Source: Thalassolituus maritimus (GTDB lineage Bacteria; Pseudomonadota; Gammaproteobacteria; Pseudomonadales; Oceanobacteraceae). From it: DNA of 64,000 nucleotides. Of the stretch, positions 1 through 64,000 are shown one piece after another. Made by a program: the position numbers and the translations under genes. Location: the NCBI RefSeq assembly GCF_900156675.1, contig NZ_FTOH01000005.1, positions 62,001 to 126,000 on the forward strand, given 5' to 3'. Every line of letters begins with the position of its first letter. Within the stretch, counting starts at the first letter, position 1. A model generated the notes under the pieces. That model was not told the DNA's origin. It did no database searches and was given only the letters and a program-made list of their open reading frames with translations.

Positions 1-68
1 GCCTGGCTGGGTGCTCAGGCGGACTATTCCAGCACTGGCTAACCGACTACGCACAGGCCGTTGAAACA

Positions 69-193
69 CGTTTTCGAGGCAGTCAGTGCAAGGCAAAAAC
101 AGGCGAGAAGCGGAGTTTATAAGTCATAAATGAGCATTATGAGCCTGTTTTTAACGAAGCAATGACAACGCAGATAGTTTTTCAACAACCTGT
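69..193 (+). repeat. Structured intergenic repeat, copy 1
   Basis: This 125-base noncoding element has a diverged second copy, inverted, at about 19180-19290. Shared blocks in order are CGAGGC, GCAAGGCAAAAAC, GAGTTTAT-N2-GTCATAAATGAGCATT, GTTTTTAAC and CAACGCAG. The flanks AAAACAGGC (96-104) and GCCTGTTTT (143-151) can pair and enclose the conserved core. In copy 2 the corresponding stem is CCAGATT/AATCTGG, so the arms differ but complementarity is kept. It sits just beyond the 3' end of ampE. I recall similar sequences between genes of other marine gammaproteobacteria but cannot name a family. Confidence 0.7.
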
Positions 194-1065
194 CAGAGTA
201 AATACCCGCCAACAGTCGCGGTAGCAATAATAACCATCCACACCGACAACGAGCGGATATGCAGGCGCTGCCAACGATCAAGTTCGGCAGCGGCCTCTTC
301 AGCACTCTCATCAACCGGGCACGACATAGCAACTGACTGCCCGGCCAGAGATTCATTTGCTACACGGTAGAGAACATCGGCACTGTGCGTCGTGCGATCC
401 CAAAGGTAAGAGTGAAGCACAGGAAATCCGCGCAGAAAGTCTCCGGCTAGCGCATAGGTTAACCCGAGAAGCCGAACGGGAATCCACTCAATCCAGTGCA
501 GATACCGCCAGCCCTGTGCATCGCAATGCGTTGCACGCGCATATTGGAGAGAAAACCACGCCAACAGAATCCCGGCAATATCCGCAACCATGTACCAGAA
601 GACCATCAGGAAAAAGAATTCAAACCAACGATGCAGAAGTGCCCGGATCACCTGATGATTCATAGTGGTCAGATCATCGCTTACTCTCACCTCAGGCACA
701 GCAAGATACTGATCAGCGCAATGGTAGGCCCCTTGTGTATCGCCCTTTTTTAAGTCACTACGATAGGCTTCGAGATGCTTACCGATGCTGATATGCGATA
801 GCACGTAGAGCAAGACAAGAATCTTCAGTAACACACTGAGAAGACCAAAGGCATAGGGGTCAGCCAGCAACATCGCCACCGTAATAGTGACAACCGGTAA
901 AACCACGACAACCGAGTACCTGAAATGGCGATGCCAGTTCATAAAGCGTGGCAGCTTTTCTACCTGCTTCAGCCACCAGGCGAAGGTGCGGCTACTGGTA
1001 CTGCGATGCGGTAAAGGGAAACGCTGTTGCCATAATAAGACGACAAACAGAACGAGAAACTTCAT
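193..1065 (-). CDS. ampE: AmpE-like inner-membrane protein
   Basis: This is a 290-residue integral membrane protein. Hydrophobic segments lie near residues 1-12, about 50-95 and about 145-170, with a final one at the C-terminus. Length, membrane pattern and position directly after ampD match AmpE, a membrane protein of the ampDE operon linked to cell-wall recycling and beta-lactamase control. Its biochemical role is not well established. The start ATG is preceded by GAGGAG at ideal spacing. That site overlaps the end of ampD, two bases upstream, so the pair is probably cotranscribed and translationally coupled. Confidence 0.85.
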   Translation of the reverse strand: MKFLVLFVVLLWQQRFPLPHRSTSSRTFAWWLKQVEKLPRFMNWHRHFRYSVVVVLPVVTITVAMLLADPYAFGLLSVLLKILVLLYVLSHISIGKHLEAYRSDLKKGDTQGAYHCADQYLAVPEVRVSDDLTTMNHQVIRALLHRWFEFFFLMVFWYMVADIAGILLAWFSLQYARATHCDAQGWRYLHWIEWIPVRLLGLTYALAGDFLRGFPVLHSYLWDRTTHSADVLYRVANESLAGQSVAMSCPVDESAEEAAAELDRWQRLHIRSLSVWMVIIATATVGGYLL

Positions 1066-1067
1066 TT

Positions 1068-1634
1068 CTACTCCTCAGGACGCCCGTCACCCGTGACCAG
1101 CGAGGCACGGTAACGCGTCCAGTCAAAGGCAGGCCCAGGGTCCGTCTTCCTGCCAGGGGCAATGTCTTCATGCCCGGTTATTCGCTCATCCGTGATCATG
1201 CGGTAATGCCGCTTAAGACACTCAGTCACCGCCGCAAGCTGCTCATACTGAGCATCGCTGTACGGAGCAGTGTCGGTTCCTTCCAGTTCTATGCCTATAG
1301 AATAGTCGTTGCAGTTATCGCGGCCACAAAATTGCGACTGCCCCGCATGCCAGGCGCGATCATCAAAACTTACAAACTGAGTGATCGCACCGTCGCGCTC
1401 GATAAACAGGTGACTGGACACCTGCAAGTCTGCGATGGTCTCAAAATAGGGATGTTGCCCCGCATCAAGTTGATTGCAGAAAAAGCGTTGCACACAGCCG
1501 CTGCCGAATTGCCCAGGTGGCAAACTGATGTTGTGAATCACAAGCAGGGAGATATCTCCGACGTCCGGGCGAGGACCAAAATTCGGGGATGGAATCCATT
1601 GGGCAGAATCCAGGCGACCATTCGTTATCTTCAT
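1068..1634 (-). CDS. ampD: 1,6-anhydro-N-acetylmuramyl-L-alanine amidase AmpD
   Basis: This 188-residue cytoplasmic zinc amidase cleaves the stem peptide from anhydro-muramyl peptides during peptidoglycan recycling. It thereby lowers the signal that activates AmpR-type regulators. The Amidase_2 fold is clear: VIHNISLPPGQFG carries the first zinc histidine, HAGQSQFCGRDNCND is characteristic of AmpD, and GHEDIAPGRKTDPGPAFDW carries the second histidine with the catalytic Lys/Asp pair. An upstream in-frame ATG would add five residues. The start chosen gives the usual AmpD N-terminus (MKITNGRL) and has GGAA upstream. ampE follows. Confidence 0.95.
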   Translation of the reverse strand: MKITNGRLDSAQWIPSPNFGPRPDVGDISLLVIHNISLPPGQFGSGCVQRFFCNQLDAGQHPYFETIADLQVSSHLFIERDGAITQFVSFDDRAWHAGQSQFCGRDNCNDYSIGIELEGTDTAPYSDAQYEQLAAVTECLKRHYRMITDERITGHEDIAPGRKTDPGPAFDWTRYRASLVTGDGRPEE

Positions 1635-1737
1635 TAGTTTCCAAAGCAATCAATGTTGTTCTTCAGCTCTTCAAGTTTGGCATAAACACAGCGGGCCGAT
1701 ATAGTCCGGGGACCAGCGAATATGACAGGAATATAAA

Positions 1738-3090
1738 ATGGAGTTTCTGAATACTCTCAATGGCATTGTCTGGGGCTGGCCAATGCTGGCTTTAATTGCG
1801 CTTACAGGCCTGTTTTTGACTATCGGCCTGAAGGCTTACCCTATCCGGCATCTGAAAACCGGATTCGTCGAATTATGGCAAGGCAGACATAAACACGGTG
1901 AGGGAGAAATCTCTGGCTTCAATGCCCTGATGACCTCACTCTCGGCAACGATCGGCACAGGCAACATTGCCGGGGTCGCAACGGCTGTCGCTATGGGAGG
2001 CCCTGGCGCCATTTTCTGGATGTGGATCATCGCTCTTATTGGTATGGCCACGAAGTATTCTGAAGCCGTGCTGGCTGTGCGTTTTCGCGAACAGAATGAA
2101 CAAGGGCACTTTGTCGGTGGGCCCATGTACTACATCCGCAACGGCCTTGGGCCTAAGTTCAAGTGGCTTGCGGTCGCCTTTGCTTTCTTCGGTATGCTCG
2201 CGGGATTCGGCATTGGCAACGGTGTACAGGCCAACTCGGTAGCCGACGCCATGTCGCATATCTCACCAGACGGCACTGGAATTCCCGAATGGGTAACGGG
2301 TCTGGTGGTTGCTGCTCTGGTGGGTCTGGTCCTTATCGGAGGCATCCGCAGAATCTCAGACGTCGCGGGCAAGCTGGTTCCGTTTATGGCGATTACTTAC
2401 GTGATTGCCGGTGTCGTTCTGCTCGGGATCTATGCCAATGAAATTCCGGCGGCGCTGGAGCTGATTGTTACACACGCCTTCACACCTATTTCGGCCGCGG
2501 GAGGCTTCGCAGGCGCCACAGTCTGGGCTGCGATTCGGTTCGGTGTCGCCCGTGGAGTCTTCTCAAACGAAGCTGGCCTTGGTAGCGCTCCTATTGCACA
2601 CGCTACGGCAACCACAGACAGCCCCGTCCGCCAGGGTACAATCGCAATGCTGGGTACATTTATCGACACCATTGTGATCTGCACCATTACTGGCCTGGTG
2701 ATCGTTGCATCCGGTGCCTGGCAAACCGGGGCCTCGGGCGCCAGCCTTACCGCGTCTGCCTTTGACGCCGGGCTCCCGGTGATTGGCCAGTACATAGTCA
2801 CGCTTGGGCTGGCAGTATTCGCTTTCACCACTATTATCGGTTGGTCATTTTACGGCGAACGCTGTACCGAGTACTTATTTGGTATCAAAGCCGTTCCGGT
2901 ATTCCGGCTTATCTGGGTTGCAGCCATCCCCATTGGTGCGACACAAGAGCTGAATGTCGCCTGGCTCATCGCGGATACTCTGAACGCCATGATGGCCCTG
3001 CCTAACCTGGTCGCACTGATTCTGCTCAGCCCTGTCGTGTTCGGCCTTACCCGGGAGTATCTACAAAAAGGTTCCCAGAAAGACCTGTAG
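1738..3090 (+). CDS. Alanine/glycine:cation symporter (AGCS family)
   Basis: This 450-residue protein of about 11 membrane helices imports small amino acids such as alanine or glycine with Na+ or H+. Family signatures include the N-terminal SGFNALMTSLSATIGTGNIAG (about residues 59-79), GGPGAIFWMW and FSNEAGLGSAPIAHA in the middle. The latter is the diagnostic AGCS stretch. Length is typical. It is transcribed away from ampD, and an AGGA precedes the ATG. Which amino acid and ion it uses cannot be told from sequence alone. Confidence 0.9.
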   Translation: MEFLNTLNGIVWGWPMLALIALTGLFLTIGLKAYPIRHLKTGFVELWQGRHKHGEGEISGFNALMTSLSATIGTGNIAGVATAVAMGGPGAIFWMWIIALIGMATKYSEAVLAVRFREQNEQGHFVGGPMYYIRNGLGPKFKWLAVAFAFFGMLAGFGIGNGVQANSVADAMSHISPDGTGIPEWVTGLVVAALVGLVLIGGIRRISDVAGKLVPFMAITYVIAGVVLLGIYANEIPAALELIVTHAFTPISAAGGFAGATVWAAIRFGVARGVFSNEAGLGSAPIAHATATTDSPVRQGTIAMLGTFIDTIVICTITGLVIVASGAWQTGASGASLTASAFDAGLPVIGQYIVTLGLAVFAFTTIIGWSFYGERCTEYLFGIKAVPVFRLIWVAAIPIGATQELNVAWLIADTLNAMMALPNLVALILLSPVVFGLTREYLQKGSQKDL

Positions 3091-3180
3091 TAAACCAGTC
3101 GGGCAGTATCAGTTGGGGCGCGACTTCGTGTAGAATCGCGCCCTCATGATATGAACCCACTCATAGAACGAAGCCCCGCC

Positions 3181-4032
3181 ATGGACCTCACTCAGCATCA
3201 GACAGACATCCGCAATGCAGTTACCCGCGCCATTAAAGAAGACATCGGCACTGGTGATATTACCGCGCAGTTAATACCGGCAGAGCAGAAAAGCCATGCA
3301 CGTATCATCTCCCGGGAACATGCAGTGATTGCTGGGCAAGCCTGGGTGACTGAAGTGTTCAGGCAAGTTGACCCCGAGGTCGAAGTTGACTGGAAGGTCA
3401 AAGACGGAGACGTGGTTGAGGCTGACCAGGTACTGTTTGAACTGAAAGGCTCGTCACGCTCACTGTTGAGTGGTGAACGCTGTGCTTTAAACTTCCTGCA
3501 GAGCCTGTCTGGAACGGCGACTCTGTGTGAACACTACGCCTCTCTTGTTGAGGGTACTGGTGTAAAACTACTGGATACCCGTAAAACCATTCCTGGCCTT
3601 CGTATCGCACAGAAGTACGCCGTATCCGTTGGCGGATGCTTTAATCACCGCATTGGTCTCTATGATGCGTTTCTAATCAAAGAAAACCACATCATGGCAG
3701 CAGGCAGCATTTCAGACGCTGTACGTCAGGCGCATGACATTGCTCCGGGCAAACCCGTGGAAGTCGAAGTGGAAACCATGGTGCAACTGGAAGAAGCGAT
3801 CAGCGCTGGCACCGACATCATCATGCTGGATAACTTCAGCCCAGCCGATATGAAAGTCGCTGTCGCTTTCACACGAGAAAGAAGCGCAGGCAATATCAAA
3901 CTTGAAGCCTCAGGTGGCATCACTAAAGACACTTTGCGCCAGTATGCAGAAACCGGCGTAGATTATATTTCGATTGGTGCACTCACCAAAGACTGTAAGG
4001 CGATTGACCTGTCGATGAGGATGGTTGGCTAA
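3181..4032 (+). CDS. nadC: Nicotinate-nucleotide diphosphorylase (carboxylating), NadC
   Basis: This is quinolinate phosphoribosyltransferase, which converts quinolinate and PRPP to nicotinate mononucleotide in NAD synthesis. The 283-residue length from this start is normal. Visible motifs are [14 protein letters not shown] at the N-terminus, [26 protein letters not shown] (PRPP/quinolinate binding), KENHI and the C-terminal barrel end LEASGGI. An in-frame ATG at 3151 would add ten residues that do not look like NadC, so 3181 is preferred. No strong ribosome site marks either start. Confidence 0.95.
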
Positions 4033-4081
4033 GCCATTGCCCCTCTGTCATTTTGCGCCGCATCTCCCGTAAATGCCCACC

Positions 4082-4104
4082 AGAGTGACGATAATTGTCA
4101 CTCT
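4082..4104 (+). terminator. Hairpin after nadC, possible terminator
   Basis: AGAGTGAC and GTCACTCT form a perfect 8-bp stem around GATAATT, about 50 bases past the nadC stop. A T-rich tract follows but is not an uninterrupted U run, so termination is likely rather than certain. Confidence 0.5.
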
Positions 4105-4185
4105 TTGCCAACTTTTTGCGCGTTTTTCGAGCAGATATTTTTATGACGCCAAAAAATGTGACTTAAGCCCGAAAACAGGGCTTGC

Positions 4186-4202
4186 TGGTCTCAAAGAAGC
4201 TT
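4186..4202 (+). promoter_or_regulatory. Possible sigma-54 promoter for pilA
   Basis: TGG (4186-4188) and GC (4199-4200) have ten bases between the GG and GC pairs, the -24/-12 geometry of RpoN promoters. The surrounding bases match the consensus poorly: AAGCT stands where TTGCW is expected. Pilin genes in Pseudomonas are driven by sigma-54 with PilR, which makes the site plausible. It lies about 120 bases upstream of the pilin ATG. Confidence 0.35.
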
Positions 4203-4320
4203 GGCAAACTCCATCTCACAGTCATTATTAATGACAGGTAAGACCGCCGGAAGGGCCACCCCAAAAGGACCGGAAAGCAGTCACCCAATAACAAATCTCG
4301 AAAGAGAGTGGAGAAGCCCT

Positions 4321-4848
4321 ATGAAAAACATGAAAGCCCAACAAGGTTTTACCCTTATTGAATTGATGATCGTTGTGGCGATCATCGGTATTCTGGCGTC
4401 AGTTGCAATTCCTCAGTATCGAGACTATGTGCTACGGTCGAAAGTTCAATCGATACTGACCTCGGTAACAAACATCCAAAATGCAATTTCAGCCTCAAGA
4501 GATACCGGTGATTTACTAAATTACGTGAATAATGGCACGGCTCTGAGTTGGACAGATGGTTCTGCCGGTACGGGCTCTTGGAATCTACTTGGTTTGCAAA
4601 CACCTTTAGCCACTGAAGACATTCAAGATGGGGTTACTACGATTGCTGTATCTGCCGCAAACCCTCCAGTAATAACTTTGACCCTAGATACAGGTATTGA
4701 CGATGGTACAGGTGCTAGCTCAATCACTATTACACCAACTCTGGGTGGCGTCATGACAACTTGGGATTTCGCATACTCAGCGGGTACTGGAGTTGACGCA
4801 GACACAGCGGCTATCATTGCAAGAGAAGTAACTCGTAATAATAACTAA
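4321..4848 (+). CDS. pilA: Type IV major pilin PilA
   Basis: This 175-residue type IVa prepilin carries the leader MKNMKAQQG followed by [20 protein letters not shown]. That gives the PilD cleavage site, the N-methylated phenylalanine, Glu5 of the mature protein and the hydrophobic helix that packs in the fibre core. The ATG is preceded by GAGTGGAG; the longer upstream reading frame lacks pilin character. The C-terminal globular domain is rich in Thr, Ser, Gly and Asp. It contains no cysteine at all, so the usual C-terminal disulfide loop is absent. It lies directly upstream of pilBCD but has its own terminator. Confidence 0.95.
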
Positions 4849-4887
4849 TTGAATTTTTAAAAATTCTTAAGTTATATGAGTTTCAAA

Positions 4888-4907
4888 GGGTCTTCGGACC
4901 CTTTTTT
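4888..4907 (+). terminator. Rho-independent terminator after pilA
   Basis: GGGTC-TTCG-GACCC followed by six T residues is a compact UUCG-loop terminator 40 bases past the pilin stop. It separates the highly expressed pilin transcript from pilB. Confidence 0.9.
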
Positions 4908-5010
4908 ATTGCTTTAAGACTGTGATCTCCTTCCCGTGTCATTGACGCATAGCTGGCCGTTTAAGATAGTCTCTGGTAATTTCAAAGCTCTTCTACGATG
5001 AGGCACCACG

Positions 5011-6717
5011 ATGACAGCACTCACTGGCCTACCCCGCCGATTGGTCGAGCAAGGGCTGATTGAACAGCATACCGCCGAAGATATATTCAAGATTGCGAAA
5101 AGTGAGAAACGTTCGTTCGTCACCATAGCTGTACAAAAAGCACCTGCTATTGCCAGCAGTATTTCCGCGATAGCCTCGGAAGAATTTGGCCTACCAGTAC
5201 TTGATTTGAGTAGCTTCGACTTTGACGTCATTCCTGCTGACATTGTCAGCCTTTCATTGATTGAGAAGCATCGTATACTTCCACTTTTCAATCGCGGCAA
5301 TCGGTTGTTTGTCGCCCAGAGCGATCCTTCACTGATTCATGCGATAGATGAGATTAAGTTCAATACCGGCATGACCATCGAGTCAGTCTTGGTAGAAGAG
5401 GACAAACTCGCCATCGCGGTTGATAAACTTATTAACGCGTCAGACACCAGCTTAGAAGATGCGTTCGGTGACTTAGACGGGGCGCTTGATAATGTCGACC
5501 TGGAAGACCCCAACGAGAGAGACAATGAAAAAGAGAATGAAGCACTACCCGGCGACGACGCCCCTATCGTTCGCTTTGTAAATAAAATGCTATTAGATGC
5601 AGTACGTATAGGTGCATCAGATATACATTTTGAGCCTTATGAAAAGAGGTACCGTGTTCGCTACCGTGCAGACGGTGTTCTAAAAGAAGTCTCACAGCCT
5701 CCCATAAACCTGTCGGCTAAAATTGCGGCGCGACTGAAAGTAATGTCTCAGATGGATATATCTGAGCGACGCATCCCTCAGGATGGTCGTATCAAGATGA
5801 AGATATCGAAGAACAAGGCCATTGATTTTCGTGTTAATACACTCCCGACCCTCTGGGGAGAGAAAATCGTACTCCGTATTCTGGACCCCTCATCCGCGAA
5901 GCTTGGAATCGATGCGCTCGGTTACGAGGAAGACCAGAAGAAACTCTATCTCGATGCACTCTCTAACCCTCAGGGTATGATTCTGGTCACGGGGCCTACC
6001 GGCTCAGGTAAAACGGTTTCTCTTTATACCGGCCTGAATATTCTGAATGTCGAAGGTACCAATATATCTACAGCCGAAGACCCTGTTGAGATCAATCTTG
6101 AGGGTATTAACCAGGTCAATGTAAATACCCGTGTCGGTTTGGATTTTGCTGCTGCCCTGCGCTCTTTCCTCCGTCAGGATCCAGACGTTGTGATGGTCGG
6201 TGAGATCCGGGATATCGAAACCGCACAGATTGCTATCAAAGCGGCCCAGACAGGTCACCTTGTGCTTTCGACCCTCCATACCAATAGTGCCGCTGAGACG
6301 CTGACACGTCTGGCTAATATGGGTGTTCCTGCTTTTAATATTGCGACATCAGTTACCCTGATCATTGCCCAGCGACTCGCGCGCAGGCTATGCCCTCAGT
6401 GCAAGGAACCTGCCGAGCTACCGGCCAATGTACTGAAAGACGCCGGATTTACAGCGGATCAAATTGAGAATGGAGAATTTTACCGCCCCGTGGGTTGTAG
6501 CCACTGCCACGAGGGGTATAAAGGTCGGGTGGGGATATATGAAGTAGTGAAGGTCACCGACCCTATATCACGCATCATCATGACCGGTGGTAATTCCATT
6601 GAAATTTCAGACGTTGCGCGTCAGGAAGGATTTGCAGACTTACGAACATCTGCCCTAAAGAAAGTACAGGCGGGCATTACAAGCCTGGAAGAGGCAAATC
6701 GTGTGACAATGGACTGA
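5011..6717 (+). CDS. pilB: Type IV pilus extension ATPase PilB
   Basis: This 568-residue hexameric ATPase powers pilus polymerisation at the cytoplasmic face of the inner membrane. The N-terminal T2SSE_N domain covers about residues 1-150. A variable acidic linker follows, then the GspE-type core. The Walker A motif GPTGSGKT lies near residues 327-334, the atypical Walker B DPDVVMVGEIRD near 389-400, and the HLVLSTLHTN His box after it. A tetracysteine zinc site (CPQC ... CSHC) sits near the C-terminus. ATGAGG precedes the start. Length and neighbours fit PilB. Confidence 0.95.
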   Translation: MTALTGLPRRLVEQGLIEQHTAEDIFKIAKSEKRSFVTIAVQKAPAIASSISAIASEEFGLPVLDLSSFDFDVIPADIVSLSLIEKHRILPLFNRGNRLFVAQSDPSLIHAIDEIKFNTGMTIESVLVEEDKLAIAVDKLINASDTSLEDAFGDLDGALDNVDLEDPNERDNEKENEALPGDDAPIVRFVNKMLLDAVRIGASDIHFEPYEKRYRVRYRADGVLKEVSQPPINLSAKIAARLKVMSQMDISERRIPQDGRIKMKISKNKAIDFRVNTLPTLWGEKIVLRILDPSSAKLGIDALGYEEDQKKLYLDALSNPQGMILVTGPTGSGKTVSLYTGLNILNVEGTNISTAEDPVEINLEGINQVNVNTRVGLDFAAALRSFLRQDPDVVMVGEIRDIETAQIAIKAAQTGHLVLSTLHTNSAAETLTRLANMGVPAFNIATSVTLIIAQRLARRLCPQCKEPAELPANVLKDAGFTADQIENGEFYRPVGCSHCHEGYKGRVGIYEVVKVTDPISRIIMTGGNSIEISDVARQEGFADLRTSALKKVQAGITSLEEANRVTMD

Positions 6718-6758
6718 CCCTCTGTCAGTATTAGAGCCTGTTACGGGACCTACAAAAT

Positions 6759-7994
6759 ATGGCTAAGCAATCAAAACAACAAAAAACCAGTACATTCAGC
6801 TGGGAAGGCGTCAATCGACGTGGCCAGGCGGCTAAAGGTGAGATCAGCGCTATTAACTCGGCCTACGCAAAAGCCCAACTGCGAAAGCAAGGCATTGAAC
6901 CGCGAAGAGTTAGAAAGGCATCCCAGCCATTATTCAGCATCGGGAGTAGCCAAACTGCAAAAGTTAAGTCTACTGATATAACCTTTTTTACCCGCCAGAT
7001 GGCGACGATGATAAAAGCCGGCGTTCCACTTGTTCAGGCATTCGACATTGTCAGTGATGGCACTGACAACGTGGGGATGAAAAGGGTTATTTCTGAAGTT
7101 CGTGATTCAGTTTCATCCGGTAACGACTTTGCAACAGCACTGCGAACCTACCCCAAACACTTTGATGACCTGACATGTAATCTGATTGAGTCAGGCGAAC
7201 AAGCAGGTACCCTGCAAACTATGCTTGATAAGGTAGCAGTATATAAAGAAAAAACGGAGGCGCTTAAAGCAAAAATTAAAAAGGCTTTAATGTATCCATT
7301 GATCACTCTTTTGGTCGCGGTTGCAGTTACGCTTATTTTGCTAGTGAAGGTTGTTCCTTCTTTCGAGGACATGTTCAAAAGTTTTGGAGCAGAACTCCCT
7401 GCGCCCACCCAATTTGTGGTCTCAATATCTGAATTTACTCAGGAATATTACCTCTATGCAATTGCTGCGATTGTGATTATTGGCGCTACTTTATTTCACT
7501 TGTTACGAACGTCGAAAGATTTTCGCGATCGCTTCGAAGCCTTTGCTCTGGGAGTTCCGGTATTTGGCGACCTGATCAAGAAAGCTGCAATTGCAAGATA
7601 CTCGCGGGTACTGTCGACAACGTTTGCCGCAGGTGTACCACTGGTCGATGCACTTGAGTCTGTTTCCGGAGCTGTTGGCAACGCAGTATATAGGGACGCT
7701 GTAATGCGTATTCGTGATGACGTGGCATCTGGCCAACAAATGCATCAGGCGATGAGAGACGCTAAAATTTTTCCTAATATGGTCGTGCAGATGACCAGTA
7801 TTGGTGAAGAGTCCGGAGCACTCGACGATATGCTGGGTAAAGCCGCAGATTACTATGAAGATGAGGTCGATAACGCCGTAGATAATATGACTTCGATGAT
7901 CGAACCCGCAATGATGATATTTTTGGGTGTCGTTATCGGAGGTTTGATTGTGGCTATGTACCTACCAATCTTCCAGATGGGTGATGTAATCTGA
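6759..7994 (+). CDS. pilC: Type IV pilus inner-membrane platform protein PilC
   Basis: This 411-residue polytopic platform protein couples PilB and PilT motion to pilin insertion. It has two GspF/T2SSF repeats, roughly residues 70-195 and 275-400. Each contains a helical bundle followed by hydrophobic segments (ALMYPLITLLVAVAVTLILL, and the terminal MMIFLGVVIGGLIVAMYLPI). Typical motifs are FTRQMATMIKAGVPLVQAFD and GEESGALDDML. It starts 41 bases after pilB. Its stop codon overlaps the pilD start by one base. Confidence 0.95.
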   Translation: MAKQSKQQKTSTFSWEGVNRRGQAAKGEISAINSAYAKAQLRKQGIEPRRVRKASQPLFSIGSSQTAKVKSTDITFFTRQMATMIKAGVPLVQAFDIVSDGTDNVGMKRVISEVRDSVSSGNDFATALRTYPKHFDDLTCNLIESGEQAGTLQTMLDKVAVYKEKTEALKAKIKKALMYPLITLLVAVAVTLILLVKVVPSFEDMFKSFGAELPAPTQFVVSISEFTQEYYLYAIAAIVIIGATLFHLLRTSKDFRDRFEAFALGVPVFGDLIKKAAIARYSRVLSTTFAAGVPLVDALESVSGAVGNAVYRDAVMRIRDDVASGQQMHQAMRDAKIFPNMVVQMTSIGEESGALDDMLGKAADYYEDEVDNAVDNMTSMIEPAMMIFLGVVIGGLIVAMYLPIFQMGDVI

Positions 7995-8875
7995 TGGCTG
8001 ACCTGGCTACTTATTTGTCACAAAATTTCGAAGTACTGGTCGCGTTCATTGTTATCCTCAGCCTGCTTATCGGCAGCTTTTTGAATGTTGTGATTCTGCG
8101 TATGCCGATCATGATGTTCAGAGGCTGGAAAGAAGAATGCCAGGGGATGGAAGAGGAACTCCCGGACCACCCGGCCATTAAGGACCTGAGCAAGCCCTAT
8201 AACCTGGTTACTCCAGCTTCCCACTGCCCTTCTTGTTCAGCACCGGTTAAACCGTGGATGAATATTCCGGTGATCAGCTGGATTTTCCTTCGTGGCCAAT
8301 GTGCGTCGTGCGGCACTCGTATTGGTTTGCGTTATCCACTGGTTGAGATCGCTACGGCAGTCATGAGCGGCCTTTTACTCCTTAAGTTTGAGTGGGGTTG
8401 GCCACTGCTGGCGATGATGGTGTTCACCTGGCTGCTGATTACGATGTCGGTGATTGATATTGATCATAAGATCCTGCCGGACACATTAACACTCGGCTTG
8501 CTCTGGCTCGGCCTTCTGCTGAATACCCAGGGAATGTTTACTGACCTTCAGTCGGCTGTTCTTGGGGCGGCACTGGGCTATGGTGTGCTTTGGGGATTCT
8601 TCTGGGTCTTCAAATTGCTCACGGGCAAAGATGGTATGGGCTACGGTGACTTCAAGCTTCTCGCCGCACTTGGCGCGTGGTTCGGCTTTCAGTCGTTACT
8701 CACCATTATCATTATGTCGAGCGTTGTCGGTGCCGTCGTTGGTATCGCAGGAGTGATTGTACTTGGACGTGATCGTCAGGTTCCCATTCCTTTCGGCCCC
8801 TATCTCGCTATGGCAGGTTGGATCGTAGCCATGTGGGGTAATGAAATCACGCAGTGGTACTTCTCGGTCATATAA
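7994..8875 (+). CDS. pilD: Prepilin peptidase / N-methyltransferase PilD
   Basis: This 293-residue membrane aspartic protease cleaves prepilin leaders and methylates the new N-terminal phenylalanine. The cytoplasmic zinc loop has both cysteine pairs (CPSC and CASC, about residues 76-103). The two catalytic aspartates are visible in VIDIDHKILPD and in GYGDFKLLAALGAWFG, the GxGD motif. Six to eight hydrophobic helices are present. The TGATG overlap with pilC indicates translational coupling. It would serve both the pilus and any type II secretion pseudopilins. Confidence 0.95.
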   Translation: MADLATYLSQNFEVLVAFIVILSLLIGSFLNVVILRMPIMMFRGWKEECQGMEEELPDHPAIKDLSKPYNLVTPASHCPSCSAPVKPWMNIPVISWIFLRGQCASCGTRIGLRYPLVEIATAVMSGLLLLKFEWGWPLLAMMVFTWLLITMSVIDIDHKILPDTLTLGLLWLGLLLNTQGMFTDLQSAVLGAALGYGVLWGFFWVFKLLTGKDGMGYGDFKLLAALGAWFGFQSLLTIIIMSSVVGAVVGIAGVIVLGRDRQVPIPFGPYLAMAGWIVAMWGNEITQWYFSVI

Positions 8876-8991
8876 GCGGCTCTTCGAATAGCTCTTACGG
8901 GGTGCCGTTGCAGGTCGCTTTTGCAGGTCGAAGGTTCAGGCCTGTTCGTTCTTTTCTTTTTAGTATTCTTTGAAGCAGGCTCTCAATCAGT

Positions 8992-9582
8992 ATGTTTATT
9001 CTCGGCCTTACCGGTGGCATAGGCAGTGGTAAAAGCGCTGCCAGCGCGTATTTCAGAGACCAGGGGATTGTCGTCGTCGACGCCGATATTGTCGCTCGTG
9101 AAGTCGTTGAGCCAGGCCAGCCTGCCTTAGTCGCCATCGAAGAACGATACGGTGCAGAAGCCCTTCTTGATGATGGTACGCTTAACCGTCCCTGGCTACG
9201 CGCAAAAGTCTTTGCTGAACCTGATGAACGCAAATGGCTGGAAAGCCAGACCCACCCGAGAATACGGGATAGCATTATTGCGCAATTAAAAGCAGCGACA
9301 TCCCCCTACGCCATTCTCGAATCTCCTCTTTTGTATGAGAGCGGTCAAAGCGAGCTGGTCGCCCGCACCCTGGTGATCGATGTTCCAGAAGAGATTCAGG
9401 TTGAAAGAGCCTGCTCACGTGATGGCAACGAGGAAGAACAGATTCGTCGCATTATTGCAGCACAGATGCCTCGCTCAGAGCGGTTGCAGAAAGCAGATGA
9501 TGCAGTGGATAATTCAGGCAATCTTGAAGCCTTGTACAGTCAGCTTGCACCGCTTCATCAATCGTACCTGCAATTAACCTGA
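8992..9582 (+). CDS. coaE: Dephospho-CoA kinase CoaE
   Basis: This 196-residue cytoplasmic kinase catalyses the last step of coenzyme A synthesis, phosphorylating the 3'-hydroxyl of dephospho-CoA. The P-loop [11 protein letters not shown] is at residues 5-15. [13 protein letters not shown] (substrate lid) and ESPLLYESG follow. The placement after pilBCD and before yacG is the standard gammaproteobacterial arrangement. Confidence 0.95.
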
Positions 9583-9589
9583 GGTGTTC

Positions 9590-9817
9590 GTGGAAGTTAA
9601 GTGTCCAACGTGCGAAAAAACGGTCCAATGGACCCCAAAAGAGAAGTACCGCCCTTTTTGCAGTGAGCGCTGCAAGCTGATCGACCTTGGCGAGTGGGCA
9701 AGTGAGGGGCACGCGATTCCAGGGAAACCCATGACTGATGAGCTTATGTCTGGTGATATCTCAGACGACATGTTTGCAGCTGACGAGCCCCCCAGTGATC
9801 ACCTTAAACGTCATTAA
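9590..9817 (+). CDS. yacG: DNA gyrase inhibitor / zinc-binding protein YacG
   Basis: This is a small zinc protein of about 75 residues with the cysteine pattern CPTC ... CSERC, matching YacG, which in E. coli binds GyrB and inhibits DNA gyrase. Two GTG codons could start it. The GTG at 9590 has TGAGG five bases upstream and is preferred. The GTG at 9584 would add two residues but overlaps that ribosome site. The coaE stop overlaps the Shine-Dalgarno, so the genes are translationally linked. Confidence 0.85.
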
Positions 9818-9838
9818 TAGATAATGAGGGTGACTTAA

Positions 9839-9868
9839 GAACGGTTGCCGTGAGCTCATCAACCGTTC
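9839..9868. terminator. Inverted repeat at the convergent yacG / regulator junction
   Basis: GAACGGTTG and CAACCGTTC form a perfect 9-bp stem with a 12-base loop. The right arm overlaps the last codons of the minus-strand gene. It has no U tract on either strand, so it is at most a weak or Rho-assisted end. Confidence 0.35.
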
Positions 9869-11034
9869 GCAGGGATCTTTTCAACCAGCGCCATCAACTC
9901 CTCGGTCTTTACTTTATCAGAGGCGAATACCCTGCCGACTTCGGTGAGGTAGCCTGTCAGACTCTTGTCCATCTTCAGGCCCTCGTTGAAAACCCGGTTG
10001 GTCTCGAGGATCCCCTTCTCAAGAACCTTCTGAATTACCTGCTCCTGTTGTTCGTCCATACCCAGAAACTGAATTTCCTGCTCTATGCCATCGGCAATAT
10101 CTTCCACTGCATCTGCAATACGCACCATCACGTCGTGATAGCCTTTATCGATGCCCTCCATGATGTGCGTCATACGCGATGTCAGCTTCACAACCAGCTG
10201 ACTTTCCAGCTTCAGTGACTCTACATTATCGAGTGCTCCTACTCTGGCATCCAGACCCTGCAGCAGAGAAAAGACATTATCCTTAATTGCACCATATTTA
10301 TTTGAGTCGTCTACCGGCATGTTCCTGACCAGAAGGGAAACACGACCATAGTTCATAATGGAGCGCTTTCCGAAGTCGACATAGCGTCCCATTTCACTGC
10401 ATTCCCGCAGTAAGGTTGATTCCAGGTCCTTGGCCATCCCATTCGCTTCCATGTTCTTCTCGCCGAAACGGCTACGAATCTGAAGCGAGCTGCTGATACT
10501 GTAACTCTTGAGTGCCTGAAACAGGCGCATTCCTGCCTGATCGAGGTTCTCACACTGATTAATGTCCAGAAGAAATTGGATGTTTACTCCAAGGTCTGAA
10601 GTGTCCGACATAGCGATAAAGGCCATCTCATTAGCCTTATCCAGTTGCTGTTTAAGCTGCTCGTTGGCAATGCGGTTAAAAATCGCCTTCATCAGGCGAA
10701 CCTGCAGCTCTGCGCCGTTACCAAACTGGATATGATCATCACAACCGGCATCATAGAAACCCAGCCGGGAATCCAGATCGCGCTCTTCTGTTGCCAGTAC
10801 AACCACGGGTAATGGTGAAATTACCGGGTGATGTTTGAGTGCCCGAACCTGTGCCTGAGCGCCTGTTCCGTCAGCCTCTTTATCAAGCACGATAGCAAGC
10901 TTGTATTCTTCGAGGTCAGGCAGGTGAAATGTTTCCTGCGCAGTCGCAACAGCCAACAGCGAGAACTGATCTCCGAGGTTTTCCCCGAGCTTTTTTATAT
11001 CGTTGCAGCCAACAACGAGGACCTTGTATTCCAT
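9859..11034 (-). CDS. Receiver-like regulatory protein of unknown target
   Basis: This is a 391-residue cytoplasmic protein. Residues 1 to about 125 follow the pattern of a response-regulator receiver: hydrophobic beta-1, LAIVLDKEAD with an aspartate at beta-3, PVVVLATEE with the switch Thr, then AGCDDHIQFG. The invariant Lys after beta-5 is replaced by Gln, so phosphotransfer may be impaired. Residues 140-390 resemble no family I can name. They contain a long predicted helical stretch (about 290-350) that could form a coiled coil. It has no DNA-binding or GGDEF motif. It is convergent with yacG. Confidence 0.6.
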   Translation of the reverse strand: MEYKVLVVGCNDIKKLGENLGDQFSLLAVATAQETFHLPDLEEYKLAIVLDKEADGTGAQAQVRALKHHPVISPLPVVVLATEERDLDSRLGFYDAGCDDHIQFGNGAELQVRLMKAIFNRIANEQLKQQLDKANEMAFIAMSDTSDLGVNIQFLLDINQCENLDQAGMRLFQALKSYSISSSLQIRSRFGEKNMEANGMAKDLESTLLRECSEMGRYVDFGKRSIMNYGRVSLLVRNMPVDDSNKYGAIKDNVFSLLQGLDARVGALDNVESLKLESQLVVKLTSRMTHIMEGIDKGYHDVMVRIADAVEDIADGIEQEIQFLGMDEQQEQVIQKVLEKGILETNRVFNEGLKMDKSLTGYLTEVGRVFASDKVKTEELMALVEKIPANG

Positions 11035-11264
11035 AGGCGTTAAGGCATCTAGTGAGACGTATTACAAGGTTTAGTCCAGTTAACGCAAATTTACCAACGT
11101 GATTCACCATTCGATTACAAAAGCTATCCTATTGATATCTTTATCAAATTATTAATTACATACACTGCGCTACATCGCGCGTAGATGCATTCATACTGCA
11201 AAAGATAAATGGTCGTAAATTGACACTACCGGATGTTCAACATGAGCGGATCGGAGAGCTGAAA

Positions 11265-13829
11265 TCAGATAAGCATCAGTTCTTTGGCCTTATGAATGGC
11301 CTGAGTCCGGCTGCCTGTGCCCAGCTTCACATTGATCTTGCGAGCGTGAGTTTTCACTGTGTGCAGCGAAATATAGAGCTTATCTGCGATCGCCTGATTC
11401 GACATTCCCTGAGCCATAAGGTTGAGGACATCACGCTCGCGCTCACTGAGCGCAGACCCTGGCTCATGAGCCGGATTCAGTTCTACCTTTGGCAAATCAA
11501 GAAAAGCCACCAGCCCAGGCAGCCAGCTTTGCAATTGCTGGTTTACGCCTTCTGCACGAAATGTCTTCTTCACAACGTCGATCTGGCGCATAGCTTCAGC
11601 GGGTTGTTGCAGCGTCATCAAGGCCCCAGCGCGAATCATGCGGATAAACACCGACATGAAGCCGTCCGGAGTATGACGTAACCAGCGATCAGTCAGGTCC
11701 AGGCATACCTCTGGGCGCCCAGCCATCAGGTGAAGTCTTGAGAGCGTCAGGGTGCTGAACCCCGGTAGCAACGCGCTGTATTCACAACGCGCAACGCCCG
11801 CACTGTCAGCATCCGCCAGTAACGCCTCAAGGCAATCATGAGCCCGGCGGAATTTTTTCTGTGAGATCCAGATATTCGAACGCACTGTATGCAACCAGGC
11901 GTACGCAACAAAATCGACTTGCTGTTCCTGTAAGCGACGCTCGCCATCATCAAGAACATTCAGAGCCAGGGAGTACTGCCCCTGCCCCATCAGATTAAGC
12001 GCCCGGATAGCATACCCATAGGCTGCTGCCGGGTCAGAACGCTCTTCGCATAGCAGCAATGCCTGAGTAAGAGCGGTATCCGTTGGCTCATCACTGTAAC
12101 CCGTAATCCAGCCAACGGTTGCTTTCAGTATCTGCAGCCTCGCATACGCCAGACTGTTACCGCCATGCGGACTTGCTTCCAACACCTCATGGCCCTGAGT
12201 CAGAACAGATAAGCAGCGCGACGCGTGACCGCGATTAAACTCAATACGCGCATGATCCAGGTGTGCCATGCCCTCGAGTGCACTCTGGCGGGATTTCCGG
12301 GCGATATCGAGCGCAAAACGATTCCAGATACGTGAGCCATCAAGATCCCTATGCGCCAGCGATACCAGTGCCAGCATAGAGGCGGTAAGAAATCTCAGAC
12401 TAAAACGTTCCGCGGGTAACATCTCCAGCGCCTGACGGCATTGCCGTTCCGCCCGGGTTAGCTCGCCTCGCGAACCTGCCATATACCCTTTTAATGCAAT
12501 CAGACCGGCTTCATCTATGCCCGGTATCAAAGACAGGCGCTCGATCAGGCTCTGAGCAGCATCCAGTCGGTTAGTCAGGAGGTGCGTCCAGCACGCAATC
12601 TGCATCAGATCAGGAGACGTGTACAGCTGGTCTTCGTTCAGCTGATCAAACCAGACAGTAAGCCCTTGGGTATCCAGACTAGCGAGGATACTGTCTGACT
12701 GTTGTGCCATCCAACCGGAATCAATCACACTGTGGTCAGACTGCCCAGCATGAAATAACGCTGCAATGGCATCGTTACGATCCCGAAACCAGTTAAACGC
12801 GCGCAGGTGAATATCTCTTCGCCAATCGGCTGGGCGTAGCCGCGATAGACACTGGGCTACAATCGGATCCATTCTGAACCACTCAGGACGGCCGGGAACC
12901 TCCTGTAAGTACAGACCCAGCACCAGTAATCCCTGCATATCACCCGCTGCATAAAGGTCAGGAGCGACAGCTTTAACCAGATCATCATGAAAGGTGCCAA
13001 GCACTGCACATAAACACATGAGATCCCTCAGCGGCACAGCCAGATTTGGGATGACCTCGCCACGAAGATAATCAGACACCTCATACAGACCCAGATCACT
13101 GCTCCAGCGCTCTGGCATACCAGCACAACGCCAGGCCATGAGCCAGAGAGCCAGCCCCGCAGGCCAACCCTGCATTTTTCGCAATAACGACGGCACCTCC
13201 GCCGAGGGTAGAGTCAGTTGTTGACACTCTAACAGCGCGTTGAATTCAGATATCGAGAAGCTGAGTTGTTGAGTGGTGAGCCAGGCAATATCAGGCAATA
13301 ATCCAATACTGCCTCGGGCAAACGGTAAATGACGTCCGCTGAATACGAGTTTCAGGTTCGCTGGTCTATACCGTAAAAGGAGGGTCGTAATCGCCCGGCT
13401 TTCTTCAAAATCGAGATATTCGACGTTGTCGATGATAAATACATACTGAGTGTCTTGCTGTCGCACATGCTCCAGCAAAGTTGCCACCGCTTCCATGTCG
13501 GAAAGTGACGACAAAACACCGCTACTGGTCAGGCCCAGCTCTTTCTCACACGCTCGGACCATCAACCGCGACGACTCGTCAAAACGGTCACACTGATAAT
13601 ATACGACTGTGTGGTCCATCTGCAGTAAAGAGATAGACGAGGATATCACCGACGTTTTCCCATAGCCCGCCGGCGCCAACAGCATTGCCACAGGCGAAGA
13701 TGCCAAGGCCGCCATGAGAATATCAGAACGGTCGATATGGCTGGCAGGCGCCTCAGGACGGGTTGTCTTAACCGCAATAACGCGCGCCTCTACATCGCTA
13801 AGGTTATCGCTGGCGGGGGGTACAAACAC
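11265..13829 (-). CDS. MalT-type LuxR-family transcriptional regulator (STAND ATPase)
   Basis: This 854-residue regulator has a signal-transduction ATPase domain (about residues 25-330). Its Walker A is APAGYGKTSV near residue 52 and its Walker B-like FIIDN near residue 129. A long TPR-like helical sensor region covers about 340-770. A C-terminal LuxR helix-turn-helix (about 785-850) carries LSERERDVLNLMAQGMSNQAIA and TVKTHARKI. Such proteins bind ATP and an inducer and then oligomerise on DNA. It lies 79 bases downstream of the porin/FMN/PepSY genes on the same strand, so these are candidate targets. The inducer is unknown. Confidence 0.85.
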   Translation of the reverse strand: MFVPPASDNLSDVEARVIAVKTTRPEAPASHIDRSDILMAALASSPVAMLLAPAGYGKTSVISSSISLLQMDHTVVYYQCDRFDESSRLMVRACEKELGLTSSGVLSSLSDMEAVATLLEHVRQQDTQYVFIIDNVEYLDFEESRAITTLLLRYRPANLKLVFSGRHLPFARGSIGLLPDIAWLTTQQLSFSISEFNALLECQQLTLPSAEVPSLLRKMQGWPAGLALWLMAWRCAGMPERWSSDLGLYEVSDYLRGEVIPNLAVPLRDLMCLCAVLGTFHDDLVKAVAPDLYAAGDMQGLLVLGLYLQEVPGRPEWFRMDPIVAQCLSRLRPADWRRDIHLRAFNWFRDRNDAIAALFHAGQSDHSVIDSGWMAQQSDSILASLDTQGLTVWFDQLNEDQLYTSPDLMQIACWTHLLTNRLDAAQSLIERLSLIPGIDEAGLIALKGYMAGSRGELTRAERQCRQALEMLPAERFSLRFLTASMLALVSLAHRDLDGSRIWNRFALDIARKSRQSALEGMAHLDHARIEFNRGHASRCLSVLTQGHEVLEASPHGGNSLAYARLQILKATVGWITGYSDEPTDTALTQALLLCEERSDPAAAYGYAIRALNLMGQGQYSLALNVLDDGERRLQEQQVDFVAYAWLHTVRSNIWISQKKFRRAHDCLEALLADADSAGVARCEYSALLPGFSTLTLSRLHLMAGRPEVCLDLTDRWLRHTPDGFMSVFIRMIRAGALMTLQQPAEAMRQIDVVKKTFRAEGVNQQLQSWLPGLVAFLDLPKVELNPAHEPGSALSERERDVLNLMAQGMSNQAIADKLYISLHTVKTHARKINVKLGTGSRTQAIHKAKELMLI

Positions 13830-13908
13830 AGTGTCAGGATCCGTGACGCAAAATTATTTACTGGGCCTATAGAAACAAATCGGACGAGCTGCGGCAACGT
13901 TGCTCTGG

Positions 13909-14643
13909 TTACCTTCTGTTACCAGGGCGCGACCACCACATCCAGATACCGCTGAATGCCAGAAGAAGCATTGCAAAAGCGGCGGCATCGACTATCCATA
14001 TCCCCCAACGACCAAACCAGCGCCCACTGTGCATATCCTGCATCACACGCTGCCAACTGATGGACTGGTTGACGGAAGGAAGCACCTCATACGAGGCAAT
14101 TCGGGCATGAGGCATAATTTCTTCAAGAGTGAGTGCATCAGTATTCAACCTCTGCCAATGATCAGGCGATCCAGCAACCAGCTGCCCCTCTGAAATCGCC
14201 GGCCTGGCGTCGTCGGCCAAACTAAGAAAAGCAGGATCAAAAGACTCAATCAGCTGATAATCGCCCGTTAGCAAGTGCCAGCCAGAGAGGCAGCTGACGA
14301 GCACATAATCCAGAGTCTCTGCAGCCCCCGTCAATCGGTCACAATCTGCTATGACCTCCTCGTCTAGCATCAGCATGCCGTTAGCAGAGTACAGCAACCC
14401 GTAGCGGCCGCGGTAGCCAATGTTATCCGGTAATACCGATTGATATGGCCAGAGCAGGACACGGCTCTGAGGGTAATGATTATCCAGCTCAAGTTGCCCG
14501 GTATGATTCAACGCAACACCGGTAATCACGAGAAGAATAAGTAGGAAAGATACCAGCAGTCCCAGGCGGCGATGCCAGCGATGCAGAAAAAAGCGGATTC
14601 TTCGTCTTAGCTGCGGTCTAGGGTTCGACGGCATTATCCTCAT
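13909..14643 (-). CDS. PepSY-associated membrane protein
   Basis: This 244-residue inner-membrane protein has an Arg-rich N-terminus, a helix near residues 28-48 (HRRLGLLVSFLLILLVITGV), a periplasmic region and a final helix near 215-238. This is the PepSY_TM layout found in proteins near ferric reductases, siderophore uptake and FMN-dependent electron transfer. The conserved WHRRLGL and SGIWMWW segments are typical. It overlaps the FMN-binding gene by 26 bases, so the two are very likely coexpressed and may act together in periplasmic electron transfer. Confidence 0.8.
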   Translation of the reverse strand: MRIMPSNPRPQLRRRIRFFLHRWHRRLGLLVSFLLILLVITGVALNHTGQLELDNHYPQSRVLLWPYQSVLPDNIGYRGRYGLLYSANGMLMLDEEVIADCDRLTGAAETLDYVLVSCLSGWHLLTGDYQLIESFDPAFLSLADDARPAISEGQLVAGSPDHWQRLNTDALTLEEIMPHARIASYEVLPSVNQSISWQRVMQDMHSGRWFGRWGIWIVDAAAFAMLLLAFSGIWMWWSRPGNRR

Positions 14644-15142
14644 TCGCCCAGCGATCTAATAAGAGCGCCAGTTTAGCGACTTTCTTCATGGTACGCACTG
14701 AGTAGGTAGCGCCAGAAATGCCATCGATATGCTGAGAAAGATCTCCGCTATCAGTCAAAGCGATATTTTTGTACTGACGCGTGTATTGCGGAAGACGGAT
14801 TTCATCACCCCGGACCTCCCGGAACACCATAACTTCAATGCGCTCGATGTGCCCGGACGCGGTGACTATGCCAAAGGTAATAGGCTTCTCTTTACCGATT
14901 TCACTCAGTGTCCAGAGATGCCGCCCCTCAGCGGAAAGATAACGAAGCCGTGCCTGACGAGGCGCGTCTCCTAGCAAAGCCTCAGCTTGCTGTCGGCGCT
15001 CTGGCGTCATCCAGAGCGCCGATTTTTCCGGTTCAGACTCGCTGAATACTTCAGCACTGATCTGCGCTGGCGTGTAATACGTTGTACCGGCCGACACCGG
15101 CAAACCTACTATTAGCAAGAAAGTAAAAAGCGAGCGTAACAA
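14618..15142 (-). CDS. Exported FMN-binding domain protein
   Basis: This 174-residue protein has a signal peptide (about residues 1-18) and one FMN_bind domain ending in DGISGATYSVRTMK. The SGAT-x-S motif is of the type that receives covalently bound FMN on the threonine via ApbE in RnfG/NqrC-like proteins. It overlaps the PepSY protein gene and follows the porin gene by 11 bases. A periplasmic electron carrier working with the PepSY protein is the likely role; the substrate is not evident. Confidence 0.8.
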   Translation of the reverse strand: MLRSLFTFLLIVGLPVSAGTTYYTPAQISAEVFSESEPEKSALWMTPERRQQAEALLGDAPRQARLRYLSAEGRHLWTLSEIGKEKPITFGIVTASGHIERIEVMVFREVRGDEIRLPQYTRQYKNIALTDSGDLSQHIDGISGATYSVRTMKKVAKLALLLDRWANEDNAVEP

Positions 15143-15153
15143 ACCAGTCTACC

Positions 15154-16290
15154 TCAGAAGCTGAAACCTACACCCAGATTGTAACCAGTGGCGCTCAATT
15201 CACCAGCGGTTTCCTGACGGAAGTAATCAGCTTTCAGAACTGCAGTATCAGCCAGCCAGTAGTTCACACCGATGTCATTCTGAGTTTTCTCAGAATCATC
15301 GCTGTCGCCTGCGGCGGTGTCCCACATGCTGTTGCGGTAGAACACACCAACCTGCTCGTTGATGCGGTAAGACGGCTCAATGTAGTAACCATTTTGCTTG
15401 GACGCACCTGCTACAGCATCTTCAACATCGGAGTCGATGTTCCATTGAGCATACAGAGCGCGAATACCGAAATCACCGGTCTGATAAACCGCATGTGCTT
15501 CGAGGAGTGCAGCGCCAATTTCGTCATCGCCAGCCCCCTGAAGAATGTCATCCTGGTACTGACCAGAAACTGCCAGTTCAAGACCAGGAACTGCGGTGTA
15601 CTTCAGGCGAGCGGTATAAGCCGCTTTATTTGCCGTCGCTTCAGCGACTTTTTGACGGCTGGAGCGTACTGACTCAACACCTGTCAGCAAACCATTAGCG
15701 TCAGACTCCGCAGCATTCAGACCTGAGTGCATAGCAACATCGTAGCTCAGGCCATCGGCAATTTGACCAGATACCATGACACCACCTTCCCACCATGTCG
15801 TCGGAATGATGCGCTTCTCAACGTTATTACGTTCTACGCCGTAGAAGGTTTCAGGCTCATGGGTTTCGTTCAGAATACCAACAGGCAGCAGGAACAAACC
15901 GGTTTTTACCTGAGTGTTTTCCGTTACATCCACTTCTACGTAGGCCTGCTCAAGTTCGACTTCACCCGGCTTACCTTCACCAGCAAGGCTGTGTTCAAGC
16001 TCAAGTTCAGAGAAGAAGCGTACTTTATCTGTAAATTCTTTACCGAAGAAAAGAACAAAACGGTGATAATCGATCTCGTTATCTTTTCCTTGGTTCAGAT
16101 TCAGGTGCATTTCACCGTAACCACCGATATACACCGGGTTAGCTGGCCCTTCTGCTTGTGCGTCAACAGTGTCTGCCAGCGCAGCAATCTGAGCTTTCAG
16201 TTCATCAATCTGAGCTTGTGTTGCAGCATCCGCAGCAAAGGTCATGTTTGACAGAGCGATAGCGGTGCCAAGCACAGCGAGTTTTTTCAT
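15154..16290 (-). CDS. Outer-membrane porin (OprO/P- or LbtU-like)
   Basis: This 378-residue protein has signal peptide MKKLAVLGTAIALSNMTFAA, a short coiled-coil stretch (TQAQIDELKAQIAALADTV) and then a beta-barrel ending in Phe (GYNLGVGFSF). The chosen ATG has GGGAGA six bases away; upstream in-frame starts lack a signal peptide. The YIGGYGEMHLNLNQG opening and ELEHS/VELEQAYVE stretches resemble porins annotated as OprO/P or LbtU-like. Linkage to FMN-binding and PepSY genes suggests uptake of a metal or redox-active solute, which is an inference. Confidence 0.8.
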   Translation of the reverse strand: MKKLAVLGTAIALSNMTFAADAATQAQIDELKAQIAALADTVDAQAEGPANPVYIGGYGEMHLNLNQGKDNEIDYHRFVLFFGKEFTDKVRFFSELELEHSLAGEGKPGEVELEQAYVEVDVTENTQVKTGLFLLPVGILNETHEPETFYGVERNNVEKRIIPTTWWEGGVMVSGQIADGLSYDVAMHSGLNAAESDANGLLTGVESVRSSRQKVAEATANKAAYTARLKYTAVPGLELAVSGQYQDDILQGAGDDEIGAALLEAHAVYQTGDFGIRALYAQWNIDSDVEDAVAGASKQNGYYIEPSYRINEQVGVFYRNSMWDTAAGDSDDSEKTQNDIGVNYWLADTAVLKADYFRQETAGELSATGYNLGVGFSF

Positions 16291-16372
16291 CTGGGATCTC
16301 CCAATTAATGTCATCAATTTCATCAGGTTGTTCGATTGCGACAGGGAAGATACCCGAATGCACAATACAAAA

Positions 16373-16432
16373 GCAAATGCTACAGATTATTACTAACAAG
16401 ACTATTCCAGTATTGTATACAATCGCATTTGC
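16373..16432. promoter_or_regulatory. Operator-like region between porin and leuS
   Basis: The divergent intergenic region holds a perfect 12-bp palindrome ATTGTATACAAT (16412-16423), the shape of GntR/FadR-family operators. It is flanked by an inverted pair GCAAATGC (16373-16380) and GCATTTGC (16425-16432). All lie about 80-145 bases upstream of the porin start. This is seen directly; the binding protein is unknown. Confidence 0.5.
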
Positions 16433-16587
16433 AGGTTTCATACACTCACTGAAACGCACTATCTGTAGCAACTACTTCAGAGTCTTACTCCAGAGAAGCC
16501 AGAACTCCCATCGCCCCGTTCAATCAGGTAAACTCCTGAGCCATAGAATTTGCGAATCCACGCCACGAACCAGGCCCAATACAGCAC

Positions 16588-19173
16588 ATGACCATGCAAG
16601 AGACATATCAACCCCAAGCCATTGAATCTGCCGTTCAGAGTCACTGGGAAGAAAATCAGGTATACAAGGCTGTCGTCGACAGCAACAAAGAGAAGTTCTA
16701 CTGCCTGTCCATGTTCCCCTACCCAAGCGGCCGTCTACACATGGGGCATGTGCGCAACTACACCATCGGTGACGTGATCTCCCGCTATCAGCGCATGCAA
16801 GGCAAGAACGTCATGCAGCCAATGGGTTGGGACGCGTTCGGTCTGCCCGCTGAAAATGCCGCGATCAAACATCAGGTCGCGCCAGCAAAATGGACCAAAG
16901 AAAACATCGCCTACATGAAAGGTCAGCTGAAATCGCTGGGTTTTGGTTACGACTGGGACCGTGAACTGGCCACCTGCGACCCTGAATACTACCGCTGGGA
17001 ACAGTGGTTCTTCACCACTCTGATCGACAAGGGTCTGGCATATAAGAAAGTTTCTGCGGTGAACTGGTGTCCGAACGACCAGACCGTACTGGCGAACGAA
17101 CAGGTCATCGATGGCTGCTGCTGGCGCTGTGACACCGTGGTTGAGCGCAAAGAAATTCCGCAGTGGTTTATCCGCATTACCGATTATGCGGAAGAGCTCC
17201 TGAATGATCTGGATCAGCTGGATGGCTGGCCCGATCAGGTCAAGGCGATGCAGCGCAACTGGATCGGCAAATCCCGCGGTATCCAGATGGCATTTGGCCT
17301 CAAAGATCGAGCAGACAGCCTTGAGATCTACACCACCCGTCCGGACACCCTGATGGGCGTGAGCTACGTTGCCGTCGCGGCGGGCCACCCTCTGGCGAAA
17401 GAAGCCGCCGAGAACAATCCTGAGCTCGCGGCGTTCATCGACGAGTGCAGCAAGTCCGGTACCGCCGAAGCCGACGTTGCCACCGCCGAGAAGAAAGGTC
17501 TGGCCACCGGTTTCACTGCCATTCACCCAATTTCAGGCAAAGAAGTCCCTGTCTGGGTCGCGAACTTCGTACTGATGGAATTCGGCACCGGTGCCGTAAT
17601 GGCCGTGCCTGCGCACGACCAGCGCGACTGGGAGTTTGCAACTAAATACGGTATTGAGATCCAGCAAGTCATCGAACCTGCCAACGGTGAAGAGATTGAT
17701 CTGAGCAAAGAAGCCTTTACCGAAAAAGGCACCCTGATCAATTCTGGTGAATTCGACGGTCTGAGTTTTGACGCAGCATTCGATGCCATTGCAGAGAAAC
17801 TCAAAAGCGAAGGCAAAGGCGAGATCAAAGTTAACTACCGCCTGCGTGACTGGGGCGTGAGCCGCCAGCGTTACTGGGGCGCACCTATTCCGGTGATCCG
17901 CACACAGGACGGCGACACAGTTCCAGCACCGGAAAGCCACCAACCGGTGATTCTCCCGACCGACGTCGTCATGGACGGCGTAAATTCGCCCATCAAGAAC
18001 AATCCTGAATTCGAGAACATCGAACTCGAAGGTCAGCCGGCATTCCGCGAAACCGACACCTTCGATACCTTTATGGAATCGTCCTGGTACTACGCGCGTT
18101 ACTGCTCGCCGCAGGACGACACCCAGATGCTCGATCCGAAAGAAGCCAACTACTGGCTCCCTGTGGACCAATACATTGGTGGTATTGAGCACGCGATTCT
18201 GCACCTGCTGTACGCGCGCTTCTTCCACAAGCTGCTGCGTGACGCCGGTCTGGTGAACTGCGACGAGCCATTCAAGAACCTGTTGACGCAAGGCATGGTG
18301 CTGGCCGAGGCCTTCTCCTACACCACGGAAAACGGCGCTAAAGAATGGGTTAACCCACTCGATGTGACCGTTGAGCGTGACGAGAAAGGCCGCGTCATCG
18401 GCGCAAAGCGTACCGAAGACGGTCTGGAGCTGACGGCAGCGGGCATGAGCAAAATGTCGAAGTCGAAAAACAACGGCGTTGACCCTCAGGAAGCCATTAA
18501 ACAGTACGGTGCCGACACCGTGCGTCTGTACACCATGTTTGCCGCGCCGCCGGAACAAACACTCGAGTGGTCTGATTCTGGCGTGCAGGGTGCCCAGCGC
18601 TTCTTGCAGCGTGTATGGCGCTTAAGCTATGAGCTGCTGCAACAAGCAAATCGTGGTGACATCGGTCAGCTGAACAAAGATGAAAAAGACGCACGCCGCA
18701 AAGTGCACGAAACCATTCAGAAAGTGAGTGACGACGTAGGCCGTCGTTACAGCTTCAATACCGGCATTGCTGCAGTAATGGAATTGATCAACACCCTGCA
18801 GAAGCAGAAACTCGATAGCGCTGGTGCTCGTGCTGTCGTCGCCGAAGGTCTGGACGCCGTGGTGCGCATGCTGTCACCAATTGCTCCGCACATTGCCCAG
18901 TCTCTGTGGGAAGCCTTTGGTAACGAGGGTCTGGTTCTGGATGCACCTTGGCCGGTGGTCGATAAAAAAGCGCTGGAGAAAGACAGTATCCTGCTGATCG
19001 TTCAGGTAAACGGTAAAGTGCGTGCCAAACTGGAAGCGCCCGCTACCGCCAGCAAAGACGAACTCGAAGCCATGGCGATGGCAGACGACAGCGTTAAAGC
19101 CCAGATTGACGGTAAAACCGTACGAAAAGTTATCGTTGTGCCCGGGAAGTTAGTGAATATTGTTGCTAATTAA
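16588..19173 (+). CDS. leuS: Leucyl-tRNA synthetase
   Basis: This 861-residue class Ia synthetase charges tRNA-Leu. The HIGH-type motif is in [15 protein letters not shown] (about residues 42-56). The CP1 editing domain is inserted with the threonine-rich [13 protein letters not shown]. The KMSKS loop reads [11 protein letters not shown] near residue 620. The C-terminal tRNA-binding domain is complete. An ATG two codons downstream (16594) gives the more typical MQETYQPQ start and is an equally good choice. Confidence 0.97.
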
Positions 19174-19179
19174 TGGAGC

Positions 19180-19290
19180 GAACTGCGTTGCTCTGGCCGT
19201 GTTAAAAACCAGATTAAAATGCTCATTTATGACGTATAAACTGCGCTTTCAATCTGGTTTTTGCCTTGCTATAGCGGCCTCGTTAACGCT
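19180..19290 (-). repeat. Structured intergenic repeat, copy 2
   Basis: This occupies nearly all of the leuS-lptE gap. Read on the minus strand it aligns with the element at 69-193: CGAGGC, GCAAGGCAAAAAC, CAGTTTATACGTCATAAATG, AGCATT, GTTTTTAAC and CAACGCAG recur in the same order. Its arms CCAGATT (19209-19215) and AATCTGG (19251-19257) are complementary. They differ from copy 1's arms, so pairing is conserved though sequence is not. The placement between two genes of one likely transcription unit suggests an RNA or a mobile small element. Confidence 0.7.
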
Positions 19291-19351
19291 CCCAAAGCAC
19301 CGAGTGCGGGTAAAAACATAGCCTTCAGGGTTTCTACTTTTCGGAATTAAT

Positions 19352-19816
19352 ATGCGCCACCTGATTTTCTTATTGTCACTCACTCTGATCGCCAGCTGCG
19401 GCTGGCAACTCAGGGGTGTTTCGGAACTACCGGAAGGCTTCCGTATTATTCACGTAAGTGGTGGCCCTCAGGGCATTCGTGAACAGCTAGTGCAGCGCCT
19501 TCGGTTTAATGACGTTGTTGTACCCGAACGAGCACTCGACGCACCTGCTCAGATTGAAATTAACGAATACTCCGTAGAGCGGCGTACTCTGACAGTAAAT
19601 AGCGTTGGCCAGATTGCTGAATACGAGTTCAACGCATTACTTGATGTGACCGTAATCCGTGGAGAAGAGACGTATCAATTTGTCACAGAATCCCGGCGCA
19701 CTCTTAGTAATGACGTCAACAACGTCGTTGCCACACAGCAAGAAGAACGACAGTTGCGCGATGCGCTGGATTCAGACTTGCTCAGTCGCTTGATGCGCCG
19801 TCTGGAACGTCTGTAA
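19352..19816 (+). CDS. lptE: LPS-assembly lipoprotein LptE
   Basis: This 154-residue outer-membrane lipoprotein plugs the LptD barrel and helps insert lipopolysaccharide into the outer leaflet. The signal peptide ends in a lipobox, LIASC, with Cys16 as the lipidation site, followed by the typical GWQLRG. The C-terminal half has the alternating LptE pattern and a terminal Arg-rich helix. The gene lies after leuS and before holA, the classic order. Its TAA overlaps the holA ATG by one base. Confidence 0.92.
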   Translation: MRHLIFLLSLTLIASCGWQLRGVSELPEGFRIIHVSGGPQGIREQLVQRLRFNDVVVPERALDAPAQIEINEYSVERRTLTVNSVGQIAEYEFNALLDVTVIRGEETYQFVTESRRTLSNDVNNVVATQQEERQLRDALDSDLLSRLMRRLERL

Positions 19817-20832
19817 TGAAATTGCGTCAGGATCAGTTAGGGCCGCATCTCGCCAAAGAACTGGCTCCCTGCTACCTGATTTCAGGCGATGACCCGTTAC
19901 TGGTCATGGAGGCTTGCGACGATATACGCAAAGCCGTCAAACAACAGGGCATTGATGAGCGCGAACTGTTTCATGCGGAAGCCGGTTTCGAATGGCGCAC
20001 TCTGAGAGAAGAAGCGTCAGCCATGTCTCTGTTCTCCAGCCGTCGCCTGCTGGAACTACGCATCCCCAATGGTAAGCCTTCCGACAAAGGGGAGACGATT
20101 AAGGATCTTGCCGAGCATCCGTCGCCCGACAATATTGTGCTGATCATCTGCCCAAGACTCGATGCTAAGACGCAGAAAACCGCCTGGTATAAAGCGATTG
20201 AGAAACATGGTGTTGTACTGCCCATCTGGCCCATCGAGCGGAATCAGTACCCTGGCTGGCTGAAACGTCGCTTCCAGATGGCAGGGCTCCAGGCTGACCA
20301 GGCTGCCGTTTCTGCACTTGCTCACCAGACAGAGGGCAACTTACTGGCCGCAGTCCAGGAAATCGAAAAACTGCGGATGCTGGGCGAAACTAACGTCAGC
20401 GAAGAGCTTATCATGCAGAGTGCGGGCGACAGCTCCCGCTTCGATGCGTTCGGGCTGGCAGATGCCTGCCTTATGGGAAAGCTGGGCGAAGCAAACCGTA
20501 TGCTGGGTCACCTGCGTTCTGAGGGGCACGAGCCGATTATGGTGCTGGGCGCACTGACCCGGAAGATCAGGCAACTGATTGCATTAAAGCCTTGTCAGGG
20601 GGCACAAGCACTCTCCGAGGGTTTCCGGTCTCAGGGCGTCTGGCCAAGACAGCAGGCCCCTTATAAAGCAGCCCTTCAACGTCTGTCGATGAAAGATCTC
20701 CACAGAGCACTGAACACTGCGGCAGAGGCAGACCTGGCCGCCAAGGGCAGCGGCGACGACGCTTGGCTCAAAATGGGGCAAATAGTCATTATCCTGTCAG
20801 GTCAGGCAGACAAACTCTTTACATTGACCTGA
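19816..20832 (+). CDS. holA: DNA polymerase III delta subunit HolA
   Basis: This 338-residue clamp-loader subunit opens the beta clamp. The N-terminal AAA-like domain starts with LAPCYLISGDDPLLVMEACD. Domain II and the C-terminal collar domain (about 215-335, including HEPIMVLGALTRKIRQL) are present. Like other delta subunits it lacks a working P-loop. The start overlaps the lptE stop (TAATG), giving translational coupling. Confidence 0.95.
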   Translation: MKLRQDQLGPHLAKELAPCYLISGDDPLLVMEACDDIRKAVKQQGIDERELFHAEAGFEWRTLREEASAMSLFSSRRLLELRIPNGKPSDKGETIKDLAEHPSPDNIVLIICPRLDAKTQKTAWYKAIEKHGVVLPIWPIERNQYPGWLKRRFQMAGLQADQAAVSALAHQTEGNLLAAVQEIEKLRMLGETNVSEELIMQSAGDSSRFDAFGLADACLMGKLGEANRMLGHLRSEGHEPIMVLGALTRKIRQLIALKPCQGAQALSEGFRSQGVWPRQQAPYKAALQRLSMKDLHRALNTAAEADLAAKGSGDDAWLKMGQIVIILSGQADKLFTLT

Positions 20833-21009
20833 AAAGAACCGTTAGCTCAGTCACACTTTTTTCCGATTGCCGCTGCCATACTCTTCTGAGTGATCCAATC
20901 AGCCTGAATTTGTACTCTGCCAGCCATATGGCTCACGACGACTAATCACGCGTCATGATATCGACAGAATTTGGCAATTAAGATTTCGGAAGTGTAGCCA
21001 GTGCCGTCA

Positions 21010-21055
21010 TACCGGATTCATAATCCGGTAAAAAAATAAGCGGTTTCAAAACCGC
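21010..21055 (+). ncRNA. Tandem hairpins in the leader of the next gene
   Basis: Hairpin 1 is TACCGGATT-CAT-AATCCGGTA (21010-21030), a perfect 9-bp inverted repeat. Drawn as a 7-base loop it reads TTCATAA on a CCGGA/TCCGG stem, exactly like a CAT anticodon arm. Hairpin 2 is GCGGTT-TCAA-AACCGC (21040-21055). They end 19 bases before the next start codon. I see no acceptor or D arm, so this is not a tRNA gene. A leader regulatory structure or tRNA-derived remnant are the options. Confidence 0.45.
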
Positions 21056-21074
21056 GTGCCTGATGGAGATTAAA

Positions 21075-21671
21075 ATGAACACAGTAGCCCAGCAGCAGAA
21101 CAGCGATCTCGTATGGGATCTTGAGAAACTCAATCAGCACAAACGTGCGATGAATTTCGTAAAGCAGTTCGAAAACCGCTTCTGTGTATTCTCAACTTCC
21201 GTACGTCAGCTTTACACCAATTACAGTATTTTCTTCCCGGAAGAAGCACACCGCCAGATGGTGATTCTTCCAGACCCTTACGCCTTTCACGATACCTTCA
21301 GCCACCTGAACCCTGATGCTGTCAGTGCCACAGGCCTGCATGTTATTCCGGGTAACCTGATAGGCAAGCAAGGCTTGTATCTGGTGATTTCTCACAAGGA
21401 TAAGAAGGTTCGTTCGGTGCCTATTCCGTTCCAGGAAGGTATGCGTCAGATTCTTCGCCGAACAAACAGCGACGATCCTTTCCTGCCCGTATTGATGAAA
21501 GGTGACCTACGTGAGTTCAACGACAAACTGCCTTGCCTGCACTTGCATCGTCTGCGTCTGAGCGAACTGTCTGGGCTGTCATCTCTGGAGCGTGAAAGTA
21601 TCCGCAGCCTGATCACAGATAAGCTGATGGATCTCTACCAGAAGTCTGCGACTTTCAACACCGGCAGCTGA
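21075..21671 (+). CDS. Hypothetical cytoplasmic protein
   Basis: This is a 198-residue soluble protein, with no signal peptide or membrane segment. I do not recognise the family. The start at 21075 is chosen over 21063 because TGGAG lies seven bases upstream of it and the earlier ATG sits inside that site. The sequence is mixed alpha/beta, with a cysteine pair (FCVFSTS, LPCLHLHRLRL) that shows no zinc-site spacing. It stands alone behind two strong hairpins. Codon use looks like its neighbours'. Confidence 0.6.
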   Translation: MNTVAQQQNSDLVWDLEKLNQHKRAMNFVKQFENRFCVFSTSVRQLYTNYSIFFPEEAHRQMVILPDPYAFHDTFSHLNPDAVSATGLHVIPGNLIGKQGLYLVISHKDKKVRSVPIPFQEGMRQILRRTNSDDPFLPVLMKGDLREFNDKLPCLHLHRLRLSELSGLSSLERESIRSLITDKLMDLYQKSATFNTGS

Positions 21672-21688
21672 ACCAAAAGTCTGAAATC

Positions 21689-22525
21689 TCAGGCGGTTTC
21701 TTTCGATGGGTCGTGGTAATAGGCCCGAACCAGGCGCGCTAACCCTTGTCGCCACGCCTTATTCTTAATCCCAAACGTGTGGAACAGAGACGTGTGATCA
21801 GCAACAGGTGCCCACACCTCCGGTGTCATCCCCCCCTCCTGAGTAGTCAGCTCTACGGCCGTCAAATCTTCAAACTGACGCGCCTCTGCCAGCAAGGCTT
21901 CTGCAAAGGTGTATGATGAAACCGGCTCAACGCCAGAAAAATGATAAGTTCCCCAGAGATCCTCTGCGAGATGAATCTGACGAAGCATCGCCAACACCAC
22001 GATCGCAACATCGTCGACGGGGGTCGGTTCAAACTCACGCTGCATATCTAACGCCAGCGAAGGCTCTGAACGGATGACGCTGAGAATACGACTGGCAAAG
22101 TCGCTGCCATCGAGCGTTAGCAACTGCCCAACTCGAAGAATAATATGCTGAGGATTCTCGGCCACCAGTATTTCCAGCTCAGCAAAAGCCTCACTCAATT
22201 CACTGGTATTGTCGGCAGGTGACTGCTCCTTCACTGCTTCTTTGCTGCCCAGGTATCGATGCAAGGTGGAGAGCAACACCACCAGAGCACCCTCTTCCTG
22301 GGCCCGGCCAATCCAGAATTTAGCAGACTCAAAATCGGTGGTTTCATTCAGCGCTGGCGAAATTACATACACCGGTCGGGCACTGGACTGCAACATCGGA
22401 CGCTCAGTGCTGGCAATAGACACGCCGCGATGAATGAGATTCTGTTCTGCCAGAAAGCGACAGAGATAACGACCTATTGGGCGGTCTGCACCAATGACGT
22501 GGGTGTGAAAACTACTGATAGCCAA
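21689..22525 (-). CDS. NAD(P)-binding epimerase/reductase-like protein (RmlD-like)
   Basis: This 278-residue Rossmann-fold protein resembles short-chain sugar-nucleotide reductases/epimerases. It has HVIGADRPIGRYLCRFL at the N-terminus (a degenerate GxxGxxG), ILRVGQLL in the middle and PVDDVAIVVLAML toward the C-terminus, as in RmlD. The catalytic Tyr-x3-Lys is not obvious (YLGSKEAV is a possible remnant), so enzymatic activity is uncertain. It is convergent with the preceding gene, separated by about 17 bases. Confidence 0.6.
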   Translation of the reverse strand: MAISSFHTHVIGADRPIGRYLCRFLAEQNLIHRGVSIASTERPMLQSSARPVYVISPALNETTDFESAKFWIGRAQEEGALVVLLSTLHRYLGSKEAVKEQSPADNTSELSEAFAELEILVAENPQHIILRVGQLLTLDGSDFASRILSVIRSEPSLALDMQREFEPTPVDDVAIVVLAMLRQIHLAEDLWGTYHFSGVEPVSSYTFAEALLAEARQFEDLTAVELTTQEGGMTPEVWAPVADHTSLFHTFGIKNKAWRQGLARLVRAYYHDPSKETA

Positions 22526-22594
22526 GCGCGTATTCCGAGTATGGAGTTCAAAAAAGCAAGGTTACCACTGCAATCCTTAGACAGCACGCGGGAT

Positions 22595-22966
22595 TTAATC
22601 GACGGCCAGTGACAATTCACAGATCACATTCTGATTCCGTAATGCATCATTTCTGTTGGGATACATGCGAACGTCGTTGAGGCCGATAAGTAGAGCCAGA
22701 CCTCCAGTAAGGCCGACAAACCCGGCTCTGTGCTCTTCAATAAACGGGGAATGTAACGCTAGTCCTTGTGCAAGCGCTTCATTGCGTATCATGCCTCCAG
22801 CCAAGGGATCTACGCAATCTCCCGGGCGACGAAATAGAGCGATCGACTGTGGACTGATGACAAGAGCATTGCCATTGACCAGCTCAGCCTCAGCCACAGG
22901 AGTACCGTCTACCAGCGTCAGAAGCTTCCAGGCACGGATCAGATCAGATGAATTTTCAATAATCAT
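22595..22966 (-). CDS. Hypothetical protein
   Basis: This is a 123-residue soluble protein without recognisable domains. The ATG at 22966 is chosen over a TTG two codons upstream; neither has a clear ribosome site. The sequence contains a Gly/Leu-rich stretch (FVGLTGGLALLIGLNDV) that is too polar around its edges to be a clear membrane helix. Its neighbours are a zinc-ribbon protein upstream and the RmlD-like gene downstream on the same strand. Confidence 0.5.
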   Translation of the reverse strand: MIIENSSDLIRAWKLLTLVDGTPVAEAELVNGNALVISPQSIALFRRPGDCVDPLAGGMIRNEALAQGLALHSPFIEEHRAGFVGLTGGLALLIGLNDVRMYPNRNDALRNQNVICELSLAVD

Positions 22967-23017
22967 AGACAAAAATGGCGACTTAAAAGTCGCCAGTGTA
23001 CCCCACCCGAAAGCCCC

Positions 23018-23269
23018 TCAGAAGAGCTCAATTTCGCTGTCACCGCCACCCTCGTCCCGGCGGCGCCGATCGTTGACTTCGGCAAGCACCATATCCTGCA
23101 GGTCCAGCAGCTCATCATCCGTAAGCTGGCTGATATCCAGAGCCTGAAACGTACGCGCTAATGCCGCCTGTGCCTGGTAACAATGCTGGTGAGCCGGACC
23201 GCTACCTGGGACGGTAACACCACTGGTGCCGAATACGGGCTTTTTACAATACACACAATTGAGTGACAT
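23018..23269 (-). CDS. Small zinc-binding protein (DUF2175-like)
   Basis: This is an 83-residue protein with CVYCKKPV at the N-terminus and HQHCYQ about 25 residues later, a C-x2-C ... H-x2-C zinc site. The second half is an acidic and Arg-rich helix ending ELF. A good ribosome site (GGAGAG) precedes the ATG. The pattern resembles DUF2175-type proteins. Function is unknown. Confidence 0.6.
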   Translation of the reverse strand: MSLNCVYCKKPVFGTSGVTVPGSGPAHQHCYQAQAALARTFQALDISQLTDDELLDLQDMVLAEVNDRRRRDEGGGDSEIELF

Positions 23270-23375
23270 AACTCTCCTTCGGGAGAAGTTGTTGACCTTC
23301 TTTGTGAGAGTATAGCCAGTGATTCCAGTTTCGCATGCGAGGTGAGGTCAACCCCCGACCTTTACACAGTTGCAA

Positions 23376-25838
23376 CTACTCGAAATTCACCGACTTCTCA
23401 GCACGGTTGCCAAACTTATCTTCGACAACCAGCGTCCAGCGAGTACTGTTGCCAATGATCTGGCATGGCACCATAACGTGACCAGGGTAAGACACAAAAC
23501 CATCACAACGGTCACCCATAACGCTTTCAAGCCAGACCGACTCAATACCACGGCCATCATCATATGCCATTCCCGATAGGCTCTTCGTCTCGTCGAGCCA
23601 TTCTATATTCCCAATCACCGGGGCATCGTAATCCGGATAGTCGGCTTTATCCCAAGGGTCCGTACCATCCCGCGCTTCAATCGAGTTGCTAAAGCCGTCG
23701 CCGTCCAGATCGGCGTCCGTGTTATCCCCGATGCCGTCGCCATCAAAATCTGCCCATTCTGTCGGATCAGACGGAAAGGCGTCCACGTCATTGCTGTATC
23801 CGTCATTGTCTCGGTCATCATCCAGCTCATCCGGAATACCATCACCATCGGAGTCCGGCGGTGTACTGGTGCTGTCGTATGGATCATACGATAGTTCGCG
23901 CTCATAGCGATTAATGATGCCATCACCATCAATATCCGGGTCACTGTTGTCCCCAACACCGTCCCCGTCAGTATCGCTCCATTCCTTGCGATTCAGTGGG
24001 AATACATCGCTGTCGTTCGGGACTTCATCACCATCAATGTCTTTGTCCAGGGCATCTGGAATACCGTCCCTGTCCATGTCTGAAGGGACACTTAAAGGGT
24101 CTCGTGGATCTGTGCCCAGCCGAACTTCATACTCATTGCTGATACCATCACCATCGATGTCGAGATCGATATTGTCACCTTCACCGTCTCCGTCCAGATC
24201 AGACCATTCCAGAGGGTTGTCAGGGAATGCATCTTCGTCATTCAGGTAGCCGTCACCATCTCTGTCCTGGTCAACAACGTCGGGAATTCCGTCGCCATCA
24301 GCATCACGGGGCACAGAGCTGGCATCTGCAGGATTCGTCCCTGCCTGTTCCTCGTAGACGTTATCGATGCCATCACCGTCGCGGTCTCTGTCGCGATTAT
24401 CGCCGATGCCGTCACCATCCAGATCAAACCACTCGGACGGGTCACGCGGAAAGAGGTCAATTTCATTGCCAATGGTGTCACCGTCGAGGTCAGTATCCAG
24501 TTCGTCCGGAATACCGTCCCCATCAAAGTCGTTCGGGACACTGTCAGCATTGTAAGGGTCAAAGCTCAGGGTAAGCTCAAATTCGTTATTGATGCCGTCG
24601 TTGTCGATGTCTTCATCTGAGTTGTCACCCAGACCATCGCCATCAAAATCCGCCCACTCAGAGCCGTCCTCAGGGAAGGCGTCATCTTCATTCAGATAGC
24701 TGTCACCATCGATGTCATCATCCAGTACATCGACAATGCCGTCTTTATCCAGGTCACGTGGCTTACTCTCAGGATCTAAATCGTCTGAACCCGCGGTCTG
24801 CTCGACTTCATTGCTGAAGCCATCATTATCCCTGTCAGGGTCGCGGTTATCACCGATACCGTCACCGTCAGTGTCTACCCACTCTTCGCCATCCGACGGG
24901 AATACATCGACACTGTTATCGACGCCGTCACCATCGAGGTCAGAGTCGAAGTAATCTGGCATGCCATCACCATCGACATCCGACGGCTTGCTATCCGGAT
25001 CAAGAACGCCGGTGCCAAGATGCATTTCGAAAACGTTCGGAATACCGTCGTTATCAGCATCAGGATCTTCGTTGTCCGGGATACCATCGCCGTCGGTATC
25101 CGCCCACGCCGCACTGTTGTCCGGGTAGAGATCGACATCGTTAGCAAAACCATCGCCATCACGGTCATCATCAAGGGTGTCAGGAATGCCGTCACGATCC
25201 GTATCGGCTGGCGCTGAGAAACGGTCATCCGGATCAGTACCCGCCTCCTCTTCGAAGCTATTGGCTACGCCATCACCATCACGGTCGGAGTCTGTATTGT
25301 CACCCGTTCCGTCGCGGTCAAGGTCTGACCACTCGTTTTTATCCAGCGGGAAGGCGTCGTCGACGTTAGGGACACCATCGTTATCCATATCAGGGTCAAG
25401 CAGATCTGGTATACCATCTCTGTCGCGGTCTTTCGGACGGGAGCTGGCACGCGTTGGGTCAAAGCCAAGCTTTTCCTCGTACTCGTTGCCAACCCCATCA
25501 CCGTCGAGGTCCTGATCCGTGTTGTCGCCTACACCATCGGCGTCCGTATCCTTCCAGTCGTTCGGGTCCTGCGGAAAGGCGTCTTTCTGATTCGGCACTC
25601 CATCATTGTCCATATCATCATCAATAGAATCAGGAATACCATCACCATCGATGTCTGTCTGGTCAGGGACATCCGGGTCAAAACCGGCAGCCGCCTCGAG
25701 AAAGTTCGGGAGTCCATCACCATCACGATCCGGGTCCTGAGCATCTGCGATGCCATCATTATCGAGATCATCAAGGGCCGAATGGGCAGGCAGTGACAGC
25801 GCCGCTAATATCGCCAGCGCAAGTGGTGTACGCCACAT
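23376..25838 (-). CDS. Secreted thrombospondin type-3 repeat protein with exact 75-residue pitch
   Basis: This is an 820-residue exported protein. A signal peptide (residues 1-20, ending AHS) is followed by calcium-binding DxDxDG loops. From residue 87 to 687 the FP...EW motif recurs nine times at exactly 75-residue intervals. Each unit contains DGDGxGDN, an NxxE...G motif and DGIPDxLD. Residues about 737-820 form a non-repeat domain (DAPVIGNIEWLD... ending EKSVNFE) with two cysteines. Thrombospondin type-3 repeats fold around many Ca2+ ions. A surface or matrix structural role is likely. I see no sortase, GlyGly-CTERM or barrel anchor. Confidence 0.85.
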   Translation of the reverse strand: MWRTPLALAILAALSLPAHSALDDLDNDGIADAQDPDRDGDGLPNFLEAAAGFDPDVPDQTDIDGDGIPDSIDDDMDNDGVPNQKDAFPQDPNDWKDTDADGVGDNTDQDLDGDGVGNEYEEKLGFDPTRASSRPKDRDRDGIPDLLDPDMDNDGVPNVDDAFPLDKNEWSDLDRDGTGDNTDSDRDGDGVANSFEEEAGTDPDDRFSAPADTDRDGIPDTLDDDRDGDGFANDVDLYPDNSAAWADTDGDGIPDNEDPDADNDGIPNVFEMHLGTGVLDPDSKPSDVDGDGMPDYFDSDLDGDGVDNSVDVFPSDGEEWVDTDGDGIGDNRDPDRDNDGFSNEVEQTAGSDDLDPESKPRDLDKDGIVDVLDDDIDGDSYLNEDDAFPEDGSEWADFDGDGLGDNSDEDIDNDGINNEFELTLSFDPYNADSVPNDFDGDGIPDELDTDLDGDTIGNEIDLFPRDPSEWFDLDGDGIGDNRDRDRDGDGIDNVYEEQAGTNPADASSVPRDADGDGIPDVVDQDRDGDGYLNDEDAFPDNPLEWSDLDGDGEGDNIDLDIDGDGISNEYEVRLGTDPRDPLSVPSDMDRDGIPDALDKDIDGDEVPNDSDVFPLNRKEWSDTDGDGVGDNSDPDIDGDGIINRYERELSYDPYDSTSTPPDSDGDGIPDELDDDRDNDGYSNDVDAFPSDPTEWADFDGDGIGDNTDADLDGDGFSNSIEARDGTDPWDKADYPDYDAPVIGNIEWLDETKSLSGMAYDDGRGIESVWLESVMGDRCDGFVSYPGHVMVPCQIIGNSTRWTLVVEDKFGNRAEKSVNFE
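23781..25580 (-). repeat. Eight full 225-bp coding repeats (ninth partial beyond)
   Basis: Eight units of exactly 225 bp encode the 75-residue thrombospondin type-3 repeats; a ninth begins at 23780. Counting residues between successive FP...EW motifs gives 75 in every unit although the sequences differ at many positions. Confidence 0.85.
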
Positions 25839-25852
25839 AGTTCTTTTTATTC

Positions 25853-26200
25853 CTAAGGCTGTGTTCTGGCCAGATCAGGCTGGCATTCAACCGGACGATT
25901 TTTATCAGTCACCAGAATACCGGCAACGTCTTTATCATTCTGTGGTCTGAGTAACAGATAGCCACTCTCACAGAATGCTTCTTTGCCGGAAGACTTTTCG
26001 GATACTTTGACGGAATACTCGGGGCTCAGTGACAACAGCTTGAATTCAGCCACAGTAGCCCGGTCTTTCTCTTCAGGAAACTTAATATAACCGTAATGTT
26101 TGAGGGCCAGTACAGTAACGATGACACCAACAATAAACCCGATAAAGCTCCACTTCGCTTTGTCCGGTTCGTTGTATTGCTCAGGTGTACTTTCAGTCAT
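25853..26200 (-). CDS. Hypothetical single-pass membrane protein
   Basis: This is a 115-residue protein with a charged N-terminus, one membrane helix near residues 20-38 (SFIGFIVGVIVTVLALKHYG) and a C-terminal domain of about 75 residues with two cysteines. The downstream ATG is used because GGAG lies eight bases before it; the earlier in-frame start lies in the ubiX coding end. It begins just after ubiX and ends shortly before the repeat-protein gene. Function unknown. Confidence 0.6.
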   Translation of the reverse strand: MTESTPEQYNEPDKAKWSFIGFIVGVIVTVLALKHYGYIKFPEEKDRATVAEFKLLSLSPEYSVKVSEKSSGKEAFCESGYLLLRPQNDKDVAGILVTDKNRPVECQPDLARTQP

Positions 26201-26202
26201 GC

Positions 26203-26823
26203 TTATTTCTCCGGAGATTCGCCCCACAAGGGCATCAGCTTGTGATCAATGCCGAGTTGATTCAGTATACGCGCGACAATAAAGTCGATCAGATCATTGA
26301 TGCTTTTCGGGTCATGGTAGAAGCCAGGGCATGCGGGCATGACCGTCGCTCCCATACGGGTCAGGGTCAGCATATTCGTCAGGTGTATTTCAGAAAATGG
26401 CGTTTCGCGAGGCACAAGAATCAGTTTACGCCGCTCTTTCAGGGCAACATCTGCCGCACGCTCAGTCAGATTATTGCTTGCCCCGGTAGCCACCGCTGAC
26501 AAGGTACCCGTACTGCAAGGACAGATCACCACGGGGCCTGGCTGACCTGAGCCCGATGCCCACGGCGCCATCCAGTCTTCCCGGCCGTATACCCTGACAT
26601 CATCCTCACCACAGCCGTAGTATTTCTGCAATTCCCGCGCCTGTGCCTGAGGCTTGGCCGGTAGCGTCAGCTCAGTCTCAGTTGCCAATACAAGCAGTGC
26701 CGCTTTTGAAAATATGAAGTCCGCACCGACACCCGCCGCGATTAAAGCCTGCCCGAGTCGCAGCGCATAAGCAGAGCCAGAGGCTCCTGTCACTGCAATA
26801 AGGATTCGGCCAGCATCAGCCAT
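26203..26823 (-). CDS. ubiX: Flavin prenyltransferase UbiX
   Basis: This 206-residue enzyme joins dimethylallyl phosphate to FMN to make the prenylated flavin needed by the UbiD decarboxylase in ubiquinone synthesis. The N-terminal flavin-binding motif IAVTGASGSAYALRLGQAL, CPCSTGTLSAVATGASNNL and VPRETPFSEIHLTNML are all present. The length is usual. The start overlaps the 3' end of mpl by 8 bases, a conserved association in gammaproteobacteria. Confidence 0.95.
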   Translation of the reverse strand: MADAGRILIAVTGASGSAYALRLGQALIAAGVGADFIFSKAALLVLATETELTLPAKPQAQARELQKYYGCGEDDVRVYGREDWMAPWASGSGQPGPVVICPCSTGTLSAVATGASNNLTERAADVALKERRKLILVPRETPFSEIHLTNMLTLTRMGATVMPACPGFYHDPKSINDLIDFIVARILNQLGIDHKLMPLWGESPEK

Positions 26824-28183
26824 ACTTTTCCTCCAGAGCCTTGGCTAAACGTCGGGGCATATTATCAAAGCCTCCGTTGGACATCACAAGGATACGGTCT
26901 CCCGGGCGCGCGTCATTGACGACCGCATCGACTATTTCCGCTGTCGATTGATAAGAATGTGCAGGGGCACGACACGCCCTCACGACATCCGACAATGACC
27001 AGCTGATATTTTCAGGTTCAAACCAATACGTGCCGTCAGCATCGTTTACCGAGCCCGCCAGTGTCCCTTTGTGAACGCCCGCTTTCATGGTGTTAGAACG
27101 TGGCTCCAGAACCGCAAGCAAACGTCCGTCAGTGTTAGTCAGCTGAGCCTTCGCCCCCTGAAGCGTGGTCGCGATCGCGGTTGGATGATGCGCAAAATCA
27201 TCATATACAGGAATTGCGCCTTCGGGGTTCACAAGCTCCATGCGCCGTTTCACCGATTGGAACTCAGCAAGTGCCTCCGCCGCAACAGCCGGGCTGACGC
27301 CCACATGAAACGCTGCCGCCATGGCCGCCACGGCGTTACTGACGTTGTGAGCGCCAGACAAGCTCCAATGGATGGGATACGCCTCGTCACGGACAGTCAC
27401 TTCAAACTGACTGCCATCGGGCGCATTCATCGTCCATTGCCAGTCAGCTCCGGCCGATGAAAAAGTCGCCTGACTACTCCAGCAGCCCATCGACATCACA
27501 CGATCAATTGCCTCACAGTCGGCTGGGCGAATGACCTGCCCGCTTTGAGGAATAGTACGGATGACATGATGAAACTGGCGTTCAATCGCCGCCAGATCAG
27601 GGAAGATATCGGCGTGATCAAACTCAAGGTTATTGGCTATAAAGGTTCGCGGGCGGTAATGCACGAACTTTGACCGCTTATCGAAAAAAGCCGTATCGTA
27701 CTCGTCTGCTTCGATAACAAAGAAAGGACTATCTCCCAACGTTGCAGAAGATGTGAAGTTCTCAGGGACACCGCCAATAAGATACCCTGGAGACATCCCC
27801 GCGAACTCAAGAATCCACGCCAGCATACTGGCGGTGGTGGTTTTGCCGTGAGTCCCTGCAACCGCTAACACCCAGCGGCCCTGAAGCACGTGGTCGCCTA
27901 ACCATTGAGGGCCTGAGGTATAGGGAATACCCCGCTCCAGCACATACTCTACCGAAGCGTTGCAACGTCCCATGGCATTGCCAATAACAACAAGATCAAC
28001 ATCTTCAGGGATCCCCGCTGGATCAAACCCTTGCGTCAACGCAATGCCCGCCTGCTCCAGCTGATCACTCATCGGCGGATAGACACCGTGATCGGATCCT
28101 GAGACATCATGCCCTAATGCTTTTGCCAGCTGTGCCAGTGACCCCATGAAGGTGCCGCAGATTCCCAGAATGTGAAGCTTCAT
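26816..28183 (-). CDS. mpl: UDP-MurNAc:tripeptide ligase Mpl
   Basis: This 455-residue Mur-family ligase attaches the recycled peptide L-Ala-gamma-D-Glu-meso-DAP to UDP-MurNAc. The N-terminal domain opens with HILGICGTFMGSLAQLAKALG. The ATP-binding VAGTHGKTTTASMLAWILE is near residue 105. The central domain has EADEYDTAFFDKRSKFVHYRP and the C-terminal domain VYDDFAHHPTAI. Together with ampD at the window start it completes part of the wall-recycling pathway. Confidence 0.95.
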   Translation of the reverse strand: MKLHILGICGTFMGSLAQLAKALGHDVSGSDHGVYPPMSDQLEQAGIALTQGFDPAGIPEDVDLVVIGNAMGRCNASVEYVLERGIPYTSGPQWLGDHVLQGRWVLAVAGTHGKTTTASMLAWILEFAGMSPGYLIGGVPENFTSSATLGDSPFFVIEADEYDTAFFDKRSKFVHYRPRTFIANNLEFDHADIFPDLAAIERQFHHVIRTIPQSGQVIRPADCEAIDRVMSMGCWSSQATFSSAGADWQWTMNAPDGSQFEVTVRDEAYPIHWSLSGAHNVSNAVAAMAAAFHVGVSPAVAAEALAEFQSVKRRMELVNPEGAIPVYDDFAHHPTAIATTLQGAKAQLTNTDGRLLAVLEPRSNTMKAGVHKGTLAGSVNDADGTYWFEPENISWSLSDVVRACRAPAHSYQSTAEIVDAVVNDARPGDRILVMSNGGFDNMPRRLAKALEEKYG

Positions 28184-28314
28184 TCGTCGACCAGTTATTT
28201 TACAAAGCGGTTAGTTTACACGGCCACTGCCGTCTCCCCAACAGCCACTGAATTTCCGCACAGATTAAGGTAGTATGCGCCCATTACTTAAATCAGGACT
28301 ATGAGGTTCGGAGC

Positions 28315-29283
28315 ATGCAGCGCCTGCGCACTTTTCTCGACAACCACTGTAAGGATTCAGACGTCGCCAACATTATTGAAGGTCTGACGGTTACCTGTAA
28401 GGATATTTCACATCGCCTGCACCTGGGTGCACTGGCAGGCGTACTTGGCAGCGCCGGACAGGAAAACGTGCAGGGAGAGTCTCAGAAGTTGCTGGATGTG
28501 ATCTCTAACGACCTCATCAAAGAGTGTCTCGCAGCGATGCCTGCGGTGCGCGGTCTCGCCAGTGAAGAGGAGCCAGATCCGGTTGCCTGTAACCCAGAGG
28601 GTGACTATCTGGTTCTGTTCGACCCTCTCGACGGTTCATCCAACATTGATGTGAATGTCACTGTGGGAACCATTTTTTCTGTACTGAAAGCAGCCCCGGG
28701 GGCTGATGGTGGCGACGAAGCTACGTATCTGCAGGCTGGCAATAAGCAGGTAGCTGCAGGCTATGTTCTGTACGGCCCTTCGACCCTATTAGTGTTCAGT
28801 ACTGGCGAAGGTGTCCACAGCTTCACCCTGGACCCTCGTATCGGTGAGTTCGTACTGCAACGCGACAATATTCAGGTACCTGCGGAAACTCAGGAGTTCG
28901 CCATCAATATGTCGAACCAGCGTTTCTGGTTACCACAGATGCAGAACTATGTCGCAGACCTCCTGCAAGGCGAAGAAGGCCCTCTGGGTAAGCGTTACAA
29001 CATGCGTTGGATTGCGTCTATGGTGGCTGAGATACACAGAATTCTGACACGTGGCGGTATATTCATGTACCCGTTCGACAATCGTGACCCTTCAAAGCCA
29101 GGCAAGCTCCGCCTGATGTACGAAGGCAATCCGATGAGCATGCTGATCGAGCAGGCTGGCGGTAAAGCCAGTACCGCCTTTGAAGATATTATGGAAGTTG
29201 CCCCTGACGCGATCCACCAGCGTGTGTCTGTCGTTATGGGCTCAGCAGACGAAGTTGAGAAAGCCTGTTCCTACCACAAGTAA
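28315..29283 (+). CDS. fbp: Fructose-1,6-bisphosphatase class I
   Basis: This 322-residue gluconeogenic enzyme hydrolyses fructose 1,6-bisphosphate. Metal-binding motifs ASEEEPD and LFDPLDGSSNIDVNVTVGTI are present. RGGIFMYPFDNRDPSKPGKLRLMYE is the sugar-phosphate site, and GGKAS is near the end. It is divergent from mpl with a 131-base gap. GGTTCGGAGC precedes the ATG. Confidence 0.96.
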   Translation: MQRLRTFLDNHCKDSDVANIIEGLTVTCKDISHRLHLGALAGVLGSAGQENVQGESQKLLDVISNDLIKECLAAMPAVRGLASEEEPDPVACNPEGDYLVLFDPLDGSSNIDVNVTVGTIFSVLKAAPGADGGDEATYLQAGNKQVAAGYVLYGPSTLLVFSTGEGVHSFTLDPRIGEFVLQRDNIQVPAETQEFAINMSNQRFWLPQMQNYVADLLQGEEGPLGKRYNMRWIASMVAEIHRILTRGGIFMYPFDNRDPSKPGKLRLMYEGNPMSMLIEQAGGKASTAFEDIMEVAPDAIHQRVSVVMGSADEVEKACSYHK

Positions 29284-29309
29284 GGGACGCCCTCTCTTCG
29301 TTATCTGAT

Positions 29310-31229
29310 TCAGGTGGCTGTACCCTCCAGCCACCTTTCAGTCATCAGAGTCAGGCCCTTAAGAGAAATCGGCTTGGCCATATAGTCATTCATACCACTG
29401 GCAAGACATCGCTCTTCAACCTGATCGGTTGTATTCGCGGTACAAGCGATAATAGCCCCACTAAACCCTGCCTCACGCAACTTCTGACTCGTCTCAAAGC
29501 CATCCATTCCCGGCATCTGGCAGTCCATCAACACCAATGAAACGGATTGTTCTTCGACGGCGACTAACGCGGCGGCCCCAGACATCACGGCGATCACGTC
29601 ACGATCAGGATGAATCCGCGCTAACATTTTTTCAGCTACTTTGAGGTTCACCTCATTATCCTCAACAATCAGCAGCTTTCCTTTCTCCTCTGAACTGGCA
29701 GTCTCGACTTCAGCCCTGCCGGTATTCTGCTCAACGTCCGCACACACACGCGCCTGAGTGCCGCTCAGGACGACATCTGGCAAAGTGACCAGCACAATAC
29801 ACCCCCCGCCTTCAGACTCGCCGAAATGCAACTCTCCACCCAAGGCTTTTACAACATGAGACGTAATAGTCAGGCCTAATCCAGCGCCCTCATACTGTCG
29901 GTTCAGATCTGACTCGAGCTGAGTAAAAGGCTCAAGTATCGATTCGTACTCCGAGGGCGGTATACCAATGCCAGTATCAGATACCGTAATGCGAATACCA
30001 GACTTCTCAGTCGCTATGCTCACTGAGACAACGCCCTGAAGAGTAAACTTAAAAGCATTATCGATAAGGTGCCTGAGGATCTGCCGTAGTAGCCCTGGAT
30101 ACGTCAGTATTGGCTTCTCGCGCAATTCGCCCTGAACATCAGTGATAAAAGACAAGCCCTGCGACATTGCTCGAGATCTGAGAACATCAAAGAAAGACTC
30201 AAAATAGTCACTCAACAGACAGTATTCCGGAGCGGCAGACACTGACTTCTGCTCCGTATCAGCGACGACCATAATGTCATCAAGAAGCTGCGTCAATTGC
30301 ACCAGGCTCTGCTCTGCCTGATCCTTGTGCAACGTAAAGTCGCTCTGATCCATTTTATGGCTCATCAACTCGAGCATACCGAGTGCGCCATTGAGTGGAG
30401 TTCTCAGCTCATGACTCATCATAGCGAGAAACTGACTTTTAGATTCACTCGCGCTACGCGCTTTTTTCTGTTCTTCCAGCAACCTGGCAGTAAAAACACG
30501 TTGCTCACTCTGAGCCCGTTCAAGCGCTTCCGCCAATCGGTTACTGCTGCTTTGTACACGGCCCAATTCAGCGCCATCTGATTCCTCGATGCGATTCCAG
30601 TAATCACCGCTGGACAGGGATGACAGAAAAGCAGCGGTACGCTCCAATGGCCTTACTATCATTAACGCAATGTAGCGACCAGTGAGTGCCGCAAGTAGCA
30701 CCACCAACACCCCGGCGACTAACGACTGGTAGAGGATTTCCATTTCTCTGGCGTGAAGATAATGGTCAGTCATCACTATTTCGATCACTGCAAATGTCAC
30801 GCTTCGCTCTGACGTTTCTTCGTCCAACAAACCGCCCATATCCACGGGGTCAAGATCAATGACCGTACGATTAAGCTCTCTATGAAATACCCGTAGGTTA
30901 ACTGAATTCAGGTCCGTGTAGCCTTCGACAGTTCGTTCAATTAATGGCAAGCCCAGCGGGTCCAACACTCTGACAGCAGCGATCTCGGGGCGCCCCAACG
31001 CAGCATCCATCAGCGGGGCCAGTAGCTCGTAGTTCCCCGATATCACAGGGTACTCGGCGGATGCACTGATGCTCTCAACCATCAGGCGCACAATGGATTC
31101 GCTGTTCTCACCAGCATCAGACCAGCGCTGCGACATGTGCATTACTGTTAACAGAACGACGGTCAGGAATGCCGGCACAGCCGCAAGCACAATGGCCCTG
31201 CGACGGATCGACCAGTGGCTTATCCTCAT
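29310..31229 (-). CDS. Hybrid sensor histidine kinase
   Basis: This is a 639-residue inner-membrane kinase. Helix 1 (about 12-30) and helix 2 (about 168-190) bracket a periplasmic sensor of about 135 residues with no recognised fold. A HAMP-like linker follows. The HisKA domain has MMSHELRTPLNG (His near 275) and a full HATPase domain has DNAFKF, DTGIGIP and GAGLGLTI. The C-terminal receiver has LVLMDCQMPGMDG and KPIS. It lacks an HPt domain, so a separate phosphotransfer protein is expected. Its start overlaps the preceding gene's stop (ATGA), linking it to the binding protein. Confidence 0.92.
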   Translation of the reverse strand: MRISHWSIRRRAIVLAAVPAFLTVVLLTVMHMSQRWSDAGENSESIVRLMVESISASAEYPVISGNYELLAPLMDAALGRPEIAAVRVLDPLGLPLIERTVEGYTDLNSVNLRVFHRELNRTVIDLDPVDMGGLLDEETSERSVTFAVIEIVMTDHYLHAREMEILYQSLVAGVLVVLLAALTGRYIALMIVRPLERTAAFLSSLSSGDYWNRIEESDGAELGRVQSSSNRLAEALERAQSEQRVFTARLLEEQKKARSASESKSQFLAMMSHELRTPLNGALGMLELMSHKMDQSDFTLHKDQAEQSLVQLTQLLDDIMVVADTEQKSVSAAPEYCLLSDYFESFFDVLRSRAMSQGLSFITDVQGELREKPILTYPGLLRQILRHLIDNAFKFTLQGVVSVSIATEKSGIRITVSDTGIGIPPSEYESILEPFTQLESDLNRQYEGAGLGLTITSHVVKALGGELHFGESEGGGCIVLVTLPDVVLSGTQARVCADVEQNTGRAEVETASSEEKGKLLIVEDNEVNLKVAEKMLARIHPDRDVIAVMSGAAALVAVEEQSVSLVLMDCQMPGMDGFETSQKLREAGFSGAIIACTANTTDQVEERCLASGMNDYMAKPISLKGLTLMTERWLEGTAT

Positions 31230-32104
31230 CGGTCCACCTCCTGAGCGCGTATACGTTCAGCGACATCAGCAGGATCAGGAAGCAGAAGGTTGAGAGAGCG
31301 TCCCACCTGGCGATTAAAGCCAACACTGAAATACGGATTGTAGCCAGGAGCCGGAAAGGCTCCCTGTGCACCCAGACCTTCAGTGACGACTTCAGACAGA
31401 CGCCTCACAACATCTTCGGGTGTACTGTAGGTCGACGCCAGAGCTCCAGCTTTAAGATAAGCCTGTGTTGGACCAATCAATGGGCGGTTGTGCCGGTAGG
31501 AGGTAATCAGAATACTCTTGATGTTTTCTGCACTGTAGAGCTCCGGATCATACACACCGACCAGAGCCTTACTTGATCCCAGGAGTTCGACTAACGCGTG
31601 ATTGAGACTGTCGTACTCGGCTATGGGATAAACACGTAGATTTTCTGCTGATACTAATGCGCTGGCGTCTTTGGCAACCAGAGCGCCAAATACTTCATTG
31701 GCGCCAAATATGGCTTCAGCGAGTGCAAGCTGGCGCTGCAGAGGCGCCTCAGAATATATCGCACTGGTAACATGCGACCTATATTGACGATACTCGGCTT
31801 TAGAGAGATAAGACGCGATAACAGGAATATTATCGGGGAGTCTGTTATCAGCAATTAACTGACGTAAGGTACTGCCACTGAGAGTAATAATCAGGCGGTA
31901 TTTGTCCAGGCTAGCCTCTGTGTTCAGATCCAGAAGGTCCACCTGTTCAGACACAGAAGTATCTTTGAGAGATGCTTCCAACATCTGTGCGAATTTCTGC
32001 GCCTGAACCGTTGAGGAAGGCGCAATCATCGCAATATCAGCATGCGCGGCAATCATGCTGCAATACAGCAATAACGCCCAACATGTCCTGACAACTGCTT
32101 CCAT
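31226..32104 (-). CDS. Periplasmic substrate-binding-like protein, second of pair
   Basis: This 292-residue protein has a signal peptide (about residues 1-23) and an ABC_sub_bind-like (PF04392-type) two-lobe pattern. The LVGVYDPELYSAENIKSIL and PLIGPTQAYLKAGALAST stretches line up with the gene at 32288, as does the terminal PGYNPYFSVGFNRQVGRSL. The two are clear paralogs. No permease or ATPase gene is nearby, and its stop overlaps the kinase start. It more likely presents a ligand to the kinase than feeds a transporter. Confidence 0.75.
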   Translation of the reverse strand: MEAVVRTCWALLLYCSMIAAHADIAMIAPSSTVQAQKFAQMLEASLKDTSVSEQVDLLDLNTEASLDKYRLIITLSGSTLRQLIADNRLPDNIPVIASYLSKAEYRQYRSHVTSAIYSEAPLQRQLALAEAIFGANEVFGALVAKDASALVSAENLRVYPIAEYDSLNHALVELLGSSKALVGVYDPELYSAENIKSILITSYRHNRPLIGPTQAYLKAGALASTYSTPEDVVRRLSEVVTEGLGAQGAFPAPGYNPYFSVGFNRQVGRSLNLLLPDPADVAERIRAQEVDR

Positions 32105-32287
32105 GCGTGTATCTCTGCCTTGATGATGTCCTTAGTCCAGTATAGCGCTTCCTGATATCAAACGCTGTTATCTATACAAATGAATACTCAATAGAATCAG
32201 CGGCTAAATGGCATAAAATTACGGGGACGGATCGGATTACCAGAAATAAGGCGGGGGTCGCAACGAACAGGATAAAGAAAGCTCAGA

Positions 32288-33103
32288 CTATCGCAATTGA
32301 GAAGTAAGTTCTGAAGTGTCCGACGGCAACAGAATATCCAGTGAGCGCGCTACCTGCTCGTTCATTGTGACCGAGAAGTAAGGGTTATACCCCGGTGGAG
32401 GTAGTACATCAGCTTCAATAAGCTCCACAAGGCGCTTAACTGTATCAGCAAGTGAGCTATAGGTCGTCGCGATTGCACCTGCACGAATGTATGCCTGATG
32501 AGGCCCAATCAATGGAATATTCTGGCGATACGCAGTGATAAGGATATTCTTGATGGTCGATGGGTTGTATACCCCTCTGTCGAGGGTCCCTAACAGCACG
32601 TCGTGCTTAGCCAGAGCGGCTTTCAGGGTGCGGTTCAGACTCTCTTCCGGCTTGTTAGTAAATACCTCAAAGTCATCGCCCTGAAGTTGATTCATTTCAA
32701 CAGCCACCCATGTGGGCACCTCATCAGACACTATAATTGCTACCCGGGAATCAGGAAAGAGCAGGCGTGTAAGATCCAACTGCCGCTGTAGAGGAGGTTC
32801 TGAGAACACGGCGCTATCAATATTGCTCCTATTCGCTTCAATAGCCTCACGCCTGCTCCACACGGCAATGCTCTTCTGGTTACCATCCCAGTTTCTGACC
32901 ATACCATCTCCCGCGATAATCACGAGATCCTGCTCCTTTATCTGGCTCTGAGAATGGACCTGCCGTACGGGCTTTCCGAGCGCAGTGGACACTCCCTCTG
33001 CCAGCGCTAATAGCGCGGGCGAATGGTTTTCAGACAATAGCAGAACCTCGGCGCGGGCCAGGGCCGCGCCGAAAAGCAGGATGAAAAATCCTGCTATGCG
33101 CAT
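32288..33103 (-). CDS. Periplasmic substrate-binding-like protein, first of pair
   Basis: This 271-residue protein has a cleavable signal (about 1-18, FGAALA) and the same core as its neighbour: GTLDRGVYNPSTIKNILIT, PLIGPHQAYIRAGAIATTY and the end YNPYFSVTMNEQVARSLDIL. It overlaps the TonB-receptor stop (TGATG), so the receptor and this protein are translated together. The ligand is unknown. A 183-base gap separates it from the second paralog. Confidence 0.75.
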   Translation of the reverse strand: MRIAGFFILLFGAALARAEVLLLSENHSPALLALAEGVSTALGKPVRQVHSQSQIKEQDLVIIAGDGMVRNWDGNQKSIAVWSRREAIEANRSNIDSAVFSEPPLQRQLDLTRLLFPDSRVAIIVSDEVPTWVAVEMNQLQGDDFEVFTNKPEESLNRTLKAALAKHDVLLGTLDRGVYNPSTIKNILITAYRQNIPLIGPHQAYIRAGAIATTYSSLADTVKRLVELIEADVLPPPGYNPYFSVTMNEQVARSLDILLPSDTSELTSQLR

Positions 33104-35382
33104 CAGAATTTAACACCTACCTGAAGGAATCCGAGATACTTATCTTCAATGCGGTTGGTGTTGTACGCGATCGGGCTCTCATCAATCAAATGATGCAGGA
33201 AGGCACTCGTCTCAAGTTCCCAACTGTTAAAGATCCATCCTTTTTTCAAATGAACTTCATATCGGCGGTACGGAGAAGACTTCGCGCCAGAACTGTTGTT
33301 ATAGCTGCGGTGCCAGAAGTAAGATTGGGTAAAACGCCAACTACCTAAGGCCGCACTCCAGCTAAGGTTGTGGCTGAACTCAGAACTGAGACGAGTTTCA
33401 ACCCGCTTGAGATTACTTTCCTCATTGTCAGACAGATTAGGAGACTCTCCGACACGGACATCGGCATCCAGATAAGCCCCCGAATACCAGAAGGAATGAT
33501 CCCTCACTGGAGTCCACGTAAACTGCCAGTCGACACCCTGAAGATTCATCGTGGAATTTGAACTTACGTCCGGCGTATTCAGGTTAATAGGATCCGAAAT
33601 CAACTGATAAAGATGATCGCGATACACCTTGATATCCATTTCAAGGTTTTGTACTGGTAAGCGGCCATAATAGCCCAGTTCCCAACTGGTAATACGTTCA
33701 TGGTCCAGATCACCATATGCTCCCGTCTGAGTCGCGTACAAGGTGCCTTCGCTTAACCCAAGATAGTTCTCGGTCAGGTTCGTAATCTGCAGGCTGTAAT
33801 CTGGCTCCTGCTCCAGCAGATCTGGGGACCGTACGGCCGTTGAGTAAACCAGCCGCAGACTGTGCTGAGGAGCAACAAGAAAGTTGGCGGCGACACGAGG
33901 TGAAAAGACAGCGCTATTTTTATCCTCGTCTTCGTACATACCGCCGAGGTTGAAAATCAGTTTGTCCAGTGGACGTATCTCAGCATTCGCAAACACACGC
34001 ATCAGATCGTTACTGACAGTGCCGTCGAAATAGGTTTGAGAAGTGACCTGATCTCGGCGGAAGCTAACCCCAGCAACGGTACGCAGAATATCATTCCATT
34101 GCACAGTATCCTGAAACTCAACATCAATTCTCTGCTCGTCGAAATCAAGATCGTACTCGCCGCAGGTGATACTCGACAGATTAACAGCATCAAAGCCTGC
34201 CTGAGCAAATATGGTCTGTACCTGATCAAGATCAGACTGCGAAATATCGTAATTGCGGTCCAACTCTTCTTCGAGCAGGGCTTCTACATCTTCTGGATTC
34301 GCAGTGCCTCCTGCTATCGGCAAGAACAATTCTTCGGGCAGCTCAAAGCGCCCGATCACATTTGCCCAGTAAGGGTCTTCGCGATACAACTGACCCAATA
34401 ATGGAGACAGCACAACCGCGGGCGCACACTTCCGGAACTCAGTGAGGCGCTTCTCCTTCTGCCAGTAGGCTCGCAATTGTGAAGTGTGTGTTGTAGAGAA
34501 ATCATACTGCCACTGAGCCATCACGAAGCCGCTCTGGTTGTCGTCGACCGGGGCAATCTCATCTTCCCCACGACGCTGACGGACACGCTGTTTTCCATCT
34601 TTGTATGCCGCTTCGACAAGAAGCCGACTCTGATCGGAGAACTGAGTCGTTGCATTCAGGCTGATAAAGCTATCGCGGCTACCGTCATGTAGGTTGTCCC
34701 CTGGCTGAACAGTCTCCTGGCCGAGACGCTCATTACCATCGAAGCCATCATCATGCTTGCGGGATACGGTCGCACGATACACCCATTCGCCAAGTTCAGC
34801 CGAATGACTGACCTCGTAGTCACGTACTCCCTGGTGACCTGAGCGGGCAAACGCTCGCGTACCAAGAGTATCGGCAGGATGGAAAGTCACGATGTTAATG
34901 ACTGCCATAAAGGCATTGGCGCCGTATGAAGAGGCGTTTGGTCCACGGAACACTTCAATGCGTTGAATGTCTTCCAGCGCAACCGGGATATCTTCCCAGA
35001 CCACAGAGGCGATACCCGCGCGATACACCGAGCGACCGTCGATCAAAACCTGCATACGACGCATCAGATTAGGATTGGACGCGTGATAGGCAATAGAGTC
35101 CTGGTCACCATGCTTAACGAACATGCCCGGGACAAACCTGAAAAGCTCGGGAAGTGTGCGAACACCCCACTGTTCGATATTCTCTGCTGTGATCACGGTC
35201 ATGCTGCCCGGCACCTCCGACCTGGGCTGCTTCAACCGTGTCGCTGTCAGCACTTCCGGTACCACTGTGAAGCCCGACAATTCCGCGTCAAGGCCCGCAT
35301 CAGGCAGAAACAAGTCTTCTGCAACTGCTGCATTCATTGCCGTGGCCAGAATTGCGACCATTGAGCCCAAATAGCCCTTCAT
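33103..35382 (-). CDS. TonB-dependent outer-membrane receptor
   Basis: This 759-residue receptor has a signal peptide (about 1-20 from MKGYLGS). The ATG is chosen for the strong GAGAGGG site; the longer frame lacks a signal. FTVVPEVLTATRLKQPRSEV could hold the TonB box, followed by a plug domain (VPGSMTVITAENIEQWGVRTLPELF, LIDGRSVYRAG, IEVFRGPNASSYGANAFMAVINI). A 22-strand-type barrel ends with LGFLQVGVKF. Two cysteine pairs lie in extracellular regions around residues 300-420. The genes downstream suggest a dual uptake-and-sensing role for an organic ligand. Confidence 0.88.
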   Translation of the reverse strand: MKGYLGSMVAILATAMNAAVAEDLFLPDAGLDAELSGFTVVPEVLTATRLKQPRSEVPGSMTVITAENIEQWGVRTLPELFRFVPGMFVKHGDQDSIAYHASNPNLMRRMQVLIDGRSVYRAGIASVVWEDIPVALEDIQRIEVFRGPNASSYGANAFMAVINIVTFHPADTLGTRAFARSGHQGVRDYEVSHSAELGEWVYRATVSRKHDDGFDGNERLGQETVQPGDNLHDGSRDSFISLNATTQFSDQSRLLVEAAYKDGKQRVRQRRGEDEIAPVDDNQSGFVMAQWQYDFSTTHTSQLRAYWQKEKRLTEFRKCAPAVVLSPLLGQLYREDPYWANVIGRFELPEELFLPIAGGTANPEDVEALLEEELDRNYDISQSDLDQVQTIFAQAGFDAVNLSSITCGEYDLDFDEQRIDVEFQDTVQWNDILRTVAGVSFRRDQVTSQTYFDGTVSNDLMRVFANAEIRPLDKLIFNLGGMYEDEDKNSAVFSPRVAANFLVAPQHSLRLVYSTAVRSPDLLEQEPDYSLQITNLTENYLGLSEGTLYATQTGAYGDLDHERITSWELGYYGRLPVQNLEMDIKVYRDHLYQLISDPINLNTPDVSSNSTMNLQGVDWQFTWTPVRDHSFWYSGAYLDADVRVGESPNLSDNEESNLKRVETRLSSEFSHNLSWSAALGSWRFTQSYFWHRSYNNSSGAKSSPYRRYEVHLKKGWIFNSWELETSAFLHHLIDESPIAYNTNRIEDKYLGFLQVGVKF

Positions 35383-35518
35383 TGCACCCTCTCTGTTCTT
35401 CTCATTCTGTACTGTCCCGATTATAGAGTCTTTCTCCATTGGTGGAACTGACAGGACACATTAGATAGGTCTATAATCCGCGCCATCTGTTAAAAACTCT
35501 CACGTTACAGGAAATACC

Positions 35519-36049
35519 ATGAGCTATAACGCGATTACTGCTGGCAAAGACCTGCCAAATGACGTTTACGTTGTGATTGAAATTCCGGCGAACCACGCCC
35601 CAATCAAATACGAAATCGACAAAGACATGGACTGCCTGATGGTAGACCGTTTCATGGCGACGCCGATGTTCTACCCAGCGAACTACGGTTACATCTCAGA
35701 CACCCTGGCTGACGATGGCGACCCACTGGATGTGCTCGTCGTAACTCCTTACCCAGTGGCTCCTGGCTCAGTGATCCGTGCACGTCCAGTTGGCGTTCTC
35801 AACATGGAAGACGAAGCTGGTGAAGATGCAAAACTGGTCGCTGTTCCACACGAGAAGCTGACCCAGCTGTATAACGATGTAAAAGACATCGACGACGTTC
35901 CGCAGCTGCTGCGCGATCAGATCGGTCACTTCTTCGAGAACTACAAAGACCTCGAGAAAGGTAAATGGGTGAAAGTGAAAGGCTGGGGTAACGCTGACGA
36001 AGCTCGTCAGATGATCCTGGACTCTGCCGAAGCCTATAAAAACGCCTGA
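35519..36049 (+). CDS. ppa: Inorganic pyrophosphatase
   Basis: This 176-residue soluble family-I pyrophosphatase hydrolyses PPi to drive biosynthetic reactions. The active site is clear: [17 protein letters not shown], the [15 protein letters not shown] metal-binding aspartates, and [15 protein letters not shown]. Length and the KGWGNADEA end are typical. It is followed by a bidirectional terminator. Confidence 0.97.
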
Positions 36050-36062
36050 TTCTGGCGTGAAC

Positions 36063-36091
36063 AAAAAAGGGAGCTGTCAGCTCCCTTTTTT
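36063..36091. terminator. Bidirectional terminator ppa / LOV gene
   Basis: Six A residues, GGGAGC-TGTCA-GCTCCC and six T residues form a symmetric terminator that can end both the ppa transcript and the convergent LOV gene transcript. Confidence 0.92.
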
Positions 36092-36112
36092 GATGCCTGA
36101 TTATAAGTACTG

Positions 36113-36577
36113 TCAGGCTTTGCTGGCCTTCAGCGCAGCAAGTTCTTCCTCCGCCGCACGGGCGCGGGCTTCGGCTTCGATCTGTGCGGTGACATCTTTC
36201 TGGATACCGATGTAATACGTCAGCTGATCCTGATCATTGCGTATAGGAGACAAGCTCAGCTCATTCCAGAACATTGTGCCGTCTTTATGATAATTCCTCA
36301 GAACTACCCGGGTACTGCGCCCTTCTTTGATAGCCGCACGTACTTCCTTCAATCCCTCCTGCTCACGGTCACCGGTTTGCAGAAAGCGACAATCCTGATA
36401 GAGGATCTCGTCAGCGATATAGCCTGTCAGGCGCTCAAACGCCTTATTGACGTAAATCAGAATGTTATCGTCACCTTCCTGCTCGGCAATCACGATGCCG
36501 TCGTTTGAGGCATCAACTGCCTTCTTCAGAAGTTCAAGATTGATAGGGCCCTGCTCATCATTCAGGTCTGTGACCAT
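36113..36577 (-). CDS. Short LOV photoreceptor (PpSB1-LOV-like)
   Basis: This 154-residue protein is one LOV domain with short flanking helices and no effector. The blue-light signature is intact: EILYQDCRFLQ carries Cys63, the residue that forms the FMN adduct, followed by LRNYHKDGTMFWNELSLSP and YYIGIQKDVT. The opening VDASNDGIVIAEQEGDD closely follows the P. putida short LOV protein PpSB1. The arginine equivalent to PpSB1 R61 is kept (R71), while the R66 position is Leu76. GGAG precedes the start. It is divergent from a MerR/LitR-type gene, the known partner arrangement. Confidence 0.93.
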   Translation of the reverse strand: MVTDLNDEQGPINLELLKKAVDASNDGIVIAEQEGDDNILIYVNKAFERLTGYIADEILYQDCRFLQTGDREQEGLKEVRAAIKEGRSTRVVLRNYHKDGTMFWNELSLSPIRNDQDQLTYYIGIQKDVTAQIEAEARARAAEEELAALKASKA

Positions 36578-36682
36578 CGATCGTCTCCGCTGTTACTCTC
36601 TGTCGCCGGCTCTCTGACTGTGATCAGAGTCGCTTTTCATATCATTCAGATCAAGACTGAGCGTATCAGCCTTTTGGTTTCT

Positions 36683-36729
36683 TTTACATTATGTACAACT
36701 ACTTATAGAATTTGGACTGCTTTGTATAG
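36683..36729 (+). promoter_or_regulatory. Promoter with LitR/MerR-type inverted repeat
   Basis: TTTACA (36683-36688), a 17-base spacer and TAGAAT (36706-36711) form a good sigma-70 promoter directed at the MerR-type gene. ATGTACAA (36691-36698) inside the spacer and TTGTATAG (36722-36729) downstream are inverted TRTACAA half-sites. This is an arrangement suited to repression by a light-responsive LitR regulator. Confidence 0.6.
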
Positions 36730-36748
36730 TTCTGGAAATAAATTCGTC

Positions 36749-37660
36749 ATGTCCGCCCCCTCTGAATCTCAGGCTGCCTACTATCCGATACGGGTAGTCT
36801 CGAACGAAACCGGTGTTAACGCGATTACTCTGCGTGCGTGGGAGCGACGTTACGGGCTCATTACTCCTAAACGTACCGCCAAGGGACATCGTCTGTATAC
36901 CGAAGCAGACATACAACTTATACGTAAAGTTGTATCGCTTTTACAGCGTGGTATTCCTATTTCTCAAGCTAAGGCGATGCTGGAAAATGGTGAGCCTGAG
37001 CCCGATATTAATGTGCAGACCAGTCAACCGTCGCAATGGTCACAGTACAGAGCCCGCCTCGCTAGCGCGATACGGGACTTCGACGACGTTGAAATTGCGC
37101 GGGTCATGGACGAGGTAACCGGCTTCTTTCCAGTCGACATCGCCCTGCGCTTTCTATTACTGCCACTGCACCAGCAACTGAGAGAACAGATTACCGAGCC
37201 ACTCGGATCTGCGCGGTTGCAGTTCTTCGCCGGCTTCCTGCAGGGGCGCCTCAGCATGCGCCTGAGCGAGTCTTCAGAGCAGTCCATGAAGGTAACTCTG
37301 GTGCTTGCAAACACCGTCTACAGTGACGACCTGGAACTCCTTCTGCTGGGCATACTACTGAAACAATTCGGCATACGGGTTATCCGTCTGGCTGGCTTAT
37401 CTACGCCTCAGGAAATTTCAGAGTTAATCCGCACTCAGAACCTCCAGGGCGCGGTACTGGGTGTTGCCGACTCACCTGAGCCCGGCCAACTGCAGAGTTT
37501 AAGAAACCTGGCTGCTGAAACGGGGCAGCTGATTTTCTGCAGTGGGCAGAATGTCTCTCAGGCGAGTACGTTACGGGAGCGCGGCCTCGTGGCACTGAAC
37601 CGCGACCCACAACAGGATGCTCTCACAGTAAGAGATGTACTGACCGGCGTTAACGAATGA
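36749..37660 (+). CDS. MerR-family regulator, LitR/CarH-like without cobalamin ligand
   Basis: This 303-residue regulator has a MerR helix-turn-helix (about residues 10-80, with ITLRAWERRYGLITPKRT and GHRLYTEADI). A helical B12-binding-2-like domain (about 105-185) and a Rossmann-like cobalamin-binding fold (about 195-300) follow. The CarH-type histidine that ligates cobalamin is missing: the motif region reads YSDDLELLLLG. It therefore resembles class II LitR, which responds to light through a partner LOV protein such as the one encoded divergently. The upstream extension of the frame to 36620 crosses the promoter, so the ATG at 36749 is used. Confidence 0.82.
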   Translation: MSAPSESQAAYYPIRVVSNETGVNAITLRAWERRYGLITPKRTAKGHRLYTEADIQLIRKVVSLLQRGIPISQAKAMLENGEPEPDINVQTSQPSQWSQYRARLASAIRDFDDVEIARVMDEVTGFFPVDIALRFLLLPLHQQLREQITEPLGSARLQFFAGFLQGRLSMRLSESSEQSMKVTLVLANTVYSDDLELLLLGILLKQFGIRVIRLAGLSTPQEISELIRTQNLQGAVLGVADSPEPGQLQSLRNLAAETGQLIFCSGQNVSQASTLRERGLVALNRDPQQDALTVRDVLTGVNE

Positions 37661-38664
37661 GCAACGTATACGAACTGCTGCAGCGCCACCCGATGCTGCT
37701 GACTGCCAACACCACAATTATTGGTTCAGAAGCACGCTTACCAGCTGGATGGGTTGAGCATGTGCAGGAGCATAATGTTCAGGTTATGACAGCCGATTGG
37801 CTGACCGCTAAGGCCTATCAGGCAGAGAAAGAACCTCGACATATTCAGTTCGGTGTTCCTGACGTTTCTGGGCTATCTGGCCGCCTCGTGATTGTGCTCT
37901 GGCCGAAAGCCAAAGCGGCAGGTCAGGCTCTGATCAGCATGCTAAGTCAGCAACTAGACAGCTGCTATGTCGTCGCCGCTAATGATGCGGGTGGTAAAAG
38001 TATCGGAAATGCCCTCAAAGACCACGCCAGTGAAAGTTCAAAGATGGACAGTGCCCGACACTGCTCGTTATGGAATATTCGTCTGAAAAAATTGGAGGGT
38101 GCGGCTAACTGGTTACGCTTCGCCAGCTCTTTTCAGTCAGGTGAGCTCAGCTTCATGACACTGCCGGGCGTATTTGGTCATGGAAAGCTGGATCAGGGAA
38201 CAGCCTTGTTGCTGGAACATGTACCCGCTCCGGCCCACGGCAAGATCTTGGATCTGGGATGCGGCTCTGGAGTCATTGGGCTAACCATGAAATCACGTAG
38301 CCCTGCTCTCGACGTCACCCTGAGCGACGTTGATGCAATGGCACTGAGAAGTGCAGAACTGAACTCCGCCCGTCTCGGACTGAGTGCAGAAACAATAGCC
38401 AGCGATGGGTTAAAGAGTGTCGAAGGGCGTTTCGATTACATATTCAGTAATCCTCCATTTCATCAGGGAAAGCGTACCGATTACGAGTTCGCCTTACGAC
38501 TTTTCCGTGATGCCAGACAACACATGACACGCGACGGACAGTTGTGGATTGTGGCCAACCGGCACCTCGCCTACGAAGAGTGGGCCAGCGAAGCATTCAG
38601 AAGTGCAGAGGTGATGGTTCAGAGAAACGGCTTTAAACTTATCTGCGCATCTGACCCAAAATAA
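37657..38664 (+). CDS. rsmC: 16S rRNA (guanine-1207-N2)-methyltransferase RsmC
   Basis: This 335-residue enzyme modifies G1207 of 16S rRNA. It has two methyltransferase folds. The N-terminal half is degenerate. The C-terminal half carries the SAM motif ILDLGCGSGVIGL and the catalytic NPPFHQGKRTDY. The start overlaps the LitR-like stop (ATGA), so the two are cotranscribed. Confidence 0.93.
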   Translation: MSNVYELLQRHPMLLTANTTIIGSEARLPAGWVEHVQEHNVQVMTADWLTAKAYQAEKEPRHIQFGVPDVSGLSGRLVIVLWPKAKAAGQALISMLSQQLDSCYVVAANDAGGKSIGNALKDHASESSKMDSARHCSLWNIRLKKLEGAANWLRFASSFQSGELSFMTLPGVFGHGKLDQGTALLLEHVPAPAHGKILDLGCGSGVIGLTMKSRSPALDVTLSDVDAMALRSAELNSARLGLSAETIASDGLKSVEGRFDYIFSNPPFHQGKRTDYEFALRLFRDARQHMTRDGQLWIVANRHLAYEEWASEAFRSAEVMVQRNGFKLICASDPK

Positions 38665-38823
38665 CCAATCAGACGTAGTTTTTACGATCGCTACTTCCCA
38701 TGGAGTAGCTTTCCCGGCCTTATCCATGGTTTCACGCTCTTGGCTGAAAGGGCTACTCGCATAATCCACTGAAGCAGCTACTCTGAAACAGACACTGACC
38801 ATAAGGACCAGGAGACGTTTCAG

Positions 38824-38949
38824 ATGTTGTTTACCTACGCCGTTCTCAGCGGAGTGATTATTGTGGGCGGATTGCTCACCTGTGCATTACGCCAGTCGAA
38901 GGATTCCCGTGGGCGTGTTCTCGCCGTTTACCCCATACGAAAACGCTGA
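38824..38949 (+). CDS. Small single-pass membrane protein
   Basis: This is a 41-residue reading frame with GGAG nine bases before its ATG. Residues about 3-20 are hydrophobic (LFTYAVLSGVIIVGGLL) and are followed by a basic tail. This is a plausible small membrane protein. Its stop codon lies inside the following terminator stem. I do not recognise a family. The rest of the 327-base gap between rsmC and speD shows no other gene. Confidence 0.45.
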   Translation: MLFTYAVLSGVIIVGGLLTCALRQSKDSRGRVLAVYPIRKR

Positions 38950-38966
38950 GCATAGCTCAGCGTTTT
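38940..38966. terminator. Bidirectional terminator between small ORF and speD
   Basis: AAAACGCTGAG-CATAG-CTCAGCGTTTT is a perfect 11-bp hairpin with A and T tracts at both ends. It can stop transcription from rsmC and from convergent speD. Confidence 0.85.
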
Positions 38967-38991
38967 ACATTGACGGCCAACAACCTCAAGG

Positions 38992-39783
38992 TTACGGCAT
39001 ATTTCTTGAGTAAAAGATTTCGAGCATTTCTTTACGCACCTTAGCCTCTACTTCAGCACGCTCTTCGGCGCTCATATTTTTGGAGCGCTCTCCAAACAGA
39101 TAATTATCCAGCTCAAAATCTTTCAGGATCATCTTTGTGTGGAAAAGATTCTCCTGATACACGTTAACATCAATCATCTCGTAGGCATTACGAGTGTCTT
39201 CGGTCATGTAGTTCTGAATCGAGTTAATGTCGTGATCGATGTAATGCTTCACACCGTCCTCGTCACGAGTAAAGCCACGGACGCGGTAGTCAACGGTCAC
39301 GATGTCCGAATCCAGTGAGTGGATCAGATAATTCAACGCCTTCAGCGGTGAAATAAGCCCACACGTAGACACATCAATGTCTGCCCGGAAAGTCGAAATA
39401 CCACCATGCGGGTGACTTTCAGGATAGGTATGCACGGTGACATGAGACTTATCCAGGTGAGCGACTACGGAGTCACGCAGAGGGCCTGGCTTCTCTTCAA
39501 CCATATCCTCCGGCGGTGGTACCTCATGCTCAGCAATCAGCATGGTGACACTGGCACCCTCTGGCTCGTAGTCCTGACGCGCAATATTCAGAATATGAGC
39601 ACCAATAATGTCGACAACTTCCGTCAGAATCTTGGTCAATCGGTCGGCACTATAGAGCTCATCGATGTACTCAATGTACTCAAGACGCTCTTTCTCGGTC
39701 TTGGTATAGCAGACATCATAGATGTTAAAGCTCAGCGTCTTCGTCAGATTGTTAAAGCCATGCAGGCGCAGCTTATTATTCAA
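38992..39783 (-). CDS. speD: S-adenosylmethionine decarboxylase proenzyme SpeD
   Basis: This 263-residue proenzyme of the E. coli type makes decarboxylated SAM for spermidine synthesis. [19 protein letters not shown] contains the Lys-Ser autocleavage site that generates the pyruvoyl group. [19 protein letters not shown] and [19 protein letters not shown] are also diagnostic. The start codon is TTG with GAGG eight bases upstream, which restores the usual [16 protein letters not shown]-terminus. Confidence 0.95.
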
Positions 39784-39812
39784 ATCGGTAACCTCAAATG
39801 CCTAGCCAGGAT

Positions 39813-40235
39813 TTATTCAGCTTCGGCGACAGTATAGCTATGAGTAATTTCAACACCGCCTTGTTCCAGCATAATGGAAGCAGAACAGTATTTTTCGGCG
39901 GACAGCTTCACAGCCCGCTCCACAGCCGATTCCTTCAGGCTTCTCCCCGTCACAGTGAAGTGGACGTGGATTTTAGTAAATACAGCAGGAACGGCATCTG
40001 CGCGCTCAGCGTCGATATCGGCAACACAGTCCGTCACATCCAGACGCTGCTTACGCAGAATGCTCATGACATCAAAACTCGTGCAACCACCCAGCCCCAG
40101 CAGCAACATCTCCATCGGGCGCACACCGAGGTTACGGCCGCCGTGATCTTCAGGCCCATCCATCACCACCGAGTGACCGCTGCCCGACTCCCCGAGAAAC
40201 ATAGCGTTATCGACCCATTTAACCCGCGTTTTCAT
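39813..40235 (-). CDS. OsmC/YhfA-family protein
   Basis: This 140-residue OsmC-like protein has the two reactive cysteines of the family, in LGLGGCTSFDV (near residue 51) and AEKYCSASIML (near residue 117). OsmC proteins reduce organic hydroperoxides; the shorter YhfA-like branch, which this resembles in length and RPMEMLLLGLGGC motif, has no firmly known substrate. It lies 29 bases upstream of speD and is probably cotranscribed with it. Confidence 0.85.
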   Translation of the reverse strand: MKTRVKWVDNAMFLGESGSGHSVVMDGPEDHGGRNLGVRPMEMLLLGLGGCTSFDVMSILRKQRLDVTDCVADIDAERADAVPAVFTKIHVHFTVTGRSLKESAVERAVKLSAEKYCSASIMLEQGGVEITHSYTVAEAE

Positions 40236-40424
40236 CTGCGCTCACTCCGGCTGGTAAAAACGCGGAGCTTAACACAGACGGGCCAGACCGATAATATGAC
40301 AGCGAGAAAAATCAATAAAAGCCTGAAAAACAAAGGCAAACGGCATAAATGGCCCCAATGCCGGGTTCAACTCACGCCGGCGATGCGTAATAATCAAAAG
40401 AGATTCGATTAAGGACAATAACAA

Positions 40425-41063
40425 ATGATCATCCCTCGTATTCCATCAATGCACGCGCCGCTGGAACACTTCCTGACGCACTGTCATAAGAAGCGCTATC
40501 CGGCCCGGACCACCATCATCCATGCAGGTGAAGAAAGCGACACCCTGTACTACCTGATGAAAGGGTCTGTGAGCGTCACCATTGAGGACGACGAAGGCCG
40601 TGAGATGATCATGGCTTATCTCAACGAAGGCGACTTCTTTGGAGAAATGGGCCTGTTCGACGACGAAAACAGCCCGCGCACAGCGTGCGTCCGCGCCAAA
40701 ACCCCCTGCGAAGTCGCTGAAATTTCTTATGCCCGCTTCCGTGAACTGGCAGACTCCGATACTGAACTCGTATTCCGTATCTTCCGCCAGATGGCTGAGC
40801 GCCTGACCCGTACTACCCGCAAAGCTGGCGACCTCGCCTTCCTTGACGTAACCGGTCGTGTCGCAGGCACCCTGCTGGACCTGTGCAAACAGCCAGACGC
40901 CATGACCCACCCGGACGGCATGCAGATAAAAATCACCCGTCAGGAAATCGGCCGCATTGTTGGTTGTTCCCGCGAGATGGCTGGGCGCGTACTCAAGTCT
41001 CTTGAAGAACAAGGGCTGATCAGCGTGTCTGGTAAGACGATTGTGGTGTTTGGTACTCGCTGA
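40425..41063 (+). CDS. vfr: Crp/Vfr-type cyclic-AMP receptor protein
   Basis: This 212-residue regulator has an N-terminal cyclic-nucleotide domain (about 15-125). It includes [21 protein letters not shown], whose Arg, Glu and Thr positions bind cAMP in Crp. A C-terminal helix-turn-helix (about 165-200) reads [30 protein letters not shown]. Sequence and length resemble Pseudomonas Vfr more than FNR; there is no iron-sulfur cysteine set. It may control pili and secretion as Vfr does, which is an inference. Confidence 0.9.
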
Positions 41064-41082
41064 GTACTGATTTCTTTGAAAG

Positions 41083-41107
41083 CGCCCGGTGTTTACCGGG
41101 CGTTTTT
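41083..41107 (+). terminator. Terminator after vfr
   Basis: CGCCCGGT-GTTT-ACCGGGCG followed by five T residues lies 20 bases past the stop. Confidence 0.9.
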
Positions 41108-41114
41108 GTATGTG

Positions 41115-41340
41115 AGGTTTATAGCTGCCTTCGGCAGAGAGGTTCTTTTGGCTGCCGCCGAGTTGCTATGCCCTTGTTGGGGGACCTTGTCCCCCGGGCG
41201 GGCGGCCCATCCCCCTGCTTTCGCGCTTTCTGGGCCGTGAACCCGATATTTACTGGCTTTTCCGGCAACCGGCTCCGGCGGGCATCCATGCCCGTATGGA
41301 GCCTCGTTCGGCATCCTGCCTCACGTTACCTGCAAAGCTG
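41115..41340 (+). repeat. Multi-hairpin element, copy A
   Basis: This noncoding, GC-rich element has an ordered series of hairpins: CTGCC-TTC-GGCAG (41125-41137), GGGGGAC-CTT-GTCCCCC (41179-41195) and CGGGCATC-CATGCCCG (41279-41294). TTTTGGCTGCC lies between the first two. Read against the minus strand of 41500-41735 the same series recurs with changed but still paired stems. Open frames crossing it show no protein-like features. I do not recognise the family. Confidence 0.6.
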
Positions 41341-41410
41341 GCGTAAATCCCGGCGCCCCCAGAGGCGCATTTGAATCCGCGAAACCGTGCTCTTCTCATG
41401 GTGCGCAATG

Positions 41411-41431
41411 CCCACCCTACCGTAGGGTGGG
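41411..41431. repeat. Perfect palindrome between the two elements
   Basis: CCCACCCTA-CCG-TAGGGTGGG is a perfect 9-bp inverted repeat between the two oppositely oriented copies. Confidence 0.7.
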
Positions 41432-41499
41432 TACTACCCACCAAAAGGCCTACATAAATATTATTCAACCTCGCCGCGAAGCGCTGATGAAGCCCGGCT

Positions 41500-41735
41500 T
41501 GTGATGACCCCGCAGGATCGTAGATAACGATGGGTGCTAACCGGCAGGACGCCTGTTAAGCCTGCCCGCGGCCATGGATGGCCGCTGCAGGCGTGCCCCA
41601 ATCGGTATCAAGAGACAAGGATCAGGGCATCACGCCGGAAAAGGGGATCGGAAGGGGCCTGCCCCTTGCAGAAAAACAAAGGCCCGGGGGCAGCCGAAAA
41701 AGTCCGCCCACCGAAGGTGGCTACAAACCGACCGT
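41500..41735 (-). repeat. Multi-hairpin element, copy B (inverted)
   Basis: Read on the minus strand this begins AGCCACCTTCGGTGG (hairpin at 41708-41720). It continues through TTTTTCGGCTGCC, the AAGGGGC/GCCCCTT hairpin (41652-41667) and GCGGCCATCCATGGCCGC (41568-41585), then TCCTGCC. The order and spacing match copy A: hairpin 1 to hairpin 3 is about 135 bases here against 154 there. The stem sequences differ compensatorily. It abuts the 3' end of trpC. Confidence 0.6.
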
Positions 41736-41739
41736 CAGG

Positions 41740-42540
41740 TCAGAAAAACAGCTTGGCGAGCTCCTCGCCCGGATCATCCGCCCGCATAAAGGCTTCACCA
41801 ACCAGAAACGCATGAACATCCCGCTCACGCATGGCAGCAACGTCTTCTGGCCCAAGAATACCGCTCTCAGTAACCAGCAGGCGATCAGATGGTACTTTGT
41901 CCAGCAGACCGAAGGTTGTTTCAAGCGTCAGATCGAAGGTGTGCAGGTTACGGTTGTTGATACCAACCAGAGGTGTCTGCATAGTCAGCGCAGTTTCAAG
42001 CTCTTCGCCGTCGTGAACTTCAACCAGTACATCCATACCCAGTTCGTGGGCAATGCCTTCAAGGTCCTGAAGCTGCATTTTGCTCAGAGCAGAAACGATC
42101 AACAGCACACAATCAGCATTAATAGCGCGAGCTTCGTAGATCTGGTAAGGGTCAACGAGAAAGTCTTTTCGGATCACCGGCAAGCTGCAGGCTTTGCGTG
42201 CCGCCTTCAGGAAGTCCTCGTGGCCCTGGAAATAATCACGGTCAGTCAGTACAGACAAACACGCAGCGCCGGCTTTCTCGTAGGATTCTGCGATTTCCTG
42301 CGGGATAAAGTTTTCGCGCAGTACGCCTTTCGATGGCGATGCTTTCTTGATCTCGGCGATCACTGCTGGCAGGCCAGCGTCGACTTTCGCCTTCATTGAG
42401 CGGTAAAAACCACGCAGTGCGTCTTTGTCCATATCGAGTGCCTGAGCTTTGAGCTCATTCAATGGAAGGTTCGCACTGCGCTGAGCCACTTCTACGGCTT
42501 TGGTATCGATGATTTTTTTCAGAATGGTCGGAGTATTCAT
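41740..42540 (-). CDS. trpC: Indole-3-glycerol phosphate synthase TrpC
   Basis: This 266-residue (beta/alpha)8 enzyme closes the indole ring in tryptophan synthesis. Visible motifs are [19 protein letters not shown] (phosphate and catalytic Lys/Glu), [44 protein letters not shown] and TESGI near the end. The frame extends upstream into trpD, but the ATG at 42540 gives the standard N-terminus [10 protein letters not shown]. It is the last gene of trpEGDC. Confidence 0.96.
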
Positions 42541-42559
42541 AGCAATTCTTTCGTGCCGC

Positions 42560-43606
42560 TCAGCGGTCGTTGTCTTCCGCCAGCAGTCCGGAGAAGCTGA
42601 CCAGTTCATTGAGTTTGCCCAGCGCAAGGCCAGAACAAATAGCATCATCTGCCATGGCGACGCCCTCTTTCAGGCTTGTCGCAAGACCAGCCACGTAGAT
42701 CGCGGCGCCTGCATTTAATGCGAGCATATCTGCAGCACGTTGGCCTTCGGCTGTTTCACGCTTTCCTAAGGCATCCTTAATTAAGGTCAGGGACGCCTCA
42801 GCACTTTCAACGTCCAGTCCTTTTAGTGGCTGAGACTCAATACCGAGCTCATCTGGAGTAATAACAAACTCACGCAACTCGCCATTCTTTAATTCACAGG
42901 CGTATGTCTCAGTGGCCAGACTGATTTCATCAAGTCCGTCTTTTGAGTGCACGACTAATACATGACCACCGCCCATTCTCTGTAATACTTCGGCAACAGG
43001 GCGCACAAGCGCCTGTGAGAAAACACCAATGACCTGATTCGCAACACCCGCTGGGTTGGTCATTGGCCCAAGGATATTAAAAATGGTACGCATGCCCAGC
43101 GACTTTCTTGGGCCGATGGCGTGCTTCATTGCACTGTGGTGTGATGGCGCAAACATGAAGCCAACACCGAGCTCATCAATGCAACGCGCAACCTGCTCTG
43201 CAGTAAGCGTCAGGTTGACCCCTGCGGTTTCCAGCAGATCCGCACTGCCGGATTTTGAAGAAACCCCGCGGTTACCGTGTTTTGCAACTGTGCCACCAGC
43301 CGCCGCGACAACAAACGATGACGCCGTTGATACGTTAAAAAGGTTCGCACCATCACCGCCGGTACCCACGATATCAACCGCATTTTCAGCCTTAACAGAA
43401 ACGCCCGTAGCCAGTTCGCGCATGACGGTAACAGCACCCACGATTTCATCGATACTTTCGCTTTTCATACGCAGCGCAACCAGAAAAGCACCGATCTGAG
43501 CATCGTCACACTGACCCGTCATAATCTGACGCATGACGTCGATCATTTCGTTGGTAGACAGGTCCTGACGCTCAACAACGCGAGCCAGTGCCTCTTTAAT
43601 TTCCAT
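42560..43606 (-). CDS. trpD: Anthranilate phosphoribosyltransferase TrpD
   Basis: This 348-residue enzyme transfers phosphoribose from PRPP to anthranilate. The glycine-rich PRPP site [20 protein letters not shown], the [18 protein letters not shown] motif and [28 protein letters not shown] are diagnostic. AGGAG precedes the ATG. It is spaced 12 bases from trpG. Confidence 0.97.
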
Positions 43607-43618
43607 GAGTTTCTCCTG

Positions 43619-44212
43619 TCAGTCGCGGTTAAGCGTCGTTTTTAGAAAGTTATCCAATAATTCGTGCCCATGCTCCGTCAAGATAGATTCCGGATGGAAC
43701 TGAACACCTTCGACGGCCAGCTCTTTATGTCGGACACCCATAATTTCTTCCATACTGCCGTCAGGATTCTGAGTCCATGCAGTAATTTCCAGACAGTCCG
43801 GAAGATTCTGCTTATCTATCACCAGAGAATGGTAGCGGGTCGCCTTATAAGGATTGGGTAACCCTGAAAAAACACCCTGACCTGCGTGATAAACATCCGA
43901 GGTTTTGCCGTGCATAACTTGCCCGGCACGAATGATATCACCGCCATATACCTGGCCGATGCTCTGGTGCCCGAGGCAAATACCCAGCACTGGAATTTTT
44001 CCGGCAAAATAGCGGATCGCTTCCATAGATATGCCCGCTTCATTCGGCGTGCAGGGCCCCGGTGAAATAACCAGGCGCTCGGGTTTCAGCGCTTCGATTT
44101 CTTCGACGGTAATTTCATCATTGCGGAATACCTTTACTTCGGCTCCGAGCTCAGTGAAATACTGAACAACGTTGTAGGTAAAGGAGTCATAATTATCGAT
44201 CATTACCAGCAT
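43619..44212 (-). CDS. trpG: Anthranilate synthase glutamine amidotransferase subunit TrpG
   Basis: This 197-residue glutaminase supplies ammonia to TrpE. The class I triad is visible: Cys in [14 protein letters not shown] and His/Glu in [13 protein letters not shown]. It is a free-standing subunit, not fused to TrpD. GGAG precedes the ATG, 12 bases after trpE. Confidence 0.97.
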
Positions 44213-44224
44213 GCTATTTCTCCT

Positions 44225-45706
44225 TTACTGATCCAGCCCTGCAGCCGCCATTGCGACTGCACGGAATACGGCACGGCCTTTGTTCATCGTCTCTTTCCAT
44301 TCCAGACGCGGCACAGAATCCGCAACGACGCCGGCACCAGCCTGAATGTTAAGGGTGCCGTCTTTAATCACAGCAGTGCGGATAGCAATAGCGGTATCCA
44401 TGTTGCCATTCCAGCTCAGATAGCCCACCGCTCCGCCGTATACACCACGTTTTGTGGATTCGAATTCATCGATAATTTCCATCGCACGAATTTTCGGAGC
44501 ACCGCTCAAGGTACCGGCAGGATGAGCTGCCCGTAAGACATCCATTGCCGTGATACCGTCTTTTACTTTACCCGTCACATTAGACACGATATGCATAACA
44601 TGGCTGTAACGTTCAACAACCATCTGATCGGTTACTTTCACCTGACCAGATTTTGCAATTCTGCCTACATCATTGCGGCCTAAATCGATCAGCATCAGGT
44701 GTTCTGCTATTTCTTTCGGGTCAGCAAGAAGTTCTTCTTCGAAGGCTTTGTCTTCTTCCTCGGTATGACCCCGCTTGCGCGTGCCAGCGATCGGGCGCAC
44801 GGTCACTTCACCATCTTCAAGCCGGGCGAGAATCTCTGGTGATGACCCCACCACATGAAAATCACCGAGATTCAGGCAATACATATATGGCGATGGATTT
44901 AACGTGCGCAGAGCCCGGTATACATCAACAGGGTTACCATCAAAAGGAATACGCATACGCTGAGAAATCACGCACTGCATGATGTCGCCAGATAATACGT
45001 ATTCTTTGATCTGATCGACGGCATCCATGAATTTTTGCTCACCAAAACACGAGCGAAAATCCTCTTCGGTAATTTCCGTTGCCGTACGAAGCTGACCAAC
45101 TTCCCCCCGATAAGGCGCACGCAGAGTTTCGCGCAGTTCATCCAGGCGCTGTTCGGCTTTTTCGAAAGCCTTCTCCACAGACGGGTCGGCCATCACAATC
45201 AGGTGCAGTTTGCCGCTGAGGTTGTCGAAAACGACGACCTCTTCGGAGACCATCAGGAGTATGTCCGGCGTACCGATTTCATCCTCAGGGCAACTGTCTT
45301 TCAGGCGCGGTTCGATATAGCGGATAGTGTCGTAACCAAAGTACCCCACCAGACCACCATCAAACTTCGGCAGACCTTCCAGTTCTGGCACCCGGAAGCG
45401 CCCCTGAAATTCCTCGATGAATGCCAGAGGATCATTCACCTCGTGCTCTTCAATGATCTCGCCATCGCGCAGGTGCTGCACGGTGTAACCGCATACCCGG
45501 ATAACTTCACGGGCTGGCAAACCAATCATGGAATAACGCCCCCACTTCTCGCCGCCCTGCACAGACTCGAATAAGTAGGTGTATGGCTGGTCGGCCAGTT
45601 TTAGATACGTAGACAGAGGTGTATCAAGGTCAGCCAGTACCTGACGTGCGACCGGAATACGGTTATAGCCCTGTTCAGCCAAAGCAGCAAAAGATTGCGG
45701 AGTCAT
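44225..45706 (-). CDS. trpE: Anthranilate synthase component I TrpE
   Basis: This 493-residue enzyme converts chorismate to anthranilate. The N-terminal region holds the tryptophan feedback site ([19 protein letters not shown], the ES motif). The C-terminal chorismate domain has [46 protein letters not shown] and [18 protein letters not shown]. Feedback inhibition is therefore expected. It heads the trpEGDC cluster. Its leader contains two hairpins but no Trp-rich peptide. Confidence 0.97.
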
Positions 45707-45722
45707 ATAAAACCTTCAGATT

Positions 45723-45793
45723 GTTAAGCGCGTAAAAATAAAGACGTAGAAAATTCTGGCGCTTAACACCATCGACGGGTCAGGTGCTGACCC
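45723..45793 (-). promoter_or_regulatory. Two hairpins in the trpE leader
   Basis: On the minus strand GGGTCAG-CAC-CTGACCC (45777-45793) is followed by GTTAAGCGC ... GCGCTTAAC (45723-45767, 27-base loop), ending 17 bases before trpE. Both stems are perfect. No U run or leader peptide with tandem Trp codons accompanies them, so classical attenuation is not supported. Another leader-based control is possible. Confidence 0.45.
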
Positions 45794-45910
45794 TGTTGTT
45801 GTGGGCGGCTGTATTGGAAGAACACCGCTTGCTCCGGAGAATAATTGAGAGATACGGCTGAATATAACGGCTGGCCGCCGCAGGAGCAAGACCTCTCCTG
45901 AATTTGCGTA

Positions 45911-46588
45911 CTATGAAACGGTCTCACGCCAATCCAGTACCGGCCAGCTACGCTCCCGTGCGACATCGGCAAGAATTTGAGTCGGATTCAGAACCACCGG
46001 AAACCCGACCTGCTCAAGTAATGGCAGGTCAGCATGACTATCAGAATAGAAGGCTGCCTGATCCAGGCCATAGCCCGAACCACTCAAAAAACGTCGCGCC
46101 ATATCTACTTTGCCAATCCCGTAACACAGGGGTTTCTGCAGCCCTTTGATCTGAGTTTCGGCGACATCCAGACGATTACTGATGACATCTCCAATGCCCA
46201 GCTCGCGGCCGTATGCCTCTGCGACAACCTCATCAGCGCCGGTGATCATCACGATCCGGGTTCCCTGACGTTGATAGGCAAATAACAGAGAGGCCGCCTG
46301 CGGGTAAATATGAAGCTGACCGCGCTCATTGAAGAAACGTTCGACGGACGACTGGTAATCGGCAAGGGTCATTCCGCGGGTGCGGGTTCGATAATAATTG
46401 GACAAGCGGGTATGTGTGACGCGGCCTTTCTTATAGGCGCGGTACAATGACAACAATGCCTGTACACCTTCCACCATAGCCCAACGATCACGGCGGAAGC
46501 GCCAGCGAATCCATAAGCTGTTGGCGTCTTTGTTAATCAGGCTGTCATCAAGGTCAAAGAAAACGACCGGGACATCATAGACCTTCAT
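45911..46588 (-). CDS. HAD-superfamily phosphatase (subfamily IB, SerB-like)
   Basis: This 225-residue phosphatase has FFDLDDSLINKD (nucleophile and acid aspartates), VMITGADEVVAEAYG (motif II Thr) and AAFYSDSHADLPLLEQVG (motif IV). The pattern fits HAD-IB enzymes of the SerB/PlsC-associated type. AAGGAGG gives a very strong start. Gene order upstream of trpE recalls the usual gph-trpE pairing, but the subfamily differs from phosphoglycolate phosphatase. Substrate not determined. Confidence 0.85.
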   Translation of the reverse strand: MKVYDVPVVFFDLDDSLINKDANSLWIRWRFRRDRWAMVEGVQALLSLYRAYKKGRVTHTRLSNYYRTRTRGMTLADYQSSVERFFNERGQLHIYPQAASLLFAYQRQGTRIVMITGADEVVAEAYGRELGIGDVISNRLDVAETQIKGLQKPLCYGIGKVDMARRFLSGSGYGLDQAAFYSDSHADLPLLEQVGFPVVLNPTQILADVARERSWPVLDWRETVS

Positions 46589-46807
46589 TCCGTCCTCCTT
46601 CGACCTACAGACTACCACACGGCAGCGCTGACCATAGTGTCCCGATTGTAAAGGCGCGAGCACAAAGAAACTTCAGAAATGTGACAAATTACATTTTGCC
46701 ACGTTTCCAGGATTGACCTGAGTCACCACAGGCGTAGTGTGAATAGCCCATCCTTAATCAAGACGGCGCAGTTAAGCGGCGTCTCGCCACTGTGAAAAGG
46801 AGCGACT

Positions 46808-47149
46808 ATGAAAGGTTTGGAAATTTCTTTCCGTGATATCGAACACTCTGACGCTATTGAGTACCAGATCCGCGAAAAAGCCAGCAAACTGGCCTCCCGC
46901 TACGATGAAATAACAGGAATCCGAGCCGTTGTTGGCTTACCCCACAACCACAGCCAGAAAGGCAACATTGCCCATATCTCTCTGGAGGTCGGACTTCCCG
47001 GCGAAACCGTTGCCATCACCCACGACCATCACGATAAATCAGAGCATGAAAATATGTACGTTGCTCTGCGTGACGCGTTTGAAAAAGCACAGCGAAAGAT
47101 AGGTAAAATTCACAACAAGCGCATCGACAGCAAGCGCAGAATGCACTGA
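46808..47149 (+). CDS. hpf: Ribosome hibernation promoting factor HPF/RaiA family
   Basis: This 113-residue protein binds the 30S subunit at the tRNA sites during stationary phase and stabilises inactive ribosomes. It has the beta-alpha-beta-beta-beta-alpha pattern with basic C-terminal helix DAFEKAQRKIGKIHNKRID. GGAGCG precedes the ATG. It is not linked to rpoN here, unlike in many relatives. The short length means it lacks the dimerisation domain of long HPF. Confidence 0.85.
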   Translation: MKGLEISFRDIEHSDAIEYQIREKASKLASRYDEITGIRAVVGLPHNHSQKGNIAHISLEVGLPGETVAITHDHHDKSEHENMYVALRDAFEKAQRKIGKIHNKRIDSKRRMH

Positions 47150-47183
47150 TCGATAGAGTTGAAAACGACAGTACAAACAAAAA

Positions 47184-47204
47184 GGGGCCATAAGGCCCCC
47201 TTTT
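47184..47204. terminator. Bidirectional terminator hpf / tetR
   Basis: GGGGCC-ATAA-GGCCCC with A residues before and T residues after serves both convergent genes. Confidence 0.88.
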
Positions 47205-47238
47205 CATTTCATTGGTTTTCTTAAACACGAAGCTCGGA

Positions 47239-47832
47239 CTAGAGCTTGCCGCTAAGAAGCACCTGCAATAAGCCAGGACGGGAAAGATCAGAATACAGTG
47301 ACGCCAATTCTTCCGGGCTTTCGTTAAAGTCTTCACGAATCCAGCGAACAATGACCGCAAATGACGCGCCAGCCAGATAATCAATCACATAGTGAATGCG
47401 ACTGTTGCTGGCAATGTTGAGCTTGTGGGCTTCGATGTAGCGCTCAATCGTGCGCCCGACATAGGTCTTAAACTCATTTAACAGGATCGCTTCAACATCT
47501 TCGGCCACCAGCAACTTAGCCACGTCAGAATGCAACTGCCATTGACGGAACATCAGTACCGCAATCTCAGGATCGACGTTAGGTGACCGGGTGAGAATTG
47601 GGTCAATCTGCTCGGCAAACTCCAGGAACATCTGCTCGATGTAATAACGCAGCAGATCATCCTTCGACCGGAAGTGCAGATAGAATGTCGGACGGGCCAC
47701 GCCTGAGTGCTCACAAATGTTCGCTACCGATAGCTTTGAGTATGGTTTCTCTGCCATCAGTTTGAGTAGTGTATTAACCAACAGGCGGCGAGATCGTTCT
47801 ACCCGTTTATCCAGTTCCTTCGCAGCGGCCAC
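47239..47832 (-). CDS. TetR-family transcriptional regulator
   Basis: This 197-residue repressor has an N-terminal helix-turn-helix (about 10-60: LSVANICEHSGVARPTFYLHFRSKDDLL). A helical ligand-binding domain follows. The start is a GTG at 47832 with AGGGGG just upstream. The longer frame from ATG 47937 would add about 35 non-family residues, including cysteines, across the neighbouring terminator. It is located downstream of two acyl-CoA dehydrogenases. Ligand unknown, though an acyl-CoA is a reasonable guess. Confidence 0.82.
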   Translation of the reverse strand: MAAAKELDKRVERSRRLLVNTLLKLMAEKPYSKLSVANICEHSGVARPTFYLHFRSKDDLLRYYIEQMFLEFAEQIDPILTRSPNVDPEIAVLMFRQWQLHSDVAKLLVAEDVEAILLNEFKTYVGRTIERYIEAHKLNIASNSRIHYVIDYLAGASFAVIVRWIREDFNESPEELASLYSDLSRPGLLQVLLSGKL

Positions 47833-47935
47833 AGCGCCCCCTACAGATTGATGAGTTTTTCTTATAAATATACAGATTGGCACAAGTGTACATGAACTTA
47901 TCACCAGGAAGAAGATGGCCTGACACTTCGGGCAC

Positions 47936-47959
47936 AAAAAAACCGCCCGGAGGCGGTTT
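47936..47959 (-). terminator. Terminator after acyl-CoA dehydrogenase 1
   Basis: On the minus strand AACCGCC-TCCG-GGCGGTT is followed by a run of T residues, about 30 bases past the stop at 47988. Confidence 0.88.
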
Positions 47960-47987
47960 CTTTACGCTCATACTGACAATGTCAGTA

Positions 47988-49778
47988 TCAGGCAGTCTCG
48001 AACATCTCGTCGTCCAGACCGTACAGTGACTCAGAGCCACCCTTAACGGTTGCTGACAAACCTATGTATCGAGGCAGCAGACGCTTAACGTAGAAACGTG
48101 CAGTCTCCACTTTCGCCTTGTAGAAGCTGTCATCCTGCTTAGGCAGAGCAACAACCGCCATCTTCGCCCACATATAAGCGTACGCCGCGTAGCCAAATAC
48201 GTGCAGGTACTCAACAGACGCCGCACCGATCTCGTTCGGGTTGCTCTGAGCCTGATCGATAACCCACTGAGTCAGATCAGACAGATTCTCCATCGCTGCC
48301 TTCAGAGGCTCGATGAACTCAGCCGCAGCTTCGTTACCCGCCTGTGACGCGACAAAGTCGTTAACGTCCTGCTCAAATACTTTGTACAGAGAGCCGTTGG
48401 TACCAACAATCTTACGGCCCATCAGGTCGAGCGCCTGAATCCCGTTTGTGCCTTCGTAGATCTGAGTGATGCGCAGGTCACGAACATGCTGTTCCTGGCC
48501 CCACTCACGGATGAAGCCGTGACCACCGAAGATCTGCTGACCTGCGATCGCGCTTTCCAGAGCTACGTCAGTCATGAATGCTTTCGCAACCGGCGTCAGC
48601 AGAGCAACCATCTGCTCAGCGTGCTTCGCCTGATCTGCGTTGTCGCTGTACTTAGAAGTATCCAGCCACGCACCTACGTAGGTAGAGAACGCACGACCAG
48701 CTTCGTTGAACGCACGCATAGTCATCAGCATACGACGTACATCAGGGTGTACGATGATTGGGTCAGCTGCTTTGTCTTTCGCGACTGCACCAGTTGGCGC
48801 ACGGCTCTGGATACGGTCACGAGCATAAGCAACAGCGTTCTGGTAAGAGTTCTCGGCAACGCCCAGCCCCTGGATACCCACACCCAGACGCTCATAGTTC
48901 ATCATGGTGAACATGCACGCCAGACCTTTGTTTTCTTCGCCTACGAGCCAGCCTTTTGCACCGTCGTAGTTCATTACACAGGTCGCCGAACCTTTGATAC
49001 CCATCTTGTGCTCGATCGAACCACAAGAAGCTGCATTGCGCTCACCCAGAGAACCGTCTTCGTTCACCAGGAATTTAGGTACCAGGAACAGAGAAATACC
49101 CTTAGGGCCAGCTGGTGCATCCGGCAGTTTCGCCAGTACCAAGTGGATAATGTTCTCTGCCATGTCATGCTCGCCCCAAGTGATAAAGATCTTGGTGCCA
49201 GTAATATCGTAAGAACCGTCAGCGTTTGGCTCAGCTTTGGTACGGATGATACCCAGGTCAGTACCCGCGTGAGGTTCGGTCAGGTCCATCGCGCCAGACC
49301 ATACGCCCGAGTACATGTTCGGCAGGTACTTTTCTTTCAGTTCCTGTGAACCGTGAGCATTCAGAGACAGACACGCACCAGCGGTCAGCATTGGCGCCAG
49401 ACCGAACGCCATGTTCGAGCCCTGAACCATCTCTTCAACTTGGGCAACCAGAGTCTTAGGCATGCCCATACCGCCAAAGTCAGGGTTACCACCCAGACCG
49501 TTCAGTCCCGCTTCAACGTAAGTCTGGTAGGCGTCTTTGAAGCCTGGAGCGGCAGTCACTTCACCGTTTTCCCAGGTAGATGAGTTCTCATCACCGTCAC
49601 GGTTGATCGGTGCCAGAACCTGGCTTGCGATTTTCCCACACTCTTCCAGGATGGCTTCCGCGGTTTCCATGTCCACAGCACCCTGCAGACCAGCAAGGGA
49701 TTCCCACATTGAACCCGCATCAAAAACTTCATTCAGAACAAAGCGCATATCGCGTAACGGAGCTTTATATTCTGGCAT
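47988..49778 (-). CDS. Acyl-CoA dehydrogenase (large, C-terminally extended)
   Basis: This 596-residue flavoenzyme is longer than the usual 380-residue family members because of a C-terminal extension. It opens MPEYKAPLRDMRFVLNEVFD. The dehydrogenase core has GAMDLTEPHAGTDLG, GTKIFITWGEHDMAENI, MNYERLGVGIQGLG and IFGGHGFIREWGQEQHVRDLRI followed by IYEGTNGIQALDLMGRK. It oxidises acyl-CoA to trans-2-enoyl-CoA in beta-oxidation; chain length is unclear. It is a close paralog of the upstream gene. Confidence 0.93.
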   Translation of the reverse strand: MPEYKAPLRDMRFVLNEVFDAGSMWESLAGLQGAVDMETAEAILEECGKIASQVLAPINRDGDENSSTWENGEVTAAPGFKDAYQTYVEAGLNGLGGNPDFGGMGMPKTLVAQVEEMVQGSNMAFGLAPMLTAGACLSLNAHGSQELKEKYLPNMYSGVWSGAMDLTEPHAGTDLGIIRTKAEPNADGSYDITGTKIFITWGEHDMAENIIHLVLAKLPDAPAGPKGISLFLVPKFLVNEDGSLGERNAASCGSIEHKMGIKGSATCVMNYDGAKGWLVGEENKGLACMFTMMNYERLGVGIQGLGVAENSYQNAVAYARDRIQSRAPTGAVAKDKAADPIIVHPDVRRMLMTMRAFNEAGRAFSTYVGAWLDTSKYSDNADQAKHAEQMVALLTPVAKAFMTDVALESAIAGQQIFGGHGFIREWGQEQHVRDLRITQIYEGTNGIQALDLMGRKIVGTNGSLYKVFEQDVNDFVASQAGNEAAAEFIEPLKAAMENLSDLTQWVIDQAQSNPNEIGAASVEYLHVFGYAAYAYMWAKMAVVALPKQDDSFYKAKVETARFYVKRLLPRYIGLSATVKGGSESLYGLDDEMFETA

Positions 49779-49860
49779 GACTCACCTCATTTATATTGGT
49801 ACAGAACGCACATCCGGAACGTTCAGAAATTCAATCAAAATAGCTTTGTATATAACGCAG

Positions 49861-49886
49861 AAAAACCGCGCCGTGGCGCGGTTTTT
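49861..49886 (-). terminator. Terminator between the two acyl-CoA dehydrogenase genes
   Basis: AAAAACCGCGCC-GT-GGCGCGGTTTTT is a perfect 12-bp stem. It ends the upstream paralog's transcript before the next start, so the tandem genes are not simply one operon. Confidence 0.88.
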
Positions 49887-49900
49887 CTTAGTCAGACACA

Positions 49901-51706
49901 TCAGAACGCGAAGTGTTCAGCGTCCAGATCCATCATGCTGTCAGCGCCGGCAACCATGGCTGCAGCGTGACCTTTAGCGCGTGGCAGTACGCGTGCGAAG
50001 TAGAACTTAGCGGTCTGAATTTTCGCTTTATAGAAGTCTTCTTCACTGGTGCCTGCTGCGATTGCATCCTGAGCAACCTTAGCCATACGAGCCCACAGGA
50101 ATGCCAGAGTCGCGTAGCCAGAGTACATCAGGTAATCAACCGATGCAGCACCCACTTCTTCGCGGTTCTTCATAGCAGTCATACCGATCTTCATGGTCAG
50201 GTCGCCCCACTCTTTGTTCACTTCAGCCAGAGGCGCTGCGAACTGAGCCATCTGTTCGTCACCTTCAACAGACTGACAGAACTTGTGAACGATCTTAGTG
50301 AAGTTACGCAGAGACGCACCCTGAGTCATCAGTACTTTACGGCCCAGCAGGTCGAGCGCCTGGATGCCAGTAGTACCTTCATAGATACAAGCGATCTTAG
50401 TATCACGTACCAGCTGTTCCATACCCCACTCAGCGATGAAGCCGTGACCACCGAATACCTGAACACCCAGGTTAGTCGCTTCGTAGCCAGCTTCAGTCAG
50501 GAAAGCTTTCGCAATTGGAGTCAGGAAGCCCAGCAGTTCGTCTGCAGCTTTACGCTCTTCTTCGCTTTCCGCTTTCTTAACGATGTCGTTCTGCTGTGCC
50601 GCCAGATAAACCAGCGCACGACCACCTTCTGCGAAACACTTCTGAGTCAGCAGCATGCGACGTACGTCTGGGTGAACGATGATTGGGTCAGCTGCTTTCT
50701 CAGGCGCTTTAGCACCAGTCAGAGAGCGCATAGCCAGACGATCTTTCGCGTACGCCAGTGCACCCTGGAAAGACGCTTCAGCCGCAGATGCACCCTGCAG
50801 AGCAGTACCGATACGGGCAGTGTTCATGAAGGTGAACATGCAGTTCAGACCTTTGTTTTCAGGTCCGATCAGCCAGCCTTTAGCACCGTCGAAGTTCATC
50901 ACACAGGTCGCGTTGCCGTGGATACCCATTTTGTGTTCGATAGAACCACATACAACACCGTTGCGCTCGCCCGGAGTGCCATCTTCGTTTGGCAGGAACT
51001 TAGGAACGATGAACAGAGAGATACCCTTGGTACCTTCTGGAGCGCCTGGGAGACGAGCCAGTACAATGTGTACGATGTTCTCTGCCATGTCGTGTTCGCC
51101 AGCAGAGATAAAGATTTTAGAACCAGTGATGGCGTAAGAACCGTCAGCGTTTGCTTCCGCTTTGGTCTTCAGGATACCGAGGTCAGAACCACAGTGTGAT
51201 TCGGTCAGACACATGGTACCAGTCCACTCACCTGAAACCAGCTTGCTCAGGTAGGTGTGTTTCTGTTCTGGCGTACCGTGCAGGTCCAGAGTGTTCATCG
51301 CACCGTGAGACAGACCCGGGTACATGCCCCATGACCAGTTAGATGAACCCACCATCTCAGAGATAACAGTACCCAGAGATTCTGGCAGGCCCTGACCGCC
51401 ATGGTCTTCTTCGTGCGCCAGTGAAGGCCAGCCGCCTTCAACGTACTTGGCGTAAGCTTCTTTAAAGCCAGTTGGCGTGGTTACAGAGCCGTCATCGTGG
51501 CGGGTACAACCTTCGATGTCACCAGTACGATTCAGAGGAGCCAGCTCCTGCTCACAGAATTTTGCACCTTCAGTCAGAATGGCGTCGATCATGTCAGGCG
51601 TTGCAACCTCAGCATAAGCTGGGATGTTTGCGTAATGACCTGGCATATCCAGCAGTTCGTTCATTACAAACTGAATGTCACGGAGGGGAGCTTTATACTC
51701 TGGCAT
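49901..51706 (-). CDS. Acyl-CoA dehydrogenase (paralog of the next gene)
   Basis: This 601-residue enzyme of the same extended type begins MPEYKAPLRDIQFVMNELLD. It has GTMCLTESHCGSDLG, GSKIFISAGEHDMAENIVH, FGGHGFIAEWGMEQLVRDTKI and IYEGTTGIQALDLLGRK. The two proteins share most motifs with small substitutions, indicating local duplication and possible division of substrate chain length. A PsrA-type operator lies about 110 bases upstream of the start. Confidence 0.93.
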   Translation of the reverse strand: MPEYKAPLRDIQFVMNELLDMPGHYANIPAYAEVATPDMIDAILTEGAKFCEQELAPLNRTGDIEGCTRHDDGSVTTPTGFKEAYAKYVEGGWPSLAHEEDHGGQGLPESLGTVISEMVGSSNWSWGMYPGLSHGAMNTLDLHGTPEQKHTYLSKLVSGEWTGTMCLTESHCGSDLGILKTKAEANADGSYAITGSKIFISAGEHDMAENIVHIVLARLPGAPEGTKGISLFIVPKFLPNEDGTPGERNGVVCGSIEHKMGIHGNATCVMNFDGAKGWLIGPENKGLNCMFTFMNTARIGTALQGASAAEASFQGALAYAKDRLAMRSLTGAKAPEKAADPIIVHPDVRRMLLTQKCFAEGGRALVYLAAQQNDIVKKAESEEERKAADELLGFLTPIAKAFLTEAGYEATNLGVQVFGGHGFIAEWGMEQLVRDTKIACIYEGTTGIQALDLLGRKVLMTQGASLRNFTKIVHKFCQSVEGDEQMAQFAAPLAEVNKEWGDLTMKIGMTAMKNREEVGAASVDYLMYSGYATLAFLWARMAKVAQDAIAAGTSEEDFYKAKIQTAKFYFARVLPRAKGHAAAMVAGADSMMDLDAEHFAF

Positions 51707-51816
51707 AGGGATGACCTCGTTGCCGTTATTTGTTAGCGCAGCTAGGCTGCCTGATTATTTTCCCGCAGACCAAAAGCCTGGCAGGACGCAATTTCGATCA
51801 GGATATACAATCCAGA

Positions 51817-51834
51817 TTCAAACAAGTGTTTGAA
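51817..51834. promoter_or_regulatory. PsrA-type operator
   Basis: TTCAAAC-AAGT-GTTTGAA is a perfect 7-bp inverted repeat matching the fatty-acid regulator PsrA motif CAAAC-N2-4-GTTTG. It is upstream of the acyl-CoA dehydrogenase gene at 49901, a natural PsrA target. No psrA gene is visible in the window. Confidence 0.7.
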
Positions 51835-51936
51835 ACATACGTTCGCACAATGGAATTGTCAAGCCTGAGAGGAACGCAACATCGGGGATTGATCGCATAG
51901 AAATTGAAAAGAAAGGGTTATGACCGATTAAGCCAA

Positions 51937-52722
51937 TCAGGCTTCTTCGTCGAAGAGAGTCCCGGAGGTTGGAAGGCTCGGAGAGCTTATGCGCAGCAAT
52001 GTTTCGTTGATCTGACGAAGTCTGGCGTTGTATTCAGCGAAGCGCTCAGCGACGGAGACGAAACCCTCGTCTTCGTCTTCATCGGAGCCTGACTGAGCCT
52101 GTCGCGCCGCTTCGATCTCTGCACGCATGTCATCGCGCTTCTGATCTCTCGATTCTGCTTCTGCGCTCAGGTCTTCGCGTTGCTGCTGAGCAATATCGGC
52201 CTGAGCTTCGGCCATTTTCTGTGCCGCCATGGCAGCGACCTGACGGTCCTGAGCAGATGGTTCCGCAGGTGCCAGCGCTGCCCGCCGGACACGCGCCATC
52301 TTCTCGTAAGTCGCGGAGGGATCTCCCGGCACGTCCGAGACATCAATACTGACTTCCCCCGATACCGCATACCGCTGACCATCAGGGCCTTTGGTAAAAC
52401 TGTACGTCGGTGCACTCGCCAGCTGCCCACCAATTGCCTGATGGGCTCTTTCATGGTTCCGAACTTCAATATCCCGGCTCTGTAGTTGCCGTACGAGGTC
52501 AGCATCCTCCTGCTGCTTACGCATGTCAGCGTCAGGCTGGCGAACGGATGAAGAGGCGCCATCAACGGTCTTCCCCGCTTCGGGAGCGGCATTTACCGGG
52601 GAGTCGGCACCGACGTCTGTCGTTGCATCAGTGCCTATGTTGGTATTTGGGGGGCTTCTCTCAGCCCGCGAAGAATAAGCGGGCTCAGGAGCGGTGAAGA
52701 GTACACCTGACGCTATCTGCAT
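51937..52722 (-). CDS. SprA-related putative metalloprotease-domain protein
   Basis: This 261-residue protein is disordered at the N-terminus (Asp/Ser/Ala-rich). The middle holds SRDIEVRNHERAHQAIGG, whose HERAH fits HExxH, and YSFTKGPDGQRYAVSGEVSIDV, the hallmark of the SprA-related/CJM1_0395 family. A long charged helix follows. The HExxH suggests zinc protease activity, but this has not been shown for the family to my knowledge. It lies beside a small gene of similar composition. Confidence 0.75.
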   Translation of the reverse strand: MQIASGVLFTAPEPAYSSRAERSPPNTNIGTDATTDVGADSPVNAAPEAGKTVDGASSSVRQPDADMRKQQEDADLVRQLQSRDIEVRNHERAHQAIGGQLASAPTYSFTKGPDGQRYAVSGEVSIDVSDVPGDPSATYEKMARVRRAALAPAEPSAQDRQVAAMAAQKMAEAQADIAQQQREDLSAEAESRDQKRDDMRAEIEAARQAQSGSDEDEDEGFVSVAERFAEYNARLRQINETLLRISSPSLPTSGTLFDEEA

Positions 52723-52739
52723 ATAACGCCCTCAGGGGA

Positions 52740-52991
52740 TTACGCCTGCGTATCGATCAGAGAACCCAGCTGACGGTCGGCTGCCTGCAGTACTTTCGCG
52801 TTCGCGTCAGTAGCCTGCTGACCCTGCTTCATGTCTGTCATCGCAGACGCAAGATCTCCGGTCCCCTCAACGGGACGCTCGGTTGTAGTTTCAACGACGG
52901 TCTGAGCAGCCTTAGCAACCTGATCGGTTCCCTGACTGACACCATATGCTGCGGTGGCGAACGTCGAACCTGCTGTTGATCCTATATTCAT
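52740..52991 (-). CDS. Small Ala/Thr-rich hypothetical protein
   Basis: This is an 83-residue soluble protein from the ATG with GAGG upstream; the longer frame adds unlikely residues. It is rich in Ala, Thr, Gln and Asp, mostly helical, with no Trp or Cys. It precedes the SprA-like gene by 17 bases on the same strand, so the two probably work together. Family not recognised. Confidence 0.6.
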   Translation of the reverse strand: MNIGSTAGSTFATAAYGVSQGTDQVAKAAQTVVETTTERPVEGTGDLASAMTDMKQGQQATDANAKVLQAADRQLGSLIDTQA

Positions 52992-53046
52992 AACGACCTC
53001 TGCTGAACAAATGTTCCTGATCATTATTTAATCAAAGCAGAAACAA

Positions 53047-53074
53047 AAACGCCATCCCGGATAGGATGGCGTTT
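53047..53074 (-). terminator. Terminator after bioB
   Basis: On the minus strand AAACGCCATCC, a short loop and GGATGGCGTTT followed by more T residues lie about 20 bases after the bioB stop. Confidence 0.88.
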
Positions 53075-53094
53075 AGACTGATTTTTTATATAAA

Positions 53095-54147
53095 TCAGTG
53101 AGTTTGTGCTGACTGCTGAGAAGCGTCATAAAAAAGATCGGCATTCTGCTCAGGTTGCGCCAATATCTCGTCAAGTTCCTGCGGGGCCTTGGTAACCCGA
53201 TGCTCTGAGTTGATTCCCAGTTTACGGAACAGGTCCTGGTCCTTGTTAGCAGCCGGGTTAGGAGTCGTCAGTAAGCACTCACCATAGAAAATGGAGTTAG
53301 CCCCGGCAAAGAAGCACATTGCCTGCATTTCTTCCGACATTTCCTCTCGCCCAGCACTCAGACGAACATGAGACGCTGGCATCATAATGCGGGCCGCAGC
53401 GATGGTGCGGATGAAATCCAGAGGATCAAGGTCGCCCTGAGTCTCAAGCGGCGTGCCTGCCACTTTCACCAACTGGTTAATCGGTACTGAATCAGGATGT
53501 ACCGGGAGATTAGCCAACTGAGCCAGTAGACCCGCACGGTCTTTATGGGACTCGCCCATACCCAGAATGCCACCGGAGCATACTTTCATGCCGGCGTTAC
53601 GCACATTGGCCAGAGTATTCAGGCGATCTGAGTACGTGCGCGTAGTGATAATTTCACCATAAAACTCTGGCGACGTATCAAGATTGTGGTTGTAGTAATC
53701 GAGGCCCGCTTCGGCGAGGGCATCCGCCTTCTTATCATCCAGCATGCCGAGCGTCATGCAGGTTTCGAGGCCCAACTCTTTTACACCCTTAACCATAGCG
53801 AGTACGTAAGGCATATCTTTGTCGCGCGGCGAGCGCCACGCCGCGCCCATACAAAAACGATCCGAACCCGCGGCCTTAGCCGCCTTGGCCTTCTCGATAA
53901 CCGCCTCAACTTCCATCAGGCGTTCACGCTCCAGGCCGGTGTCGTAGCGGGCACTCTGAGGGCAGTACGCACAATCTTCCGGGCATGCACCCGTCTTAAT
54001 AGACAGTAAGGTACTTACCTGTACGGCGTTCGGGTCATGATACTCACGATGCACGGTCTGAGCCTGAAAAAGCAGATCGTTAAACGGCGTATTCAGTAGC
54101 TGCTCGACTTCTTCAACAGTCCAGTCGTGGCGAACAGTGCTCATCAT
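53095..54147 (-). CDS. bioB: Biotin synthase BioB
   Basis: This 350-residue radical-SAM enzyme inserts sulfur into dethiobiotin. The 4Fe-4S motif is in [14 protein letters not shown] (C-x3-C-x2-C). [28 protein letters not shown] and the C-terminal [21 protein letters not shown] are typical. Two adjacent ATG codons make the start ambiguous by one residue. No bioFHCD genes follow. It is divergent from comF. Confidence 0.96.
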
Positions 54148-54186
54148 GGTACCCTCAGTTTGGTGTCAGTATCACGGATGATAAAG

Positions 54187-54918
54187 ATGAGGCATAACTG
54201 GTCAACCCTGATGAAAATCCGGGGTAACCTCAGTACGTTTTTTAATCAACTCTTCGAGTGTGAGCTCTGCCTCGAACCCGATGGCAGCAGCACCGGAATC
54301 TGCGAGGAATGCCTGAACCGCTTACCCTACATGGGGCTCGCCTGCCCGCAGTGCAGCGAAAGTGTTTCGACGGAGGGGTTGTGCGGTCGCTGCCAGCGAA
54401 CGCCACCAGCTTACGACTACAGCTATTGCTCACTCAGTTATGAGCACCCGCTTCCTCACTGGCTGCATCGCTGTAAGGACAAACGCGATACCCGGCAAAT
54501 CAGCCGGATACAGACGCTCATGCTGATGGCACGCCCTGCCTTTGATGACCAGCCTGAAAACCACCCAGATATCGTCACCTGCATCCCCACCAGCCACCGG
54601 CGGCGATTCTGGCGCGGTTTTAATCTGAGTGAGGAATTGGCCCGGGCAGTCGCGGATGACCTGGGCCTTGCATTCCACCCTCTTCTGAAGAAAACCAAAC
54701 ATCAGGAGCAACGTGGACGTTCCGCCAGAGAGCGAGCCAGCAGTCAGACCGATATGAGCATCGAGACCAACCTCGACCTGACCGGTAAACACATCCTGAT
54801 CGTTGATGATGTTATGACCACCGGCAGCACGCTTCACACCGCAGCAGCACTTCTGAAAGAATCCAGTGCGCAGAAGGTCGGCGCATGGTGTTTTGCCAGA
54901 ACGCCGAAAACCCGATAA
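54187..54918 (+). CDS. comF: ComF-family phosphoribosyltransferase-like protein
   Basis: This is a 243-residue protein. The N-terminal zinc region has CELCLEP, CEECL, CPQC and CGRC pairs. The C-terminal PRTase domain has ILIVDDVMTTGSTLHTAAALL, the PRPP-loop signature. ComF acts in DNA uptake in competent bacteria, in line with the pilus genes nearby, and comF beside bioB is common. The ATG at 54187 (GGA eight bases before) is chosen; 54211 is an alternative, and the longest frame would overlap bioB. Confidence 0.88.
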   Translation: MRHNWSTLMKIRGNLSTFFNQLFECELCLEPDGSSTGICEECLNRLPYMGLACPQCSESVSTEGLCGRCQRTPPAYDYSYCSLSYEHPLPHWLHRCKDKRDTRQISRIQTLMLMARPAFDDQPENHPDIVTCIPTSHRRRFWRGFNLSEELARAVADDLGLAFHPLLKKTKHQEQRGRSARERASSQTDMSIETNLDLTGKHILIVDDVMTTGSTLHTAAALLKESSAQKVGAWCFARTPKTR

Positions 54919-54972
54919 ACCCAGTTCACCTTCAGGCATAATGTCCACCACACTCATGTTCCGGATTCAGTT

Positions 54973-55947
54973 ATGCACGCCTACGCCGACTTAAGCCACG
55001 ACCTGGTCATGGACGCCATAGAATCGCTCGGATACCTCTGCGATGCCCGCGTAATGGCATTAAACAGCTATGAAAACCGTGTATTTCAGGTAGGCATTGA
55101 AGATGAACAACCTTTAATCGCCAAGTTCTATCGCCCGGCTCGCTGGACTGATGAGAGCATCCGTGAGGAGCACCAGTTTCTGCTTTCGCTGGCCGCAGAA
55201 GATGTGCCCGTTATTGCTCCGGTAGAGATAAATAACGAAACTTTATTCACCTATGGCGGTTTCCGTTTTGCACTTTTTCCTCGCCGCGGCGGTCACGCTC
55301 CCGAACTGAGTAATGACGACGACCTGGAACTGATTGGACGTTGGCTTGCTCGCCTGCATAACATTGGTGAGACCACACCGTTTATTCACCGGCCGCATAT
55401 CAATGGCAGTGAAGATATTTCCGCAGCAGCAGATGCCGTACTTGCCAGCGGTTTAATGCCTGAGGATTATCATGCGGCGTACACGTCACTTATCAGAGAC
55501 ATCTGCGCACATACAGATCAGATCAATCTGTCGAATCATTCACTGATTCGTCTGCATGGTGACATGCACACAGGTAATCTGATTATCCGGGATGAAGATC
55601 TTTACCTGGTCGACTTCGATGACTGCGCTCAAGGTCCTGCAATGCAGGATATCTGGATGTTACTCAGTGGCAGTCGTGAGGAACATCGCCAACAAATCAT
55701 GGTCATAGCAGAAGGCTACAGCATGTTTCGCAGATTTCCTGCAGAGGAACTCCCTCTGATAGAAACACTGTGTACACGACGAATTGTTCGACATGCCGCC
55801 TGGCTGAGCCAGCGCTGGGACGACCCGGCATTTCCGGTGGCATTCCCTTGGTTTGCATCACACCGCTACTGGTCAGAGCATTTACTGGCACTGCGTGAGC
55901 AACTGTCCGCACTGCAAGAAGAGCCATTGGCATTACCTGTATTTTAA
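54973..55947 (+). CDS. srkA: Stress response kinase SrkA (YihE/RdoA)
   Basis: This 324-residue protein kinase of the aminoglycoside-phosphotransferase fold protects E. coli from stress-induced killing. LIRLHGDMHTGNLIIRD (catalytic loop) and LYLVDFDDCAQGPAMQDIW (metal-binding) are clear. Length matches E. coli (328). It is followed 10 bases later by an outer-membrane protein gene. Confidence 0.93.
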   Translation: MHAYADLSHDLVMDAIESLGYLCDARVMALNSYENRVFQVGIEDEQPLIAKFYRPARWTDESIREEHQFLLSLAAEDVPVIAPVEINNETLFTYGGFRFALFPRRGGHAPELSNDDDLELIGRWLARLHNIGETTPFIHRPHINGSEDISAAADAVLASGLMPEDYHAAYTSLIRDICAHTDQINLSNHSLIRLHGDMHTGNLIIRDEDLYLVDFDDCAQGPAMQDIWMLLSGSREEHRQQIMVIAEGYSMFRRFPAEELPLIETLCTRRIVRHAAWLSQRWDDPAFPVAFPWFASHRYWSEHLLALREQLSALQEEPLALPVF

Positions 55948-55957
55948 AGAGGATGTT

Positions 55958-56461
55958 ATGAAAAAGTACCTGATCGCTACCGCCATTTCTGCCGCAACTA
56001 TTACGACCGTTTCTGCGGAGGAAAATAATCTGCGCAATGCGCTTTATCTCGGCGGTGCCGTTAATCACAACGTCATTGATTCACCTTTCGGCGGTGATGA
56101 ATTAGATGCCAATGGCTACTCGCTGTTTGGTGGGTATAAGTTCGACAATTCGGTTGCCGACCTGATGACAGCAGTTGAGTTCGGATACAGTGACACGGGC
56201 GATTTTTACAACAGCAATGGTAACGGTGACGAGGATATCAATGGTGTCTGGGTCGCTGCGGTTGCAGAAAAGTACCTGCCGGAAATTGACCCACGCTTAA
56301 GCGTTATTGGTCGCGGTGGCCTGGACCTGGGTGACGACGACGGTATCTTTCTCGGCGCGGGTGCCGGATTTAAAGTGAACGAACAGGTCGGCCTTCGTGC
56401 AGAATTTATTAATAAAGATGCGTCATCCGTTTATCAGGTTGGCGCCTTGTTTCATTTCTAA
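55958..56461 (+). CDS. Small outer-membrane beta-barrel protein
   Basis: This 167-residue protein has the signal peptide MKKYLIATAISAATITTVSA. The eight-strand-type barrel ends in VYQVGALFHF with the aromatic C-terminus typical of BAM substrates. The ATG has AGAGG upstream. The ORF extends upstream inside srkA and is shortened here. Related to YfaZ/OmpA-like small porins; function unclear. Confidence 0.7.
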   Translation: MKKYLIATAISAATITTVSAEENNLRNALYLGGAVNHNVIDSPFGGDELDANGYSLFGGYKFDNSVADLMTAVEFGYSDTGDFYNSNGNGDEDINGVWVAAVAEKYLPEIDPRLSVIGRGGLDLGDDDGIFLGAGAGFKVNEQVGLRAEFINKDASSVYQVGALFHF

Positions 56462-56529
56462 ACTCCATAGCTGACTATTGACCTGAACCTGACTAGTGAC
56501 CTGATTAATAATCTGAGTCAGCATAAATA

Positions 56530-56571
56530 AAAATGCCCGGCCTGAAATAAAACTCAGTGCCGGGCATTTTT
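56530..56571. terminator. Bidirectional terminator between convergent genes
   Basis: AAAATGCCCGGC and GCCGGGCATTTTT pair across a 17-base loop, with A and T tracts on both sides. It serves both the small barrel gene and the 2037-residue protein gene. Confidence 0.85.
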
Positions 56572-56601
56572 ATGCATAAAGTGGATTAACTTTAACGCAG
56601 A

Positions 56602-59600
56602 TTACAACGCGAAAAACACCCGATAATTAACGCTGAAGTAATCAACATCACTGGCTAACCGGTGAAACATCAACTCCACCCGTTCACGCTCAGTGACTTC
56701 ATAATCGGCGCCCAGGCCAAAACCAACGGTCAGCTCATCCGAGCTATCGACCTGAAGGCCTCGTTCTGAAGAAAGGTCAATGTCACTGCCCATCACCTCT
56801 GCCTGCAACCCCCACTGCCCGGTACGCAAGAATACCGGACGATACTGCAGCGCTGCTGACGTCGCCTGATAAGAGACACGGGCAGTATTTACCTGGGCAT
56901 CGCCCAAATCAAAATACGATACCGTCAGTGCAAATTCCCCGGTGAAATGAACCCCTGCTCCAATAGAAACACCGGCATCAATGGTATCGCTCTGGGTCGG
57001 TTCTATCTGTAGATCCGGATCAAAACGACTGAAGCCGACGCCACCATCAAGGCTGAGGTCCAGAGCACTGGCAGGTGCTACCCATGCCAGTGCAAAACCA
57101 CAGATCAGTGCGAGCTTACGAAACGTCCGTCGGGTTCGCTGTGTGAACGCGAGTACTGCCAGAATCAGAGCATAAAACGCCTGCCCCATTGCACCACCCT
57201 GCTTAACATCCGGGCCATCATTGATAGAAACATCTTCACTGTCTGGTACGCCGTCACCATCAGCGTCGAGATCCGGAGCCTGTGACGGCCCCTCATCTAC
57301 AACCAGCGCGATCAGGTCATCGATGTCATCCCGTATTCCATCGCCATCAGCGTCGACGTCCAGGTAATCAGCAATACCATCTGAATCGAGGTCGGCGAGT
57401 TCGCGGTCGTCCAGAACACCGTTATTGTTGCTATCCAGCCCTTGAATAACACCATTAATAAGCGCGTCGATACCGTCATCAATGCCATCACCATCGGCGT
57501 CCTCACCGGTGAAGAACTGATACTGGTTGTTCTCATCACGGTCCGGAATGCCGTCGCCGTCATCGTCTTCATCCAGATGGTTCGGAATACCGTCACCATC
57601 GAAGTCTTCAACTGAGCCAAAGAACCCGATCGCGTTATCAACCACATCCATCAGGCCATCAAGATCGACATCGGTATTACTATCGAGACGACCATCGTTG
57701 TCTGCATCCAGCGCTGCACGGATACCCGCCTTCACCAGATCAAAGGTAACGCCATCGCTCTTAAGCTGCAGGAAGTCTGGCGTGCCGTCAGCATCAGTAT
57801 CCACAAGGTCCTCGGCGACATCGATGATATCGACACCCTCATCCAACAGACCGTTTGCATCACTGTCACTTAACCCGGCTTCAACGAGATCAATTACACC
57901 GTCATTATCGGCATCAAGATCCAGTGAATTAATCAGGCCGTCGCCATCAGCGTCTGCTTTCACATCATAGGATGCGATTGGTCTCGCTACGGCAACTTCT
58001 ACTGTCCCTGCCTCGTCACCATCAATAAGCAGGTTAAGGGCTTCGATAAACTCTTCTTTGCTATCACGATCATCGCGAACACCGTCGAGATTTTCATCGA
58101 CTACGGCCTCAAGTGGCAGACCGATAAATATCGCGGCAGAACCGATGGACTTATCATCTCCGAATGGAGACACATCAAAGAAGTCCATAACGCCATCACG
58201 GTCGCTGTCACCGCTCAGAGCACACGCGGAGTCATCCTCCGATACTTCGCCCATCAGGGTGCCGTATTCGAGGTTATCGCGAATACCGTCGTTATCTGCA
58301 TCGAAGTCGCTGCGATCAGCCACACCGTCGCCATCCGTATCAAGCACACCTTCGAGGAGATTTGGCAGACCATCGCAGTCATCGTCCTGGCCTTCCATAA
58401 TGGTGGCAATCAGTGCTTCGATTTCTTCAGCTGTATCGACGTCTTCTGCATCCGCCTGATTTCGTACGGCGTAATTCAGAATCGGAAGGATACGTTCAAG
58501 TGCTTCTTCATCGATACTACCAATACCGACACTCAGATAATCATCAATATCGGCAGGCTGGCGTGAGCCCCCTACTTGATCAGTAATATTATCGAAAGCG
58601 TTTTCTTCAGCACTGATGACAACATCAGAAACAACTTCCAGATTTTCCGCGGTGCCGTCGTTATCGGTATAGCTAACGCGCAGCGTGATCTGATTGCCAA
58701 GATCTGACGCCTGAACCACATAGCTCTCTGTGATTGCCACTTCGTTACCTGCCGACAACCACTGGTATGTAATCTCACCATCAATGCCATTGTTGTCGTA
58801 CAGGCTCGGTGTCAGCGTCTGAGCTACTGCCACTTCGCCAGCAATATTCAGCTGACCCGGCGCATTCGCAATAACCGTCACGATCTGATCCGCTGCGTTA
58901 CCAAAGTCATCACTGGCCGTCAGGGTGACGGTATAGCTGCCATAATCCCCCGCCGCTGGCTCTGCGACCAGGAACAGAGGCGCCAGGATAATCGGCTCCG
59001 GCAGTGGTGACGGTACATCCGTAGCAGACACAGTCCCAGACGTACTTGCAGGTATCGGCATGCCCGGCCCATCAGGAATTCCAGGTTCCTCAAGACGAAT
59101 CCATGACGGTACTGCACTGTACGGCTTAAAAGTGACGGTAACGTCATCGCCCGCAGCATCGGAGGTCAGAACCGGTATTCCACCCACACTTCCGGTATTA
59201 ACAGTTAAGTGGTCGGAAGACTGGAACTCAGGTACAGAGTTAACGCTGTTCACCATGGCCTGAATTTCTTCAACGCTGTCGAGTTGGTCCGATGTCATTG
59301 ACTGAATAACCGCTTGATACTTAGCGTTATTTTCAGCGAGGGCATTGTCGATACCAGCAACGGCATTCAGGTCGTCGGAGGTGATGTCATTAGCAGAACC
59401 CGCAGCACTGGAAACTGCATAGATCTCAGCATCCAATACGGTCACGGTAAATACCTGATCGGCGTTATTACCAAAACCGTCCGAGACACGCACATTGATG
59501 ATATTCGCACCGACGTCCTCATCGAGCGGTGTCCCTGTTAAGGCGCCTGTCGATGACAGTGTCATCCATGAAGGCCAGCCGGTTCCCGGTTTAACTGAAT

Positions 59601-62600
59601 AGGTAAGCGCATCACCCGCAGTGTCCGTCGCAACCAGGTTGAAACTAAACGCTCCCCCTTCAATCGCCATCGCACTCGCGTCAGATGTAAATACCGGGAC
59701 AGAATTAACACTGTTAATCAGCGCCTGAATTTCAGTCACCGTATCCAGGTCTTCATACGAGCGCGCTGCAATCGCGGCCTGATATTTCACATCATTTGCC
59801 GCAATCGCATTGCTGATACCAGCGATCGCATTCAGTTCGGCCGCGGTAATAGTGTTGGTATTTCCAGCGGCTGATGCAACGGTATTAATCTGCGCATCAC
59901 GGACATCAATCACTAATGCCTGCTCAACGTTGTTACCGAAGCCATCACTGACAACCACTGTCAGGTTCAGCGTACCCACAACAGAGTCAGCAGGTGTACC
60001 AGTCAGAGTCCCTGAGTTGAATATAAGCCAACCCGGTACACCGCCCGGTATACTGAAAGTCAACGGGTCATTAGTGCTGTCAGTCGCGGTAAATGTCAGG
60101 CTGAACGACTCACCTTCAATCGCTACCGCACTTACCGGAGAAGTAAATTGCGGTACAGAGTTGACGCTGTTCACCATGGCCTGAATTTCAGCCACGCTGT
60201 CCAGATCGTTATAAGTAAGATCCGCAATCACACTCTGATATTTGCTGTTATTCGCAGCCACAGCATTACTGATACCTGCGATGGCATTCAGCATATCTGC
60301 GGTCACTGAATTAGTAGCACCCGCAGCGCTCGCTATTTCGTAAATTTCTGCATCCAGAACAGTCAGGGAAAATTCCTGCTCGACGGAATTACCAAAGGCA
60401 TCACTGACAACCGCAGTCAGATTCACAACACCGACAACAAAGTCTGGCGGCGTACCTGAAATAGTACCGGCGTTGAAAGTCAGCCAACCCGGCACTCCAT
60501 CTTTAATGGTGTAGCTAAGTGCATCACCGGCGCTGTCGGTGGCGGTAAAGGTGAAACTGAATGCCTGGTTTTCTATCGCCGTTGCAGAGGCGACGGTCGT
60601 GAATACAGGAACTGAATTAGCGCTGTCGACCAGAGCCTGAATTTCTTCAGGAGTGTCTACATCTGCAGAAGTCAGAGAGCCAAGCGCAGTGCGATATTTA
60701 CTGATATTCTCAGGTACTGCACCACTGACCCCATCGACGGCATTGAGCTGCACGTCTGTCACCCGATTATTAGCGTCGCCGGCGACATTCATAATCGCAG
60801 TCAGCTCCGCATCAGCAACACTCAGAGTCATCTGATGAATAATCCTGTTACCGAAACCGTCTGCAATTTTAATGTAGACTCTGAAAGGCTCAATTCTGGC
60901 CTGACCAGCAGGGTCAGGTGCAATGCCTTTCAGACCAGGATTCTCCTTCAGGCGTAAATAACGAATACGCCCGCTATTCTTATCAGTGATAATTAAATCA
61001 CCAGAAGCGTTCATCACCAGGCCTGCAGGATTACTGAACTTCGCTTTTAATCCATCGTCCGTGCCAGACGCGCGAGTCGCACCAGCAATGGTACTGACGG
61101 TACCATCAGTTGCTACTTTCCGAATAAGGTGGTTACTCGCATCAGCGACGTATAGCTCACCTGTATTGTGGTCAATTGCAACGTCCGTTGGAGAACGGAA
61201 TGTCCCGGGAATACCATCATCCGCACCACGAACTCCTTCGGTACCGGCATAGACACTGACGTCACCGGCGGCTGTCACCTTGTAGACAACTCGCATACTT
61301 TCACTGGCAACATAAATATTGCCGCTACTATCAACATCCAGTCCGTATGGGTCAGTAATATTGGAGAAGGTCTGCTCGATCACACCTGCAGTGTTAACTT
61401 TTAATACCTGGTCTGAATTCGATATGTATAAGTAACCATCATTGGCAAATACTATCCCTTTAGAATTAACGTTTGTTAGAAATTCAGTAACGGTATTCCC
61501 AGAGATTTTGAATACTTTTTTCAGTGAAACATCAGCAGCGTAGACATTTCCGTCATCATCCACGGCCACCGAATATATGTACTCAAAGTCTGTTGTAATG
61601 CTGGGGTTGAAGAAAGAGGAACCCGCCATGGTTGATATACTGCCATCTGTCGCTATTTTCGCGACAGCACCATTGAAGCCTGCACTGAAGTCGGTAACCG
61701 CTACGTATGTGTTACCCGCATTGTCCCTGGCAATACCGCGGACAGAAGCCAGCTCTGATGCATTAGCCGGGGCTTCTTCGTAAGCACCCGCCGCCGACAG
61801 GGTTTTGGTGTAACTTGAAAAATTTTCCACTGACAGCCAGGTCGGTGACCCCGTTTCAAGACTGAATGTGAGAGGATCGTTGTTTGCGTCGCTCGCTTTT
61901 AAAGCAATCGACAGGTCATCGCCTTCAATCACAGTTTCAGCAGCAGGGATATCAGGAACAGGGCTGGAGGCTACACTACTGTTAATATCGTCCACCATAG
62001 CCTGAACTTCAGCAGCTGTATCCAGATCCTGTCCGGTCCGGGCAGCAATCGCGTCACGATAATATTGCGTGTTCGCTTCCAGCGCACCAGACACACCGTC
62101 CACAGCATTTAATTGTGCTGCCGAAATCGTATTCGAGGTGTCACCTGCAGCATCAAGGATAACACCCAGCGCCGGAGGAAATACAATTAACTGATAATTC
62201 AAGGATTCGATAAAAAAGAAAATATCACTCGTATTTTCATCTGCGACATCGCTGGTAATTTTCAGCTCATCGATGTTGTCGAAACCTGTCAACGCCAGGG
62301 TTGTTGCACCAGTACCCTCTGTCCAGAGAGATGGCGCTGTTATTTCAGCTACCTGCTGACCGGAAGACAGGCCAGTCAGTTTGACGCCAGGAACAGGCAT
62401 CTGGAAAAGGTCAGTCAGAGTAATGGAAGAGAGATTAAATTTATCGCGTGTTACTGAAGGAGTAATACTGACCGACGTTGCAACGCGGGTGGGATCGTAA
62501 CCAACCTGAATGGCCGCTGGGCTCGTCACCCCCTTCATACTGGCACCTGTCGGTACTTCCACCGTCAGGTCATTAATAGTGACGGACGTGCCCAGGTCTT

Positions 62601-62715
62601 CATGGTTCCCCCAGGTCGCCGTCGAAAAATCTTCAGTGGCTGCAAACGCGGATAACGATAACGTCATCATCGCCAGCAACGCACTGCAAAACACAGAACG
62701 CAGAATTCTAAACAT
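56602..62715 (-). CDS. Giant surface protein: Ig-like/NHL/thrombospondin repeats plus internal sorting-like signal and barrel
   Basis: This is a 2037-residue exported protein with signal peptide at residues 1-25. An Ig-like domain is interrupted by an NHL beta-propeller (about 320-590). Four roughly 153-residue units follow, each with a helical motif (AG..N.(I/V)T...LNA(I/V).G) and an Ig/cadherin-like domain. Thrombospondin type-3 calcium repeats follow (about 1448-1838). Residues about 1840-1865 read GGAMGQAFYALILAVLAFTQRTRR, a GlyGly-CTERM-like signal. This is followed without a stop by a signal-peptide-like LALICGFALAWVAPASA and a 153-residue beta-barrel ending FFAL. This may be a gene fusion or a processed precursor. 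It is cotranscribed after the collar protein. Confidence 0.85.
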   Translation of the reverse strand: MFRILRSVFCSALLAMMTLSLSAFAATEDFSTATWGNHEDLGTSVTINDLTVEVPTGASMKGVTSPAAIQVGYDPTRVATSVSITPSVTRDKFNLSSITLTDLFQMPVPGVKLTGLSSGQQVAEITAPSLWTEGTGATTLALTGFDNIDELKITSDVADENTSDIFFFIESLNYQLIVFPPALGVILDAAGDTSNTISAAQLNAVDGVSGALEANTQYYRDAIAARTGQDLDTAAEVQAMVDDINSSVASSPVPDIPAAETVIEGDDLSIALKASDANNDPLTFSLETGSPTWLSVENFSSYTKTLSAAGAYEEAPANASELASVRGIARDNAGNTYVAVTDFSAGFNGAVAKIATDGSISTMAGSSFFNPSITTDFEYIYSVAVDDDGNVYAADVSLKKVFKISGNTVTEFLTNVNSKGIVFANDGYLYISNSDQVLKVNTAGVIEQTFSNITDPYGLDVDSSGNIYVASESMRVVYKVTAAGDVSVYAGTEGVRGADDGIPGTFRSPTDVAIDHNTGELYVADASNHLIRKVATDGTVSTIAGATRASGTDDGLKAKFSNPAGLVMNASGDLIITDKNSGRIRYLRLKENPGLKGIAPDPAGQARIEPFRVYIKIADGFGNRIIHQMTLSVADAELTAIMNVAGDANNRVTDVQLNAVDGVSGAVPENISKYRTALGSLTSADVDTPEEIQALVDSANSVPVFTTVASATAIENQAFSFTFTATDSAGDALSYTIKDGVPGWLTFNAGTISGTPPDFVVGVVNLTAVVSDAFGNSVEQEFSLTVLDAEIYEIASAAGATNSVTADMLNAIAGISNAVAANNSKYQSVIADLTYNDLDSVAEIQAMVNSVNSVPQFTSPVSAVAIEGESFSLTFTATDSTNDPLTFSIPGGVPGWLIFNSGTLTGTPADSVVGTLNLTVVVSDGFGNNVEQALVIDVRDAQINTVASAAGNTNTITAAELNAIAGISNAIAANDVKYQAAIAARSYEDLDTVTEIQALINSVNSVPVFTSDASAMAIEGGAFSFNLVATDTAGDALTYSVKPGTGWPSWMTLSSTGALTGTPLDEDVGANIINVRVSDGFGNNADQVFTVTVLDAEIYAVSSAAGSANDITSDDLNAVAGIDNALAENNAKYQAVIQSMTSDQLDSVEEIQAMVNSVNSVPEFQSSDHLTVNTGSVGGIPVLTSDAAGDDVTVTFKPYSAVPSWIRLEEPGIPDGPGMPIPASTSGTVSATDVPSPLPEPIILAPLFLVAEPAAGDYGSYTVTLTASDDFGNAADQIVTVIANAPGQLNIAGEVAVAQTLTPSLYDNNGIDGEITYQWLSAGNEVAITESYVVQASDLGNQITLRVSYTDNDGTAENLEVVSDVVISAEENAFDNITDQVGGSRQPADIDDYLSVGIGSIDEEALERILPILNYAVRNQADAEDVDTAEEIEALIATIMEGQDDDCDGLPNLLEGVLDTDGDGVADRSDFDADNDGIRDNLEYGTLMGEVSEDDSACALSGDSDRDGVMDFFDVSPFGDDKSIGSAAIFIGLPLEAVVDENLDGVRDDRDSKEEFIEALNLLIDGDEAGTVEVAVARPIASYDVKADADGDGLINSLDLDADNDGVIDLVEAGLSDSDANGLLDEGVDIIDVAEDLVDTDADGTPDFLQLKSDGVTFDLVKAGIRAALDADNDGRLDSNTDVDLDGLMDVVDNAIGFFGSVEDFDGDGIPNHLDEDDDGDGIPDRDENNQYQFFTGEDADGDGIDDGIDALINGVIQGLDSNNNGVLDDRELADLDSDGIADYLDVDADGDGIRDDIDDLIALVVDEGPSQAPDLDADGDGVPDSEDVSINDGPDVKQGGAMGQAFYALILAVLAFTQRTRRTFRKLALICGFALAWVAPASALDLSLDGGVGFSRFDPDLQIEPTQSDTIDAGVSIGAGVHFTGEFALTVSYFDLGDAQVNTARVSYQATSAALQYRPVFLRTGQWGLQAEVMGSDIDLSSERGLQVDSSDELTVGFGLGADYEVTERERVELMFHRLASDVDYFSVNYRVFFAL
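58880..60800 (-). repeat. Tandem 456-465 bp coding repeats
   Basis: Units of about 153, 152 and 155 residues, then a diverged longer one, share the pattern LNAxxGI...KYQ...DLD(T/S)VxEIQAxVNSVNSVP. At DNA level the segments near 59230-59263 and 60150-60184 are nearly identical. Two further copies lie near 59700 and 60610. The high DNA identity suggests recent duplication or conversion. Confidence 0.8.
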
Positions 62716-62746
62716 GGTAACTACCTGTATAGCAATGAGTCAGAGA

Positions 62747-63403
62747 TCAAGAGCGTGAAGGGAAAACACCCTGAAGTGCGATACAGGCTTTCAATGCCAG
62801 TGTTGGCTGACGAATATCAACATTCGTCTGACCGGCAGACTGAGTATTCCCTGTTACGGAAACAGAAGACGAATGCAATGCAACGCTGTCAGCCGGCTCA
62901 GTAGGTTGTGGGCCGTAGGTAGCCGCTCGCTGACCGTTTGCCAGCATATTCCCCGACGGGGAAGCTACGTTATTTTCGAGAGACGCTGTGCTTCCGTTCG
63001 CGTTGAGCGTTGCTGTTACTCCATTACCCAAAGAGTGCGAGTGGGCAGGCACCTGGGTAGTGAACTCCTGCCCTACTTTCTGGCCCTGCCTGTAGTTACT
63101 CAGACCAGGTCCTTGTCCCGCATTGACTGCAACACGCCCGCGAAGGTCAGGCAAACCAAACGTGGTTATGCCATCACCACCGTAGGTGGTACCCAAAAGA
63201 GAGAAGAGTGCCTGATTCTGGTTAATCGCCAGCAACTGGCCGTCAGCACTGGCCCAACCACGCGGGCAGAAGTTACCAGCAAACCACATCACTTCACCAA
63301 GAAGAGGGTCTGCGGCTGCCTGAACATGGGTTGCAGAAACACCGCCGATCAGCGATGAGGTAAGGATAGAACTGCAAAGTAGTTTAGAGAATTGCTTTTT
63401 CAT
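62747..63403 (-). CDS. Secreted phage-tail-collar-domain protein
   Basis: This 218-residue protein has a signal peptide (about residues 1-30, HVQAAAD). The collar domain has LLGEVMWFAGNFCPRGWASADG, LFSLLGTTYGGDGITTFGLPDLRGR and the end IRQPTLALKACIALQGVFP, as in microcystin-dependent-protein-like sequences. A tail-collar domain with a bacterial signal peptide suggests a secreted, not virion, role. It lies 31 bases upstream of the giant protein gene on the same strand, so the two probably work together. Confidence 0.85.
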   Translation of the reverse strand: MKKQFSKLLCSSILTSSLIGGVSATHVQAAADPLLGEVMWFAGNFCPRGWASADGQLLAINQNQALFSLLGTTYGGDGITTFGLPDLRGRVAVNAGQGPGLSNYRQGQKVGQEFTTQVPAHSHSLGNGVTATLNANGSTASLENNVASPSGNMLANGQRAATYGPQPTEPADSVALHSSSVSVTGNTQSAGQTNVDIRQPTLALKACIALQGVFPSRS

Positions 63404-63856
63404 AAGACACCTGGATTCAGAAGCGCCGCGTTAACAGCCTTGTTAATAGTTTTCGCGACGCACCGATGGGTGCCTCGTCATCATCAGTGACTGTCCTGAG
63501 CTGACATTTTTTTGGAACGTCATATTTATAGAGAACGGTCATTCTGTATATTTTACATACAAAACGTTACATTGAGTAGACAAAAAACGATCAATCAGAT
63601 GCTTGTCCCAATTAAACACACTCATTGAATTCGAAGCATGCCCGTTTCGTGGGTAATACACCCATCTACAGGCCAGAACTACACCTACCGATGCGGATCA
63701 TTAAGATTACCAAGACGGACAATTAACGCCACCCATCACAAACAACTACGCCCGTGCGATATTAATAGGTTTCAGGATAGTGGTGGGAGAATGAGTTAAA
63801 TATCAGCCAAAAGGATGGAAAGAATGAAAGAGCAGCAGAGAGATATGAGGAATAAA
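63404..63856. other. Long promoter region upstream of the collar gene
   Basis: These 453 bases have no gene. An AT-rich tract at 63500-63570 holds direct repeats GAACGTCAT and GAACGGTCAT 18 bases apart, and a TGTAT-N7-ATACA inverted repeat. These are candidate regulatory sites for the collar/giant-protein operon. No family of binding protein can be named. Confidence 0.35.
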
Positions 63857-63890
63857 AAAAAGCTCTCCACCCTAAATGGATGAGGAGCTC
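63857..63890 (-). terminator. Terminator of the truncated gene at the window end
   Basis: On the minus strand AGCTCCTCATCC-ATTTA-GGGTGGAGAGCT pairs with one mismatch and is followed by eight T residues. A second perfect hairpin, CAGGGAGA-TAAC-TCTCCCTG (63899-63918), lies just upstream. Confidence 0.85.
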
Positions 63891-63938
63891 TCTTAAATCA
63901 GGGAGATAACTCTCCCTGTCAGTTTCGCAGTCTGAGTA

Positions 63939-64000
63939 TCAGCGAACACCGCCACGACGAAGCGCAGCTGGCGTGTAGTCAGAGTAGGTACGTTCAAACT
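63939..64000 (-). CDS. 3' end of a gene continuing beyond the window
   Basis: The last 62 bases read on the minus strand as a frame ending YTPAALRRGGVR then TGA, followed at good distance by hairpins and a T run. Another frame is also open to 63900-63893, so the reading is likely rather than certain. Identity cannot be told from about 20 residues. Confidence 0.5.
   Translation of the reverse strand, partial: FERTYSDYTPAALRRGGVR

Follow-up and report, generated by a model that had tools for sequence, protein, structure and literature searches.

Described systems for sorting and anchoring surface proteins

Sorting tails have so far been described as terminal, and the models used to annotate them are built on that position. 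In type V autotransporters and in intimin and invasin, a large adhesin and an outer-membrane barrel occupy one chain, and the passenger is kept on a barrel of 12 strands. The cytochrome b/c1 precursor of Bradyrhizobium contains an internal signal peptide that is cut by signal peptidase to yield a second exported protein.

The Vibrio cholerae protein VesB is cut by rhombosortase after Gly383 and then receives a glycerophosphoethanolamine-type modification; it is anchored at the surface via type II secretion (PMC6219818, PMC11389362). VesB requires a helix-breaking Pro within the helix of its tail, and GlpG is able to cut it when rhombosortase is absent (PMC11389362). The founding paper on GlyGly-CTERM tails proposed their extreme C-terminal position as part of recognition, and the words OmpA, fusion and internal are absent from its text (PMC3237569). 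The traA and traB genes of Myxococcus, which overlap by 4 bases, encode, respectively, a surface adhesin bearing a sorting tail and its barrel-OmpA partner (PMC3325183). TraA and TraB work as a 1:1 complex (PMC12045341).

One reading frame joins an adhesin to an outer-membrane barrel

The window, by which we mean the whole stretch of 64,000 nucleotides of Thalassolituus maritimus DNA analysed here, encodes a protein in which a sorting-type tail lies inside the chain. The frame is uninterrupted over 2037 codons from 62715 to 56602 on the minus strand. Its features are as follows (window coordinates).

56602..62715, minus strand: fused adhesin-barrel gene of 2037 codons, a single open reading frame; the closest homolog matches residues 1-2037
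62641..62715, minus strand: first (N-terminal) signal peptide, residues 1-25, from sequence and hydropathy; predicted cut between ...SLSAFA and ATED by the -3/-1 rule
58099..62640, minus strand: ectodomain, residues 26-1539, with NHL propeller repeats and Ig-like repeats (Pfam He_PIG 127 bits, NHL 57 bits, Big_9 42 bits)
57208..58098, minus strand: Asp-rich calcium-type (thrombospondin type 3-like) repeats, residues 1540-1836, seen in the sequence; the TSP3 protein MtsC matched weakly over 1540-1758
57127..57198, minus strand: internal sorting-type segment GGAMGQAFYALILAVLAFTQRTRR, residues 1840-1863 (Gly-Gly, helix, basic cluster); TIGR03501 accepts the aligned segments of relatives but not the window copy
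57187..57189, minus strand: in-frame ATG (Met1843) within a GG-A-M-G motif, unconserved (Ile in the closest homolog) and an unlikely start
57064..57126, minus strand: second, internal signal peptide TFRKLALICGFALAWVAPASA, residues 1864-1884, with a predicted signal peptidase I site after Ala1884; corresponds to the N-terminal signal peptides of split homologs
56605..57063, minus strand: 8-stranded OmpA/Ail/NspA-type outer-membrane barrel, residues 1885-2037 (AlphaFold2, Foldseek; Pfam OMP_b-brl just under cut-off)

AlphaFold2 predicted eight strands for the window barrel (pLDDT 90, pTM 0.83), and two helices followed by eight strands for the whole tail. The solved structures nearest to the tail model in Foldseek were OmpA (1bxw), Ail (3qra) and NspA (1p4t), and also OmpX. 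The window barrel scores 26.2 bits with the Pfam model OMP_b-brl (PF13505), which needs 28.7; the barrel of a fused relative (L049) passes both PF13505 and PF01389. In this relative and in another (L060), the barrel continues into a C-terminal OmpA peptidoglycan-binding domain (PF00691), reached in L049 through a TSP3-like linker. That domain is absent from the window copy, whose chain ends after the barrel. The initial annotation, made from the letters and their translated frames, had described a frame running on into a signal-peptide-like stretch and a 153-residue barrel with an aromatic end. The open frame and the predicted eight-stranded barrel bear this out except for the last detail, as the chain ends FFAL with a final Leu; Phe is the last residue in many relatives.

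Immediately upstream of the fused gene, positions 62747-63403 (minus strand) encode a phage-tail-collar-domain protein with a signal peptide (PF07484, 98 bits). Genes with a collar domain likewise lie beside fused genes at L052 and L054, by Pfam, and at L038, L053 and L041, by sequence resemblance, which hints at a functional link with the fused gene. At L044, L046, L047 and L041 the fused gene is preceded, in the same order, by a DUF4915 protein (Pfam in L044) and a subtilase-like protein recognised by eye. A separate small OmpA-like barrel gene at 55958-56461 (plus strand; PF13505 40 bits, PF01389 31 bits) is convergent to the fused gene.

A sorting-type tail and a second export signal lie back to back

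The initial annotation had noticed a Gly-Gly, a hydrophobic helix and an RxRR cluster after the calcium repeats. All three are present: GG at residues 1840-1841, a hydrophobic stretch at about 1846-1857 and RTRR at 1860-1863. Its label of GlyGly-CTERM fits the tripartite layout of residues 1840-1863, with a Gly-rich motif (GGAMG), a hydrophobic helix (YALILAVLAF) and a basic cluster (RTRR), but neither the family model nor the position. The window tail gave no match to the curated NCBI model TIGR03501 (GlyGly-CTERM, cut-off 15.5 bits). Furthermore, the extreme C-terminal position, present in the split homologs, is absent in the window copy, where 174 residues follow the tail. Internal tails of relatives do exceed the cut-off (G000e 18.6, G028b 18.5, G248/G324 20.1 and G340 22.2 bits). 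The terminal tails of two split pairs (G000 and G141) gave no TIGR03501 score either, so the model misses some tails. The best reading is that the window tail may work like a GlyGly-CTERM tail; we do not file it as a member of the family because it has no TIGR03501 score, though internal tails of four relatives pass. The MYXO-CTERM model found no match in the window tail, and the best relative reached 19.6 bits, under the cut-off of 20. The sorting-type helix of the window protein contains no Pro, and the helices of the terminal Gly-Gly tails in the T. maritimus genome (proteins 1-5) likewise have none.

The chain continues as RTRRTFRK-LALICGFALAWV-APASA, which combines a basic n-region, a hydrophobic core and small residues at -3 and -1, the features of a signal peptidase I substrate. 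Residues 1868-1884 are LALICGFALAWVAPASA, after which come 153 residues (1885-2037). The N-terminal location usual for such a signal is found in the split homologs, whereas in the window copy the signal is internal.

The closest homolog, from the metagenome-assembled genome of Oceanobacter sp. NORP38, is also fused and matches residues 1-2037 at 65% identity; its naming rests on one record, the sole relative from the full-protein scan of named genomes. Homologs with the same full architecture are thus present; the initial annotation had named such homologs, if unprocessed, as evidence against its proposal. A search with the tail found matches in 15 of 45 genomes of the family. When the junctions were read, all 27 proteins (26 relatives and the window) shared the doublet and the common layout of Gly motif, helix, basic residues, second helix, small-x-small motif and barrel. 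The T. maritimus genome has six fused copies (C7:118605, C7:246197, C13:367522, C13:485019, C16:97028 and C16:101212). At L060 (T. maritimus C16:94500-103500), two fused genes of the adhesin-barrel-OmpA form lie one behind the other, with about 190 bases between them.

A profile built from the tail (A1) was used for an order-wide search and revealed further fused genes across the order, plus one in another order (G633). The tails of fused relatives are mostly only 19-32% identical to the window tail. We scored their junctions automatically, a pass requiring a Gly motif, two hydrophobic segments with two or more Lys/Arg between them, and an [AVSTGIL]x[AGS] site. Order-wide, 50 of 55 fused proteins passed and two more did so by eye; the remainder are one masked sequence and two real exceptions (L117 and L136). 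Two hydrophobic segments around a basic cluster are thus found in 52 of 54 readable fused junctions, compared with passes for 19 of 10,800 control windows drawn at random from these proteins. Each of the 50 proteins that passed automatically has the [AVSTGIL]x[AGS] site after its second helix, and 45 of them have the strict form [AVS]xA. L117 and L136 have a single hydrophobic segment, the Gly motif merged with the small-x-small site, and no basic cluster.

Across the junction, dN/dS is about 0.06-0.2 in seven unsaturated pairs of close relatives. Synonymous changes far outnumber amino-acid changes, so the junction is translated and selected as one reading frame. A '1 TGA' flag in one relative (L025), suspected of marking readthrough, proved to be the normal final stop. 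Judged from the homologs, the purifying selection and the six copies in the T. maritimus genome, the fusion is natural, which was one of the readings offered by the initial annotation.

The same boundary separates two genes in other lineages

The initial annotation had suggested a search for homologs split at the junction. They exist, and one pair lies in the T. maritimus genome itself. In the split homologs, the upstream gene terminates just behind the sorting tail, and at that point the downstream gene begins with a signal peptide of its own. The upstream protein of the T. maritimus pair (C14:75464) has 1310 amino acids and ends ...GNGSHSLWWLLWIPALVATRKRKQV. Its TGA overlaps the downstream ATG (ATGA), and the downstream gene encodes a signal peptide and a barrel. 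Other pairs overlap by 4 bases (G141 and G017, and probably G035, if its start is taken at the internal Met matching the T. maritimus pair) or by 1 base (G263 and G127). Gaps of 1-6 bases separate the genes in G203, G345 and G387, and wider gaps those in G354 and G403. A pair with a 1-base overlap was also found in another order (G507).

Fused and split forms can be compared within one genus. The terminal tail and the N-terminal signal peptide of split G203 align with the two internal helices of fused G338. On a tree of the barrel only, G338 adjoins the split G387, G403 and G203 of the same genus. The fused or split label changes on this tree at least 7 times, all forced by well-supported branches; the 12 rows with a split label include one lone barrel gene (L125), and the number of changes may therefore be one lower. 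Either the fused or the split state may be ancestral on this tree. We rejected L125 (genome G022) as a split pair, as no long frame lies upstream of it. A further candidate for the family (G365) was read and looks like an ordinary barrel gene, as do many low-scoring profile matches of 200-400 amino acids.

Rhombosortase and type II secretion genes

The initial annotation had also pointed to rhombosortase as a gene to look for. The T. maritimus genome encodes one, scoring 131 bits with TIGR03902 against a cut-off of 84 bits. The genome furthermore encodes the type II secretin GspD (526 bits). Rhombosortase exceeds the cut-off in 128 of the 392 genomes of the order sample. It is found in 34 of the 36 genomes with a strong tail match (at least 70 bits) and in 94 of the 356 others (p ~4e-16, an overstated significance, as related genomes are not independent). 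One of the two strong-match genomes below the cut-off scores 80.9 bits, and the other is 65% complete and holds a fragment only. In G391, a rhombosortase gene lies downstream of the fused gene on the same strand, within about 110 bases.

Rhombosortase is missing from the draft genome of the closest homolog (G032). We rejected this as counter-evidence and count it neither way, because the draft also lacks the neighbouring signal peptidase gene lepB, which indicates an assembly gap. lepB is present in two other congeners (96% and 71% identity).

The main rhombosortase gene of T. maritimus (L065, contig C18) adjoins a gene whose product, an M6-type peptidase (PF05547), ends in a Gly-Gly tail; lepB is close by. 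On a contig of 8.3 kb (C22, L067), a 610-aa exported protein with a sorting-type tail is encoded beside a second rhombosortase-like gene (73 bits). The same contig carries an EF-G-like gene and two EF-Tu genes.

A probable precursor cut twice, and alternatives

From the architecture and its fused and split forms, we infer that the protein is a polyprotein that undergoes two cuts, one by rhombosortase (or another rhomboid) and one by signal peptidase I, to give a surface adhesin and a barrel partner, and we put the probability of this at roughly 0.7. The N-terminal signal peptide would direct the protein to the Sec channel, bringing its adhesin portion into the periplasm. The internal Gly-Gly/hydrophobic/RTRR segment would halt in the inner membrane with its basic cluster in the cytoplasm, as a GlyGly-CTERM tail does, and the next hydrophobic stretch could act as a fresh signal peptide that re-opens translocation. 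Signal peptidase I would cut after APASA, and the freed barrel would assemble into the outer membrane. Rhombosortase, or another rhomboid, would cut near the Gly-Gly, and the adhesin would receive a lipid tag and reach the surface through type II secretion. Made one to one, the two products may act as a pair, with the barrel serving as partner or stalk base, like TraB for TraA. In some relatives this putative partner carries the peptidoglycan-binding OmpA domain.

Two cuts are likely in the fused form because the products of the split pairs are separate by construction, one ending in the sorting tail and the other starting with the signal peptide. An uncut chain would, furthermore, need neither the basic cluster nor the small-x-small site. 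The membrane crossings fit as well, since two helices around a basic loop would return the barrel to the periplasm. The predicted scheme is not universal, as L117 and L136 have a single hydrophobic segment. The basic cluster that would stop transfer is lost in these two as well, so the barrel should be able to reach the periplasm in every readable case.

The genes probably form a family of surface polyproteins characterised by a sorting tail with a second signal peptide directly behind it. An intramembrane protease and signal peptidase I would release a lipid-anchored adhesin and its dedicated barrel at a fixed 1:1 ratio, with lineages switching again and again between one gene and two.

The initial annotation had left open whether the chain is cut. 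Joined to a barrel, an adhesin would have a simple anchor, so the outer-membrane barrel might hold the adhesin stalk covalently, with no cut at the junction and the hydrophobic segments as relics. The two fused relatives with reduced junctions would suit such a chain. Relics should decay, yet nearly all readable junctions keep the segments and the basic loop despite the low identity of the tails, and the junction is under purifying selection. Two inner-membrane helices, moreover, could hardly stay joined to an outer-membrane barrel. We consider an uncut chain improbable. The cut precursor is favoured because the split homologs stop and restart exactly at the junction, and because both signals are kept over very divergent barrels.

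It is also rather unlikely that signal peptidase I makes the only dedicated cut, with the first helix keeping the adhesin at the inner membrane or a general protease (GlpG, for example) releasing it. The failure of the window copy with the GlyGly-CTERM model, and the ability of GlpG to cut VesB without rhombosortase (PMC11389362), would be consistent with this. Against it stand the relatives whose internal tails pass TIGR03501, the enrichment for rhombosortase in genomes with strong tail matches, and the rhombosortase gene directly downstream of the fused gene in G391.

The barrel could instead be made separately by internal translation initiation, with no polyprotein. The initial annotation had reported no ATG, GTG or TTG near the second signal. 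This holds for residues 1844-1936, the next such codon being TTG 1937, but an ATG does occur at residue 1843 (nt 57189), 41 codons ahead of the predicted cleavage of the second signal. It is preceded by AGGGTGG, and the second gene of split relatives has its own start. Examined codon by codon, this explanation found no support and is very unlikely: Met1843 belongs to a GG-[AS]-M motif, and the closest homolog has Ile in its place; the window gene and G033a lack ATG, GTG and TTG from the middle of the first helix to the barrel; no start position is conserved; and the long frame is open in every fused relative. The sequencing or assembly error also raised by the initial annotation, in which one lost stop between two genes, real as two-gene versions are, could mimic a fusion, is excluded by the same fused frame in an independent assembly of the closest homolog, in five further T. 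maritimus copies and in many genera.

Significance and comparison with known systems

The arrangement is real and conserved, and it is apparently undescribed: the open-access literature that we searched (most subscription papers lie outside it) yielded no description of internal sorting tails or of such polyproteins. Very large proteins from more than one order within the class keep a sorting-type tail mid-chain, with another export signal behind it. The system allows direct testing of whether intramembrane sorting proteases accept internal substrates, and of whether the passage of a single chain across the inner membrane can halt and then resume. Many giant adhesins whose anchoring is uncertain are also linked in this way to a particular barrel partner; this suggests that TraAB-like pairs occur more widely than the myxobacterial example.

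Like type V autotransporters, intimin and invasin, the fused protein combines an adhesin and an outer-membrane barrel in one chain. Its barrel, however, is of the 8-stranded OmpA type rather than 12-stranded, and it comes after two hydrophobic helices and a cleavage motif. It shares with the cytochrome b/c1 precursor an internal signal peptide within a bacterial polyprotein. The precursor joins two respiratory proteins without a sorting tail, whereas an adhesin and a barrel are joined here via a tail and a signal.

The tail itself resembles the GlyGly-CTERM/rhombosortase system of Vibrio cholerae (VesB, RssP; TIGR03501/TIGR03902) in having a Gly-rich motif, a hydrophobic helix and an Arg/Lys cluster behind an exported ectodomain. 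The T. maritimus genome encodes rhombosortase and a type II secretin, and the split homologs end in such a tail. The differences are that the tail is internal here, ahead of a second signal peptide and a barrel in the same chain, and that the window copy misses the family model.

TraA-TraB appears to be the nearest functional parallel to the adhesin-barrel pair. In both, an adhesin with a sorting tail directly precedes a signal peptide and barrel, and several split pairs overlap by 1-4 bases. Some of the barrels here run into an OmpA domain, in L049 via a TSP3-like linker as in TraB. Unlike traA and traB, most copies examined form one frame, and the window copy has no OmpA domain; the likeness drawn here is one of architecture.
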